NCBI GenBank assembly: GCA_019828545.1
Contig: JACVRA010000420.1
Location: forward strand, 1 to 64,000
Direction of reading: 5' to 3'
From: Paracamarosporium sp. OC-R06-R3
Lineage: Eukaryota; Ascomycota; Dothideomycetes; Pleosporales; Didymosphaeriaceae
DNA: 64,000 nt
Position 1 is the first letter of the stretch, and every line of letters starts with the position of its first letter. The notes below the pieces were generated by a model that ran no database searches, had not been told where the DNA came from, and saw only the letters and a program-made list of their open reading frames with translations. Made by a program: the position numbers and the translations under genes. Positions 1-64,000 of the stretch are shown here, piece by piece.

Positions 1-1445
1 GCGTTGTTATGATATACGTGCGCAGAGGTGCGTAAAGTTGGTGGGGTGTCCGACTCGCTTGTATGTCCGACTCGCTTATAAACTACGTTACGTACATTTG
101 GATCTCATAAGCGACAAAGTAATTTCTCAGTGAATGAGGCTGTAGAAGGCGTAGCAAACTCCAGGTCCACACATCGTAGGTATAGCAATACCAGAAGTAT
201 TTTTGGCTAACGAGTACGTTGTCTGGTCTGTTGAAAGGGTTGGGTCGTAGCCTTGCGGGCCAATCGCCGTCTTGCAGCTAGCTCCGGCGATGGCCAAAAT
301 TACTGGTATCGGAGCTAGAACCTCCCCTTCCGGTAATACGGACTTCGGCGAAGTAAGCATTTGCAACATGGAGCGCTTGGCAGGGCGTCCTCCAATATAT
401 TGAATTATCTACCAATAGCAAACTAGAGATTCTAACCCGGACTAGAGCCGAAACGACCTAATACCGACATGGCATTAGAATCTTGCGATAGGTACAAGGC
501 AAACCAAGCCGCGCGCTTACAGCTTTAGCCCACTATACACCACCACCAACTATACACCGATTTCCGTACTTTGCGAGATATCAGCTCATTGGATCTTACC
601 GTTATCTGTTGAATTTATCACATAACCCTCTATCAAGTGCATCGCAGTTCAACACACTCTCACCCCCGAGCTCTCAAGGATGAATATAAAATAAATTAGC
701 TGCATCTACTATACATGTACTAACAATCGCTTTGCATAGCCCCATCTAGTCCTAACATACATATGCAGTCATACAGAGGCGTAGCGATATGTAGCCTGTT
801 GGGTAAGACATGCAGCCATATACTACGGACTCTACCTGAGCACAGTGCCCCGAAATAGTAATTTTATCGCAGTTGTGAATGTACCAAAGGTGATGTTATC
901 TACACTTTAAACGCAGAGGCTATTATCTGGCATAACGCAAGAAGATAGTTCTCGGCCCAAGTGCTGGTAGGTCCGATCACTAGTATTGTAAGTATATTTG
1001 ATTGTTGATTCCCACTAGAATACATCAGGGTGCATGAGTGGGTCCACATTCCAGCCTCATATATATACTCTAGAAAACAGCCCCAATCTAAAAGTTATAT
1101 AGCGAGATCAGCCTACCATGAGTGGGGCGGAGCACAATTCCTGTCTCGTACCACGTCAGGACATAAGTATACCACCGTGCAAGTCCGTATGTTCGGTAGT
1201 GCATCATTGTTATTCTATGCCCGACGGCACAGTCAAGAACCTTCAATCTATGTCCGGAGGTTTATATTCTAATGATTCTAGCCGATTTACAAAAGGTATG
1301 CAATGTTACCGTCTTTACGGGATACCTATTCTTTTTCCACAATCCCTTCTTTCTTGTTCCTATCAGACCTACCTACTCGTTATCATTATAGTCCACGTCT
1401 ATTTATACATACGCTCGTTATCATTCCGAATTACTGACTCCCATC
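1..1445. other. Intergenic, no recognised gene
   Basis: AT-rich sequence with many stops in all frames. The only open frame of note is on the minus strand, 127-369 (80 codons from a true ATG). It has four cysteines but no signal peptide and no family I recognise. A gene ending left of the window cannot be excluded. Confidence 0.5.
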
Positions 1446-3496
1446 ATGCGGATTGTGGAGCTTTCTGCTCTTACGACTCTTTTGAGTCTACACACTCTAT
1501 CTGCTGCTACCAACTGCTACACCGACCGTCAGCTTCCTGACTGGTCATTTACCGATGTATTAAAATTGAGAGATACCCTCGACGGTCCCATCACCGACAT
1601 CTGCGACGTAAAACTCGGCCCCAATGGCGATCAGGTCATTACCCATGGGATCGATGGCATTGCCTTCCGTATCATACGCACGACTACTCAGAGTTTCGAT
1701 GAATGCAAGACATCTTTTGTCGATATAATTAGGCAGTGTGTTGGTGACCTAGGTTTCGATGGTGGCGAGATAATGGGAATCAATGGGACAATTTACAAAG
1801 TTTATCTTGAAGATCCTGCTTACAACAAGCTCGTCGCCCGCAGAGCGAGGACTAGTAGACCCAAGAAGACGAGGCCCAAGAAGGCCAAGTCCAAGAAGAC
1901 CAAGTCCAAGAAGACCAAACCCAAAAAGACCAGACCCAAAAAGATTGCTCCCAAGAAGACTATTCCCAAAAACCCGAAGAGCACAAAAAAGGGGAAGAAA
2001 ACAACCACCACCAGCTCAACCAAAGCTAAGCCTGCTAAGTCATGTAAGCAGATGTATGCATTGGCCGCAAAGGCTGCAAAGGCAGAAGCCTTGACAAATG
2101 AGAAGAGCGGCAAAGCCCTATCCAAGCGCTATGGCTATATTGGCGGAATGTCCGTCTTGGAAAAACGAACCCCAAAACCTGGATCGAGTAACTGTGCTTT
2201 CAAGATTATGAATGCGTTAGATTACCCAGAAGTCGACAACATGGTACGTAGTCTATCAAATCTTTCTATCCCTTGTCTCTTTTGTTAATTGATTGGCGTG
2301 TATGTAGCCAAGTGGTGCAAAGTACTACGGATTCTCACATCCCGAGGTATGCGACAACTTCGCTTTCGGTCATACATCGTCTCCGGCTCGTGGTCTTAAG
2401 CAAGATGATTACCAGATTGAACATGTCCTAGAATGGTACGTAAGGTTTAGGAAACAGGCTTGAATCGTTGTGCCCAGCTGCTCACAAGCTTCTCACCTAC
2501 TAATACTTATTCCATTGTAGGCAAGTTGTTACTAAGTATTTCGATTGGCTCAAAACGAAGTTTCAAGACACGACATTCGACAATCCTGATCGACGAAAAT
2601 TGGATGCGACAGGAAAACGTAAGCAGATTAAATTTTGCGACTATTTAGATGCTACGTGGCATGGTTCGTACGCACCAGAATTCAAACTCGCCTTCTCGAA
2701 GGATGATGAAAAACGAACAGCACTTGGACATATAAAATGGGCATACCCAGGCAAGAAGCATTTCGACAAAGAGTTCGTTTACCTTCAGACAACGGTTAAT
2801 GCCCCAGCTAAGCAACAGGTATGTCTCTAGTGGTTTCTTTGGTATATTGAATTCTCGTACTGACAGCATGCTTGAAAGATGTGGGATTCCAAAAGTACAG
2901 ACCATATCTATGGAGACAAGACAACGTACAAGAAACCAACGAAGAAACTGCACATAGGTATGTCGGATCTGATTCGGGGTCACAAAGCTTTAAGTAGAGG
3001 AGCCGTACCGCAGAAGGCAGCAAATATCGACGACGCTCGTGAAGCCTACCTTAAGCTAAAGTGGATCTATGGCGCACGAAAATATCTCAAGCACCCTGAT
3101 ATCAAGGAGATCTTCAAGACACAAAAAGAGCGCATCGGCGGCGTTCTCGATGCACTGGATACAGAAATGGAGAAACACCCCAAGGACCAGGGCATCAAGG
3201 GGCTCCAGGACTCGTGGAAGAGTCAGGGTCTCAAAGCGCTTTGGGATGAATATATGGATGAAATGTTCAAGAAGGCCAAGGAAAGATCTGTACATGACAT
3301 GGACAAGTACATCCGCTTGCTGGAAAATGTGTGGTTGCCAAGACATGGTGGGAACAAGGGCACTAAGAAGAATGGTAAAACGAACGGTGACGTTAACTTA
3401 GAGAAGGATCGGACGGTTTTCTTTGCGCAAATTCAGAAACTGAAAAAGGAGTGGGCAGCCGAGAGGGCTGCTACTTGGGATGCGCCATGGTCGTAA
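1446..3496 (+). CDS. Secreted protein with lysine-rich repeat (hypothetical, four exons)
   Basis: Join 1446-2243, 2308-2435, 2521-2818, 2879-3496 gives 613 residues. All three introns (64, 85 and 60 bp) have GT..AG ends and keep the frame. A signal peptide is visible (hydrophobic residues 5-19, ending near LSAA). Residues about 22-125 contain the pattern DECKTSFVDIIRQC followed by GG and GTIYKVYLED, which resembles the glycan-binding Y3-like domain of small secreted fungal proteins; this is inference from memory of the fold pattern. Residues about 137-185 are a tandem PKKT/SKKT-type repeat. The C-terminal half contains EHVLEWQVVTKYFDWL and FVYLQTTVNAPAKQQ, blocks I associate with large secreted fungal proteins often encoded near killer-toxin-like chitinases. 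No catalytic residues can be named. It sits alone, facing a decayed tract, so it may be a lineage-specific or host/competitor-interaction protein. Confidence 0.8.
1857..2000 (+). repeat. In-frame Lys-rich 12-bp minisatellite
   Basis: About ten units of a 12-bp motif close to CCCAAGAAGACC run in frame inside exon 1 of the secreted protein gene and encode a (P/S)KKT series. Units differ mostly by single bases, for example AAA for AAG. Such tracts commonly change copy number between strains. Confidence 0.85.
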
Positions 3497-4695
3497 GTGC
3501 GGAAAGGTTGTTTAATATAAGCATTAAGGTTAAGGCTATTTGTCGATCGCTCAATCAATCAATATAAAACATCCAGACCCGACGGAGATCCAGATAGGGT
3601 CCAGAAGACTATCTAGAGCGCTTCAATTGCAGTCAGCCACATTTGATTGGGGTTAGCCATCTAGGGTGTACGTGACGTTTGCTTCGTAATCGCTAAAGTA
3701 GACCTCTGTTGTCTGGCTTTTTACCCTAAGATTTGTCTGCTGCCAGGCTTGTAGTGGCTTTATTACTGTTGGAACGCATACTGTGATACACCATTTTAAA
3801 CGTCACAAAGACATAATAATTCTTGAACCCGCGTGGTCAATAGATTGAGTACCATATGCATAGAGGCTAGCGTAACTTTCATCCCAGGGCATTTCTACCT
3901 CACCATCATACCTTGAGAGGGGATATGTCACAAACGAAAAACTACATCAAGAGGCTTAAACTACTACATGCTCATGCAGCGTGAGAATCATCTAGAAAGC
4001 TTTTGTAGACAATACTAAAGCTACCAATAGGGCCACGGATCACAGCATATAAGGTCGAATTAATACAACTTCTTGACCATAAGAAGGGTGATATAAGAGG
4101 AGTGATCAAGATTACGTCGACCGCACAGTTTCGATAGCTGGTAGTCAGTGGGTCAAAGCAATAGGAGATGGGTCAATTAGTTAGAACCTATTAAGTAATA
4201 CAACCCTTCAAGTTTCGTAAATAGCATTCTTACGAGTGAAAATTAGCACTAAGTCCAATCTACTGTATTTGCCAGCATATGTATAATTACACGTGTATAG
4301 ATAGCATGGTTGTAACTATTTGTCATGCTTTTCAGGGGTATGTTGACATGCTCTGGCGTTCCCTAGTCCGTAGGGCTTATCTAGAGGTAAGTAGTATCAT
4401 CTCAAATACTGTGCTTCGATGTCTTCTTGACTTACCTCCGTTGGGTCGATGCTTCCTTTGTTTTTAGTAGTGCCTCCTTAGAGCTCTGATGTAACTTGAT
4501 CTCCAAGTTAAAAATAAATGACATGTTAGAAAAATAGGACAGTTGAAGTATATTTGAGGTCTTCACAAGCTTAAAACTTATTCTTGAAGCACAATGCTCG
4601 CTGGTCTTTAGCAATCAACACTAACACTTGAACGTTTAAACAGATTCGCACTTCATGCCTATATCAAAACTACTACCAACAATCTTCGAGCAAGC
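3497..4695. other. AT-rich intergenic tract
   Basis: No ORF longer than about 60 codons and no recognisable protein. The base composition is visibly more AT-rich than the flanking genes and runs into the GH3 pseudogene. This is consistent with old, mutated sequence. Confidence 0.5.
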
Positions 4696-5900
4696 TTACG
4701 CTTCCTCGTCATTTTTGTCCAGGCAGCCTTCGCATACAAAACAATGCTCTCCATTAGTTACTACCCTCGAGAAAGCTCTCACGACTGGCTCAAACTGAAT
4801 CCTACTCTCCTCTCCTGGTCTAATAACATTTAGTTTCTGATACGCGACGATAGAATTTTAGGTTTGTGGGGCGGGACCGGCGTCGCTCTTCGCCATGAGA
4901 GGACCACATAATTCAATGTATTCTTTCCTTCGTTCTTGATAACGACGGGCAATCTTTGCGGCAAGACACAGGGGTCGCTGAACTCCTATACACGCCCTTC
5001 CTGATAATCTGCCACCGAGTTACTAACTGACATGACTATAACCAATTTAGACTATACCCCACTCCAAAGACAACCGCACTTAACGCTGGAGTCAGAGTGA
5101 CCGAGCCCTGGTGGTAGAGCCATATCGGTCATGTTCACTTGCTCTGCGTGATCCTCGGGGTATTTTGGGATGGAAAGTATGCCTACAGGTGCCTTAGCTC
5201 TAGTAGGGACTTCGAAGACGCATGATCTATCGTACATACCCATGTACCTGCCCTGACGCAGACAATAGTGGAGATATTTGGGGTGCTGAGAAACGCAAAA
5301 TCGTCGAGAGGTGCCTAGTTAGACGATGATTAGGTTTTTACCCTGTTTGAAGAGAGCAAATAAGTGCGAGGGCTGAAAACTATGCCAGGTGATCTCGGTG
5401 CGATCGGGGTCTTCCGCTTCAACGGTAACGTCAATCGCACCGAGATAAAGTATTATGTCTGATGCTCGGGCGCTTTCGATGGCGGCGGTGCGGTTGATAG
5501 TAACATTACATAGGTTCTTCGGCGTACAGAGAGCTGATGCTCAACGGCTGTGCTACCCATAACGGCGTTCGATAGTACGGCGAGCGGCCAAAGTAGCCAT
5601 CTAGCATGGGGCTTTGTCTGTCGTTGGCTCACATCACTATCAGAGCCACAGCCCGAATCTTTTTGAATTCTAACGGTAATATGCAGTCGTTCCAGAAGGG
5701 CAATGCCGTCGGTGGCGGACTGTTTAGCGAGCTTGGTCGCGGCGCCTGTGTTCACTAAGTCCCATCCGTAGGACCCATAGCCGGCAGTTTTGGGTAATCT
5801 CTAAGAGACACCAGCGTAAATGGGACCTTCCTACTACTCTCGAGACTTGTGTCAATAACATCCTCACTCAGTGGCCAAGTCCTACACACACTAACGGTGC
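4696..5900 (-). pseudogene. Decayed GH3 beta-xylosidase (C-terminal half)
   Basis: Read on the minus strand in shifting frames, this tract carries the signature order of fungal GH3 beta-xylosidases. The blocks are a TWPLSEDVIDTSLE-like block (about 5.85 kb), TAGYGSYGWDLVNT then AATKLAKQSATDGIALL (5.78-5.68 kb), SARASDIILYLGAIDVTVEA then EDPDRTEITW (5.48-5.38 kb), ILSIPKYPEDHAEQVNMTDM (5.18-5.12 kb), PVVIKNEGKNT and NYVVL (4.95-4.9 kb), and VIRPGEESRIQFEPVVRAFS (4.83-4.77 kb), ending at a stop at 4696. Frame changes and in-frame stops separate these blocks, and the N-terminal catalytic half is missing or unreadable. In intact relatives the enzyme is secreted and cuts xylose from xylan oligosaccharides. 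This copy cannot make the enzyme. Confidence 0.8.
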
Positions 5901-6734
5901 ATAGATCTGGAAGGGTGTATCGGCACACGGGTGCAGAAAGCAGTCACGCACTGAGAACACAATATGTCCATTAGACTCCCAAACTTCTCAATAGTACTTC
6001 GAAAAATCCAATTACCACTGTTCAGTGTATGAATTAATTGCGCAAAATCATGGCAGACCCGTAGACACACGCAGCTCCTAAAAAGCCGAGGGTGCTTAGA
6101 GCGATAGGTAGATGGAATGTATTAAATGTTAAGAGATTATAGAGTCTAATGGGTAATTAACTGTTTGGCAAAGAAATTACTACGTGAAATAAAGTCGTAT
6201 TACAACACCAAAAAAAAACTATATACACACAAAAAAACGAACGATCAACGTATCAGCCCTATAGGACAATTTACCATCAGAAATCCGCGACAAAACCCTG
6301 GTTGCATACAAATCTTGGTGACGCGAAGGCTTTGGTGGGTTTTTGTTGTGCGGGCAATTTCTGCGCCCGCATGACGGGGCAAAACCCCTTGTGATCGTGA
6401 GCACCATGCGCATACATCGGTTAGGCAGGTGAGACTGCGCTGACCGACGAGCTTACGAAACATCATACGGTCGTGTCTACGATTGGAGATGGAAGGGAAG
6501 GGCAGCGAGTGATCGGCGTTGCGCATGATTGGTAGATGCATTCAGGCTAATGTTTGCGAATGCATCAGACGGGGGCTGAGTAGGATCCGGGATTGTCGCT
6601 CCCGACAATTAATTTATTGATGCTTGTCGATGCTTGATAATTGGTCCCAATACAAATCTCATTGGCTTAAAGTCGTGATTAAATATTATAAGTGCTATTA
6701 TGTACATAGTTTCGACAACTCTCCGATACGGACT
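5901..6734. other. Intergenic, decayed
   Basis: AT-rich, with an A-rich tract at about 6206-6240. It probably covers the lost N-terminal half of the GH3 gene, but no blocks can be recognised. No gene supported. Confidence 0.4.
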
Positions 6735-6746
6735 CTCAGGACTGGG

Positions 6747-6866
6747 TTGTTGGTGTTGGCCCAGCGTGGGACCCTAGTGAGTCGGTACCACACTAGAGCT
6801 GCGCACGGAATGCTATACCTTTACTAAGCGGTCAAGCTTATAGGAGACAAATGTATGGTTTGGTAA
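6747..6866. mobile_element. SINE-like element family A, copy 1 (120 bp)
   Basis: The element is bounded by the perfect 12-bp direct repeat CTCAGGACTGGG at 6735-6746 and 6867-6878. Its core (about 6765-6850) matches 58181-58262, including an identical TACCTTTACTAAGC block and a near-identical TATAGGAG(A/C)CAA block. It has no coding capacity and no terminal inverted repeats. Direct repeats of this size fit target-primed retroposition. The right-hand repeat overlaps the stop codon of the neighbouring minus-strand gene (stop at 6868-6870), so the insertion is at the very end of that gene. Calling it a retroposon is an inference from the duplications and the second copy. Confidence 0.7.
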
Positions 6867-6867
6867 C

Positions 6868-7581
6868 TCAGGACTGGGGTACTGGCACATCAGCAATGTT
6901 TACTAAAACACTGCTGAGCATGAACCCACCCACCAGCTGGGCCAACGCAGCGACGCCTTCTCTCCCAAGTAAAGCTACAGCCGGTTGAAAATCTTTCTCT
7001 CTGACCACACCGAAGTCTTGTGCAAGATCCAGAGCTAGCTCGTATAGGCATTCCTCTCTGTCGGACAAACCAACAATGGGAACACGTCCTCTGCTTGCTC
7101 GTTCAACCTGGGTTTGGGTCAATCCCACTGAAATTCCAATCCTCTGGTGAGCGTATTCGACGTATTCGCTCCTCGTGACAGATACAGTAGCCAGCGTACT
7201 CAATTCGCGCTCCCTAGGAGTGAGGTTCGGGAGGGTGACATAGGCTTGCGTATAGTTGATGTAAGCCAGAAACGTTTTTGGCGTATAAGAAAGAACGCCG
7301 AAAGGGCCGAGAAGATTGCCCTCAGCGTCTCTGAGCTGGAAGCTCTCCCCGTAAACTTGTTTTGTGAGACGCTCTGCTTCAGCCAAGGCTTCTTGCTGTT
7401 CGGGAGTTTGGCTGTCAGATGGAAATCGCTGACCTTTGGTGGTCGCGTTGGTCATCTCTTTGATTTCGGATTCCGTGACGCGAGAGAAAACGCCTAGAAC
7501 CAAGCTAGCAAAAGCGATGAAGAAAATAAAGAACATGGTTGGGGGCCCAGACTGGGATTGGGGGCGAGGTGTTGTGACCAT
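6868..7581 (-). CDS. Carboxymuconolactone decarboxylase (CMD)-family protein
   Basis: Single-exon frame of 237 residues from ATG at 7581; a second in-frame ATG at 7536 (MFFIFFIAFASL) would start directly at the hydrophobic segment. Residues about 16-34 form a signal peptide or membrane anchor. The block TPRERELSTLATVSVTRSEY followed by VEYAHQRIGISVGLT matches the CMD/AhpD fold: a helix, the conserved H after the Y-E/V-Y motif, then the AGLT-like turn. The CxxC pair of peroxidase-type AhpD is absent, so a redox role is unlikely. It lies 3.3 kb from the PKS start. CMD-like proteins occur in several fungal metabolite loci as small cyclising or decarboxylating enzymes, so membership in the PKS block is plausible but unproven. 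Confidence 0.8.
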   Translation of the reverse strand: MVTTPRPQSQSGPPTMFFIFFIAFASLVLGVFSRVTESEIKEMTNATTKGQRFPSDSQTPEQQEALAEAERLTKQVYGESFQLRDAEGNLLGPFGVLSYTPKTFLAYINYTQAYVTLPNLTPRERELSTLATVSVTRSEYVEYAHQRIGISVGLTQTQVERASRGRVPIVGLSDREECLYELALDLAQDFGVVREKDFQPAVALLGREGVAALAQLVGGFMLSSVLVNIADVPVPQS

Positions 7582-8564
7582 GTCTGACTGCGTGCAGATA
7601 AGACGCGGTGTTCAAGTCTGGATAATATAAAAGGTCGAACCAGAGAGGCGAAGAACATAGCGAGGTATTTGTACATGCGCACATGCACATAACTAAAAAG
7701 CTTATACCATGTAGAGCGGACTCGTATATGTGAAATTATGGTGGGCAAACATGTTTCATCCATTGGATGATTGGCTGGAAAGCTACGCCACTATCATCAG
7801 CGGGAATGATAGACGGCGCAACTTACCGTATGCGGTCCTGGTGGCGAATATTCCTTCTTACCATACAATCCAACATACATGACACATAAAAACGAACGCG
7901 TAGTCGTAGATCAGTGTGATAACGAGTAAGTATTGTTTTATCTCATCGCATCGTACGATGCTACTACTGCTGTTGTACCTACCGCCCATAGCAAGCACCT
8001 AGTACTATCATATACGGAGCTTTCCCTGAGCAATGACTGGAATAGATCGTTTCGTTGAAGTAGTATGTAGAGTCAGACTTCACCGCTTGTAGAGATGCGT
8101 AAATTGAGCAGCAACTCCCTGTAGATTCATTCACAAAGAAGAATGTGAAGGATATCACTGCAGCAGCACGTATTATCTGGATATATATAGTGATCATGCA
8201 TTGTACCATGTGGTTCAGGTCCGTCCCACTACAAATTATACCCTTGCACACACACCAACAGCATACCAGGATATATATGATGCCGGCCTTTAGGGGTCAG
8301 TGCGCTGGGCGAAGTCCGTCGTAATCCCTGTTTGTACTCATATCTCGGCAGCTCTCCTGCATAAGATTATTCGCAAAGTATTCGCAGGCCAAGACCCCTT
8401 GCTTCAGGTGGGGAGACTGGAACGGAAGGTCAGCAATGCCCATCAGCCTTGCCTTATCCTGCGATAAACATAATCTATCGTGCGATGATCAGAAAGCACC
8501 CGATGCGTATATTACTGACTGATGACATTTCTCTGGTCCAAACCTTCCACTCAGCAGTACAATC
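7582..8564. other. Intergenic between divergent genes
   Basis: This is the shared upstream region of the CMD-family gene (minus) and the PTH11-like gene (plus). A minus-strand frame at 7979-8209 could encode a 76-residue peptide from a true ATG, with a hydrophobic N-terminus followed by several cysteines. This is a weak candidate for a small secreted protein with no supporting homology. Confidence 0.4.
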
Positions 8565-9865
8565 ATGTCTCGTTGTGCGCATGCTCTTTCGCTACCACCA
8601 AGTGAAGTCTCCGATGACTTCATTGGCTATCGCTTTATGAACACCGCCATCGGATTTATGATCGTGCAAGCTGTTCTCGTCGCACTACGTTACTATGCAC
8701 GAAGTCTCAGGAAAACACCTTGGGGCGCAGATGATATTTTACTGCCTTTTGCAGCACTATTTGCTCACGGCCAACAAGCCGTTGGGATCAGTAAGAATGG
8801 ATACTCTCCCTAATTAATTCGCCAGACAGAGCTAACTCTGCTAAAGTCATGGTAAAACGAGGGGGAGTGGGACATCGTCTTGAATGGAACTGCCGCCATC
8901 AACCTCAAGTGCTTTCTACGTTCGCGAAACTGCAGATATCCAGCACAGTCTGCCTCACCTTAGGTATCGGGTTGGCCAAGCTCACCATTCTGCAATTGTT
9001 CTTAAGGATTTTTGCTCGTAGGACTTACCGCTACGCAACCTTTGCTGTCATGGGAATTCAGGTTGCTTGCATGATCATGGTCCTCACTATAGCTTTTATA
9101 CAATGCAGGCCCCTTGCATATATCTGGGATCCTCAAAAGCACCCGAACGGCCATTGCATAGACAAAAACGCATTTTGGAGATGGGGTAACTTTCCTCAGA
9201 TCGTGACCGACGTTGCGATCCTGATATTACCGCTGCCTGCGCTCTGTGCCCTGAAACTGTCGATGAAAGACAAGATTGGTGTAATCGTAACGTTCTGTAC
9301 GGGGTCAATGTAAGTGCTTCCGCTCCCTGACAGAAAATCTGATGGTGTTTGTGGGTTTGCCGTGGGTAAATACTGCGGTATCGACGTGGCTGGGCTGGAC
9401 ACTGAGAGTCGCCCCTTCACACGAGGGATTAGAAATAGGAGAACACAGTGCTAACAGCTTTACAGAGGCCTTGTTACCAGTGTCGCGCGCTTTTCCCTTT
9501 TTTTCGTTATTGACGGCCAGGCCGATGCGGGCTGGCAAGCTGTTCCTCTAGGCTGTATCAGTATTGCTGAAGTAGCAGTATATGTATTTGCTGCGTGCCT
9601 ACCATCATACCGAACCTTTTTTACTGAGGGTTCTCGCCGTTTGAGAACATTCACAGGCAGTTCTCATCGGAATCAGCCATATAGCTTTGGAAAGAGTCAC
9701 GAACTGCGGTCGCTGGAAAAATCGAGCAAGGGGTTCTCGCGCATAACTCATGGAGGCAAGAAGCATCGTGGTGCACAAAATTCAGAAGAGGAACTGGTTG
9801 GAGATACTGGTCTCGGGACAATTCAGGTACAGCGAACTATCATGCTTAAAAATGATCCGATGTGA
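8565..9865 (+). CDS. PTH11/SAT4-like seven-transmembrane membrane protein
   Basis: Join 8565-8790, 8847-9309, 9466-9865 gives 362 residues. Both introns (56 and 156 bp) have GT..AG ends with a CTAAC-type branch site near the acceptor, and they restore the family's sequence. The exon 2-3 junction yields TGSIGLVTSVARFSLFF and the end of the last helix yields EVAVYVFAACLPSYR, both typical of the fungal rhodopsin-like (SAT4) integral membrane family. Hydrophobic segments fit seven helices. The soluble C-terminal tail is basic and serine-rich. Members of this family are plasma-membrane proteins; PTH11 itself takes part in surface sensing in Magnaporthe, and others sit in metabolite gene clusters. 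The ligand is unknown. It is transcribed in the same direction as the PKS, 1 kb upstream of it. Confidence 0.82.
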
Positions 9866-10107
9866 TCATGCGATGGCATAAGTGTATATTTAAAGCTTTT
9901 TCGATATATGTATATTGAAATGACTGTTTTGCGTTCAATGTTTAGAAGTTTGGAGACTTAAAGAAATGTCAGTTGCCATTAGCTGAAGTCTGTCACGTCC
10001 TGGAGAACGGAAAGTTGAAACATCGCTCCTCTGGCGGGTATGTCACATGGTAGTGCTTATGTAAGGCTCATTAATCTCTCTCTTACTTTTGCACTTATAG
10101 CTTCTCA
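9866..10107. other. 3' flank of the PTH11-like gene
   Basis: Short AT-rich tract with no ORF. It ends at the first copy of the 13-bp repeat that flanks the family-B element. Confidence 0.5.
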
Positions 10108-10120
10108 ATAAAAGTACAAA

Positions 10121-10306
10121 CTCGCGGACCAGGGTCGAACGCCAAGCCTACGGCTTTGTGCGTTCGAACCCTGGTCCAGCCAAACTTTTTGCTCTTTTTT
10201 TTATTACGCTCTTTTTTTTTTGTACTGATCCCCAGGGGAATCACCTTTTTTGCATCATTTTTGTACCAAGGCGTATGCCAAATTTTCGTCAAAAACAACA
10301 CTCCAG
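10121..10306. mobile_element. SINE-like element family B, copy 1 (186 bp, longest)
   Basis: The element is bounded by the perfect 13-bp direct repeat ATAAAAGTACAAA at 10108-10120 and 10307-10319. The left 65 bp form a near-perfect hairpin: GGACCAGGGTCGAACGC at the left arm and GCGTTCGAACCCTGGTCC at the right. Each arm contains a TTCGAAC/TCGAAC core resembling a tRNA T-arm (pol III B box). Two T-rich tracts follow. The right 100 bp match 58352-58447, with identical CAGGGGAATCA and AAGGCGTA blocks. No coding capacity. The structure fits a short tRNA-related retroposon; the pol III promoter is inference. Confidence 0.72.
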
Positions 10307-10319
10307 ATAAAAGTACAAA

Positions 10320-10875
10320 AGTTCACTCTTTCTTACGCTCTGTATTACTCCTTTATCTCCGCAATTAGTATAGCAACGGCGCTTGATCGATTGACTACCT
10401 TGTAGATGCTCATGGAAACTGACCATCACATGCAGGATTTATCCTGCATATCTCAAATTAGCCTGCATTAGAGGTAACCAGATGAAGCATCTGCTTCAAT
10501 AACGTCGTAGTCTTTTTGTCATATTATTGACAAGCGTGGTAAAAAAGTCCGGTCTATTCCTAGGCCACCAAGGCACATTAATACTTTGGACATTCCATAA
10601 TGGCACACAGTTTCGGGTAATCGGGGCACCTTTTCAATAGATTAACTTATCCTGGAACATACCAGGATCCGCTGCATGGATGTTTATGACTCGGCCCTTG
10701 TTTGGAGATAAATAGCTTGATCAGCTCATGACCTTCCAGATCGGTGGACATATCGGAAATAGTGCCCGAGAGGTGCGTTCACTGAACAGCTTAAATGATT
10801 CTTGGGCCCAAAAGTGGAAGTTGTAGAATTCAAAGATATTTTTGATTGCTTTATTCAGTCACTACATCGTCTACG
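10320..10875 (+). promoter_or_regulatory. Upstream region of the PKS gene
   Basis: About 550 bp of AT-rich sequence between the family-B element and the PKS start codon. No ORF. A short imperfect repeat based on CAGGATTTATCCTGCATA lies near 10433-10470. No cluster-regulator binding site can be named with confidence. Confidence 0.4.
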
Positions 10876-13800
10876 ATGGATCCACCAGTACCAATAGCCG
10901 TTATTGGCATAGGCTGTCGTTTCTCTGGCGAGGCAGACTCGCCCGAGAACTTTTGGAAGCTTCTTGCTTCAGGGAAAAGTACTTGGTCCGCTATACCAGC
11001 TGAAAGATGGAACGCTTCAGCTTTTTACCATAAAGATCCTGATCAACAGGGCACACATAATACTCGAGGAGGATATTTTGTGAACCATGATGTTGCGGCA
11101 TTTGATGCCGCGTTCTGGGGAATTCCGCCGGCTGAGTGTAAGGCTATGGATCCCCAGCACCGTCTGCAGCTGGAGATGGCGTACGAGGCGCTAGAAAATG
11201 CTGGTATCACCCGAGAAGAAGTTGAGGGGTCCGACACAGCGGTCTACATTGCTACTTTCAGTGAAGACTACAAGGTCATCCAACAAAAGGATGTAAACGA
11301 TGTTCCACGATACAATGCTATCGGCATTGGGAATGCCACCTTATCTAACAGAATATCCTACCAATTAGACTTGAAGGGACCTTCCATGACCATAGGTTAG
11401 CAGACAACGCTGTTTGGTGGAACTCAGCTGATATTTGCATTTAGATGCTGGGTGCGCTGGTAGCTTGGTGGCAGTGCATCAGGCATGTCAAAGTCTCAAA
11501 CTGGGTGAATGCCATCTAGCATTAGCTGGGGGTGTGAGCCTACTCTTGAATCCCGATCAGACAGCTACGATGAGCCTTATGCGGCAAGTTTATTATACAG
11601 CCGTTGTCGACCACTGCTGATTGTAGACAGGTGTTTCAGCGAAGACGGTAGATGTTACTCATTTGATGACCGGGGATATGGCTACGGCAGAGGCGAAGGC
11701 TCAGCAATAGTAGTACTTAAGCGTTTGGATGATGCTATTAGAGATAGAGACCCCATAAGAGCAGTCATTCGTAATACTGGCGTCAACCAAGATGGAAAGA
11801 CAAACGGTATTATGGTTCCAAACAGCGATGCTCAAAGAGATTTGATAAAGTCAGTCTATATGGAAGCGCGACTGGATCCTAACGATACTCCTGTTGTGGA
11901 AGCACATGGCACTGGAACTAAGGTCGGAGATCCGATCGAAGTATCAGCAATACAGCGAGCTCTTCGGAAGCCAGGAGCTACAAACCCACCTCTTTATATT
12001 GGCTCTGTAAAGCCCAACATTGGTCATTTGGAAGCTGCGAGTGGTGTTGCCGGGCTAATCAAAGCAATCCTTATGCTTGAGCATGAGAAAATCCCTGCAA
12101 CTATCAACGTTGAGTCACTTAAGCCAAACCTTCGGTTGGCTGAGTTCAATATGATCATACCAAGCAAATTGGTAGACTGGCCGGTCAATGCTGCTCGTCG
12201 TCTTTCTCTCAGCAACTATGGTTACGGAGGAACCAATGCACACCTTATTCTTGAGGCTGCTTCGGAAATGCTTCCCAATAAACCAAATGGTGTCAACGGG
12301 CTTCTAAACAGAGTCAATGGTCTGTCAAACAGTATCGATAGTAATAGCACTACTCGAACGTCTAGAAACCCTCTAGTTGTGGCCCTATCTGCTGGGTCTA
12401 CAGTTGCTTTGTCGAAGATCGTACGAGATATAGCAAGATGGGCGTCGGCTCGATCCACATCCGAAAGCTTGCTAGAAGACTTGGCGTACACTCTTACAAT
12501 GCGTCGCTCGCCCATGCGATACCGCATTGCCTTTCCGGTGCGGTCTCTTCGCGATGTCGTATCCAATCTACAAGGAGGACCATCTTCGAATATCCAATCT
12601 GCTCTACATCCCAGTGTTATCTTTGTTTTCACTGGCCAGGGGGCTCAATGGTATGCTATGGGACGAGAGCTTATGTATATCGAGTCGCCATTCCGCAAGA
12701 GCCTTCTCCAATCGGACAGCCTACTCAGAAACATGGGCACAAGTTGGTCTCTAATCGAAGAACTTGGAAAAGACAATACTACCAGCAGAGTCGACGAAAG
12801 TGAACTGGCACAGTCTGCAACCTGCGCCATCCAAATCGCGCTTGTCGATCTGCTAGAAGAGATAGGGATCAAGCCTCATATAGTGGTCGGTCACTCGAGT
12901 GGTGAGATAGCAGCAGCATATGCTGCCAGAGTGGTGGATCAAGCATCTGCTTTGAATATTGCTCGGAGTCGTGGGACTTGCACTCAAGATCAAGTTAGGA
13001 AGGGTGCTATGCTAGCAGTGGCTTTGGGAGAAGAGCGGGCTACAACATATCTAAGCAGAACCAAAAGTGGAAAAGCCATTGTCGCGTGCGTCAACAGTCC
13101 ATCCAGTACTACTATCTCCGGGGACAGCGATGCCATTGCCGAGATGGAGATTGCAATGAAGTCCGATGGTGTATATGCACGCAAGCTCATGGTCGATAGA
13201 GCTTATCATTCACATCATATGCAAGAAGCCGGAGAAAAATACCTAGACAAAATCAAGCACTTAAAGCTCCAAGAACCATCGCCAGACATTAAATTTGTCT
13301 CATCGGTGACAGGGCAGATAAGATCGACAACCTTCACCCCTCAGTATTGGGTTGATAACCTACTATCGAAAGTAGAATTTTCTAACGCGATTCACCGGTC
13401 ATTAGAAATCAGCACGTCACGAGAGCTCAAATCAGTTCCTCAACTTATTGTAGAGATAGGACCCCACAATGCGCTTGCAGGGCCTATCCGCCAGATCTTG
13501 GCGAGCAGAGATACCGAAGACAACGTCCGCCAGAATTGTACATTGAAACGAGGGGAAAGTTCGATCGATACTCTTTCCAGTCTTGCTGCGGATTTATTTG
13601 CCCATGGTTGTGCTGTCAAGCTCGGCCTCTTTAATTCCATTATGCTCAAAGGGCATCGGCATCCCAAAGTTCTCAGTTCACTACCACCGTACGCCTGGAA
13701 CCACTCGAGTAGGTACTGGCATGAGTCGAAGCTTAGCAAAGAACACCGTTTCCGCAAGCACCCCTATCACGACCTGCTCGGTGTGCAAATCCCAGGTCGG

Positions 13801-16800
13801 AGCTCCCCGAGACCAGTGTGGCGGCATATCCTCAACACGAAGAGATTGCCGTGGCTACAAGAACACACGGTCAATGGTGAAATCGTTTTCCCTGCGGCAG
13901 GATACATATCAATGGTCTTGGAAGCCTTGCGACAGGTCACGCAGAGTCCAGAGAAGCCTGAGAAAGTATTCCAGTACGAACTTAAAGATGTGAAATTCAT
14001 CACCCCATTGGCGGTACCAGAGTCTGGAGTGTCAGTGGAGATTCAACTTCAACTCATACCAACAGAGGGCTCATCTTGGGATGATTTTGTAGTGTATGGT
14101 ACAGAAGAGGACGGCGTTTCCATCGAGTATTGTCGAGGCTCAGCGATGGCCTCTCTCGAATCGGACGCCGACGAAGTTGAATGTTATCGAGAATCGTCAC
14201 TCACCTGCGATGGCTATCTGCAATTGTTAGAGCGTGTAAGAGCCCTACCATCAGTGCCACTTGACATTCCTGGCTTCTACGAGGTTGTGCGAGCGAAAGG
14301 AAACTCGTACGGCCCGCATTTCACATGCGTGAAGGAAATCCTCGTAAAGGGAAAAGAAGCCCTAAGTACATTCGAAATCCCGGAAATCTCGGAATGTATG
14401 CCTGAAGGTATGATGCAACCTCATGTGATACATCCAGCCGTGTTGGATGGCTTTTTGCACCCTGTCCTCGCATTGTCGGAGCAAAAGCAAATCGATGGGT
14501 CGGTGGTCACTGCATCCGTTCAGAACATCGTCGTCTCGCCTCTCGTGAAAAATACTGCTGGCACGCAACTCATCTCCTGTACCAAACTCGCAGATCAGTG
14601 GAACCAGGGCTGTACTGCCGACATAGACGCCTTCCAGACCAGTGCTTCTGGCCACCCGCAGCCTATCGTGCATGTCCACGGTCTTCGAGTACAAGAGATC
14701 GGACGCGCAAGCGTATCGCAAAAGCCCCCCCAAAGGAACCTCTTCTATGCACAGAATTGGGGTCTGGATGCTGATTATGTAACTCGGCAGGACATTGACC
14801 CCTACGAAGCAGACACGGATATCATCTCCGCAGAACAGGCGGCCAAGTTGCTTGTCTTGAATCAGATTACTTCTATCTTTATTGATTCAAATATTAGGGA
14901 ATTAGAGCAGAATAGTCAACTTAAAATACACAGCCGCTACGAACGCTTAGTGGATTGGATGCGGAGATTCCAAGCCTCACAAGAGTCCAAGGACCTGGCC
15001 ACGTCGATATCGCAAGATTCCAGTAAAGATGAAGTTCTGAATAAATCGAGTACTCTCGGAGTTGAAGGCGAAATTCTCGCCCGAATCGGAAGGAACATGG
15101 TTTCGATCGTCACTGGCGAGGTAGAACCATTGAGCTTGTTCACAGAAGAGGGCCTGTTCTGGCGCTTATATGCAGATGATGCATCTGTAAGATGTTATGG
15201 CTATGCCATTGAATACCTCCATCGGCTTGTATTCAAGAACCCGAACATGGCTGTGTTGGAACTCGGCGCCGGGACTGGTGGAGCTACGGAACCTATATTG
15301 CAATCTTTTGCAGCGGACACGTTTCCATTCGACTCATATGACTTCACGGATGTTTCCGGTTCCTTTTTTGAAAGATCTAGAGAGCGCCTTAAGAAATGGG
15401 AACACAACCTGCGATTTCGCAAACTTGATCTTCAGAATGATCCCATCAGCCAGGGCTTTCAAGAGGGCTCCTACGATTTGATCATCGCTTCTAACGTTCT
15501 ACATGTCGCACATTCGATTGATAAGGCGTTGTCTCAAATTCGGAGGTTGCTCAGACCGGGAGGCAGGGTTCTGATGATTGAGTTTACAGTCACAGTGCCC
15601 TACATAAACTTTGCCATAGGTGTCTTGCCTGGATGGTGGGGTGCACAAGACGGTCGAGTTAACGGTCCACTAATATCAGAGGAGGAATGGAACTCAAAAC
15701 TTGAGCGAAATGGTCTGGGAGGCATCTCTGTTGTGGGTAAAGACTTTGAGGGGCCTGCACACCGTGCCTCAATGATCGTATCGAAGCCGATTCCGGTCAA
15801 CAATACTCCAAACAGCAACCTCGCACCGTTAGAGATTCTATTACCTCCCTGCTGGGAGACCACACAGCCTGCAATGGTACAAGACTTAGTAGTCGAGATG
15901 GAAAATTCAGGCCGCCATGTCACTACAGCATCCCTATGGAATATAAACACTTCGCCCGAGAAGATTTATATGGTTCTAGATAATGGAGAGGTGCCCATTC
16001 TTGGAGGAAGTGATTCCGAGCTGTTCAAATCAGTCACACACCTTGCCACAAGTCCCATATCTCTACTCTGGGTAAGCGTCCAGGACGAAAGCTCGGCGGC
16101 CAACAATCCAAAAAAATCGTTGATTCTAGGTTTCCTACGCGGTGCTCGAACCGAAAACAGGTCCTTGCGAGCTGTCTCTCTGAATGTTCAAGACATAATC
16201 TCTGACCGACAGTCACGTGAACATTTCGCCCAAGTGGTCTCTAGAATTGTGAATACCATACGTCTCCCAGACGAGGAACAACCAACTATTGAATTCGATT
16301 GCATTCTAAAAGAAGGCCAGATCCATATCGAACGCGTCCTACCTGATAAGCAGCTCCGCGACGGGGTCGCTAAAGCCTTAGGATCGCCTGCCCCTGAGCG
16401 CCAGAACTTCCATCAGACTGATAGACCACTCAGATTATCCCTAAAGAATGCGCGTTTTATAGACAAGATCAGGTTTGAAGTGGATAAGTCCATCCAGGGC
16501 TCACTTACGCCAGGGTACGTAGAGATCCGCGTACAAGCCTTTGGTGTCAACTTCAAGGATTTTTTGATAGCCAGCGGTCACACCAAGAACAAGATGAATA
16601 TGACTGGAGAATTTGCTGGTGTCGTCATAGACGTAGGCGCAAATCTGCAGGGAACATACAAGATTGGTGATCGCGTATGCGGTTTCGGGGCGACTCCCTA
16701 CGCAAGTCGGATTCGTATGCGGGGGAATGCTATTGCCAAACTTCCCTCCCACATATCGACATTTGCCGGAGCAGCAATTCCACTTGTTTTTGCGACAGCG

Positions 16801-19800
16801 TATCACTCGCTTATTGATGTTGCACGCCTTGAGAAGGGACAGAAAGTCTTGATTCACTCTGCTGCAGGCGGCATTGGTCAAGCAGCCATCACAATCGCGC
16901 ACCATATCGGCGCAGAAGTCTTTGCGACAGTGAGCAATGCGTCAAAAAAGAGTTTCCTGGCGAAGGAGTTCGGGATACCCGAGGACCATATCTTTTCAAG
17001 CAAACTAAGGACTTTCAAGGAAGGCATCAACCGCTTGACAAACGGTGCAGGTGTCGATGTAGTCCTTAATTCCCTCGCAGGGCAGATTCTCCAAGATTCT
17101 TTGGCTTGTGTGTCGAGATTTGGCACATTCGTCGAGATTGGCAAAACAGATATTCACTCAGGATCACGTCTCTCCTTGGCACCCTTTGATTCAAGCATCA
17201 CGCTAGCATCAGTCGATCTCTCATTACTATCTGAACACAAACCGGCCAAGACAGGCCAATTGGTCCAGAAAGTCGTATCACTCGTCTCTGAAGGTCAATT
17301 GAGGCTACCAAGCTTTATAATCCGACCACTCGAAGATTTGAGATCAGTCTTCATATCTCTTCAAAGTCGAACCCACATGGGCAAATTCGTGCTCGACGCG
17401 GGTGAAAATGCCTTGGTGGAAGCGGCCCCGAATAAGCTCAAGGTCCCACTATCCGATAACGCAACCTATGTAATTGCAGGTGGAAGAAGTGGCCTTGGTT
17501 TCGAGCTAGGGAAAAGCTTAGCTAACCATGGTGCAAGACATCTAGTGTTCTTATCTCGCCGTGCTGTGACTCTAGAAGAAAAGGTCCAGGTTTCGGATAT
17601 ATTCCGGAGCATGCAAATCGATGTGCAGTTGCTAAGTTGCGACATCACTAGTGAAACCAGTCTTGAGGAAAATTTGTCGGAGTGTTTGAAGAACATGCCT
17701 CCTGTTCGAGGCTTAATCCAATCGACCTTGGGTATCCGCCACCGTATGGTACACACTATGGAATTAGACGACTTTTCATTCGGCATTCGTTCAAAGGTCG
17801 ATGGAACTGAGAACCTACTCAAGGTTCTTTGTAATCATCCCTTAGACTTCTGTTTGATGATGTCCTCACTCATTGGTGGGACGAGCGGCACTACTGGTCA
17901 ATCTAATTATGCCGCTTCAAACGCATATATGACAGACCTTGCTTCTTTCCAGAGCAAGAAAGGAACTCGCTTTATCGCAGTGTGTCCTGGTCTTGTCGAG
18001 GATATCGGTTACTTGGTGGATAATGACAGTGCAGTCACTTTTTCACAGCGACAGGGCTTCTTGAATATGAAAGGAGAGGACATTGTCGCAATGGTGGATT
18101 ATGCGCTAAGTGAAGAGGGAATTCGACGCCAGGCAAATGTACTCACATCGGGCTTTGACCGTCAGTCCTGGATTGACTGCAGTAGACAAGATGCCTTGGA
18201 CAACCCTTTGTTCTCCCATCTTCCCCTCAATAATGAAACCGCTGGGGTCAATGCCTCAGAGACGACAACTAGAAGCATCCACGATGTACTGGCCAATGCA
18301 GCCTCGAAAAGCGAGGCAGAGACTTTGATTGCTCAAGCAATCGCCAAGAAAGCGCAAACGCTTGTCGCAAGCGACAGTGACATTGATACATCCTCCAAGA
18401 TGGGGGATCTTGGTATTGATTCACTAACGGTAGTTGAGATCAAGAATTGGTTTGCAGAGACATTCCAGGTTCGAATTCAGACAAAAGAAATATACGCCAC
18501 ACCGAGCATCGCTCACTTGGCGGCCGTTGTAGCTACCCGCTCGCCCAAGTTGGTTTCGAAGATTTCTCATGGCCCTGTAAGTAGCTCTCCTTCGATTTAT
18601 CAATTCAAAATGTCGCCAAAGTTCTTTCACGTCAGTTGCTAATGCTATCAGGAAATCGAGAATGCTACAAAAGACTCTCCTTCAAACAGTGTAGCTCATC
18701 CAGAATCGACAGTTGAAGTGAACGACAAGCCAGACCTACCGAAACAACCTCTTCCAGATCTAGATTCAACTTTAGATCTTTGGCTTACAGCCGTCAGTGC
18801 TGTCTTGTCCGACGCGGAATACAAAGAAGCCACGAAGTTAGTCGCAGAGTTCCGTGTTCCAGGAGGCGCAGGACGCAAGCTCCAAGCCCGGCTGACTACA
18901 CTTGCGAACGATCCCACCATTGACAACTGGCAAGAGCAAATGTACAACAGGTTTTATTATCTAAGATTGCGGGACCCTCTGGTACCACGACACAATGTCG
19001 CCGGTACACACCTCAACACACATTCGCACTCGGCGGCGGAAATAGCAGCTATGCTGTCTTATGCATGCCATATATTCTGTCGCCAGCTTGAGGAGGGGAA
19101 CGTAGAGTACCAGATCGAGCGAAGCCAAAAACTTGAAAGAAGCCAGTACCAGCATCTTTTCAACGCAACAAGAGAACCTCGACAGGGCGAAGACGTACTG
19201 ATGAAGTACCCTGGTAACAACTATCTAGTTGCGTTCCGGCGTGGTCGTGCTTTCAAGATTGAGCTCGATGCTTCGCTTGGTGTCCTCAAGTCGCATTTCC
19301 AGAACATCATCGACTCGGCTTGCGAGCCCGAGTCATGGGTCGGTGTACTTACAACGGATGATCGTGATTCTTGGGCTGCAAACCGCGAACTACTGTGCGA
19401 CGTGAGTGACGAAAACGCCGAGTTGCTCCGTACCATTGAAGCGGCGGAATTTGTGGTATATCTCGATGATGCGAGGCCAGAGACAGGCCGTGAGCGAGCG
19501 AACCAATTTCTGTTGCACGGATTCAACAGATGGAGCGACAAGACGGTGCAGTTGGCGATTTGCGATAACGGATGGTCTGCAGCCATTGGAGAGCACTCTA
19601 TGATTGACGGGTACGCGATGAAAAGACTCCATATTTTGTTGCGCGAGGCTATCGAGCACCACACTGCAAGCGAACCGGTCCAGCAAACTCCCTTGCCCAA
19701 CTCATACGTTTTTGAGACCAATCCAGAGCTAGAGGGCAATATTCTTGCAGCACGTGCTGGGCTAGAGGAGCGTGCGTCTCTATACGGGTTCGTCGGTTTC

Positions 19801-20409
19801 GAGGTGCCAACAATATCCTTTGATCTTTTCCGCAATTACAAGATATCTCCAATGTCTGGCATGCAAATTATCATCCATTTAGCCAGCAAGAGCTACTTTG
19901 GTTTCAACCCTATCGGACACGAATCAGTTGGGTTGGCGCATTTCCGAAAAGGGCGTTTGGAACTCAGCCATACGTTGTGGCCTGCCGTCAAACAATTCTG
20001 CGACGCTGCATCAGACAAAGAAACGTCAAAGGAAGCACTTCGACGCATGTTTCTCGAAGCTGCCAAAGTCCATGCCAACAACCTGATGAGAAGCAGCCAA
20101 GGTTACGGCTTGGATCGCCACCTGCTCTGCTTGGAATGGAGCGTCGAAGACGGCGAAGACATACCTGAATTGTTCACGAGTGATATCTACAAACGCTCGA
20201 GGCCAAACATGCTTGTAACAGATTGCCTTGAAGCAGGTATCGTCGAAACCTTTTCGGTGCCGTTCCACCCCGAAGGTCTTTGGGTGCATTTTGAGTCGGA
20301 TGATAACGGAGTGAAATTCTCATGTATGGGAAAGCCAGAAAAGATAGAGGGGTTCGAGAAATATGTTAAGGAGAGTGCATTGCTTGTACGAGATATCTTG
20401 AAAGGGTAA
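10876..20409 (+). CDS. Highly reducing type I polyketide synthase with C-terminal carnitine-acyltransferase domain
   Basis: Join 10876-11395, 11445-11583, 11631-18576, 18652-20409 gives 3,120 residues. The start is ATG 10876 (MDPPVPIAVIGIGCRF); the frame is open upstream but has no other ATG. Domains in order, with visible key residues: KS (Cys177 in DAGCAGSL, then VEAHGTGT and NIGHLE), AT (GQGAQW; Ser642 in GHSSGE), DH (His965 in LQEHTVNG, and HPAVLDGF), C-methyltransferase (LELGAGTGG, about 1430), ER (HSAAGGIGQ, about 1966), KR (GGRSGLG; Tyr2313 in SNYAASN), ACP (Ser2484 in LGIDSL), and a carnitine O-acyltransferase-like domain (His2850 in GEHSMIDG). All catalytic residues I can check are present. 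It should make a fully or variably reduced, possibly C-methylated chain. In characterised relatives such as the Trichoderma virens enzyme Tv6-931, this last domain transfers the chain to an alcohol acceptor. The second intron is 47 bp and starts with GC. Product unknown. Confidence 0.93.
11584..11630 (+). other. GC-AG intron in the ketosynthase coding region
   Basis: The donor GCAAGT at 11584 and acceptor ACAG ending at 11630 are the only pair that joins ...TATMSLMR to CFSEDGRCYSFDD. That restores the exact spacing between the MS motif and the DGR-Y-FD motif seen in other HR-PKS ketosynthases. Without removal the frame meets a TGA at 11618-11620. No GT donor nearby gives an open frame. Length is 47 bp. 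Confidence 0.8.
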
Positions 20410-21016
20410 GCATGGTTGGAAATTGTAGTCAGTCGGATTGGGTAATATAGGGTATGCAAAAGTGTTTCAGACTGAGAGATAGTTTACGATTGTCGCAACA
20501 AAGAGCTTTGAAACCTAGGAACGGGTACTCTACGAGCAGTATTAGCACTAAAAGAATTCTGTTGTCCTTTTCTTCAGAGCAGTTCTTTCAAGTAGTATCC
20601 GGACTTGCACAGGTTGGAGAGCTATTTAGTCCGGACAAAGATAATAAAAGCACCGTATACGCGCAGTGCGACTAGAGGAATGTGAGTGGGTCTAAAGTCA
20701 CTAAATACAATAGTTGTTTGAGATCCATCACCTACGTGATGATGGCTGTGGGACTGTAGAGTATGTTTACTGATACGACTCCAGATGATGAAGGGAGAGT
20801 GTCTCACTTTGGCCATGCGGAGGTCTATAGTAATCAAACGTTGAGGTCCTAACCAGACTAGCGATATGCAAAAGAACTGAGACAAGCCTATGTAGGGTCA
20901 TACGGACGCGATGCGTTCAGCCAGAGAATGGGGTATGGGCGACGTCGCAACTGCCAGTTAATACTGATTAGTCAAGCATCCAAGACCACGTGCCCAGCCC
21001 GATAGAATCTGATATC
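20410..21016. other. Intergenic between convergent genes
   Basis: The PKS (plus) and the thioesterase gene (minus) converge here. This is 3' UTR-type sequence with no supported gene. Confidence 0.55.
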
Positions 21017-21640
21017 TTATATTCTTGATTTTTCGTTCCTCACCCTCCACTCCCTTTCAAACTCATCGTCCCAGGGGATTCTCATCGCTCTATGATGCTC
21101 CCGTGCCGGCACATTCACCTTATGGTGCTCTGCCGTACAATACACAACCTTTCCATCCAAACTCATCATAACCCCTTGAATCAGCGCCATCTGCTTGCCC
21201 ACCGAGACTACCTTCGCAGAAATCCGCACAGTGACGCCAATGGGCACAGCCTTAAGGTAGGAGATATTGAGGGACCGGGTCACACCGGCCATGAACTCCC
21301 AGTAGCCCGGGCGAGCTAGGGGACAGAGTGCAGCGGTCGTAGCCATGTCGAAAATTACTCCTGCCGCGCCGCCGTGCATCACGTCGTTCAGATTCGAGAA
21401 GTTAGGTGAGATGTGAAGTTCGAATACGGCCGAGCCGCCCGAGCCTACGCCGATGATCTTGAGGTTGTTCATCACCTCACTGTCAAAATCCTAAACCATT
21501 CAGAAACGGAATATTTCCGACACGTGTCAATTACTTACGACATGCTGCTCCGGTCGTTGAGCAGCTAGAAGCCGATAACGTTCGAAGAAAGCCTCGACGG
21601 CCCGCCTGGCCTTCTTTCCGTCTGCTTCGACATCCGTCAT
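21017..21640 (-). CDS. PaaI/ACOT13-type hotdog thioesterase
   Basis: Minus-strand join of 21539-21640 and 21017-21490 (48-bp intron) gives 191 residues. The chosen acceptor (TTTAG) adds DFDSEV before MNNLKIIG; another acceptor 15 bp further on would also keep the frame. The block LNDVMHGGAAGVIFDMATT is the hotdog active-site signature (HGG...D), followed by the usual strands SLNISYLKAVPIGVTV and CTAEHHKVN. Family members hydrolyse acyl-CoA thioesters. The gene ends about 600 bp from the PKS end, so it could act on the polyketide or clear wrong acyl groups. It may equally be an ordinary acyl-CoA thioesterase. No membrane or signal segment. Confidence 0.88.
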
Positions 21641-22349
21641 GGGCGGTTCTGAAATCAATTCACTCGGGCAATGTATGAGGATGACCGTCTGAGCTCAGAA
21701 CCAAGACAATCATCTCGCAACAACGTCACAGCCATGTCTCTGTGATGCAGCGCAGAAGTCGTCAGCGTCAGCACAGTGCCTCGGCTCGCGTGCCCCTCCA
21801 AACCACCACGTACCTACCCACCACCACCATCACCAACACGATCGGCAATAGAAACGACCGCGATCCGAAAGGAATCACCTTGTTTCGAAACAAGTATCCT
21901 GACACCCTCAGGCAACTCCGTTAGGGCCTCAGGTATGTTTCACAAGGCCTGCCCACGCTAGCTACGCGCCGTTTGCGGGCTGCGTGGGGCCGCTCAGGAG
22001 ACGTGCACCCCAGGTGTTTCATCGACGAATCGATTTTGCATGTAATATAATATCTTGCTCGGTTCCTCGTTCGCACGTCCGATACACCAGCCAAAAGCTT
22101 GCAAGCGAGCTGCGCAGGAGCGCCGTATTTGTATTATATTTGTATTCCGGTTTCGATTCCGTGCTGTTTATGGCTGCCGGGCAGCTCAGCTGAGCCTTCG
22201 TTTTCACTCTTCCAAATCAATATATGCGCGAGCTTCCGGGTGCATACGTGTTACTTCGTTTTACGAGCTGACCTTCCGCGAGTGTATATTGCGCTACCTG
22301 CTCGCTGCGATCTCTCCATTGAACTTTTCCCTGGGTCTAGTCATCAGAA
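21641..22349. promoter_or_regulatory. Divergent promoter: thioesterase and MFS transporter
   Basis: A 700-bp region between two genes transcribed away from each other. Open frames inside it look like chance frames with no protein similarity. No motif can be assigned. Confidence 0.5.
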
Positions 22350-23834
22350 ATGTCCTCCGCGCCGGTTCCTGCAACGCTGCGCAAGAAGGTGCTGCGCGTG
22401 CTCTTCATCTCGTTGCTCCTCGACCTAGTACGTCATTTGCAGCCATCACACCACCACAATTCACGACGGAAACTGACAGACACACGTTTTAGATATCCTT
22501 TACATTCATCCTTCCACTATTCCCTAAGCTACTCGAATTTTACCGCGACCATGAATCCGCGCAGAACCACACATCGCCGACCCTCCTCGCACGCGTCCTC
22601 GCCGGCCTGAATGCCTACAAGAACTCGTTCGCAAAACCCATCAATGACCGCTACGACATCGTCCTCCTCGGCGGCGCGCTCGGCTCGCTCTTCTCGTTCC
22701 TCCAGGCTATCGCATCGCCCATAATTGGCACGCTTTCCGACCGTTACGGGCGGCGCACTGCGCTGCTATGGTCCATGACGGGCAACGTGCTCAGCGTAGC
22801 GCTATGGGTGGCCGCAACCGATTTCCGCACATTTTTGGCAAGCAGAGTGGTCGGTGGATTGAGCGAGGGCAATGTCCAGTTGGCAATGGCGATTGCGACA
22901 GACATCAGCGATGAGAGCCAGCGCGGGGCAACCATGGCACTGGTGGGCGCATGCTTCAGCATTGCCTTTACCTTTGGACCTACACTAGGCGCATGGCTCT
23001 CGAGCATCCAGAGTGTGAAGGAAAACCCATTCGCCACGGCAGCGGGATTCTCGCTCTTCCTCATCGTCACCGAAACTATCTATCTGTACACCTCTCTCCC
23101 GGAGACGCTTCCCGCCGCGACGCCCGCACCCAGCGAGACAGACAAGAAGCAAGCGAACGGCAACGGCCACGCAAAGCAAGAAGAAACCCCCCGTGTCCGC
23201 ACAAATTCCCACACCCTCCTCAACGCCACACACTTCTCGTTCATCCTCTTCTTCTCCGGCATGGAATTCTCCCTCCCATTCATGACATACGACCTCTTCT
23301 CGTACGGCTCTAAAGACACGGGGCGACTCCTCGGATTCATCGGGCTCATTGCTTCCCTCCTACAGGGCTCCGTTGTGCGTCGTCTCCACCCGCTCAAAGT
23401 AGTAAAAATGGGCGTCGTAAGCTGCACAATCGCATTCTTCCTGCTCGGCCGCGTAGAGTCTCAGAAGATGTTGTACGCAGCTGCTGCGCTGTTGGCCGTC
23501 ACAAGCGCAACTGTGGTCACGGGTTTGAACAGTCTGAGCAGTTTCGAGGCGAGTGCTGGCGAGAGGGGCGGGAAATTGGGAAACCATAGAAGTTTCGGTA
23601 TGTCTACGCAAAGAGCGTTTGTTTCTTGCACTTCGATGCTAATCCCTAACAGGACAAATCGGCCGTTCTCTTGGCCCGCTCATCTTCTGCTCCCTGTACT
23701 GGTGGGCTGGACGCGAGACCGCATACGCAGCCGGTGCCGCGGGCATGATCGCGGTGTGCGGACTGGTATTCGGCGGGCTGAAAGTGCCGCCGGGGACGGA
23801 AACGGTGCGGAAGAGCAAGGCGAAAGCGACGTGA
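22350..23834 (+). CDS. MFS transporter (TetA/MFSD10-like)
   Basis: Join 22350-22427, 22493-23597, 23653-23834 gives 454 residues. The last exon continues as GQIGRSLGPLIFCSLYWWAG, a typical late MFS helix, so the apparent stop downstream in the unspliced frame at 23885 is not used. The MFS motif A is present as GTLSDRYGRRTALL. About twelve hydrophobic segments are seen, with a charged central loop (residues about 224-255, ATPAPSETDKKQANG region). The pattern resembles the tetracycline-resistance/MFSD10 branch rather than sugar carriers. A proton-driven exporter at the plasma or vacuolar membrane is the likely role. It closes the PKS block and could export its product, but similar genes also exist outside clusters. 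Confidence 0.87.
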
Positions 23835-24589
23835 GAAGCTCGTTTATCGAAAGCCCACCATCATGTATCCTAAAAAGCAACATTTGAAATATCTTAAAGT
23901 GAAATAGTTGGTATGTTGAGTTGTTCCTTCCTTCCCTTCGCAAAGATCAAGGTCTTGGCGAAGTCCTAGGCGCCATGCACGCATAATGAGAGGTCTAACC
24001 CAGGCTTCGCCTCGGTGAATTTTCAGACGGCCTACAATAGCTAAGTTCTGGAATCCAACCAGCGTCCCAAAGACTCAGTAGACGACTAAATTCGAATACA
24101 AGTCCAAAGCGTGCCCAACTCACCCTCCGAACGACCCCTTCTTTATCAAATCCCGTCGCGTACCCTTTAGGAACCGCTCCAAATCATCTAACTTCGCGCT
24201 CGCCAGACCAACCCACCGTCATCTCCCTATTTTCACACCACCGGTACCACACCCACCCGTCAGCCTCGCTACCACCCCAGAATAGCACACCCGCGCAACA
24301 ACTCAGCTCGGCCATCACATCCCTACATGACCTCTACTCGGCTCGGGAATACTGCATGCGCTAGTTCGGGTAAATGCCTACTCGCCATGCCCTGCCCTGC
24401 CATGCCCATAGAAGAGAGTATTACTATTATATTCTTCTAATACTCAAGCTCCTGGAATTTAAAGCCCCTTATAGCATCTATGGGATCATACAAAATATCA
24501 AGTAAAAGTAAACAATAGATAAAATGTAACAACGAACTAGCATTTGAACCCATTTATACCTTACCCTTAGAATTCCTGCAGTGGCCACA
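23835..24589. other. Intergenic between convergent genes
   Basis: The MFS gene (plus) and the F-box gene (minus) converge. AT-rich 3' flanks with no supported ORF. Confidence 0.55.
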
Positions 24590-26239
24590 CTAGGTAGCCT
24601 CATCACGTATACATACATTGCATAGACATATGCCTTTCCCTCTATCCTCACATTGGATATCGTGAGAATCTTGTAGAGCGCGCCTTATACGGTCGCCCAG
24701 CTCACCACGCGGGTAGTCGTAACCCGACCATCCCATGACTTTATCTTTCACTCGCTCCAGGTCGTCAGCTAACCCCCAACCCCAACGCGAGTCCTGCCGC
24801 TGCCTCTCGGACCAACACTGCAAGCCCTCCGCCTTGCAAATATCCATGAGTATGTTATGGTGTTCTTGGTTCCACTCTATTCCATCTGACTCGCTCATCC
24901 TGAATCCGAATCGTTTCAGATGGGGTGTACAATTTCCCTTTGATTTTTGTTCCATCCAATGCTGGACTTCTTCGATCGTGACTTCCTCCCACCACATGTT
25001 GCAACCGTAACCTATGCAATCGTCTCTCAAGCAAAACTCTTCCAGACTGGCGGGTAAAGCGTCTGCGAGTCTCAGTCCAGCCGAGTCCTCCCAGCCCAGA
25101 AAGATAGGAAGAGGTATCTCGAGCTTGGTGAGGTGCGAGAGAAAATCCAATGAACCTATTCCTTTGTGGTCCACAAGGTATTGGCTCAGATCAGTCTCTT
25201 CGTACGCTGTAGTCGCAAAAACTTGGTATGAGATGGTGAGCTCCTTCAGCGTGGAAGCAACCGAAATCAATGCATGCCGCAATTGTGCGCAATCTAACAG
25301 CATCAAGGCATTGCGGTGCAAATTGTACTCAAGACTTTCTAGGTGCAGCATCTGCGCGAGGAGGAACGTCAACGTGGCAGGATCTACCAGGGTGCGGCAC
25401 AGGTGGAGTTTGCGAAGAGTCAAAACTGGTGGAGGTGAAGTTGGCCACTCTCTTGGAGACTGGTCTTGTTCCTCGATATTCCTGCGATCTGAAAGTGGCG
25501 CAGAGAAGGTTTCAAGCGAAGGTAAATAGAAGAACGGAAGATAGGATGAAAATGGGAAATCTATTCGATCTTTTCCGTGTGGGCCCCAGTGAATGTCTTC
25601 CCGATGGTCAAGTTGAACACTCGTAAGCTTTGTCAAAGCACCTTGGGCTGTCGGCAAGCTTCTAGATTCGATATTGAGGAGGTGCCTGAGCGCCTTTAGG
25701 AGGAGCGTATTCTGGTGGAGAAAATCTACATCTAGGCGGAGTACCTTCAAGTTCTGGCAACGTGCAATGATAGTGACGATGGCAATGTCAAGCAGGTCGT
25801 GTTCATGCAGCGTTTCCTCGCCTCCAATTCCAGGCATCTGCATGCTACTCAAAGCTTCCAACAAGAGACTTTTGGTTTCGCCCTCGACACTATCAGCCTT
25901 TGGCTTGTCTTCGCAAAAGTATTTCGTGGGGTCGGGTACAGTGTAAACATTCGTCTTTTTCCGCTCTGGGACTGCGACCGTTTTGCCATAGCCCTTCGCG
26001 TGGAAATGCAGCTCTTCAACTGCTCCTACAATTTCAGGAGACCGTAAGACGGCCCTCAATACGCTTGAAATGGGTGGAGCAGGCTTCAATGCTTGCCAAT
26101 GCAGTGAGACGCGCTTGAAAAGCCGCGGGAGGAGCGCTTTTTGCATTGACTTCGAAGTCCGAGATAGCCGCGAGAGATCTTTTGGCGAAAGTTCAATGAG
26201 ATCTTTCAGCTCGTTCGGTAGAGATAAGTAGCTGGCCAT
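24590..26239 (-). CDS. F-box protein with leucine-rich-type C-terminus
   Basis: Single exon, 549 residues from ATG 26239. The N-terminus (YLSLPNELKDLIELSPKDLS, then SRTSKSMQKALLPRLF) is an F-box: LP-E-L start, L-S-L middle, R-TSK-M end. The rest has repeated short leucine segments such as NLKVLRLDVDF, TLRKLHLCRTL and HLESLEYNLHR, as in F-box/LRR-like fungal proteins. The role inferred from the family is substrate recognition in an SCF (Skp1-cullin-F-box) ubiquitin ligase. The substrate is unknown. Nothing links it to the PKS block. Confidence 0.85.
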   Translation of the reverse strand: MASYLSLPNELKDLIELSPKDLSRLSRTSKSMQKALLPRLFKRVSLHWQALKPAPPISSVLRAVLRSPEIVGAVEELHFHAKGYGKTVAVPERKKTNVYTVPDPTKYFCEDKPKADSVEGETKSLLLEALSSMQMPGIGGEETLHEHDLLDIAIVTIIARCQNLKVLRLDVDFLHQNTLLLKALRHLLNIESRSLPTAQGALTKLTSVQLDHREDIHWGPHGKDRIDFPFSSYLPFFYLPSLETFSAPLSDRRNIEEQDQSPREWPTSPPPVLTLRKLHLCRTLVDPATLTFLLAQMLHLESLEYNLHRNALMLLDCAQLRHALISVASTLKELTISYQVFATTAYEETDLSQYLVDHKGIGSLDFLSHLTKLEIPLPIFLGWEDSAGLRLADALPASLEEFCLRDDCIGYGCNMWWEEVTIEEVQHWMEQKSKGNCTPHLKRFGFRMSESDGIEWNQEHHNILMDICKAEGLQCWSERQRQDSRWGWGLADDLERVKDKVMGWSGYDYPRGELGDRIRRALQDSHDIQCEDRGKGICLCNVCIRDEAT

Positions 26240-26769
26240 TATGCGCTTTTGAGATCGAATGTTAGGTAAAAGGTTTCAACCGAAAATTTCTGTATTGTCG
26301 CGTGACAGGAATGTTATGAGTTGTTGTAGGTTGGTATAATAATCGAAGTGTTGCAGCAGTGGTCCGAGTTCATGACACATTTGCTGGCGGGGCAGTGTAT
26401 TCATATATCTACTTAGCCCCTGTTAGCCCAGGCATTGTGCGGCGTAGCTGCAAGGTATAGATCCCCGATATCTCATTATTAGCTATAGTAGGTTACTTGC
26501 AGTATAAGCGAACAACGAATGACGTCATTTCACTCCGCTTGCTCAATTCATTATGTTTATCCAGCAAGAATCCTAATCTCATTGTTGGACAAAATATTCT
26601 GCTTATGCACTGGGACAACTATTGTTAAAGTTTAAATTAGGTATAATGCAAACTTTATTGACTAAGACTCTACAATACTCAACACTAACACCAGAAATGC
26701 TCTATAGCATTTCCCAAGAACTCATCCTCACCAAGAATCGAAAGGTTCACCTCTGCCCCGGATCTAGAT
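26240..26769. other. Intergenic, AT-rich
   Basis: Upstream of the F-box gene and downstream of the Lys/Gly-repeat gene. No supported gene. Confidence 0.5.
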
Positions 26770-27469
26770 CTACGAAGGAGTCGGTCTGACTTCAACCGTC
26801 TGGAAAGCTGTGGATGTAGCCTGAGCACTTCCGAGCATCAAGAAATTGTGGTAAGCACGTTTGACGGTCCCAGCTTTCCTACCACCAGTTCTTGTCCCTG
26901 TCTTGCCGCCTTTCTTTCCCTTTTTGTAATTTTTAACCTTCACTCTATAAGTGCCCATGCACTTGGGCGTCTTTTGCTTATTCTTTCCCTTCCCCTTCCC
27001 TTTTCCTTTCCCTTTCCCCTTCCCTTTCCCCTTCCCTTTCCCTTTTCCTTTTCCTTTGGCCCTACCCTTGGCAGTGGAGTTCTTCTTTTTGCTATTAGGT
27101 CTACTCTTGATAGCCGTACTCTTTCTACCACCTCGGGCCCTACCACCACGTGCCCTGCGGGCTTCGATCTCCTGACTCTGGTCAAGTGTAGAGATGTCGT
27201 CAAAGGCGCGTTTAGCGAGGTGCACACCCTGAAGTGCAGTAAAAGAGTGTCCGGGTACATTGGAAGTGGAAACTGAGCGCGTTTCCATTTCGATGCACAA
27301 CTCCCGGTAAGAGAGATCCCGCAGGTACTTGGGGTTGTCATCTAGTTGCGAAGGTATGTGGAGCTCGAGGCATCACAAACGAGCACCTTGCATTCGAACC
27401 GTACGGTATTGGGAAAGAAAAGTCACCAAATGCGGAAACTGATGCGGAATGGCAAAAAAGCGGGAGGTA
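26770..27469 (-). CDS. Lys/Gly-repeat basic protein, 5' end unresolved
   Basis: The last exon 26770-27341 encodes about 190 residues with a (KG)n run and many RGG and KK groups. Upstream, an open frame across 27387-27469 (SRFFAIPHQFPHLVTFLSQY...) joins in frame through a 45-bp GT..AG intron (27342-27386), giving RMQ-DDNPKYLRDLSYREL. An AG acceptor at 27470-27471 suggests at least one more exon that I could not place. The shortest model starts at ATG 27288 (172 residues). The HLAKR site could be a Kex2-like cut if the protein is secreted, but no signal peptide is found. No family recognised. Confidence 0.45.
26985..27058 (-). repeat. (KG)n-encoding purine/pyrimidine repeat
   Basis: About 70 bp of TTCCCT/TTCCCC/TTTCCT hexamers on the plus strand, in frame with the basic protein on the minus strand (AARGGN codons for Lys-Gly). 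The minus strand is all purine, a slippage-prone tract. Confidence 0.85.
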
Positions 27470-28552
27470 CTTCACAACACATCATCCCACGCTTCCGAAG
27501 GCCTGGTTTATTCAACCTGCGCCAACTACGGAGTAAGGCCTTGCTCGTTTGTTGTTGAAACTTTCGAGAGCCACATCACACCGCATATTCACCCAGGAGC
27601 AAAGCTTGATTCATGGATATATGTATTCTTGAGTAGATTTGTAAATTCCTATAACTTGTACTCTGCCTCACGTATTGTTAACCGGGTCTCTTTCTACTTC
27701 TCAAACAGTTAAAAGGCAAGGTTAGTATTGAGCTTCTATCTATGCCACATCAGTATGCTCGCAACAAATCAAGTTATATATATAACTACCAGTGTTTTCA
27801 TGGACTCAGCCTCTCCTAAGTTGACTTCCTGTTCTTTGAACTTGATTCCTTAACTCTATTTTCGGGACACTTCGCTTTTCCTGACCGCGTTGGGGGCCTG
27901 TTCGGATACGGATAGGGATCACCATTCTTACACACACCGCACCTTGCCTCGCCTCGCCTCGCCTTATTTGCACTACACCCGACCAACACGGAAACAGCTA
28001 GTCGGGCTCGCCGACGTAGTAAGCATGTGTGAACGCACCCACCCACATCAGCGGTACGGGTGCATGTCGCGGGCTCGTTGCAAAGGAAATGAGGCTGGTA
28101 AAGTAGTTTGCAATTGCGATTAGAACAGCTTCGGTAATGCGGTCGTTAAACAAGGGTTCACAGATTGGAATTTAGTCTCTAAGCCCGCTGCAAAAGTCAC
28201 GATGATAGACGAGTTTTGAGAAGTATAAACAATGTTCAGATAAAAAGAGTATATACAGAATCAGATGCAAGCGAAAAAAAAATATAAACAATGAGAGCCT
28301 TTCCCAGTCCTCATTAAGTCCTGGCCATGACAGCCTCGCAAATCTAAAAGAATTTTTGGAAAACGCTCAAATGCAGCCCTGAAAATGCGGAGCAAGCCAC
28401 CAACGCCAGTGCAAAGCACATATGCAAATCGTAAAACAACGCTTCATGCAGTTGTGGGGTATAAACAGAAGGAGACAAAAATCGTCAAAAGGATTTACAG
28501 AGAAGTGGAACAGGAAAAGACGAAATCGTCGCAATGAGAAGGGGAAGAAAAT
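27470..28552. other. Intergenic
   Basis: Probably holds the missing 5' exon of the basic protein and the 3' flank of the transcription-factor-domain gene. A short CTCGC microsatellite lies near 27943-27966. No other gene supported. Confidence 0.4.
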
Positions 28553-30405
28553 TTAGCCGAGGCACAAGAGGCGGTTGGCGGGCAGCGCGGTAGTGCTGCT
28601 GCTTGGCAACAACATCTCATCCCACCAGCCATCGCGAAGCAGCGAGGTCGGGTCTTGCTTGGCAAGCCAGATGCGCATGCCCGAGACACGCTTGAGAACA
28701 GCGGGGAGTGTGTTCTTGTCGCCCTCGCGGATCGGTACCACGCGCTGGTAGAGGCAGTCACGCTTGTCAGAGTTGGCAGTGACGGCGGCGATGAAGAGAG
28801 GCCAAACAGGGTAGATCGCAGTGTAGAGATGTCCCTTGACAGGAAGGGAGAGGAGAACGGCGGTCAGCGCATCGTTGAGCTCCATGATGGCGGGGTTGAA
28901 GCGCGTCAGACTGTCATCGTTGTCAGAATGTGTGTGGCAGCTATTATGACAGAACATTGACTTACCCATACAGACGACACCGCAAGTAGACAAGTGCGGC
29001 GAGCCTAAACGACTCTGCGGTAGCAAGGATGATATCGCGTTCATCTCCTTGAGTTTCCGGGGTCCATTGCCTGAGGTTCTGTAGCTGTGTCTCCAGCACT
29101 TGCGCGTACATGTGTTTGTTAGGTCCGTTCTCGGTCGCCAGTGAGTTGATAGAAGAGATGAGAAGGACGAGTTGAGGGGACATGGCCAGGATGCTGCAGA
29201 TCTTCTGCGCTTCCCCATTGGGCATTCCTTCAAGCCAGTTGGTGGTCTCCAGAGACTGAGGCAAAGGATTGCTTTGAAGCGTGTATGCTGTCTGACCAGT
29301 ACGTGCAAGCACGAGCTGTGTACGCATGTAGAGGGCTGGGTCCGACGCGTGGTCAATGAACTCGGAGGGAATAATGTCGAAGATGTTGGCATGGACGGAC
29401 CAGCACAGACTCGACTCCTCTGGTTCGTTAACAGCACCATGATGCATAAGCAGCATGGCTGTCGAAAGAGCAGCATCGTAGTTCTCGCCGTTGCAAATTT
29501 GCTGGCCGAGGGCCTGGAAGGCCTGTGCAGAGTAGTAAAGCTCAGCCTGGTGGTAGCGCTCTTTGTCTGAGGGAAGGTATTCTTGAATGTAAGAAGCACT
29601 GAGGCTCAAGAGAGCATACTTGGTGCTCTCGCACATATTGGCGGTTTGAAGGAGGGAAAGGTAGGTGTTGGTCTGGGTTGCAGGGGTGCGACCGGGGCAT
29701 ATTCCGTTGATGAAGAAATCGAACAGAAGCAGCTCCATGTCTCCGTTGCAGCAGTTGCTGTCGGGTACATACTTGATCAAGCTTGTGTATGCTTCCTCTT
29801 GAGAAGCAGAGCTATCGAAAGAATGAACAGAGTGGTGTGCAGAGTGCGAAGGCGAGAAGGGGCTGCTTGACCTTGCTCGCGTCACATCCATTTCTGCCAT
29901 TGGAGAATCGACTGACCCTATTAGTATTGAACATCAAGCTTTAAGACGATGTATGCTTACCCTTTGCGCCAGTCAAGTCTGAGAGCTCGCAGAGAAAGTC
30001 CTGGCAGGCATCCGACTTCGATCGTTGAATGTGACGGATCCGCTGGACCACAAGCGTGACTGCACCCACATCCTGAATGAGGGCAAGGTATGATTGCTGT
30101 GCCTGCAGTGTAGTCTTGAACTTCTCAAACTGCTTTGCGTTGAGCTCGCCCAACCGCCAGTATAGCTGTCCAAGCACCTCTAGAAGAACCACCCCGGGTC
30201 CTTCTGTGATCATCCATTGCCGTATCACCAAAAGGTTGCGCCTGCTGTTCCTCTGGTTTCCCTCTGTTGGTAGATCCACCACCCTGGCAAGAAGACGGTC
30301 GATGTGTGTGCAGTCCAGGCATCCGAAGTCCGGTGACATGGAAAGGTGTTGAAGAGCATCGTTGGCGGCCTCGAGAGCCTTCACGAGTCTCCTGTCTGCG
30401 TCCAT
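28553..30405 (-). CDS. Fungal transcription-factor-domain protein lacking a visible zinc cluster
   Basis: Minus-strand join of 29961-30405, 28966-29911 and 28553-28910 gives 582 residues. Both introns are GT..AG and about 50 bp. The second join creates YLRCRLYGLTRFNPAIMELN, a strongly conserved block of the Fungal_trans_2 (DUF3468) domain; KYALLSLSASYIQEYLPSDK is the earlier helix typical of it. These are regulatory domains of Zn2Cys6 factors. The N-terminus (residues 1-148) has scattered cysteines but not the CX2CX6C pattern, and no zinc cluster is found in the 500 bp upstream. The protein may act as a co-regulator, or a DNA-binding exon may lie further upstream. The first intron's acceptor has a near alternative (29917) that also keeps the frame. 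Confidence 0.75.
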
Positions 30406-33400
30406 TGTTGTGCTGTGTTGCTGCTGAACGGAGTCGAGTAGAGCTGCCCAGTGATTGTCCGTAGATCCGGAGATTGCTGTAGGGACTGTGAAGTAGCGGA
30501 CTGGGAGAACTTATGGTATGTTCGAGGGTCTGTAAAGTGCAGGCCGATACCCGTATCGGGCTTGTATAGCCTCGTGAAGTCGGACGTCGGTGGTCTACAC
30601 TGGGAGCTTGTACAGAGAATGTGGAGAACAGTAGCTGGTAGGACCCCGGTCGCTGACAGAAATAGAAAGGAACAAGAGGCTCTGTGTGCCGAAGACATGA
30701 AACGCGTGAGAGAAGGAGCGTATATACGCTGGGCTCCCCACCAGAGGGAGGCTGATTCTGACGGGGCCTCTAGCCAGCTAGCCGGCCAAGTCCCCGAGAT
30801 GGATACCCCAGGCCAAGAGCACTGACCTCCCTGGAAGCTGGTAGTGGGCCATGAGCTTAATTTGCTGCTGGCCCGTCCACGATCCATTAGCCAAACAGGG
30901 CATTGTTACCTGGCCGCCATGTGCGCTGATTCGTCACTGTCGCGAGGCGTTCAGGAGAGTGAATGAGCTGCCGTGGGCGCTTCCGCATCGCCGCCAGCCA
31001 CGAACGCTGAGGACGTGAGGGATGACTGCGCATGATCAGAACAGGATCCCGGGAGAGCATTTGCACACTCGGGCGGCAGGGGAGCGCAGGAGTGCTGGCG
31101 CACGTCAGCGGTGGTGGTGCCGGGATTGTACATTGCTAGCGAGCGTTAGGGAGCAGGTGCACGCCAAGGACCTAGGGAGCGGGTGGGGGCGCAGCCTCGG
31201 TCGGCCCACAAGGGGAAAAATCACGTCGACTGCTTTTTCCGGAGCGGCAGTGCGATGCCCACAGCGACGCCCGCACAATGGCACCTACTTCGATCGCCGC
31301 ATGGGAGTCCTTGGACGTGCGTGCGGCTCTTGATCAAGCTTTTGCCGGGTTCGTCTCCCTGGGTGCCACCTCTCGCACGTTTCGCTTAAGGGGCCTCTCG
31401 TAGAGCCTGAGCATTTGTCCCCGAAGTCCGTCGAGTCCGTCTGGTCTGAAACCTTCATCCTGCGCGACCTCCCCCTCGGCCTCGAATGGGCTCGCTGCGG
31501 CCAGAATCTCTTGAGCGGCGTGGTTCGCTCTTTCGGAGGTTCCAGAGCAGTGGTGAAGAAGTACAAATCTACGTCCTCGCAATCTATCTAGTACAGGATG
31601 TTACACTTTACGACATTGTAGTGATAACGCAACTGAAACGTGCCCTCTAGCGTGGGCTGGCTGTATTTTGACGCAACCATCACTGACCGATCTAGCAGGC
31701 ATGCATGCATACCTCGAGCTGTTCTAACGGTTTCTGCAAGGCTTGAAACCATATCCGGCAGCACATCTGGTCTCTGATCGTCATTGACCTGCAATGCTCA
31801 CTTGGTTTCATCTCCGTTTTCTCAGCTTTATTTCTTTGTGATGTCTCCTGCCGGATGTGTCCATCAGTAATGCAACTTGTTGTACCACTTTCCACTTGAA
31901 GTCTCGCCACAATATTGCTTAAATACCCAGACCACTGTACCGCTCTGTTGGAGTCGGTGGTGGCGAGCATCGCAAGAAAATTCTGCCCATGAGGCCCCCT
32001 ACAAAACTGTGGATAAGCCTTTCATATTGCTTGGAATGTCACTAGTCGGCAGCCCCGAGGAACATACGCAGCAATATAATGGAGACGTGGACAAGATTTT
32101 TCCAGTCGGGGCCGTGTCACCTTGCGTATAGTATAATGTCTCCATACGCAGTGTCAAGGGGACGGTTCTACGAAATGAGTGGAGGGGGCTATCTAGCTAC
32201 GGCCTCCAAGAACCATTGAACCCCAACAGTGAGGTGAAGTAAAAATTCCGACGAATGAAAACTGGACGGACCTGCATTATGCAGGGAGCTCGTATGCACA
32301 GTGCGCATTTTACACAACAGTTTCACTTTATCAGTAAATCAGGTAGGCTCAGAGGATGCTTCACGGAGGTACGCCTGGACGAAAACTCTTATGCGCGTTG
32401 CTCGAAAAAGCTGTTCACTGGCCACAGGTACGGGGTCACCTTCAAAATGCTTATGGTGTTGTTAATGGACCGGGAGCGTCCGTGATGTGATGCAGTGCGA
32501 ACTCCTCCGAGCTGGCCATTTCCGAAGGCTGCAGGCAACGTGGGGAAGGAGAAAACGTATGACTGCATGGCGTATTTGGGGGTCGTACAAACGTCTCGAA
32601 CACCCTAAAACAGCATAATAGTCCTTTGGATGTAGCGAGATATGCATATGCGTATCGCGCAATACGAATTCGTCCTGCTCCATATCCTCCATCCGCATTA
32701 TCTTGCAGTGTATTCACACCACTGTATTCTATGTTTAATTGTGACTTACAGTTTCGCTCAAATTTCGACCCAAAGAGATATTACTCGCTTTCTCAATGCG
32801 GTCAATGCGAACTCGTGCTGGAAATGTTGCGAGTGGAGGCATAACAACACAGCCCCCACGTTCCACCGTCTTTCCAAAAATGTTGGCAGTCTGCTCGCCA
32901 TAAACCTGCGATCCTCTGAATTTTACGAGCTTGCATGCATCTCCATGCAAGATTCTTACGCAAGTGGCGCTTGGCGTTCTTTTGAGGACTGGCTTTGCCC
33001 TTCCTGGGGAAGTGTACGATCGCTTATGGGGCCGAAAATAGCAGCCGAAGAGCTACTGTAATTCGTACCTCGCACCATCTATCATTTCAGGCGTTTTTCC
33101 AGGATCGGCCCCAGTCTCGCTTCCCTCCCTGCACAAAGCCAACGACTCGCACATCGTGACTTAATTGTCACGCAGAGCATGCTCACGCGACACACCAGCG
33201 CGGCAAACTCTTGCTTGCTCGGGACTGATCGAGCCTGCGTACCTGCAGCAAACGCTCTACTCAGCAACGCGCCGGCTCACCTGTGATCTGAGCCCCCCGT
33301 CAGGATCGCTTCTAACCCGTATAAGTCGGGAGTCTCACTCATCTTTGCCTGTTCCGGCGTTCAGCCCTAGGAAATCGCGTCACGTAAAGGACGTTGGACG

Positions 33401-35002
33401 ATGAATACGGACGCAAGCGAGAAAGCGACCCACGATCCCGCATTGCCCTTAATCAGATAAAATGTGGTGTCTGACTGGTGGCACTGGCGCGGCGGGAGGA
33501 ATGCTCCGTGTGCCAGAGATAGATTTAGAGTAGGTTGAAGGATCGTTGGACGTGTTGTTTCAAATCGCCATGCGGTGAACGTCCCCGATGTCCGATCAGC
33601 CTTGCACGGGTAGCGACCTACGGGTGTCTAGAGCCGAGCACTTCTAGAATGCCATGCTGCGGCCACTGGATACCTTGCTAGTTCAGACCTATAGGTCCTG
33701 TAGGGCTGATGATGCGCTTTAGTTTGCTGTTGCCCATACACAAGCTTTCATTCATCGTGATTTCATGCTTGTCTTGTACTTGCCCATTCAAATGTGCACT
33801 CTTAGCAGTTTTCATGCGAAAGTGTAAGCGCATTGCAGAAGCGACTGCATGCACGCTGCGCCCCAGCCTTTCATTTAGCGTCGCTCTCGCACTACTCGTA
33901 AGGCTTCGGATATCGGCTTCAGCATTAAAATCAATCCATCACGAAGTATAACCAAAATTAGAACTTTGGTAGGAAACAAGAAAAACTAACTTCGTAACCG
34001 AATCAACCGGTCAACTTTCTCGCTCACTAGTCTTCATACTTGCTCTCTTACACCGAATAGGCAAACGTCGATGTCCTTCGTCCATCGTCCATTGTCCATC
34101 GTTCTGCGTCCATCACCTAGCGAAACCAGCGAGTAGCCAGCATGACAGGGCCAATACACCACCTTATCAAAATACTGAAAATAGCTGAAAATATGCAGGG
34201 ACAGACTCCCCGCCCCATTTTGAACAACCAATTATCTCTCATCTGCAAAGCAGTCCACACACCGACCATACATTGCGCAAATTATCGATTAAGCATGTCT
34301 CAGTCGACGCTATCTTACCCGAAAAGCGCGGTGCTGGTCCAAGTGAGCAGGAGTAAGTACATTCATCGCAAAACACGAAAAAGCAAAAAGACGAATTTTC
34401 GCCGGGCATATGCATGACTTAAAATAGGTGATAGGACGTCTAAAGCCTATAGGAATCGAACCGACACTGTCTGTGTGATATTTGTGAAGTATATACACAC
34501 TGATGCACGCTACTATGTCAACCAGTGCAGTTGCAATTCCTGATAGTTACCTGCACGTGAGTATAGTGGGTGAGACATCCACCGAGTGAATATACTGTTT
34601 AGGAGATTTGGACAAAAGGCTGCAGTATCAGCCCCTGGCCTCATGAGCTCTAATAGGGACAGTTCGCTGTTGCCACGTATATCTTCACAAAATTAGATTC
34701 ACCTCTCACAGCCTGACGGCCTCGACACCTGTCAGAAGGCAATTCAAGGCAAACGGTTTATTGTCACGGTATCACAAGCTTCATAACGGAACAGACAAAC
34801 TTTTGTAAACCATATTAGTCTCGTCATCGAGACCTTAATTTTCATTGTAGGCTCGGGAGCTGTAAGTGCTCATGCCATCAAATCCAAAAGTGTGACAGCC
34901 TGGCTAACACATGCAGAAGGGCAAATATACTAGAAGTTAAACATCAGAAGTAATCATGAATACACTGTCGCCCCCAAACCCCCTATGACTTTTACGAGCA
35001 GC
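30406..35002. other. Gene-poor tract, 4.6 kb
   Basis: Several frames of 60-140 codons exist on both strands (the longest is plus 32642-33061), but none shows a recognisable domain, signal peptide or credible splice continuation. A (GTCCATC)-like short repeat occurs near 34075-34115. Base composition is mixed. It may contain non-coding transcripts or long-decayed genes I cannot read. Confidence 0.4.
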
Positions 35003-36207
35003 TTAAGAGAAGTTGCTGTCCGCCGTCTTGGTGGACTGAGCCGCAACGCTGACATCCTTGACCACGATGCTGTCGCCATTGACGCTTGTGACCTTGATGT
35101 CGACGCTGCTCGTGCCATAGCCGGCGCTGTTCTCAAAGTAGTTGTAGTCGCTGCGAGTGGTGGACTTCCAGCTGGATCCGCCGTCGGTCGAGACCTCGAG
35201 CTTGGAGACGGCGACGTTGGAGTTCACGACTTGCATGCTGAACCAGTAGGGCGAGGTGCCTTCCTTGTTCTTCAGGACGATGGGAGAGGTGATGCCGCAA
35301 GGGACGATGGAGTAGCTGATGGGGATGATGCCGTCAGACTTGGTGCCGATCTGGGTGAAGGCGTTCTCGAAGAGGTCGAGCTTGTTAACAGCGCACTCAG
35401 GGCATTGGTCAACAACCTAAGACACATATTAGCTAGAGTACAGAGCAGGAAACAAAGTGGACACCGTCAGCCTGTGCACCGCATATGTGGGCAGCACAAG
35501 GTGTTTCAAGGATAGTGTAGCTGAAAGGCACTTACCATCGCCTTGATAGACTTGCCGGCAGAGTTTGTGACTGACACGCAGGCACCGCACTGTGACGCAT
35601 CCCAGCTGCCTCCGAATGCTGTACCGAAGAGGTTCGAAGGGATGGTGTATCCTGTGAAAGAGCAAGCTCCACCATCAAGGTTTCCACCGTAGAACGAGGC
35701 TGTTCCGGTGACTGAGCCGGCCGTGCTCGTAGTGTCCTCAGCTGCGGTGTCGGGTGCGGGTGCGGCAGCTTGGGAGGACTGAGCGGGTGCAGCGCTCTCA
35801 TAGCTAGTGGCAGCAGCGGGCTGGGGAGCTGAAGAAGATTCACCGACGGCTGAGGGGACGATGTAGACAGTCTTGGCCTTCTTGCTTGAAGTAGAGGAGA
35901 TTACGTCCGACGTCGGGAGAATGTAGGTCTCCAGAGTGGTCGGAGCGTGGGGTGTATGAGTGGGGAAGCGGGATGTACCGTTGACCGTGGTGTTTCCAAT
36001 GGGATAGTAAGGAACCTGCGGGGTATGCGACGGCTTGTTCTCCTCCGTGTTCGGGGTGACGATCGGGGACGGCGCGGCGTACGAGGTTGGCTGGACGGTG
36101 ACGGTGACCTTTTCGATTGAGGTCTCAGTGACAGTGATGCCTGGCGCGCACTGTCCTTGCGCAAGAGCGAGGCCCGCGAGGGGAAGCATGGCCATGAAAG
36201 ACTTCAT
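35003..36207 (-). CDS. Secreted expansin-like protein (DPBB plus expansin C-terminal domain)
   Basis: Minus-strand join of 35536-36207 and 35003-35416 (119-bp intron) gives 361 residues. The signal peptide is MKSFMAMLPLAGLALAQG. Residues about 20-165 are a Ser/Thr/Pro/Ala-rich linker, likely O-glycosylated. Then comes a double-psi beta-barrel domain: GTASFYGGNLDGGACSFTGY, CGACVSVTN and, after the splice, VVDQCPECAVNKLDLFENAF. The end (YWFSMQVVNSN, KLEVSTDGGSSWKSTTRSDY) is the expansin CBM63-like beta-sandwich. Expansin-like proteins loosen plant cell-wall polysaccharide without cutting it. The protein lacks the cellulose-binding (CBM1) and fibronectin modules of swollenin. It fits a plant-associated life style. 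Confidence 0.9.
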
Positions 36208-39200
36208 ATTGCTGATTGAAATTGTTTTTGAATGTGCGACTTAGTTCTGTATTGTGTATTCCGGGACAACACGGAGCGTGGTGATGCTTCAAGCAAACGC
36301 ACTAGCGTGTGGAGAAATTGTGCACGAAGTGAAGTATTGATTGATCTTTGGAAAGAGCGGATGCGAGTCGACGGACTCGACGTGAAGACAGATAGATACA
36401 ACGAATGGAAGCGCAGCGCAGCGGCTCGCGAAAGAGTGAAAGCAACGAGCGTGGGAGGGACCTGTGGTGAGGCTAGAGAAGTCGAACGAAAGCGACGGCT
36501 ACCATTTACATATGCATTTGATCCTACGACATCGACCCATCAAAACGAGATGTTCTGGAAAATTACGGGCCCGAGGTGGAGCGCATGTCACGGTTATCAA
36601 TCTCGCGGGCGCCGTTCCGCAGGTCGAAAGAGCCTCTCCAACGCTCCCGCGAGCGCCACACGTCTAGACTTGTGTTCTTTAGGGATCGGCATGCTGCTTG
36701 GCGAGATGAGAGACATGGATTGTTGTGGGTCGTGAGATGAACGTAATGGAGATCAAACGCGAAGTTCTTCCTCCAATTTCGCAGCACGTGATCTTGATTT
36801 CGGCCCGTCCGAACACCGATTGGTCGCTTCTCCCATGTTGTCCGTGACGCGACGATGCACAACATAGGAGCCATAGGCACGTCGGCACCACGAGACAAGC
36901 TTGTATACGTCTCGAACGCGGAAAGCATGTTTTATGTTGGTGGCATTGTACTTCTTTGCCTGCTACTTCATGTGTGCCCGCTCCTCTAATCAAAGAAACA
37001 AGGCCTACGTTGAACTCGACACCGGACGATACGGGTTCGCGTCGTCATAGTACTCATCTTGATATGAGTGATCTTGTGAAAACTGTGTGTGGATATTGCC
37101 TGTCATGCTTTATAGCTTGCGGACCAGAATTTGTAATGGTGCCTGGACTGCAAGCTGTGCGTTATGTTTTGTTTACAAGTTTGCCTCAAAGCTCTACTTC
37201 TTCTACTCCAACCTACTAGATAGTGACGTCTACGATCATGTGATCAATGGTCCTAATATTTGCACAGCATAGCTCATGTGTCAGCGGTCTCAACCGACTG
37301 AGTAGCTCATCCTCTAATCAACCTATTGGATACTTCAGTGAAACCGCTATGCATCAAATCACTTTGTTTCGCCTCAATTTCTAATACGAGCTTGTGGCAA
37401 CGGTGCATTGGAGCAATAAAATATTCATCCAAACATAGACGGACTCAGATCATGCGGAGAAGAGAGGCTGATTCGTCGGAAACGCTGACTGGACGGCTTA
37501 AGCAGCTAGTGGTGTGTCGCACACGGCGAAATTGAAGTTTGCACAACACCCCGCCACGTTAACCAAAATTGATCTACACCTACAACTCGCACCACGTACC
37601 ACAAACAATCTTTTGTCGTATCTATATTGATTAACTCCACATGATGCAGCGACATAGCTTCATGAATTGCGGAGAAAGATATACATCAAATACAATATTA
37701 ATGGCGTGGTTTCATTACAGCGGCCGTGTCCGTCTGGTACCTCCGACCTCACATACCCAGATTACAGTCACGATTGCGTAGTGCTTTGTAGGACTAAAAA
37801 ATCCTGAACCTTTCGAAACTGTTGTTACATGGTTTACCTTGACTTGGATTCGCCTCCTTCCGTAGCGCGGTGGATCACCGTCGACTGTCAAAGGCTGTGA
37901 GGTGATTTAAAACCGCTTCGGCATCTTGCGCGAACCCACGACGCGAACCTGGCTGCACCATACATTATTCGAACCCATGACGTTTTCGATTACGAGCTGG
38001 CTGTATGGTGGGGCAAATCAAAGATATGTCCAACAGTTGTGCTTGTAAGATTTCTAGTCCGGGCAAGTATGGAGATTGCCTGAACTTCACCCAAGCCAGC
38101 CAAGCAGAAGAATCTAGGAGCACACATACTAGGCTTAAGACTCTTCATACCATTGGGTTAGATATACATTACCCCTGTGGTACTTACCTGGTCTATCATT
38201 CCAAAACTCTCGGTGATAAAACATTAGTAGTTACTCTGCGCTCATCTTGGCACAGAGAATCGCAAAGGCGCTGTCATAGGCCTCTAATAAGCGCGAACCT
38301 TTCCCCAATTTACACAATACACTTCTTATGCATCTACGGTATTTGTCAGCATCATCATCAACACGTAGTCAACGGGAAAAAACCAGCGTGACGTGTTGGT
38401 CTGAGACAAATGACACGCGTGTGAGCCAGCTCTACTAGGACGATGCCTGTGCAGGATCGCACTAAAATCCTGAATACATGAGACCTACGTTCATTTGTAG
38501 ATGACTATCGACATCATGACTACCTTCGTATCTACCTATTTGAGTGCGAATGCGTGCACATGCCGCATATAACCCAGTAATTTCCTAGACGTTTAGTCAT
38601 TTACTGTGATACGTTGCCGCTCCAGATCTTCAACATGGCTCTAGGGCGCACTTTCCTTCCACGCTGTAGGTTCGCAAAAACAAGTTTCACCTTCACATTC
38701 GATTGAGGTGGTAGTTGGCAACGGCTCGCAGAGATTAAGCGAAAAGCCGTCTGCAAACGTGCAACCATAGTAGCTCGTGTATAGATTATGCCACCTAGTA
38801 AAGACAATAGTTGGCATACAGACAACTACAGATTTTGGTGTGATCTTCAACTCTGCAGACGATAGCGGCCAGTCATATTTCTCACTGTTTGATGTTTGTG
38901 ATGGGGCGCACATTTGCAATGAGGGGTGCTACATCGACTTTGTTCACATGCTCCACATTAAGTGGGGGCGGTGTTATAAATCATCCGTTAATTTGCACTT
39001 ACTTTTTCTGAGGGCTGCGAGGCTTGCACTCGTTAAGTGGATGGCTACAGAACATTGAGGCTATTGTTGGCAGTAAGAGGAATGGTTGTTTCATACTCTG
39101 CAACCTGCCAATTTTGAAAGATTTGACCACTAACCAACCCTTTATCAGTGAAACCACGAAGATTTCCGGGGTTATAAATATTGCAAATGAATCAGTGGGC

Positions 39201-40086
39201 GTTGTACACACACCCTTACCTCGTAAGAATGCTGACTTGTTTACTTTTTCAAAGTAGAGGCAGTCTTTCGAGCTAATCAGACATGGTCTCCCTTGTTACC
39301 TATACGCTAGATTACGCACCGCGCAACCCGCCATGTTTGCCTTTATTCCCGGACGTAAGCGATACCACAATACTCAAGTTATATCCAAACGATACACACA
39401 TACACGATTTATCTCCATGAACAGTTTCTACAATTGGTCTGTGCAGCTCTCAAGCACTTCTGCAACGATTTGGGAACACTTTGCGAACATGATGCAGGGC
39501 ACAAGGCGAAAATCCCACGATTCAACATCCGACAATATAGTGGTAGGGTCGCACAAGCCATTACCAGCTACGCCCTGTCTCACAACAACCACCTGCCATA
39601 TGGCGCCTTGCACCTTCCACATAAACACATCTGGGCGTACCTAAATCTATGCAAGGGTTATACGACGCTTATTCGCCAACTCCGAAACACCAAGCTCGCC
39701 ACTACCCGATTCGGCTATAAGATCCTATACAAACGAGAACAACCGCGGGCGCTATAGGCGCAAGGCTCCCAATGGGATCAAAACTTATTTGCAGATCTTG
39801 TTCGAGATGTCGTCTGACACGCGTGTAGATAGAGGCGCGCCTCCGCACGAACGCACTGTAGACATCAGGCTAAACCATGCGGTACTAAACGGCGAGACAG
39901 CTTAAAACAAATCCATCCCTTACGCAAATTTTGCACGCCAGACAGACTCCACAGTTACACTTGTCCGACCGCATCTACCAACTGACAATAATACCTACCG
40001 TGGCATTTACTTAAATAAGGGAGAGAAATCCTTCACAGCGGCATTATTTCTCTTGCACTTTTGCTACCTCCGCTTTGTCTGTAACC
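36208..40086. other. Gene-poor tract, 3.9 kb
   Basis: No recognised protein. On the minus strand at 38641-39119 there are two neighbouring frames: one starts MKQPFLLLPTIASMF and one ends in a cysteine-rich segment (CEPLPTTTSIECEGETCFCE). They are separated by a possible GTAAGT..TAG intron whose phase does not fit. This could be a decayed or mis-read small secreted protein gene. An imperfect direct repeat around CGAACCCA(C/T)GACG lies near 37940-37985. Confidence 0.4.
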
Positions 40087-40542
40087 ATGAGACCACACGT
40101 CCTCCTCCTCGCGACGATACTTCCCGCCGCACGCGCACTGGACTGCTCCGAGTGCGGCGGTAACATCTTCCGGAACAACCCTGAGATCTGGACCGGATAC
40201 CTGCTCCAAGTCGCCGGGCAGCTCGGCATCAACGTCTTGAATCCGTGCCAGACGGACGTATATACCAAGATTGTCCAGGCCGGAGGAGGCATGTGTGTTA
40301 ATTTCCCGGGGAACATAAGTATACCAGCGCCAGCGTAAGTTCCCTGGAATAATATGCTCTATGGTAGAAAGAAACAGTGCTAATGCGTGTGGGTAGGTAT
40401 GGGTGTTGGGATGAGAAAGCTAAGCCTACGGTACGTGTATAGTTTTAGGGAGAGGGTAGATGGAGTATGTAGGGTTGTCTGACGGGTGTAGAGCGCTCCA
40501 GCGAATTGTACATACCACGCAGCGCCGACTGGTGGGCGATAA
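40087..40542 (+). CDS. Small secreted cysteine-rich protein (effector candidate)
   Basis: Join 40087-40334, 40397-40430, 40492-40542 gives 110 residues. The two introns (62 and 61 bp) start GTAAGT and GTACGT and end TAG. A 34-bp middle exon is joined cleanly and adds GCWDEKAKPT. The signal peptide is MRPHVLLLATILPAARA. The mature part is about 93 residues with six cysteines (LDCSEC, NPC, MC, GCW, NC), suggesting three disulfides. No family recognised. Small size, secretion and even cysteine number fit an effector or an antimicrobial/surface protein, but there is no functional evidence. It lies at the edge of a gene-poor tract, a common place for such genes. Confidence 0.7.
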
Positions 40543-41030
40543 GGCAGAGAATAGAAGAAATGACAATCTCAGTCGTTCACGTTGGTATGAATCTAGACTA
40601 CCTTGGAGACCTACGACACTGCACCGAGCATTGCAAAGAACGCTGTTCTCCTTTTGTGCGTAAGCTTGAGCGTGCGCGAGTCAGGGATGATCCTTTCGTA
40701 CGACTAGGATCTTGAAGTCTCAGCCAACACTCGTGGCTTCTAAGCGCTAGTTCCACATCGGACGCGTTAGACCGCCTCACGAAGTAATATACTGTGGAAG
40801 GAGGGGCAAGTAATGTCGTCCCGGGGGTAACCTTGTATCGTATAATGCGCTTCGCAACGCTCTAAAACGCGATAAACCACTTTTACAATCCTCAAAACCA
40901 CCTTTTTCCTGCGAATCCGTTTCGAAACGCCGTTAAAGAGATACCCCCTTCGACCCTACTTACCCTTCCAACCACAGGATAATCCCTTACACCTCCATCC
41001 ACAGCACACCCAGCCTCCATCAAACCCCCC
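40543..41030. other. Intergenic between convergent genes
   Basis: 3' flanks of the small secreted protein gene (plus) and the Zn2Cys6 factor (minus). No supported gene. Confidence 0.55.
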
Positions 41031-43511
41031 TCAAAACCCCCTCAACATCCCCCCCTCAAACTCACCCAAAAACCATAAATCATCTAGCATCCACGCATTC
41101 CCCGCCTGACCCTCGAACCCCTCCATTTCCCCCGCCGTCATCGGGAACCCCGCCGCATCCATCCCAAGCGCAGGATCCACGAACGAAGTAGGCGTATGCA
41201 TCGCATTCGCTGCCCCATCTCCGAGAATGACCTCCGCAGGCTGAGCCGCGCCCTCCTCATCTTGCAGCGCTAGCACCCGATATAACAGCCCACATACCCT
41301 ATCTCCAGCTTCTTTTTCCAGCGCCGTTTTCTTGCTTTCGTTGGCTGTGTATTGTCTTGCTACCAGGCTGATTGCCGCGCTCAGGTACCAGTAGTGATGA
41401 TTTCCTCGTCCGGGTCGCATAGAGCGCTCTTCTAGCAAGCGTAGTGCGTCAGATGACGTAGCTTCGAAGACGGGTCTTGCGATGCGGGTGGTGAAGGGGT
41501 CGGGGGCGAAACTAGAATGGTAGGCTATGTGGCAGATGAGGAGGGCTGCGCGGAGATAGTCGAAGCGAAGGCAGCAGAGGGCAAAGTTTGAAGTGTTTAA
41601 GAGAGTAGTGTGGAGGTTGATGAGGGCTTCGCTGGCTTTGAGTGTGGTTAGGGTTGCGTAGTTGTGGGAGGACATGGATTGGAGCTTTGGGTCGGTTTCT
41701 ATTGCTCTTTGCATGTGTATGATTACGAGGAATTGTCTCAATTGGAGGTTTAGAAGCGTGGAAGCCATTAGAGTCCGTGGGTGATTCCAGTTCGGGATGT
41801 TGCTCAGAGCATTTTGGATGTTCTGCTCGTCTTGGAGAGTGTCGCTGAAAGAGGGTGGGGAGTGCAGCGAGTTAGCCGTTGCGCAAAGCTGTGCGCGAAG
41901 AGGTAGCGACCGCGCGGAGCAGTGTAGATAGGAAGTATCTGTAAAATTGTGACACGGGTAAGGATCAACAAGGAACTTCATATCCGGGTGGAGATCCGAA
42001 TCGTTGATGTTGCGTGGCGCCGCACAATCGTATTGCAGATTCGACAGCATAGACGATGTGCCTTTCGATTCTCGTTAGCCTTGACCATACCTATCCGGCA
42101 TTATTTCTCACCTTTATCAATCGAAGCCTGCATCTCCAGCTCCATAGCCGTCGCCCAAAGCCTCCGCCTCATCTCCGCTTCAAACACCGAGCATCTCGAC
42201 CCTAATATTCCAGGATCTCTATGCATACCCCAAGAAATCATAAACCCCATATGCGCCTGTACCTCCTGGTAATACTCCTTCGTCTTGAGGCACGTCGTGC
42301 TCAGCGCAAGGAGCCTCAACAGCCTCACCTGCAAACTCGCAAGACTTCTCCTCTTATTACTCTGCCTCCTCAACCACGCCTCACAGGCTTTAATCCACAC
42401 GACAGCCCGACTGCGGAAAGAAGACCCATTGGCATTGTACCTGGGTGTTTCGTGCGTCGACGTGCAAAGCGTACACGCCAATATCGCAAGGACGATGGCA
42501 TCCATATCTGAGTTAGGTTCATGCAGGTCATCCCAATAGCTCGCATACGCAGCCCAAAACGTCGGAGCATGCAGGACACGATACGTAGTCTCGAACGTCT
42601 CAAAATACGTCTTGACCACCTGGTCGACCGTCTCTTTATCGGGCAGCAAACTGCGCAGATTCGGCACAGTGAGTATACGATTCGCGGCCTGACTTACGCG
42701 CGCGCGGTCCTCATGCACCTTGGCATCTTGCCGGAGTTTCTGGAGAGTAGATCCAACGTAGACTTGTTTCATGAAGGGGCGGAGGGCGGGGAACTGGTGC
42801 TTTCGTTAACGGTTGTTTCTACGGTCAAGTAGATCTGCTCGGATAAACAAGGAATGAGGTAAAAGGGAATAGGGTCGAAGGGCATATGGTGGAAGGGAGT
42901 AAGGTAGAAGAGAATAAGGCGGAAGGGAATAAAGTAAACAAGAGTGAAGTGGAAGAGGATGAAGCGCAAGGGAACGAAGTGCAAGAGAATGAAGCAGATG
43001 AGAACACGATGTGAAAACCTACATGCGCAACGACAGTAATCGGACTCGTAGTCCCATAATAAAACGTGCGGAACGCCTTCCCCTTGAACAAGCCGACCTC
43101 TACGCCTAGCCCAGCCCCTCCCACACCCTCTCCATCCCCACCTCCCACGTCTTCCCCTTCTCTCCCCCCATCCCCATCCCCATCCCCTACCCTCTCCCTC
43201 AACATCCTCACAACCCCCCTCAACTCCCCAACCTCCCTCCTCAACTCCTCGATCCCCTCCCCCCCAGCCGCCCCCTCCCCAAGAACCGCCCCAAACGACA
43301 AATCCACACCCAGATCCATCCTCCCCCTTTTCTCCCTCCCCCCACCAGCATCGCCCTCAAAACTATACTCACATTTCTCCGCGTACCCACCCGCCACACA
43401 CCGATTACACGGCAGCTCGCGGTCGCACTTTAATTTCCTCCGGCGGCAGTCGTTGCAGCTAAGTATGGCGCGTTGTTTGCGCTTGCGGGGGTGGTGGTGT
43501 GGCTGGGACAT
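41031..43511 (-). CDS. Zn2Cys6 transcription factor with fungal-specific TF domain
   Basis: Minus-strand join of 43023-43511, 42112-42793 and 41031-42061 gives 733 residues. The zinc cluster is CNDCRRRKLKCDRELPCNRC followed by CEY (residues about 19-48), with a basic N-terminus. A Gly/Asp/Glu-rich linker and a short coiled region (IEELRREVGELRGVVRMLRE) follow. The first splice gives VVAHFPALRPFMKQVYVG and the second IDKGTSSMLSNLQYDC then APRNINDSDL, both characteristic of the Fungal_trans (PF04082) middle homology region. It is nuclear and binds CGG-type sites. The 229-bp first intron is low-complexity. It is divergent from the MFS drug transporter 540 bp away, which is its most likely target, an arrangement common in fungi. 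Confidence 0.9.
42794..43022 (-). repeat. Low-complexity intron of the Zn2Cys6 factor gene
   Basis: On the plus strand the intron is almost entirely a degenerate repeat of GGAATAAAG/GGAAGAG-like units (42845-43000). On the transcribed strand it is a pyrimidine-biased tract of CCTTTTACT/CCATTC units. It has no stop in one frame, so it could be retained as coding sequence by error. Confidence 0.65.
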
Positions 43512-44050
43512 GGGATGGGATGGGTGGGCCGAGCGAGGTACGGAGAAAGATCAAACGGTAGGGTGGAGGAGAAGGGAGAAAGACGTCGGATCTGATAAGC
43601 GTCGGAGAAAGGTGTCGGGTGGGGGATATGTTGTGTATGGGGGGGAGGTACCGATGGTAACGTAGGGCAGGAGGCTAGCTGTATTTGGGAGGTTTCTCGG
43701 AGAAATTGGGCGTATGTCCGAGATGTCCGGGGCACGGACTGCGTGGTTGGTGACGAGGTTATCGGAGGATCTGATAAGCGGGTGCCTGGAGATGCGCCAA
43801 TCGTTTTGCTGGAGGAGACAAGCATAGCTGGAAGAGAGAGATAGGATGGGTTAGGTCGTTGCTACCAGCTGCTAGTCCAGTGCTGTCGCGGAGAAAAGCT
43901 ACCTCGGAGAAAACCATCGGTGTATTAACTAGTACATCCACCCGCATCCAAACGTCCATCTTTCCAACACAGCATAACAATTACTATAAAACATGGTACT
44001 GGTACCTCCATATCCCACACGTCTATGTACAAGGAAACAACTAACGCGCC
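43512..44050. promoter_or_regulatory. Divergent promoter of Zn2Cys6 factor and MFS transporter
   Basis: A 540-bp region between two start codons pointing away from each other. Several CGG and CCG triplets are present, as expected for Zn2Cys6 binding, but no spaced inverted pair stands out enough to call an operator. Confidence 0.5.
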
Positions 44051-45770
44051 ATGAAAGTTGCAGATACAATCGATGTCGAAACCCCAGCTATACCCGAACT
44101 GGAAAAAGGCGCTTGTGTCGCTACGCCGACAGAACAGGCAGAAACCATCGTTGTGACATGGGACGGCCCGTCCGATCCCTCGAATCCGTACAACTGGCCG
44201 CTGGGCCGCAAGTGGCTCACCACGCTAATGACGTCGCTCGGCGGGCTGGTAACGCTCATGTCGGGGCCGATGCTCGCGCCGGCGCTGGATGTTATAGGTA
44301 CGGGAACTCATATGTCCTATGCGTTTCGAACTTGCTTGGCCAATGCATAGACAAGGTCTCTATTCCTGCGGTTGTCCTTTAAACTAACTTCGCGTTCACG
44401 GTTGTAGGCAACGACCTCCACATCTCCCAAGCAGAAGCCTCCATGGCGCTGTCCATCTACGTGCTAGCCTTCGCCTTCGGGCCCATGGTTCTCGCGCCGT
44501 GCAGCGAGGTCTGGGGCCGCAGGATCATCTGGATTATCGGGGGGTCGTGGTACGTTGTGTGGAATACGTTGTGCGGGGTTTCCACGTCGCAGGGGCTGTT
44601 GATAACGGGGAGGTTGATGGCTGGGTTGGGTGCGAGTGCGGAGTTTGCTGTGCGTATAATTTCATTCCTGTCTTATTTCTAATTTTCATCTATCCCGTGA
44701 TGCGCAGTCTGACGAAACAAAGGTATCCGGCGCCATCGTGGCAGACTGCTTTAACTCCGATGAGCGAGGGAAATCTACGGCCGTAAGGAGTTTTCTTCCT
44801 CTGCTGGGGCCAGCCATAGGCCCCATTATCGGCGGCATTATGGTGCAGCAGGTGAGCTGGCGCTGGCTGTTCTACGTGTTGTCTATCTTCGCCGCTCTCC
44901 TGGTCGTTTTATTCGCACTGTTCCTGCCCGAGACGCATGCGCAGACTCTTCTTTCGCGGAAAGCGGCGCACCTGCGAAAGACGACGGGCAAGCCATTCTA
45001 CGCGGAAAGGGACATGTCAAGCACGTCCATTGCTGCGCGCTTGAAGATCACCACGTTAAGGCCGACGATAATGCTGTGCACGCAGCCAGTGATACAGCTT
45101 GCGGCATTCCTGATGGGGTATCAGTTCGGCTTGCTGTATATTGTCCATTCGACATTTGCGAATATGTGGATTGAGCGATACGAGCAATCGCACACTGCGA
45201 GCGGCCTACATTACTTTGCAATCGTAATGGGGTGCCTGACTGCGTTGTTCATTGAGTGGTGGGCGATGGACGCGATATGGGCTCGACTGAAAGCAAAAAG
45301 CGGCGGAGTGACGCGACCAGAAAACCGCGTGCCGTTGATGATTCCAGGGTCGGTGTTGATGCCCACAGGACTTCTGATGTACGGCTGGGCAGCCGAGAAA
45401 CGCGTGCACTGGATCGTGCCGGACATTGGTAAGCGCATCGCTGTTGACGCGACAGACGCGAGAATTGACATTACTATTAGGCATCGGTATATTCGGATGC
45501 GGATACATATTAAGCACAACTGCTGTACAAGCGTACATCGTCGAGGCATACCTGGACTATACAGCCTCAGGGGCCGCGGCATCCCAACTTCCCAGAAACG
45601 TCTTTGCCTTTGTCTTCCCCATATTCGCGCCGAGCCTGTATAATTCACTGGGGTATGGTCTCGGGAACACCACTCTTGCGGGCATTGCGGTTGTGTTGGG
45701 AATTCCAGCGCCTTACGTCATGTGGCGATATGGTGAGAGCCTGAGAAAGAGAGGAAAGGCGATAGAGTAG
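44051..45770 (+). CDS. MFS multidrug transporter (DHA1-type)
   Basis: Join 44051-44297, 44408-44649, 44708-45428, 45481-45770 gives 499 residues with three introns of 110, 58 and 52 bp, all GT..AG. The N-terminus carries DPSNPYNWPLGRKWLTT, the fungal DHA1 (CaMDR1/FLR1-like) lead-in. Motif A is replaced by the usual fungal form APCSEVWGRRIIW. VADCFNSDERGKSTAV and GPAIGPIIGGIMVQQVSWRW are the motif C (antiporter) region, and ALFLPETHAQTLLSRKA is the domain linker. Twelve helices are expected. It should export small toxic or self-made compounds in exchange for protons at the plasma membrane. Regulation by the divergent Zn2Cys6 factor is inferred from position. Confidence 0.9.
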
Positions 45771-46005
45771 CAGAGCGTAATTATCTGGGTTTCTTGCTTA
45801 GTCGAAAGAGAACTGACAAAGCTCAATTGGCGCATAGCAAAAAGGACCCATGGGGCCGTGGTCATCGTGATCTACATGGCTCCACAGTCCGTATATGCCC
45901 CCGGATCGTATACCGCTAGGTTGCACGCCTTCTAGCTGCCACTGATCCGTGCCAGCATATCTGTACGCGTTAGCGATACTGGCAGCATGAAGAGAAGAGC
46001 CAAGA

Positions 46006-47278
46006 TTACCGGATGATGAGCCGCCAGCGGACCTCTCGTCCGCCGGGTGTAAGAGATGCTACTCCTCTGACGTTTATAGAGGGTCGTTCAGTCACTTGTC
46101 TAGTAGATGTCCCTTCAAAGAATAGCTTCGGTAGGTCGTCGCAGTATGGCAAGTTAGATTGGAGCCGTTTGTCCTGTCTTAGCTCTTCCGAATCCTTTAT
46201 TTCGAGCTCCAGACGCATTAAATCGCCACAAGCTTCTTCGTAATTTCCAAGGTCCAAAGGATGTTCCAAGTTGTGAGCAAAGTTGTAGTGAACGAGTGCA
46301 CGGTAGTCCAGAAAAGCGTAAGTGCCCGCCCAGGTACCCGTAACGCCTGCCCAGTCGTGTGGAACGGCGGGATTGACTGGTTGCTTGCGGGGCATGTGGA
46401 TGTCAAAGCCGGTGGGGTGCAAGTTGTATCCTTTTAGTGCCGAGTCAAAGATTCGGTGCATCAAGGAGCTGACAGCCTCGACTGCTTGCCAATTCACTGC
46501 TCCCGAGCCGTCTTTACGGAAAGGGCCATATTCAGCTTCTTCGCTCGTCACACTCCAGTCGTAGACGATGGCTCTGGCGGCGGCCTTTGAAGGAAGCGAA
46601 TCCTCTTCTCTCTGGGTGGGGCCGCAAATTATCTGATGACTGGTTAGGTAAGGTGAAGTTGCGAAGGGAGCTACGCACGTGGAAGCGGCTGGCCCACTCA
46701 GGGACGACGGCTCCACGTCTCAGCATGGACCGGGTGATGGATCCACGTAGGTCCGTCCCGGAGTCTCGTGGAACTGCCAGCGACGCATGGTGTCCGCTGA
46801 AGTCGTGGATCAAGCAGTCGAAGTCCCGGGTGCGATGGCGTAGGGTTTTCAGGAACGTGATGTTCAACGACACGGGCAAATCAGCCCAGTCGGTGCTCGT
46901 GCGAGAGGCCGTCTGTTGGATGTCGAGCAGAGTGGGGATGAGGGAATCGATTTGGGGGCCGAGGGCCTGGCGGTCGAAGTCCAGGACGAGATTGAAGGCC
47001 TTCACGCGGCGCAGCAGCTCGCGATGCCAGTCCCAGAGGGCCTCGCGGGGCATGTTGTGTGCGCGGGCGGTGGGGACCAGGGCGTCCCAGACATGTTTCG
47101 GGTGGTCGAACAGCTGGAGAAACGTCTGCTTCCACAGCAGCTGGTTGGTGGGACGGACGAAGTCGTGTGCGCGGCGGCACGTGGCGCCGAAGCGGGTGAG
47201 CTCCTGGGGCCTGAGGAACGACAGGACCAGCTCGAGCAGCTCGGGGGCCAGCTCGACGATGCTTTCCGGGGCTGGCAT
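46006..47278 (-). CDS. F-box domain protein
   Basis: Minus-strand join of 46679-47278 and 46006-46632 (46-bp intron) gives 408 residues. The start is ATG 47278 (MPAPESIVELAPELLELVLS); the frame is open further upstream but has no ATG there. The F-box is residues about 8-50: LAPELLELVLSFLRPQELTR, then ATCRRAHDFVRP. The remainder has a conserved-looking block VTGTWAGTYAFLDYRALVHY; F-box proteins with this part occur in many Pezizomycotina but their substrate is unknown. It is probably an SCF ubiquitin-ligase adaptor. The gene is GC-rich, so its antisense frames are long but not real. Confidence 0.85.
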
Positions 47279-47816
47279 TTTTGGTGGTGGGCGGGAGAGC
47301 AGTGAAGGCGTGGTGCTGATATACCCCGGCAGGTGTGTTGTATGTAAGCTCGGAAGCGGGACCAATAAAGGCCGCTAACGCCGCATCGAGGGAATATCTG
47401 GGTGGCTATACTGTGCACGCAGTACACAGTACACGGTACACAGCATATAGTATACTGATGCTGACGCCAACGCCTGGTTCCTGATTCGGACGCAGCGTCA
47501 CGCGCACAGAGATCGCGACGACACAGCTTTAGGGATTGCGTCGGCCACGGCCCCACAGACACTTCTCCATGGAGCCTAACCGCGGCGATCGCAGCGGCCA
47601 GACCCCCAGAGGCTGCCAGGCACGCCGTACACAGGCAGACTCTGGCAGCGGGCAGGCAGAAAGCGGGCCCTGTTCGCCATTACGTCACATGGCCATCGAC
47701 GATGGCAAGCCGTCGCTACAAAACAATCGGCGGGCCACTCCAGCCATGCCCCACGACCCCCTCCCGCTGCCTGCTGAGCATCCTCTCTAGCCTCCACGGC
47801 GCCCTGCCCCGCGCCC
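47279..47816. promoter_or_regulatory. Divergent promoter: F-box protein and hybrid histidine kinase
   Basis: A 540-bp region. A short imperfect repeat of GTACACAG/GTACACGG units lies near 47418-47445. No gene supported. Confidence 0.5.
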
Positions 47817-50800
47817 ATGGAGAACCTCGACAAGCTTACCGCCGCCGGCCTGCCCGTCTACGACCTGAATCTGGAAAATCTCGACCGCAAGGACTGGTAA
47901 GCTCCCCGTCAGCGCCCTCACACGCACCGGCTTACAATGTATGTTTGTGCAGGACAAAAACTGCCCTCGGTAAGCGTGACGCTTGGCCGACGCCCCTCAA
48001 GGTCCTCGTCAACTCATGCATCCTCCCCATCCCCCACTGCGCCGCCATCTTCTGGGGCGACAGCCTCTCCATCGTCCACAACCTTGCGTGGGGTAAGGCC
48101 CGCGGCGACCTGGACGGCCAGGGCACCCGTGCCGAGGAGACGTACTCGACCGAGGCCCTCTCTGCCCTGCGCGCCGCGGTGCGAGGGCGTACGTGCAAGG
48201 TAGGTAAGCAGTGTCGCGACCCGTTGCCAGGTGCCGTCTTCTGACGCTGCCCAGCCTCCAGGTTCTTCCTCAAGCATACCCCCGACCATCGCCAAGACGC
48301 TCAAATCCTCGTCAGTACCATAATAGACGAAAATGGAGACCGTCAGGGCGTGCTCGCGCAGTCGCTGGGAGATGAATCTGCCGACAAATACTTGAATTTC
48401 TCAAACGTCGACGACATGACTTCCAAGAGAGCCATGGAGAAAAAACGCTCGGCAGTCGAGAACTTGAAGACCAAGACCGCAAAGCAAACAAAGGACTCGG
48501 GCTCGCAGCAATCCGGCTCGCAACGTCAGGCAGACGCACAGCAGACGCAGCTTTTTTCAAAATTCGCCGAGCTCCTCCCTAATGGACTTGCCATTCTAGA
48601 CAAGGACGCCGAGGCTATCTTCGTCAATGACGGCTTCTTTAAACTTACCACGAACAAGGGTCAGAACGAGTTTCGTGCATGGCCAGAGAGCATCCACCCT
48701 GAGGACTACGAGCGCGTCATGGATGCGTACCGACGGGCCTTCTCCTCTCGTGAGGAGCTCCGTATCGAATTTCGATGCGCCGCAGACGCACAGGGCGAGG
48801 AGGGCGAGTGGAGACTGTTCTTGTTCCGTCCGTTGAGTGATGATCCCGAGGCTGGCTTCATATGTGCCGTTGTCGACATCACCGAAATCAAGCAGGCTCA
48901 GATTACGCAGGAAAAGGCCGCTATCGAAGCTCAGGAGCGGAAGGAGCAACAGGAGCGCTTCATCGACATGGTGTCGCACGAAATAAGAAATCCCTTGAGC
49001 GCCGTTCTGCATCTCGCCGAAGAGGTCAAAGAGGTAGCACGCGACCTCGGCAACAGCTACAAGGACGCCAAATGCCAGATCGATGACATCCTAGACGCTG
49101 CCGATACCATTCTTCTCTGTGTGTCGCATCAAAATACACTAGTTGACGACATTCTATCGTTTTCGAAACTTGATTCCATGATGCTCTCGCTGGTTCCTAG
49201 GGGTGAGTAACTTACATCGACCATGACAGACGTCACCTAACCGCAGCACAGAGGTCCGACCAAAGTGGGAGTTTTCAAAAGCGCTAAAAGTGTTCAACTC
49301 GGAGTTCAAAGCCAAGGGTATCAAGTTCAACTACGCTATGGACTATTCATACGATGAGATAGAAGTCGACACTGTCATCGCCGATTGCAATCGGATGAAA
49401 CAGGTCCTGGTCAATCTGATTACGAATGCGATCAAATTCACGGCTAAGAAGGACGGTAATCGCCATATATCCGTCTCCATGGGCGCTTCAGTTGAGCAGC
49501 CAACTTCTTATCCACCCAACGTAATATTTTTCAGCAAGGATGAAACCGCTTTTCACATTGATTCTACCATGAGTGCCGAATGGGGCAGCGGGCCTGTCAT
49601 GTACCTCATGGTAGCTGTCAAAGATAGTGGCATTGGTATCAGCCAAGAGGGACAGGCCAAGCTTTTCGAACGATTTAGGTATGACTGTTGCTTCTCGCCC
49701 GTTTTGCATGCAAACACTAAAACATCGCCTAGGCAAGCTACACCGAAAACGCAAGAAAAGTACGGAGGTTCCGGTTTGGGACTCTTCATTTCCCGTAAAT
49801 GTACGGATAACAACCTGCCCCTTTGAGCCACTAGACTAACTTTCGTAGTATGCCAGTTGCACGGTGGAGATATTGGAGTGTCGAGTAAAAGTGGTGAAGG
49901 CTCTACTTTTGGTTTCTACTTCAAGGTCCGCCGCTTGACAGGCAGTCCGGGAGAAAGTCGACCACCCATGAGTACGCGTTCATCAGAATCGTCGAGCGCA
50001 CCCCAACGATCACAAACACCGAGGCCATCGTACAGTCGTGCAAATTCCAACCTCAAACGTATCAAAGAACTGGAACACGAACAAGGCAATTCGGACAGAC
50101 ACAATAAATACGACGGTTCGGACAAGACCAATAAGGATAAAGTCAAGGCCAAGAATGATCAGGGCAAGACCCACAAGGATGAGGACGAGACCAACAAGAA
50201 TGGCGACCAGCCTCCCGAAAGACCGCCTATAAAACCCCTCACTAGTAATGCTGGGATCGACGCTGAGGAAATGGACATGAACGAGTCCCTGAGGAACCCT
50301 CCCACTGAATATCGTCCTGAAGCGCACCCTGAATCCAAGCGAGACAGTCGTTACGAGGAGACCGAAGGCATTGCGAGCAAAGTTGAAGAGCGACGCTCTT
50401 CCTTGACGGAAGGGATTGAAGACCGCCTCCCCGACCTGCAACGCGGGGAGACGAAAAGGCAAGAATCACGTTCTCTGGACCGCTCCGAGTCAGATAGGCA
50501 AGAACCATCTGACACACGTAGCACCCTCCTCTTGGTTGAAGATAACCTTATCAACCAGAAGGTGCTTAGAAGGCAACTGCAAGGCAAGGGGTTCGAGGTG
50601 AGTCAAATATCCACTTCGTCTGAATACACTGCTGAGCCCAACAGGTATTCGTAGCAAACAACGGCCAAGAAGCCATCGACGCCGTCGCCGAACGCGGCCA
50701 GCTCGAGCCCGACGAGGGCGGGCCCAGAAATTATTTCGACTGCATCCTAATGGACCAGGTGAGCCTCCCCTTTCCGTCAAACCCCCGGAATACGATCTGA

Positions 50801-51068
50801 ATCCCGCTCCTCCCTCGGTATCTAATTCCAGCTTTAGGAAATGCCCATCAAAGACGGCAACGCCGCCACCGTCGAGATCCGCGACCTTCAAGAAACGGGT
50901 AAAGCCGGCCGGTCACCCATCCTTGGTGTATCCGCCAACGTTCGCGAGGCGCAGACGAAGAGCATGTTGGAAGCCGGCATGGACGCGGTGATCTCGAAGC
51001 CGTTCAAAGTCGAGGACTTGGTGGGGAGGATCAGGAAGTTGGTGCCTAAGAGTGGGGAAGATGGATAG
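47817..51068 (+). CDS. Hybrid sensor histidine kinase (PAS-HisKA-HATPase-receiver)
   Basis: Eight exons: 47817-47896, 47953-48203, 48255-49202, 49252-49678, 49733-49800, 49849-50597, 50645-50758, 50838-51068, giving 955 residues. The N-terminal block [20 protein letters not shown] is the lead-in of a common fungal HHK group. A PAS region ([20 protein letters not shown]) is followed by the H-box [19 protein letters not shown] (His352), N-box [15 protein letters not shown]1 KDSGIGIS and G2 [10 protein letters not shown]. After a highly charged 200-residue linker (DKTNKDK-like runs), the receiver has LLLVEDN, phospho-acceptor Asp878 in ILMDQEMP, and Lys933 in VISKPFK. All phosphotransfer residues are present, so it should be active, autophosphorylating and signalling to an HPt protein (Ypd1-like). 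No membrane segment is seen, so it is probably cytosolic. The stimulus is unknown. Confidence 0.9.
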
Positions 51069-51599
51069 GGGAGGAGGCGGATAGAAGGGGGTAGGAGGGG
51101 AAGAGTAGGAAGGAGGAGAGGGGTGTGTACGATATGTACGATGACGATGATGATGGTTATGATTGATGACGATCATGATGGTGATGGTGGTGTGTTTTCG
51201 TGGGGAGGTGAGGTGGGATGGAGAGGAGAAGAAAAAGTGACGGACTAATGAATACTTGGCATCTTTGCGTTGCATCGCTGTATATCCCCCATTTTCCGAC
51301 TTGGTTGTAAATCGATGGATCGCTTAGAAGGGTTTTACGAATCTAACTGGTTTAAATGGCTTCTGTGGTTTACCTTATTCGCGTGACGCTGTAGCGGGAA
51401 ATAATCTGCTTGTGATGTGATGGGTGCGTGTGGGAGGGTAGTATGGTTACGGGGAAGGTGTGTGACATCTTAGTCAAAAGCAACACTCTTGATTGCGAAA
51501 TCCTGCTTTTTGTAAGTACGCGGTTGTGTGCTGGTTTGAAGGGAATGTCATTTTTACTATTTATGTTTTTTTGGGGCTTGGACTTGTGCTCTATTGGGG
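51069..51599. other. Intergenic between convergent genes
   Basis: 3' flank of the hybrid kinase, with a GAT/ATGATG-rich microsatellite-like stretch at about 51140-51190. No gene supported. Confidence 0.55.
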
Positions 51600-53712
51600 C
51601 TACGCGTTCGTCAAAAAGGAAAAGGAAAAGAGAGGAGAGAAGAGAGATAAGAAAGCCCGGAGGAGGATTCGGATGAGGAGGAATACCGCGCAGATTATTA
51701 TCACGCAAGTTCCTCCGACGATCATAGTTGGTTTTATAAGAGTGTCCCGTTCTTGTTTGGAGAGAGTGGAGTCTGATGGTTGGGGTTGGATGGGCTCGTT
51801 TTTCGTGGCTGCGTGGTCGTGTCCCGGGTTGGTGTGGACTTGGGGTTGAGTCTTTTGTTTCTCTGGATTGCTGCTGTTGGATGACGCTGGTTGCTGAACC
51901 TGGCTTGTAGTCTTCACGGTCCGCGAAGCCGAGCTCTTTTCTTCCGAAAGGTCGCGTCCAATCTTTTCAAACGCGTTGCGGAGTCCGTTTTTCGAAAAGC
52001 CCATGCTTATCTGAAGGGACGTGTCGCCTGATTCCCTGTCGCGGACTTCATGGCTGATCTGTGGACTGGGTCGAGGTTTATGTGGAAGTTGGTTCGGAGG
52101 TTGGGGGAATTCACCATCTTGCTCTGACCAATCTAGTTCCGCGAGCTTCTTCTTCATACTCTCAATGTCAGAAGACGTATCTCGGTCCGACTTCTCAATT
52201 GCCGCGGAGCATAACGCCTCCCACGACAATCGCCACAGAGAGCTCGGGATGAGGGCAAAATCTTGAGGTGACGGGATAGGTAGGGCTTGGCTGGCTCCTT
52301 GTATGTGTCTGTAGATCCTGTCTGGAAAGTCGGGCTGACGGTCGGGCTCCAGAATCAAGTCCAAAGCGTGTAGAGCCCTGATGTTCATTCCTAGCTTTTG
52401 TGTCGTCCCCACCAGAACTTCCATGCAGATACGAATGTTGTTGTCCAAGGCTGGCGAAACTTGTTTCAACGCTTCGTCGACAGCGTCTTCGAAACTGGTG
52501 TGACTGTCTCCTTCGCCCAAGGGATCAACATGGTATCGAGCTTTAACGTGGGAACCCAGGCCTCGCACGACATGTTCCAATTTTTCCAAGAACAGCTTGG
52601 TGGGGTCGTCCGGTCGTTCTGTAATGGTTTTCATGCTGTAAATACCATTGGCTTGTGTGGGCATGCCTAAGTAAAACTCGAGAGCGCTTTTCAACGCTGA
52701 CTGCGACCGATACACAATCAAAGGTAACTTGCAGGCTTGATCTAACATGACCGAATTAAGCATCTGAACATCTGGCGTTTTCAGGGTCGCTGTGTCTATG
52801 CATGTATGCTGCCAGCAACCCGACCCTATTCCTTTGAACATCTTCATCCCTATCTTCAAGAGGTTCCGGAAGCAGGGTGCTTCGCAAAACCATTATGAGG
52901 GTTGGCGAAATAACACCCAGGATGTGAAACTCTGTATACGCCGTCGTAGTACGTTCTCCTGTTATGGGGTGAACAGAGTAGCTAACAGGTCCTTCATATA
53001 TGCTGAAAGCGTTTTCCGTAAGGATAAACTCTTCGCTTGGATTCGATGGCGTACATAGCGCAAGGTACATTTGTCGAATGGCTATGATCACCCACTCAGC
53101 GTCTCCAGGATATATGCGTTCAAGCAGATCCGTGACCCATTCTCCCTCTGGGTCGATATTCATCTCGATGATTACGCTTAGATTATCGAACCAGACGTCT
53201 AACGGTCGTTGAAAGTTCTTCCTGCGCATATACTCGAGAAATTCGGTCTTGTCGTTCGCCTCGTAGCCTTCTTCATTCTGGTGGTTGAAGCGTCTGAAGA
53301 AAATTGGGCTTCGATACTTCATCACGAACAAGAATTTTCGCAAAGTGTCTTTCTCTGTTCGAGACATTGAAATTTCCTTTTTGCTATGCTTGTGCGCCTT
53401 GAGGATCCGCTGGATGATAAGGCTTGTCGCCGATTCGAGGCGACCCAGCTTGTTCTCTATATCAAACTGTTGCTCGCGAGTGAATTTGGAGTCGTCCTTG
53501 TACATGTCCAGGTTGCCAAATGTCTGCTTTACAGGGACTTCAACTAGTCCCGGAGGAACTGTATCAAGATTAACAGCGTAGAGCATCGGCTCTCCTGGAT
53601 ACAGTCGCCCTTGTGATTTTGTTTTCCTCCGTTTCTGGTTTTTGAATGAGAAATTGCGGAGCAGAAACCGTGGGATGTAATGGTGATATTGGGCTTTTGT
53701 GTTCTGATTCAT
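51600..53712 (-). pseudogene. DUF4238 protein gene, probably broken in the middle
   Basis: The first frame runs from ATG 53712 to 52756 (318 residues) and opens with the DUF4238 signature AQYHHYIPRFLLRNFSFKN, continuing through KYRSPIFFRRFN to AAYMHRHSDPENA, where it ends quickly in a stop. A second frame, 52859 down to 51600, overlaps it in another phase and continues with MLNSVMLDQACKLPLIVYRS, LKSALEFYLGMPTQ and a C-terminal membrane helix (MIVGGTCVIIICAVFLLIRI). In relatives, as I recall them, the PENA block is followed by an LPVTKA-like segment before the NSVMLDQA block. That segment is missing here, so a small deletion plus frame change is likely at about 52.77 kb. No canonical intron joins the two. 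Function of DUF4238 is unknown. Confidence 0.6.
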
Positions 53713-54743
53713 CCTCAGCCTTGGGACTTGACCCAATATTGAATAAATCACTCAAGTAGAAGGCAGGCCTGACTAATTATGAAGACCAAAAGTGTAATAT
53801 GCTTATTTTCTTATATAGAAACAAAGATAAAGTGAACGGTGAGGGTGCGCACGAATATCTATCTGAAGAAGTGGGCGTACTCATGGAACGCTGGTTCAGC
53901 CCCGCTCCACGTCATCACATGCATTTATGTGCGACCTCGAGCATCCTACTTTCATTTCATGCGTTTGTTATGACCTGTTGAGAGGACATTCGACTAGCAC
54001 TAGCTGTGGCTTTATAGATGATTTGCACTGCATAGATAGCAGGAGGGAGAGGTCTATGTAAGTTAGCACAGCTCGTGATATCGCCACTCTCTAAGCTACA
54101 CATGCTGCTCCCGTAAAGCGTTATGACACATTTGGTAGGCGCCTTTCTAAGCGCGCGCTGAACATAATTGGAGTGCATCCGCATAATCTATTTTAGTATT
54201 TCGGGCAACTCAACATGTCGTGGAAACAGGTGGATAGTGTTGAGGTATCATAGACGATACACTGGGTAGTTAATTTAATTCGGTCTTAAAACCGACTAAC
54301 GTCTTATAGACATGTTGGTCACTAGAGGTTGCAGTATGTTTATCTTCTAACGAATGTACCTGCGAATTCTTGTTAATCGATTGATGGCTTTGGATCGTTC
54401 ATGGAAAGAAGCATGGTTCTACAAATCAACAATTCGCATTACCAAACACCAACGTGTCCTCAAACAGGTGCATAAAGTCACCTTGCCTCGTGAAGGGTCG
54501 CCTTCTCCTCATTCTCACACCAACCGACTGCAGACACAAACGCGGCGACGCAACGAGACGACACATCGCTGACCTAAGGTGAGTTGCATTGCACAAGCCT
54601 TGCTCGACACATACTAAGAAGCCGTCCCTTCGTTCCCAACCAGACGCGCACAAGAGTATTCGAAAAATAACCCTCTCTACATAGACACCCATCTAATTCC
54701 TACCAGGCCTTCCCCAGTGTATTCTACCCACCCCAGATTGACC
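53713..54743. other. Intergenic
   Basis: AT-rich, with no recognised ORF. Short frames at 53799-53981 and 54354-54572 have no family features. Confidence 0.5.
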
Positions 54744-55163
54744 ATGCTCAACAACACCCTCGCAACCGTCAAACACTTTCGAGCAGGCCAAGTCCTCTCC
54801 AACCTCCGTCGTCTCAACCCTATCCACCTCTCTCTCGCAGCCACCGCATACCGCATCCAATCGCAAAACCTCAGCGTACCAGACCGCTTCGGCATATTCT
54901 CTATTGGACCACCCCGACTTCAAGTCTACGAGGTGGCAAGATTCGTGTATGCGGTACTCATTATTATCTTTGCCGTTGTTGGGCTTACGTGCATCCTGGC
55001 GTGGACTTGGGCTTTGGGACTACCGAATATTGCGAAGATCGGGTTGATGTTTGCGGGGTATACGATTTCTATGGCAATTTTCATGTGGTGGGTAATGTGT
55101 TCGAGTCCGAAGAGAGCGCGTGGGTATGTGTGGGAGGATTGGGAGGATAGGGGGCGTGTCTAG
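54744..55163 (+). CDS. Small predicted membrane protein
   Basis: Single exon, 139 residues from ATG 54744. Two hydrophobic helices are clear: residues about 69-92 (YAVLIIIFAVVGLTCILAWT) and 98-118 (GLMFAGYTISMAIFMWWVM). The N-terminus is basic and could be a targeting sequence; the tail is acidic and tryptophan-rich (YVWEDWEDRGRV). No family recognised. Its codon use looks normal for the window and its 3' end faces the minus-strand gene 80 bp away. Confidence 0.55.
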   Translation: MLNNTLATVKHFRAGQVLSNLRRLNPIHLSLAATAYRIQSQNLSVPDRFGIFSIGPPRLQVYEVARFVYAVLIIIFAVVGLTCILAWTWALGLPNIAKIGLMFAGYTISMAIFMWWVMCSSPKRARGYVWEDWEDRGRV

Positions 55164-55243
55164 GAAGAGAAGGCTGCAGGCACCGCACTCGATCGTGTAA
55201 GGGCTGAAACTTACTACATTCTTTGTTTGGACTACTTTCTGAT

Positions 55244-55649
55244 TCAGGGCGTCTTTGATGGGAGCTGCGGCCATTTTGGCTGCGGATCCACTTCCTCTAC
55301 ACACCACTTATCAAAGCTCCTTTTCAGATATTGTGCAGAGGCAGGTATGCCTGATTGGGGGATGTATTTGTAGAAATGTGCTGTTTCAGGGCCTATTACT
55401 TCCACTGTAAGCACGTACTCTAGCAATTTGGCGCAAAGTGGATCCAGGCCGAGCTCGAGCCGTGTTTTCCTACTTTTAGAAAATGAACCCTTCGCACGGC
55501 CCTACTAGTTAGCTCGGATATAACTTCGCAGAAGCTAGATATTATACTTTAACTCTGATGAACATTTTAAGAACCTGACCAACGTGGTTAAGTCTGGGCT
55601 CGAAGATGCTTTGCGATTGGCTGTCGTTCCCGCAGAGGGATTGCCTCAT
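55244..55649 (-). CDS. Small two-exon hypothetical protein
   Basis: Minus-strand join of 55548-55649 and 55244-55501 gives 119 residues. The 46-bp intron has a GTATAA donor, a GCTAAC branch site 7 bp before the acceptor TAG, and phase 0 on both sides. Exon 1 is MRQSLCGNDSQSQSIFEPRL onward. Exon 2 includes LELGLDPLCAKLLEYVLTVE and ends KWPQLPSKTP. No signal peptide or membrane helix. No family recognised. It could be a real small gene or the end of a decayed larger one. Confidence 0.42.
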
Positions 55650-56265
55650 CTTAAAGGCAGATTTCGACTTGTAACGATGCATTTAGCTCTGTGGCCTTGC
55701 GCAAGATTCGTCGTTGATGCGTAGAAGAACAGTTCGATACGTGGTATATGTAGACAAGCTTGTCCTTCAATATGTCGGATACATCTTCTTTTTAATGGAT
55801 ATCACGGTAAGCCGATGCACTTGAGAGCATGACTCGAGCTCATGGTAGTTCGTCGCCCAACCTCAATTATAGCTAAGTTTGGCTTATTTAGGGCTAGCTT
55901 GATGATATCTTGGCACGTTATAGCCCCACCTCGTGCCTAAGCAAGGAGACCAGCCGCACCCACATTGCATTGAGACCACGCCGATTCTGGTTCTACCTAT
56001 CGATCCTGATTCGGGAACTACACAGCGTTATCATATATCACTGTCAGCTACGAACAGGATATGAGGATAAGCACTATCCATCTTCTCTTCCGTCCATCGT
56101 TGCTGTCAGCTACCCCAGTGTTTGCGTCAAGCGTATCATGCGCTACCAGCGGTTAGTCTTGTAGATAACTCTGCCATTGTTAGAGTCGATACTAAGTACA
56201 TTTTAAGATAAAATTACTCGAACTGTCAATCATTTTCATTCTGCCTGACCGTCCGTATTCCCAAC
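55650..56265. other. Intergenic, upstream of the kinase gene
   Basis: Divergent upstream region for the small minus-strand gene and the kinase. A frame at 55910-56164 shows no family features. Confidence 0.5.
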
Positions 56266-58071
56266 ATGAGCATTACCGCGAAATCCCAGGAAAGCCCCTA
56301 TACTACATTCGTTAGACGATGGGATCTCAACACCGATGCAGCGATAAACTGGTCAGGCCAAGGAAGTCATGTTGAATTCAAACGGAGGGAAGATATACCG
56401 CTCGCACTTCACGAGGTGCTCGGGTCTGGCGGTTATGCAGTTGTGCAAAAGGTCATCCACGTAGCTGGAAGTCATGCACCTTTAGCTCAAAAAATCATTC
56501 GGAACTACCGTAAAGGCTTGGAGTCAATCATGGCAGAGGTGAAGCATATACAAAAGCTCAGGCATCGTCATCTCATACAACTTGTTGGCACGTACGCGTT
56601 AAAACGGGACTTGCACATACTACTCTTCCCGGTTGGCCAGTGGAATCTGAGACAATTCCTCGAAGATTTACAGGACTTTGACGCAAGTCATAAGGTGTAC
56701 CCTGAGCTTTGCAGCCTCGGAACATTTTTCAAATGCCTTGCTGGTGCATTGGCACATCTCCACAACGAGACAACACCTCACATAAAACATCTTGACATTA
56801 AACCAGAAAACATCATTGTGAGAAGATATGCACCTCATCGACTGACAGTTCTACTGACCGATTTTGGGGTTTCTCGAAGCTTTCAACCCGACACTACTAG
56901 TCAAGATTATGATACGCTGTACACAAGTCCTATCTACGCTGCGCCAGAAATATCTCAACATAAATCATTCGGACGCCCTGCTGACGTATTCTCCCTTGGC
57001 TGCGTATTTACGGAGATGATCTCAGTACTCGGCGGTAAGACCTTGTTGGATTTTGCAAATCACCGACGCTGCCATCGAGAAGATGGATCAACTACAGTTG
57101 CGTTTGGGAGCAACTTGAAAGCATGCGAAACGTGGCTGGAAGATTTGCGACTGAATGCACCCTTCCGACAGCTCCCGCTTTGGGACTCTGTATGGTGGAC
57201 ACAACTTATCGATTTGATCGCCAGAATGATCACAGTAGCACCCCTTGATCGTCCAACTAGTATAGGGTTGGTAAGATTTTTTCCAAGCGGACCATGCTGT
57301 AATGTGCCATTAGAGGAATACGCGGAACCATCAAGCTTAAAACGACTGGTAAAATTAGACCCTCGCCATCCGGGCCATCTGAGTGATATGAATTCTTCCG
57401 TAACGATGGATACACACTTGGTCCCTATGGTAACAGGGCCCTCTACCGAGAAATCGGTGCTTTCCATTCAGGTGTCTGTCCTGAATCGCATGAACACCTT
57501 AACAGGCATTGATCGGTCAGGGAAAGGAGCACATGCCGAGGTCAATAAATATAACTCGCCGACTGTTCGTCAACTTGATATCATTGGCCTGGGCAACAAT
57601 TCCCTTGTGACAAAGATCGTATATACGCACCGCGGTCCATACCTTTTCGCCAAGATATCCTTCCAAAAAGGCAGGTATCTTTTGCGCCTCAAAACACTGT
57701 TACGAGAGCTCCGAAGATTACGACGCGGTCACATTGTCCGGATGATCGGCACACAAAGTGAGATCATACTTTTCCTGTTGTTGACTTACCCTGCTGCACA
57801 TCGAAATCATCAAACATTCTTGGAGAGCAAGACGTCGCATACAAATGCTCAACGCGTTCATTCAAACCTCAGAAGGTGTGAAAAAGCCCTGCGGAAATTT
57901 GTCAAATGCGTTATTCAAGGGCTGCATGCAGAGCTGATCCAGTCCAAGGCAGAGCTGAATCGCATCCTCGGCGCCAGAAGAAAACCATGTAGTCAGAATT
58001 ATCTTTTCATTCACCCAGTGTTTCACCGTTTATGGATCCTGATAAACAGAATAATTGTGTTTATCATTTAA
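56266..58071 (+). CDS. Serine/threonine protein kinase with a second, partial kinase lobe
   Basis: Single exon, 601 residues from ATG 56266. The kinase domain (residues about 45-345) has a glycine loop GSGGYAVV, an AxK-like lysine (LAQKII), the catalytic loop HLDIKPENI (HLD for HRD, Asp kept), DFGVSR, APE and DVFSLGCVFTEM, so it looks catalytically competent. From about residue 405 the sequence restarts: GIDRSGKGAHAEV mirrors INWSGQGSHVEF near the N-terminus, then IIGLGNNSLVTKI, LFAKISF and LRRLRRGHIVRMIGT mirror the first lobe's glycine loop, lysine strand and LRHRHLIQLVGT. The second copy has no catalytic loop and ends in a basic tail and hydrophobic C-terminus. Probably cytosolic. Two retroposon-like insertions begin 95 bp after the stop. 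Confidence 0.82.
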   Translation: MSITAKSQESPYTTFVRRWDLNTDAAINWSGQGSHVEFKRREDIPLALHEVLGSGGYAVVQKVIHVAGSHAPLAQKIIRNYRKGLESIMAEVKHIQKLRHRHLIQLVGTYALKRDLHILLFPVGQWNLRQFLEDLQDFDASHKVYPELCSLGTFFKCLAGALAHLHNETTPHIKHLDIKPENIIVRRYAPHRLTVLLTDFGVSRSFQPDTTSQDYDTLYTSPIYAAPEISQHKSFGRPADVFSLGCVFTEMISVLGGKTLLDFANHRRCHREDGSTTVAFGSNLKACETWLEDLRLNAPFRQLPLWDSVWWTQLIDLIARMITVAPLDRPTSIGLVRFFPSGPCCNVPLEEYAEPSSLKRLVKLDPRHPGHLSDMNSSVTMDTHLVPMVTGPSTEKSVLSIQVSVLNRMNTLTGIDRSGKGAHAEVNKYNSPTVRQLDIIGLGNNSLVTKIVYTHRGPYLFAKISFQKGRYLLRLKTLLRELRRLRRGHIVRMIGTQSEIILFLLLTYPAAHRNHQTFLESKTSHTNAQRVHSNLRRCEKALRKFVKCVIQGLHAELIQSKAELNRILGARRKPCSQNYLFIHPVFHRLWILINRIIVFII

Positions 58072-58166
58072 GGGACGAAGTAGCGGCATTGCCACTGGAT
58101 ATGTTTTGACGACGATGCGGCTGGTGTAGAAAACCAGATAGAGATGAGTCATAGCGAGTGGAGTTT

Positions 58167-58272
58167 GCGCCAAGTATGTGACCCTAGCGAGTTGGCTCCA
58201 CAGCGGAATTGCGCACCGAATGTTGTACCTTTACTAAGCTACCAAGCCTATAGGAGCCAAGGACTATTGACA
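58167..58272. mobile_element. SINE-like element family A, copy 2 (106 bp)
   Basis: Bounded by the perfect 10-bp direct repeat AGTGGAGTTT at 58157-58166 and 58273-58282. It matches the family-A copy at 6747-6866 over about 80 bp and starts about 11 bp later than that copy at its left end. Differences from copy 1 are mostly transitions (C/T, G/A). No coding capacity. Confidence 0.7.
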
Positions 58273-58349
58273 AGTGGAGTTTTAGTAGTTATTGTAGACA
58301 TATAGTTTAGTAAGAATGGTAAGGGTTCATGTCTTAATAGGTAATATAG

Positions 58350-58447
58350 CTACGCTCTTTTTTGTGCTGATTCGCAGGGGAATCATATTTTTTGTATCAC
58401 TTTTTGTCTCAAGGCGTACGCCGAATTTTGGTCAAACCATCACCCCA
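58350..58447. mobile_element. SINE-like element family B, copy 2 (98 bp, truncated)
   Basis: Bounded by the perfect 14-bp direct repeat AATAGGTAATATAG at 58336-58349 and 58448-58461. It corresponds to the right half of the 186-bp copy at 10121-10306 and lacks the left hairpin entirely. The shared right end with a missing left end and a different target duplication is what 5' truncation during reverse transcription would leave. Confidence 0.75.
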
Positions 58448-58461
58448 AATAGGTAATATAG

Positions 58462-59266
58462 TAGGCGAATATTGAACTGTTTAGGCTGTAGGGCCTTACG
58501 ATCTCTTCACAGACATAACTTAGATACGGAAGATACGAACTCACCAGGTCTCTAATTGAAGCACACGCAACGAACCCTAATGTCGTTCTGGATCCCGTTT
58601 CTCAGCTACCGTGGCGACAAGTCGTACTGCCGTCCTTCAACAGAACTGCTAGCGGTTTTACTACCATCGTCATAAACCATATCAAAGGTACTGACTCGAA
58701 AAGACTACGATACGTAATGCAATCTCAACCCACGAGGGCTACATGTGGTGGACTATTTTCAGAAAGCCGAAGGCCGATCCATTTCAATCTTTCTTTCCGT
58801 CCAACGAAAGTATCATCTCATTGCTATGGAAATTGCTTGGCGCTTCTCGCGTTTTAATCTAACGCGTGGCCCTTCTCGAAATTGTCAATATTCTTCACAT
58901 GCGGATTGGATCTTGTCTTATACCTTGATTCGACTTTACCGGGGCTAATCGTATTGGTAGCTTTTCGTGTCGGTGCAACACATGTTTGGTCCAAATTCTT
59001 GAGCAAGCTGACGTGAAACGAACTTTCTGATAGTGATTAATCGATGTGGGATACTCGTGGTAAGACCTTCATATATACAAGGTACACTTTAAACCTAACA
59101 TGATGTGTAAATACTATATATACACGCGTAGATCCTCTATTCATCTATCGCTAAAACGCGACAACACACGCCTAAGCTTCTCCCCCATCTATCTATCTAT
59201 ACACAACCAAGCCACCCATCCTTCCCCACACCAACTGCACGCAAACCTCGTCTATGCTACATAACC
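58462..59266. other. Intergenic
   Basis: No recognised gene. A frame at 58745-58948 shows no family features. A short CTAT microsatellite lies near 59188-59202, in the 3' flank of the P5-ATPase gene. Confidence 0.5.
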
Positions 59267-62200
59267 TCACATCTTCATATTCTCCGCAATAAGCTTATAC
59301 TCCTTCCTCTTCTTCCTCCACTTCGGATTCATCCTGACCTTCGCCAGCCCAATCCACTTCGCCAGAACAGGCAGCACATACTTCTCGCCCGCGTACGCGA
59401 CGACGAAGTTGCCGAGGCCCAGCACAAGCAGGAACACCTTGAAGCTTACGCTCATGGCCGTCAGTTCCATGAACTTGCTGAGCCACTGCGCAGGGTCGAA
59501 AAGCATGTAGCATGTGACGACGAGTGCGAAGAGGATGGTGACGACGAAGGGCAGGTTCTGCGACATGGGCTGCCGGAAGGGCTTTCCGACTGAGAGCACC
59601 ACCGCGGAGAGCGTGTACTGGAAGCAGGAGACGAGGAAGAGGGCTGTGTTCTGCGAGTTGAGAGAGTTGGAGTGGTCCTTGTCTACGACCGGGGGCTGGT
59701 ACCAGGGCTGCTTCTGCACGTAGTCGTAGGCGATAGCTTGCGTGAGGATGCAGAGTACTATTTGTCCCAGCAGCGGCGTTAGTACCTTGCGCGACACCAA
59801 ACTAGCCGTAGGTCGTTTGCGGCTCAGCTGTGGAAAAGCGCCGGACCAACCCATGAAGATAGCGATTGGCAGGATAAGCAGAAGGTCGATGAATAGGAAT
59901 TGGAAGTCACCAAGATTAGACGCGGATGCGTAGAGGAAGCTAACGGAGGTGAACTGGATGGCCGAGTACAAGCTCATGTACTTGAAGCAGCTGAAACTGG
60001 TGACGAGGGCGGCACGTCCTTCTTTGATGACTTGCGGTACGCACGAGATATCGAAGACGCGGCTGGTGAACGGCGCTGCGACTGAGGCTTCCGCTTCCGA
60101 GAGCGAGATGCCTACGTCGGCGGCTTTGAGAGCACCACAGTCGTTTGCGCCGTCGCCACAGAAGCCGGCACAGTAATCAATGCTTTGCAGTTTCTCAACC
60201 AGTTCGTGTTTTTCGTCGGGCGACATACGCGCGAAGACTTGCCCACATACCAGCATCTCGCGCAAGACCTTCTCCGGCGCGAAGTCGATGATCCAGCGGA
60301 AGACGTCTCCACTAACAGCCAAAGAGTAGTTTCGGAGATTAGAAATATCGTAAGGGAGCGATACATCGGCTTCGGCTGGTGGAGGTAGAGGTTTCAGGGT
60401 ATTTTCGTCCAGCTTGAACATAGGGTCGTCGACGCTCTCCCAACTAAGGCTCGCGAGTGCAGTCCTAGAATCTCCCTCGACGAAATGTGGGATGAAACAA
60501 TGGGCAGTTCTGTTGACGAGACCACACTCCCTAGCAACGCTAATAGCCGTCAGGATATTGTCTCCAGTGCACATGACGGTCCTGATGTTGGCCCTTTCCA
60601 ACTCCTCGATAACAGGAGTTGAGGTCGGCTTCAGCTTGTTCTCGAAGATGATGAAGCCTACAAACTCCAGATTCTTCTCGGCTTCCTCTCGCTTCATTTT
60701 CTGCATCTTGAGCCAGTTGACTTTGAGAGTTTTTGTGGCGCACGCAATGACACGGAAGCCTTTGTGTGTGTAGAAAGACAAGAGCTCCTCATAATCCGTA
60801 GGGAAACTGTCAGCGCGGCAGATGTCTTTCATACATTCCGGTGCTCCTTTGACATAAACCTGCCCGGTCTTCGAACCGAATTGGCGCACGATGACGCTTG
60901 CTCTCCTCAACTGGGACACAAATTCAAAAGACTTGAGCACACCAAGCTCGATGGGTTTCCTGTTCTCATCGTCCTCTTCATCATCGATATCGTACTCGCG
61001 GCCAGGGGGTGGCCTAGCAACAGAAGGTCGGAGCTTATCCTGCTCATCATCCCCGGCGCCAGCCCCTTGCTCTCCCTCAGTGAAGCTCCATCCAGTGAAG
61101 TTGAACATCTTGACATCCAGCGGATCACCAAGAAGCTCATCGTCGATCAGTCGTAAGGAATGGCAAGTGGCCATGGTATACAGTATGGCCTTGTGTTTTG
61201 CATAATCGACTGTGGGGTCCCGATCGTATCTCGAATTTGGAAGCACGTCGACATTCTCGGTAAGGATCTCACTGAACCGGTTCGCCGGCCGTTCGACAAC
61301 GCGCACTCCAAGCACGTCCAACCCCTCTTCGGTCAGAGTTCCCGTCTTGTCAAAGCAGACCACATCAAGTTTACCGCCGACATTCACTCGCTGAGGCGAG
61401 ATACAGAAGATTTGCTTCTGCTTGAGTCGCGATAGGGCAAAATTAGTGCCAATAGTAAGCGTCGCAGGAAGCGCGGGTGGGACAACGATCGTGATCAGAT
61501 CAAGCGCGCGGACCACGATCAAATGCCAAGCGAGGCCGAAGTGGATGAAGTTGATGAACGAAGCGACGAATCCTATCATAGCGATACCTGCCATGACTGA
61601 TATGTATCGGAAAGAGTCGCGGTAGAACTTGAAGCCAGAAGGCTTGGGGAAGAGCATCGATCGTACCAATGCGCCCTTTGTCGTGTTGAAACCGGTTCGT
61701 ACTACCATAGCTAAAGCCGCAGCTTCTTCATCGCTGTCGTCTTCATGAGGTCTTCGAGCGCGAATAATCTTCGTTCCAGAAAACAGCATATGCCTTGCAA
61801 TTTCCGGGTGAATCGTAGAAGCGCTAAGGTCGAGAACGTCCAATGCTTCGTCCGTCATAGGAATTTTAGACACAGGTACTGATTCGCCAGTAAGCATGCT
61901 CTCGTTGACGATGCAGTCTCCCGAGAGTAGCAGGCTATCGCAAGGAAGCTGGGTTAGGGATGGGTCTGTGACCTCATAGACATCGCCTGGCACCAACTCT
62001 GCCGAGTCGACGGTGCGCCAGAAACCGTTTCGTAATACACGCACCTCGCATTCAAAACGCGATACTTCTCGCAATCGTTTCATCGTAGCTTTCGTTTCGA
62101 TCACTGTGGCGGTTATGCTGACCACAGAAATGATAAAAATGCACGCAGCATAGTAGTAATACTCATCGACAGACCAAAGGAATAAACTTGCGATTTGGAA

Positions 62201-63362
62201 AACGTAGAACGGATTGATGACTTCCTCGACCAGCAGTTGACCGAGAGGCCTTTCGGCGAGGTCAATGAGGTTTTTGCCGAAGACCAACTCGCGATACTCG
62301 CGTTCTTCGGTATCGAGACCTTCGCGAAGCGCCGAGACATTCGTCCATAGAGGATCTTTCCAAGTGTTGGCCAGGATGAATTTGTCCTTAAGCGGGTGGT
62401 AGCAGAAACGAATGTAGCGATAGTCGAGGCTGCGTAGCTGCTTCATAACAGGATCAAAGTCCTCGTCGTAATCTCGATGGTGATGCTTTTCAGGATCACC
62501 AAAGACCGTCGACAGCGAGCGGCCATATTCCTGCTCTTCAATCTGCTGCACGGCAAATTCGCCCCATTGGTTTTCGATGACCAACCACGAACATTCCTTG
62601 AGCGGCGCAGGTCGTCCTATCAGAGCCACTTTCCACCGTGGTAACCACTGAAGGACGAGCCATGCGAGCCCAACCGTGATGATACAGAGCATTGCATATA
62701 TGCCAAATCCGACTGTTGACGTGTTGAAACCAGCCACGACAATGGTCAAATCTTCAGTCAGGATGTAGAGCTTTTGGTTCGTTCGCCGCCCTCTTGCACC
62801 ATCACCCGAACCGGCGCTAGACACGGAGGACTGCCTGCGCAGCAAAGGCCGATCTACCGAGCTCCTCCTAGAGTAGCCAGAGGACTTGCGGCGCCTCTGC
62901 GACGGTGCAGGTGAACGCCCATTCTCCAGCTCGTCCAGCTCTTCCACGGTGTACCCATCATACTCAATGTCGCCATACTCCTCTGCAATGGCCTCTTCCT
63001 CGATACCCTCGTCTGAGTCGCGGTCCTCGTCGTAGTAGGTGAAGCTCGTGGTGGAGTCTGCGCGGGCGCGGCGGTGGGCAAACGAGGAAATGCTCGTGGG
63101 AACGCTCTCCGACATGGGGCCCGCGAACATCTTGATTGTGGTCGTCAGCTGCTGTTTCGATGTGCGGGGCGCGTTCAAAGGGCGGAGCTCTACCTCGTCC
63201 TGCGCCATCTCCACGTCCTCCATGAAGCTGGCCGCGCTGTGCCTGTCATTAGCATCGCCTACCACGCGACGAGTGATGCGAAAAAGCATACTTGCTGACA
63301 TTGGAGCCAGACCGGTACAGTGACCTCCTGCGGCGCCTCTCGGGGCTCCGATTGGCGTCCAT
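59267..63362 (-). CDS. P5B-type ATPase (Ypk9/ATP13A2 group)
   Basis: Minus-strand join of 63292-63362 and 59267-63242 gives 1,348 residues. The 49-bp intron (63243-63291) has a GTATGC donor and a GCTAATGACAG end, and moves the start to ATG 63362 (MDANRSPERRRRSLYRSGS). A long acidic/serine-rich cytosolic N-terminus precedes the core. Key motifs: TGESVPVS (actuator), PPALPATLTIGTNFAL (the PPALP form marks P5B; P5A/Spf1 has PPELP), DKTGTLTEEGLDVLG (phosphorylated Asp about 653) and GDGANDCGALKAADVG. About ten membrane segments. Yeast Ypk9 and human ATP13A2 sit in the vacuole/lysosome; ATP13A2 exports polyamines from the lysosome lumen, so a vacuolar polyamine or heavy-metal tolerance role is likely. 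This is a housekeeping gene. Confidence 0.93.
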
Positions 63363-64000
63363 GGTGTCGACGCTGGGATATACACGCGACGAATTCAGGG
63401 CATTGTCGGTTGGAGGAAGAACTGGGATGCCCAGACGTGCCGTACCTGCGTCTGTGCAGCGATGACGATGTCGGATGAACCTTGCAACGCTTATCGCACT
63501 TCGCTAATCTAGTCTGTTTAAGGAATAGTCGTCCCTTGCCGTTCACGACAGAATATTCGTTCAATTGCAAGTAAAGCGCGCTTGTTCTCATAATATATAC
63601 CTTTTTAGAAAATTTTGGTAGCGAATTTATTGTCCTGGGTTCACCTAACTGTGTCGGTCATCCGGCCCAATGCACTGCCCAATCCAACACCTTATTTTCC
63701 ACTGAAGCGTGCTCACGAAAAACCATCCCATGGGGTTTTATTGTGGTACTGTACACAATGAAAGTCGTGCTACATAGTGTTGTAGGGCTATCTCTATGAC
63801 CTCAAGTTGTCGAGGAACGAGGAAGAGGATGCACCCTAAACGCTAATACCAGGAGAGGATGAACAGTCGTGTCCCTTCTATTCAAATTTCGGACCGTGTT
63901 AGCAAGAGTGCTATTCTACTTTTCAAATAAGAAAGGACTTCTGAGTCACACTCAACCTCGTATGCGACTGTTGTCTACAGACCATTAATCACAATTGCGA
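63363..64000. other. Upstream of the P5B-ATPase gene
   Basis: Probable promoter and 5' UTR of the ATPase gene, then sequence with no recognisable gene up to the window edge. Confidence 0.5.

What the first reader, a model, noticed from the sequence alone, without database searches (positions are those of the whole stretch)
10108..10319. Family-B SINE-like retroposon, longest copy, with perfect 13-bp target duplication
Seen: ATAAAAGTACAAA at both edges of a 186-bp insert, which starts with a hairpin whose arms carry TTCGAAC cores and continues with T-rich tracts. A second, shorter copy exists 48 kb away with its own 14-bp duplication. Established: 7-20 bp target duplications and tRNA-like heads are hallmarks of SINEs. 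Inference: this is a small non-autonomous retroposon, possibly undescribed.
Basis: partly seen in the sequence, partly recalled or inferred. Interest (0 to 1): 0.8.

Follow-up and report, generated by a model that had tools for sequence, protein, structure and literature searches.

The report
Fungal short retroposon with fixed tail
A short non-coding DNA element in a fungal genome has been copied to dozens of places, apparently through RNA, always keeping its last stretch and losing varying amounts of its front; it looks like a real mobile element, but its supposed transfer-RNA head does not hold up.

Summary
In detail: a 186-bp insert (10121-10306) between perfect 13-bp repeats, and a second copy (58350-58447) with perfect 14-bp repeats. 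The same 43.1-Mb genome holds 76 tail matches against 0 for the reversed pattern; 85 tail-bearing hits were studied. Flanking repeats scoring >=8 occur in 53 of 85 hits against 1.8% of 1020 swapped-flank controls; >=11 in 30 of 85 against 0 of 1020. Of those 53, 46 repeats begin AT, usually just after the constant end CTCCAG. The 5' end varies. This fits target-primed reverse transcription, probably by LINE enzymes acting in trans. The finding's copy is itself 5'-shortened: four others span 320-628 bp. The tRNA head is not supported: no Rfam tRNA hit on three longer copies, alignment to 20 own tRNAs near chance, and runs of >=5 T downstream in 17 of 17 longer copies. Box A/B-like motifs do exist. 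5' ends pile up in the T-rich block and at the hairpin's foot, as if the enzyme falls off there. No partner LINE was found. The paper searches made found no description; no repeat database was available.

The parts
10108..10120 (+). left target-site duplication ATAAAAGTACAAA
   Evidence: exact match to 10307-10319, only these two places in the window
10121..10306 (+). the 186-bp retroposon copy, 5'-shortened relative to longer copies
   Evidence: 42 matches in own genome; longer copies
10124..10180 (+). hairpin; this copy begins at its 5' foot
   Evidence: RNA fold; 5 of the 11 copies reaching this far start at family positions 193-200
10161..10171 (+). box-B-like motif CGTTCGAACCC (one mismatch to the recalled consensus GGTTCGANNCC); the box-A-like partner of longer copies is lost here
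   Evidence: motif scan of the family consensus and reading
10186..10221 (+). T-rich block; most 5' ends of other copies fall in the matching region
   Evidence: 34 of the 49 copies reaching this far start at family positions 251-300
10226..10243 (+). small palindrome TGATCCCCAGGGGAATCA
   Evidence: sequence
10244..10306 (+). conserved tail ending CTCCAG
   Evidence: tail pattern: 76 matches against 0 for the reversed pattern
10307..10319 (+). right target-site duplication
58336..58349 (+). left duplication AATAGGTAATATAG of the second copy
58350..58447 (+). second, 98-bp, more diverged copy (about 80% identical), starting inside the T-rich region
58448..58461 (+). right duplication of the second copy

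Best explanation
It is a 5'-shortened copy of a non-coding, non-autonomous retroposon. An RNA ending with the ~120-nt tail is taken up in trans by a LINE-type endonuclease/reverse transcriptase, which nicks a T|ATA-like site, primes at the CTCCAG end (perhaps helped by an A-T match) and copies from the 3' end (target-primed reverse transcription). The enzyme often leaves the template in the U-rich block or at the hairpin, so most copies are short tails; a few run through and carry up to 628 bp. Shown: many copies, flanking duplications above control, constant 3' end, variable 5' ends, clustering of 5' ends. Inferred: the LINE partner, the U-rich block and hairpin as the cause of the stops, and a pol II origin of the RNA.
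For: 76 tail matches against 0 for the control pattern; duplication score >=8 in 53 of 85 against 1.8% of 1020, >=11 in 30 of 85 against 0 of 1020; 46 of 53 duplications begin AT and 35 of 53 lie exactly after the tail end; T|ATA preference, 36, 42, 41 and 28 of 47; four long copies with flanking repeats; 5' ends concentrated at family positions 251-300 and 193-200; upstream flanks of most copies unrelated to one another.
Against: No partner LINE with this tail was found. 32 of 85 hits have no duplication scoring >=8 in the window searched, though three of these (L003, L006, L007) do have one farther upstream. The hairpin shows no covariation above shuffles. Per base travelled, the hairpin body is not a worse stop than the tail (0.0053 against 0.0028 per nt). 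Box A/B-like motifs argue for a pol III past.
Confidence: 0.62

Rival explanations
1. Orphan LINE tails: the copies are 5'-truncated 3' ends of an autonomous LINE whose coding part is missing from the assembly or destroyed by repeat-induced point mutation (RIP); short tails survive because they are too short to be attacked.
For: 5' truncation with duplications is typical of LINEs; copies up to 628 bp; 17 of 20 RT places read look like Gypsy elements full of stops, as RIP would leave them (my reading); longest copy L007 has RIP-type changes at 19 of 57 sites.
Against: The longest copies show no long frame on the plus strand by eye. The two LINE-like RT loci lack the tail in about 1 kb (C301, then Ns) and about 2 kb (C99) beyond the fragment or frame. 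No tail match lies within 60 kb of any of the 41 RT matches (coordinates compared by eye). Apart from the head-bearing copies and a few repeat-in-repeat cases, upstream flanks are not shared. Some short copies also carry many RIP-type changes, e.g. L028 12 of 18.
Confidence: 0.25
2. Canonical tRNA-derived SINE transcribed by pol III from boxes A and B and mobilised by a LINE.
For: Box-A-like and box-B-like motifs 52 nt apart in the family consensus, matched by 2 of 3000 Markov sequences (thresholds set after the fact); TSDs and small size.
Against: No Rfam tRNA hit at E<=10 on L004, L104, L105, none at gathering level on six sources; tRNA alignment reached by 36 of 500 shuffles; T runs >=5 in the last 130 nt in 17 of 17 longer copies, the first starting 14 nt after box B in the consensus; 77 of 85 hits start downstream of box A; long copies extend far upstream of the expected pol III start.
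Confidence: 0.1
3. A foldback or miniature DNA transposon, or local duplication.
For: A strong hairpin lies at one end and direct repeats flank the insert.
Against: One end is constant and the other variable; duplications run 8-18 bp; copies lie on many contigs.
Confidence: 0.03

Closest known systems
Mg-SINE, MGL LINE and MINE chimeras of Magnaporthe (PMC2104539; parts 1 and 2 of 5 and passages seen)
   Same: Fungal retroposons with 10-20 bp duplications, 5'-truncated 3' parts, a SINE that shares its 3' end with a LINE, and fusions of different transcripts; hairpins were predicted at template-switch sites.
   Different: No LINE with the same 3' end was found here, and no sequence comparison with Mg-SINE, MGL or WEIRD was made (their sequences were not at hand). 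Whether joins in L003, L030 and L046 are template switches is open.
AfuSINE2 and AfuSINE3 of Aspergillus fumigatus (PMC5063351; abstract and one part of a section seen)
   Same: Small fungal elements (140-493 bp) with 4-14 bp duplications.
   Different: Those are assigned to tRNA or 5S heads and are in low copy number; here the tRNA test fails and there are dozens of copies with a shared tail.
I-type LINEs of Cochliobolus heterostrophus, also Pleosporales (PMC4112212; passages seen)
   Same: A possible kind of partner enzyme in this fungal order.
   Different: Those LINEs carry AAT tandem repeats; this tail ends in CTCCAG, at most with one or two extra AG.

Membership tests
SINE (pol III-derived, LINE-mobilised) | head derived from tRNA, 5S or 7SL RNA | tested here: not met
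   Rfam: 0 matches at gathering level on six sources, no tRNA, 5S or 7SL match at E<=10 on three longer copies; tRNA alignment 36 of 500 shuffles
SINE (pol III-derived, LINE-mobilised) | internal pol III promoter that makes the mobile RNA | tested here: inconclusive
   Box A/B-like motifs present (2 of 3000 simulations), but T runs >=5 downstream in 17 of 17 longer copies; no transcript data
SINE (pol III-derived, LINE-mobilised) | target-site duplications of varied sequence | tested here: met
   53 of 85 against 1.8% of 1020 controls
SINE (pol III-derived, LINE-mobilised) | 3' end shared with a partner LINE | tested here: not met
   not found at the two LINE-like RT loci that were read; C301 is cut by Ns, and 21 of the 41 RT matches were not read
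LINE (autonomous) | reverse transcriptase and endonuclease genes | tested here: inconclusive
   no long plus-strand frame seen by eye in the longest copy, but all copies may be 5'-truncated
Product of target-primed reverse transcription | constant 3' end, variable 5' end, duplications | tested here: met
Miniature DNA transposon | two fixed ends with terminal inverted repeats and fixed-length duplication | tested here: not met
   5' ends vary; duplications 8-18 bp

The most novel reading that the evidence does not exclude
The mobile unit is not a gene-derived SINE but a portable 3' tag: a ~120-nt tail that lets a LINE enzyme copy whatever RNA ends with it. A pol II, partly antisense, non-coding transcript supplies the 5' parts, and the internal joins in L003, L030 and L046 reflect template jumps or splicing. 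The U-rich block and hairpin keep most copies below the length that repeat-induced point mutation attacks, so stalling protects the family in a genome where longer retroelements are ruined.
Probability: 0.15. Interest if true: 0.65.

Novelty: new variant of a known kind. Interest (0 to 1): 0.42.

Why it matters
The fungal SINE paper seen here defines its families by tRNA or 5S heads. This family offers dozens of insertion events with flanking duplications, so it records where a fungal retroposition enzyme cuts DNA and where it leaves its template, and it gives a test of whether short retroposons escape repeat-induced point mutation. The copy near a polyketide-synthase-like gene could serve as a strain marker.

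Tried and rejected
tRNA origin: 62 tRNA matches listed, 20 fetched (chosen mostly for length) and aligned; not significant, and Rfam silent. LINE partner: RVT_1 and PF14529 (0 matches) searched; 20 of the 41 RT places fetched and read; Pfam run on fragments of five of them and on the C99 frame (RVT_1 in five, none in C99); C301 and C99 followed downstream and used as queries; no tail. A RIP-converted tail as query found 3 places, two already known and L107. The exact tail pattern gives 0 in viral and 0 in prokaryote contigs, which says nothing about fungi. Hairpin covariation: not above shuffles. Paper searches with no hit; one search gave two papers that I judged off topic from the listing.

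Rows dropped: of 117 merged family hits, 85 were kept; the rest were repeats of the same place or did not reach the tail. Two of the 85 are the two tails of one tandem locus (L030). One search looks for duplications only near the alignment start, so L003, L006 and L007 count there as misses; one search adds them back. Copies carrying a large internal deletion (L046) enter by their tail piece alone.

Full report
What is there. Window 10108-10319 holds a 186-bp insert flanked by ATAAAAGTACAAA on both sides; a second, 98-bp copy with 14-bp duplications lies at 58350-58447. The window is contig C202 of a 43,091,187-bp assembly in 337 contigs. A P-type ATPase of the window is 91% identical to one of Paraphaeosphaeria sporulosa; the next hit that names an organism is 83% (Corynespora cassiicola), so the host is a Pleosporales fungus, probably in or near the family of Paraphaeosphaeria (Didymosphaeriaceae, recalled). 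The insert lies about 0.5 kb upstream of a frame that reads like a polyketide synthase (10846 on) and downstream of exon-like frames that read like a membrane protein (both labels are my reading of translations).

Copies. The 212-bp query gives 42 matches in the own genome, itself included, with 40 of 89 candidates scored. A 25-base tail pattern with up to 3 mismatches gives 76 matches, 40 and 36 on the two strands, and none for the reversed control. From the fetched loci 85 tail-bearing hits were kept: 22 at 92% identity or more to the long copy L004, 14 at 85-92%, 49 lower. Copy ends differ (AACACTCCAGAT, AACACTCCACAT, ATCACCCCAGAT), which suggests several active sources.

Insertion signature. 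For each hit the best direct repeat between the 3' junction and the alignment start was scored and compared with 1020 swapped flank pairs. Scores of 8 or more: 53 of 85 against 1.8%; 11 or more: 30 of 85 against 0 of 1020. Among the 53, 46 duplications begin AT and 35 begin exactly after the tail end; lengths run 8-18 bp. Around the site the preferred bases are T|ATA (36, 42, 41 and 28 of 47); some of the A-T may belong to the element's end rather than the target. A few junctions have an extra AG. This is the anatomy of target-primed reverse transcription.

The element is longer than the finding. Four copies carry more 5' sequence inside their own duplications: L003 320 bp, L004 377, L006 423 (one mismatch in the repeat), L007 628. 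Ten places match a head query. An alignment of 11 sequences shows internal joins: L003 lacks over 100 nt, L046 carries inserted repeats and lacks the T-rich block, and L030 has two tails in tandem. L101 has the head without the tail; L030 and L101 share about 320 bp more (78%) further upstream. The outermost 5' part of L007 matches locus L106 in a 53-bp patch (83%) and, by eye, in further patches; on the minus strand peptide-like segments look alike. That suggests antisense origin, but it is a reading, not a test.

tRNA head. Rfam finds nothing at gathering level on six sources and no tRNA at E<=10 on three longer copies; the best alignment to 20 tRNA genes of the same genome is reached by 36 of 500 shuffled heads. 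The family consensus does have a box-A-like motif at 182 and a box-B-like motif at 234, a pair that 2 of 3000 Markov sequences match, with thresholds chosen after seeing it. But runs of five or more T lie in the last 130 nt of 17 of 17 longer copies, and in the consensus the first, of six T, begins at 258, 14 nt after box B, so a pol III transcript would be expected to end there and miss the tail. The RNA that moves is therefore more likely a pol II transcript; this is inference.

Where copies begin. Of 56 copies with supported duplications (53 plus L003, L006, L007), 7 of 56 begin at family positions 301-345; 34 of the 49 reaching further begin at 251-300 (T-rich block); 4 of 15 at 201-250 (hairpin body); 5 of 11 at 193-200 (5' foot of the hairpin), p about 0.0001 against a uniform spread of the 11 (window width chosen after the fact). 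In the 193-330 range, 18 copies within 20 nt has p 0.006; the hairpin body holds 4 where a uniform spread would put 18, but per base travelled it is not depleted (0.0053 per nt against 0.0028 at 301-345): few copies get that far. The finding's copy begins at the foot. The hairpin is stable and kept in 12 copies (92.4% of pair cells, 11-41% when slid) but shows no covariation above shuffles. A reverse transcriptase that leaves weak rU:dA stretches and stops at hairpins would give this pattern. In Magnaporthe, hairpins were predicted at LINE template-switch sites (PMC2104539, passages).

Partner. Of 41 RVT_1 matches, 20 were read: by motif (recalled) 17 look like Gypsy RT with stops, one like telomerase, one like a LINE RT (C301), one is unclear; Pfam on fragments of five of them says only RVT_1. 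The C301 protein finds one further locus, C99 (36%), and the C99 protein finds only itself and C301. The tail is absent from about 1 kb beyond the C301 fragment, after which the sequence reads N, and from about 2 kb beyond the C99 frame. PF14529 gives no match. So the partner is missing, lost, in a gap, or among the 21 RT matches not read.

Mutation. Copies close to the family consensus show few RIP-type changes (L001 0 of 23, L002 0 of 23, L004 3 of 60); L007 shows 19 of 57, but so do some short copies, e.g. L028 12 of 18. That shortness protects the family is possible, not shown.

Known work. Seen: PMC2104539 (parts 1 and 2 of 5, passages), PMC5063351 (outline, abstract, one part of one section), PMC4112212 (passages); all others only in listings. 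None of what I saw describes this sequence; no repeat database was searchable. I file it as a new variant of LINE-mobilised non-autonomous retroposons and not as a SINE member, because the head feature was tested and not met.

Mended: the length read beyond the C301 fragment (about 1 kb, not 1.9), the hairpin depletion (now given also per base travelled), and post-hoc thresholds are marked. The odds set here are those of the checked report; the returned draft had its confidence fields misplaced.

Noticed in passing
window 6749-6850 and 58169-58260: A second repeat family, about 102 bp with nearly constant ends: 40 matches scored of 70 candidates in the genome; the two window copies are 77% alike. 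One lies about 90 bp upstream of the second retroposon copy.
   Followed up: partly
L101 (G000:C21:157150-157950): Carries about 119 nt of the retroposon's head and more upstream sequence shared with L030, but no tail; it might be a source locus or a relic.
   Followed up: partly
L106 (G000:C79:150200-151600) and the 5' part of L007: Patchy DNA similarity, with peptide-like similarity on the minus strand, as if the 5' part were antisense to a gene family.
   Followed up: partly
L149 (G000:C99:21600-25300) and L145 (G000:C301:11400-12300): The only two LINE-like RT loci that the protein searches linked (36% and 33% identity); the C99 frame of 539 aa has no stop in the part matched.
   Followed up: partly
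20 RT places, L128-L147: Most look like Gypsy elements with many TAA and TAG stops, as repeat-induced point mutation would leave them (my reading).
   Followed up: no
window 10846-20409: A polyketide-synthase-like gene followed by an acyltransferase-like frame, so the insert lies at the edge of what may be a metabolite gene cluster (labels are my reading).
   Followed up: no
L030 (G000:C24:394454-397584): Two tails in tandem within one long copy, plus a third tail-bearing hit about 1 kb further on.
   Followed up: no
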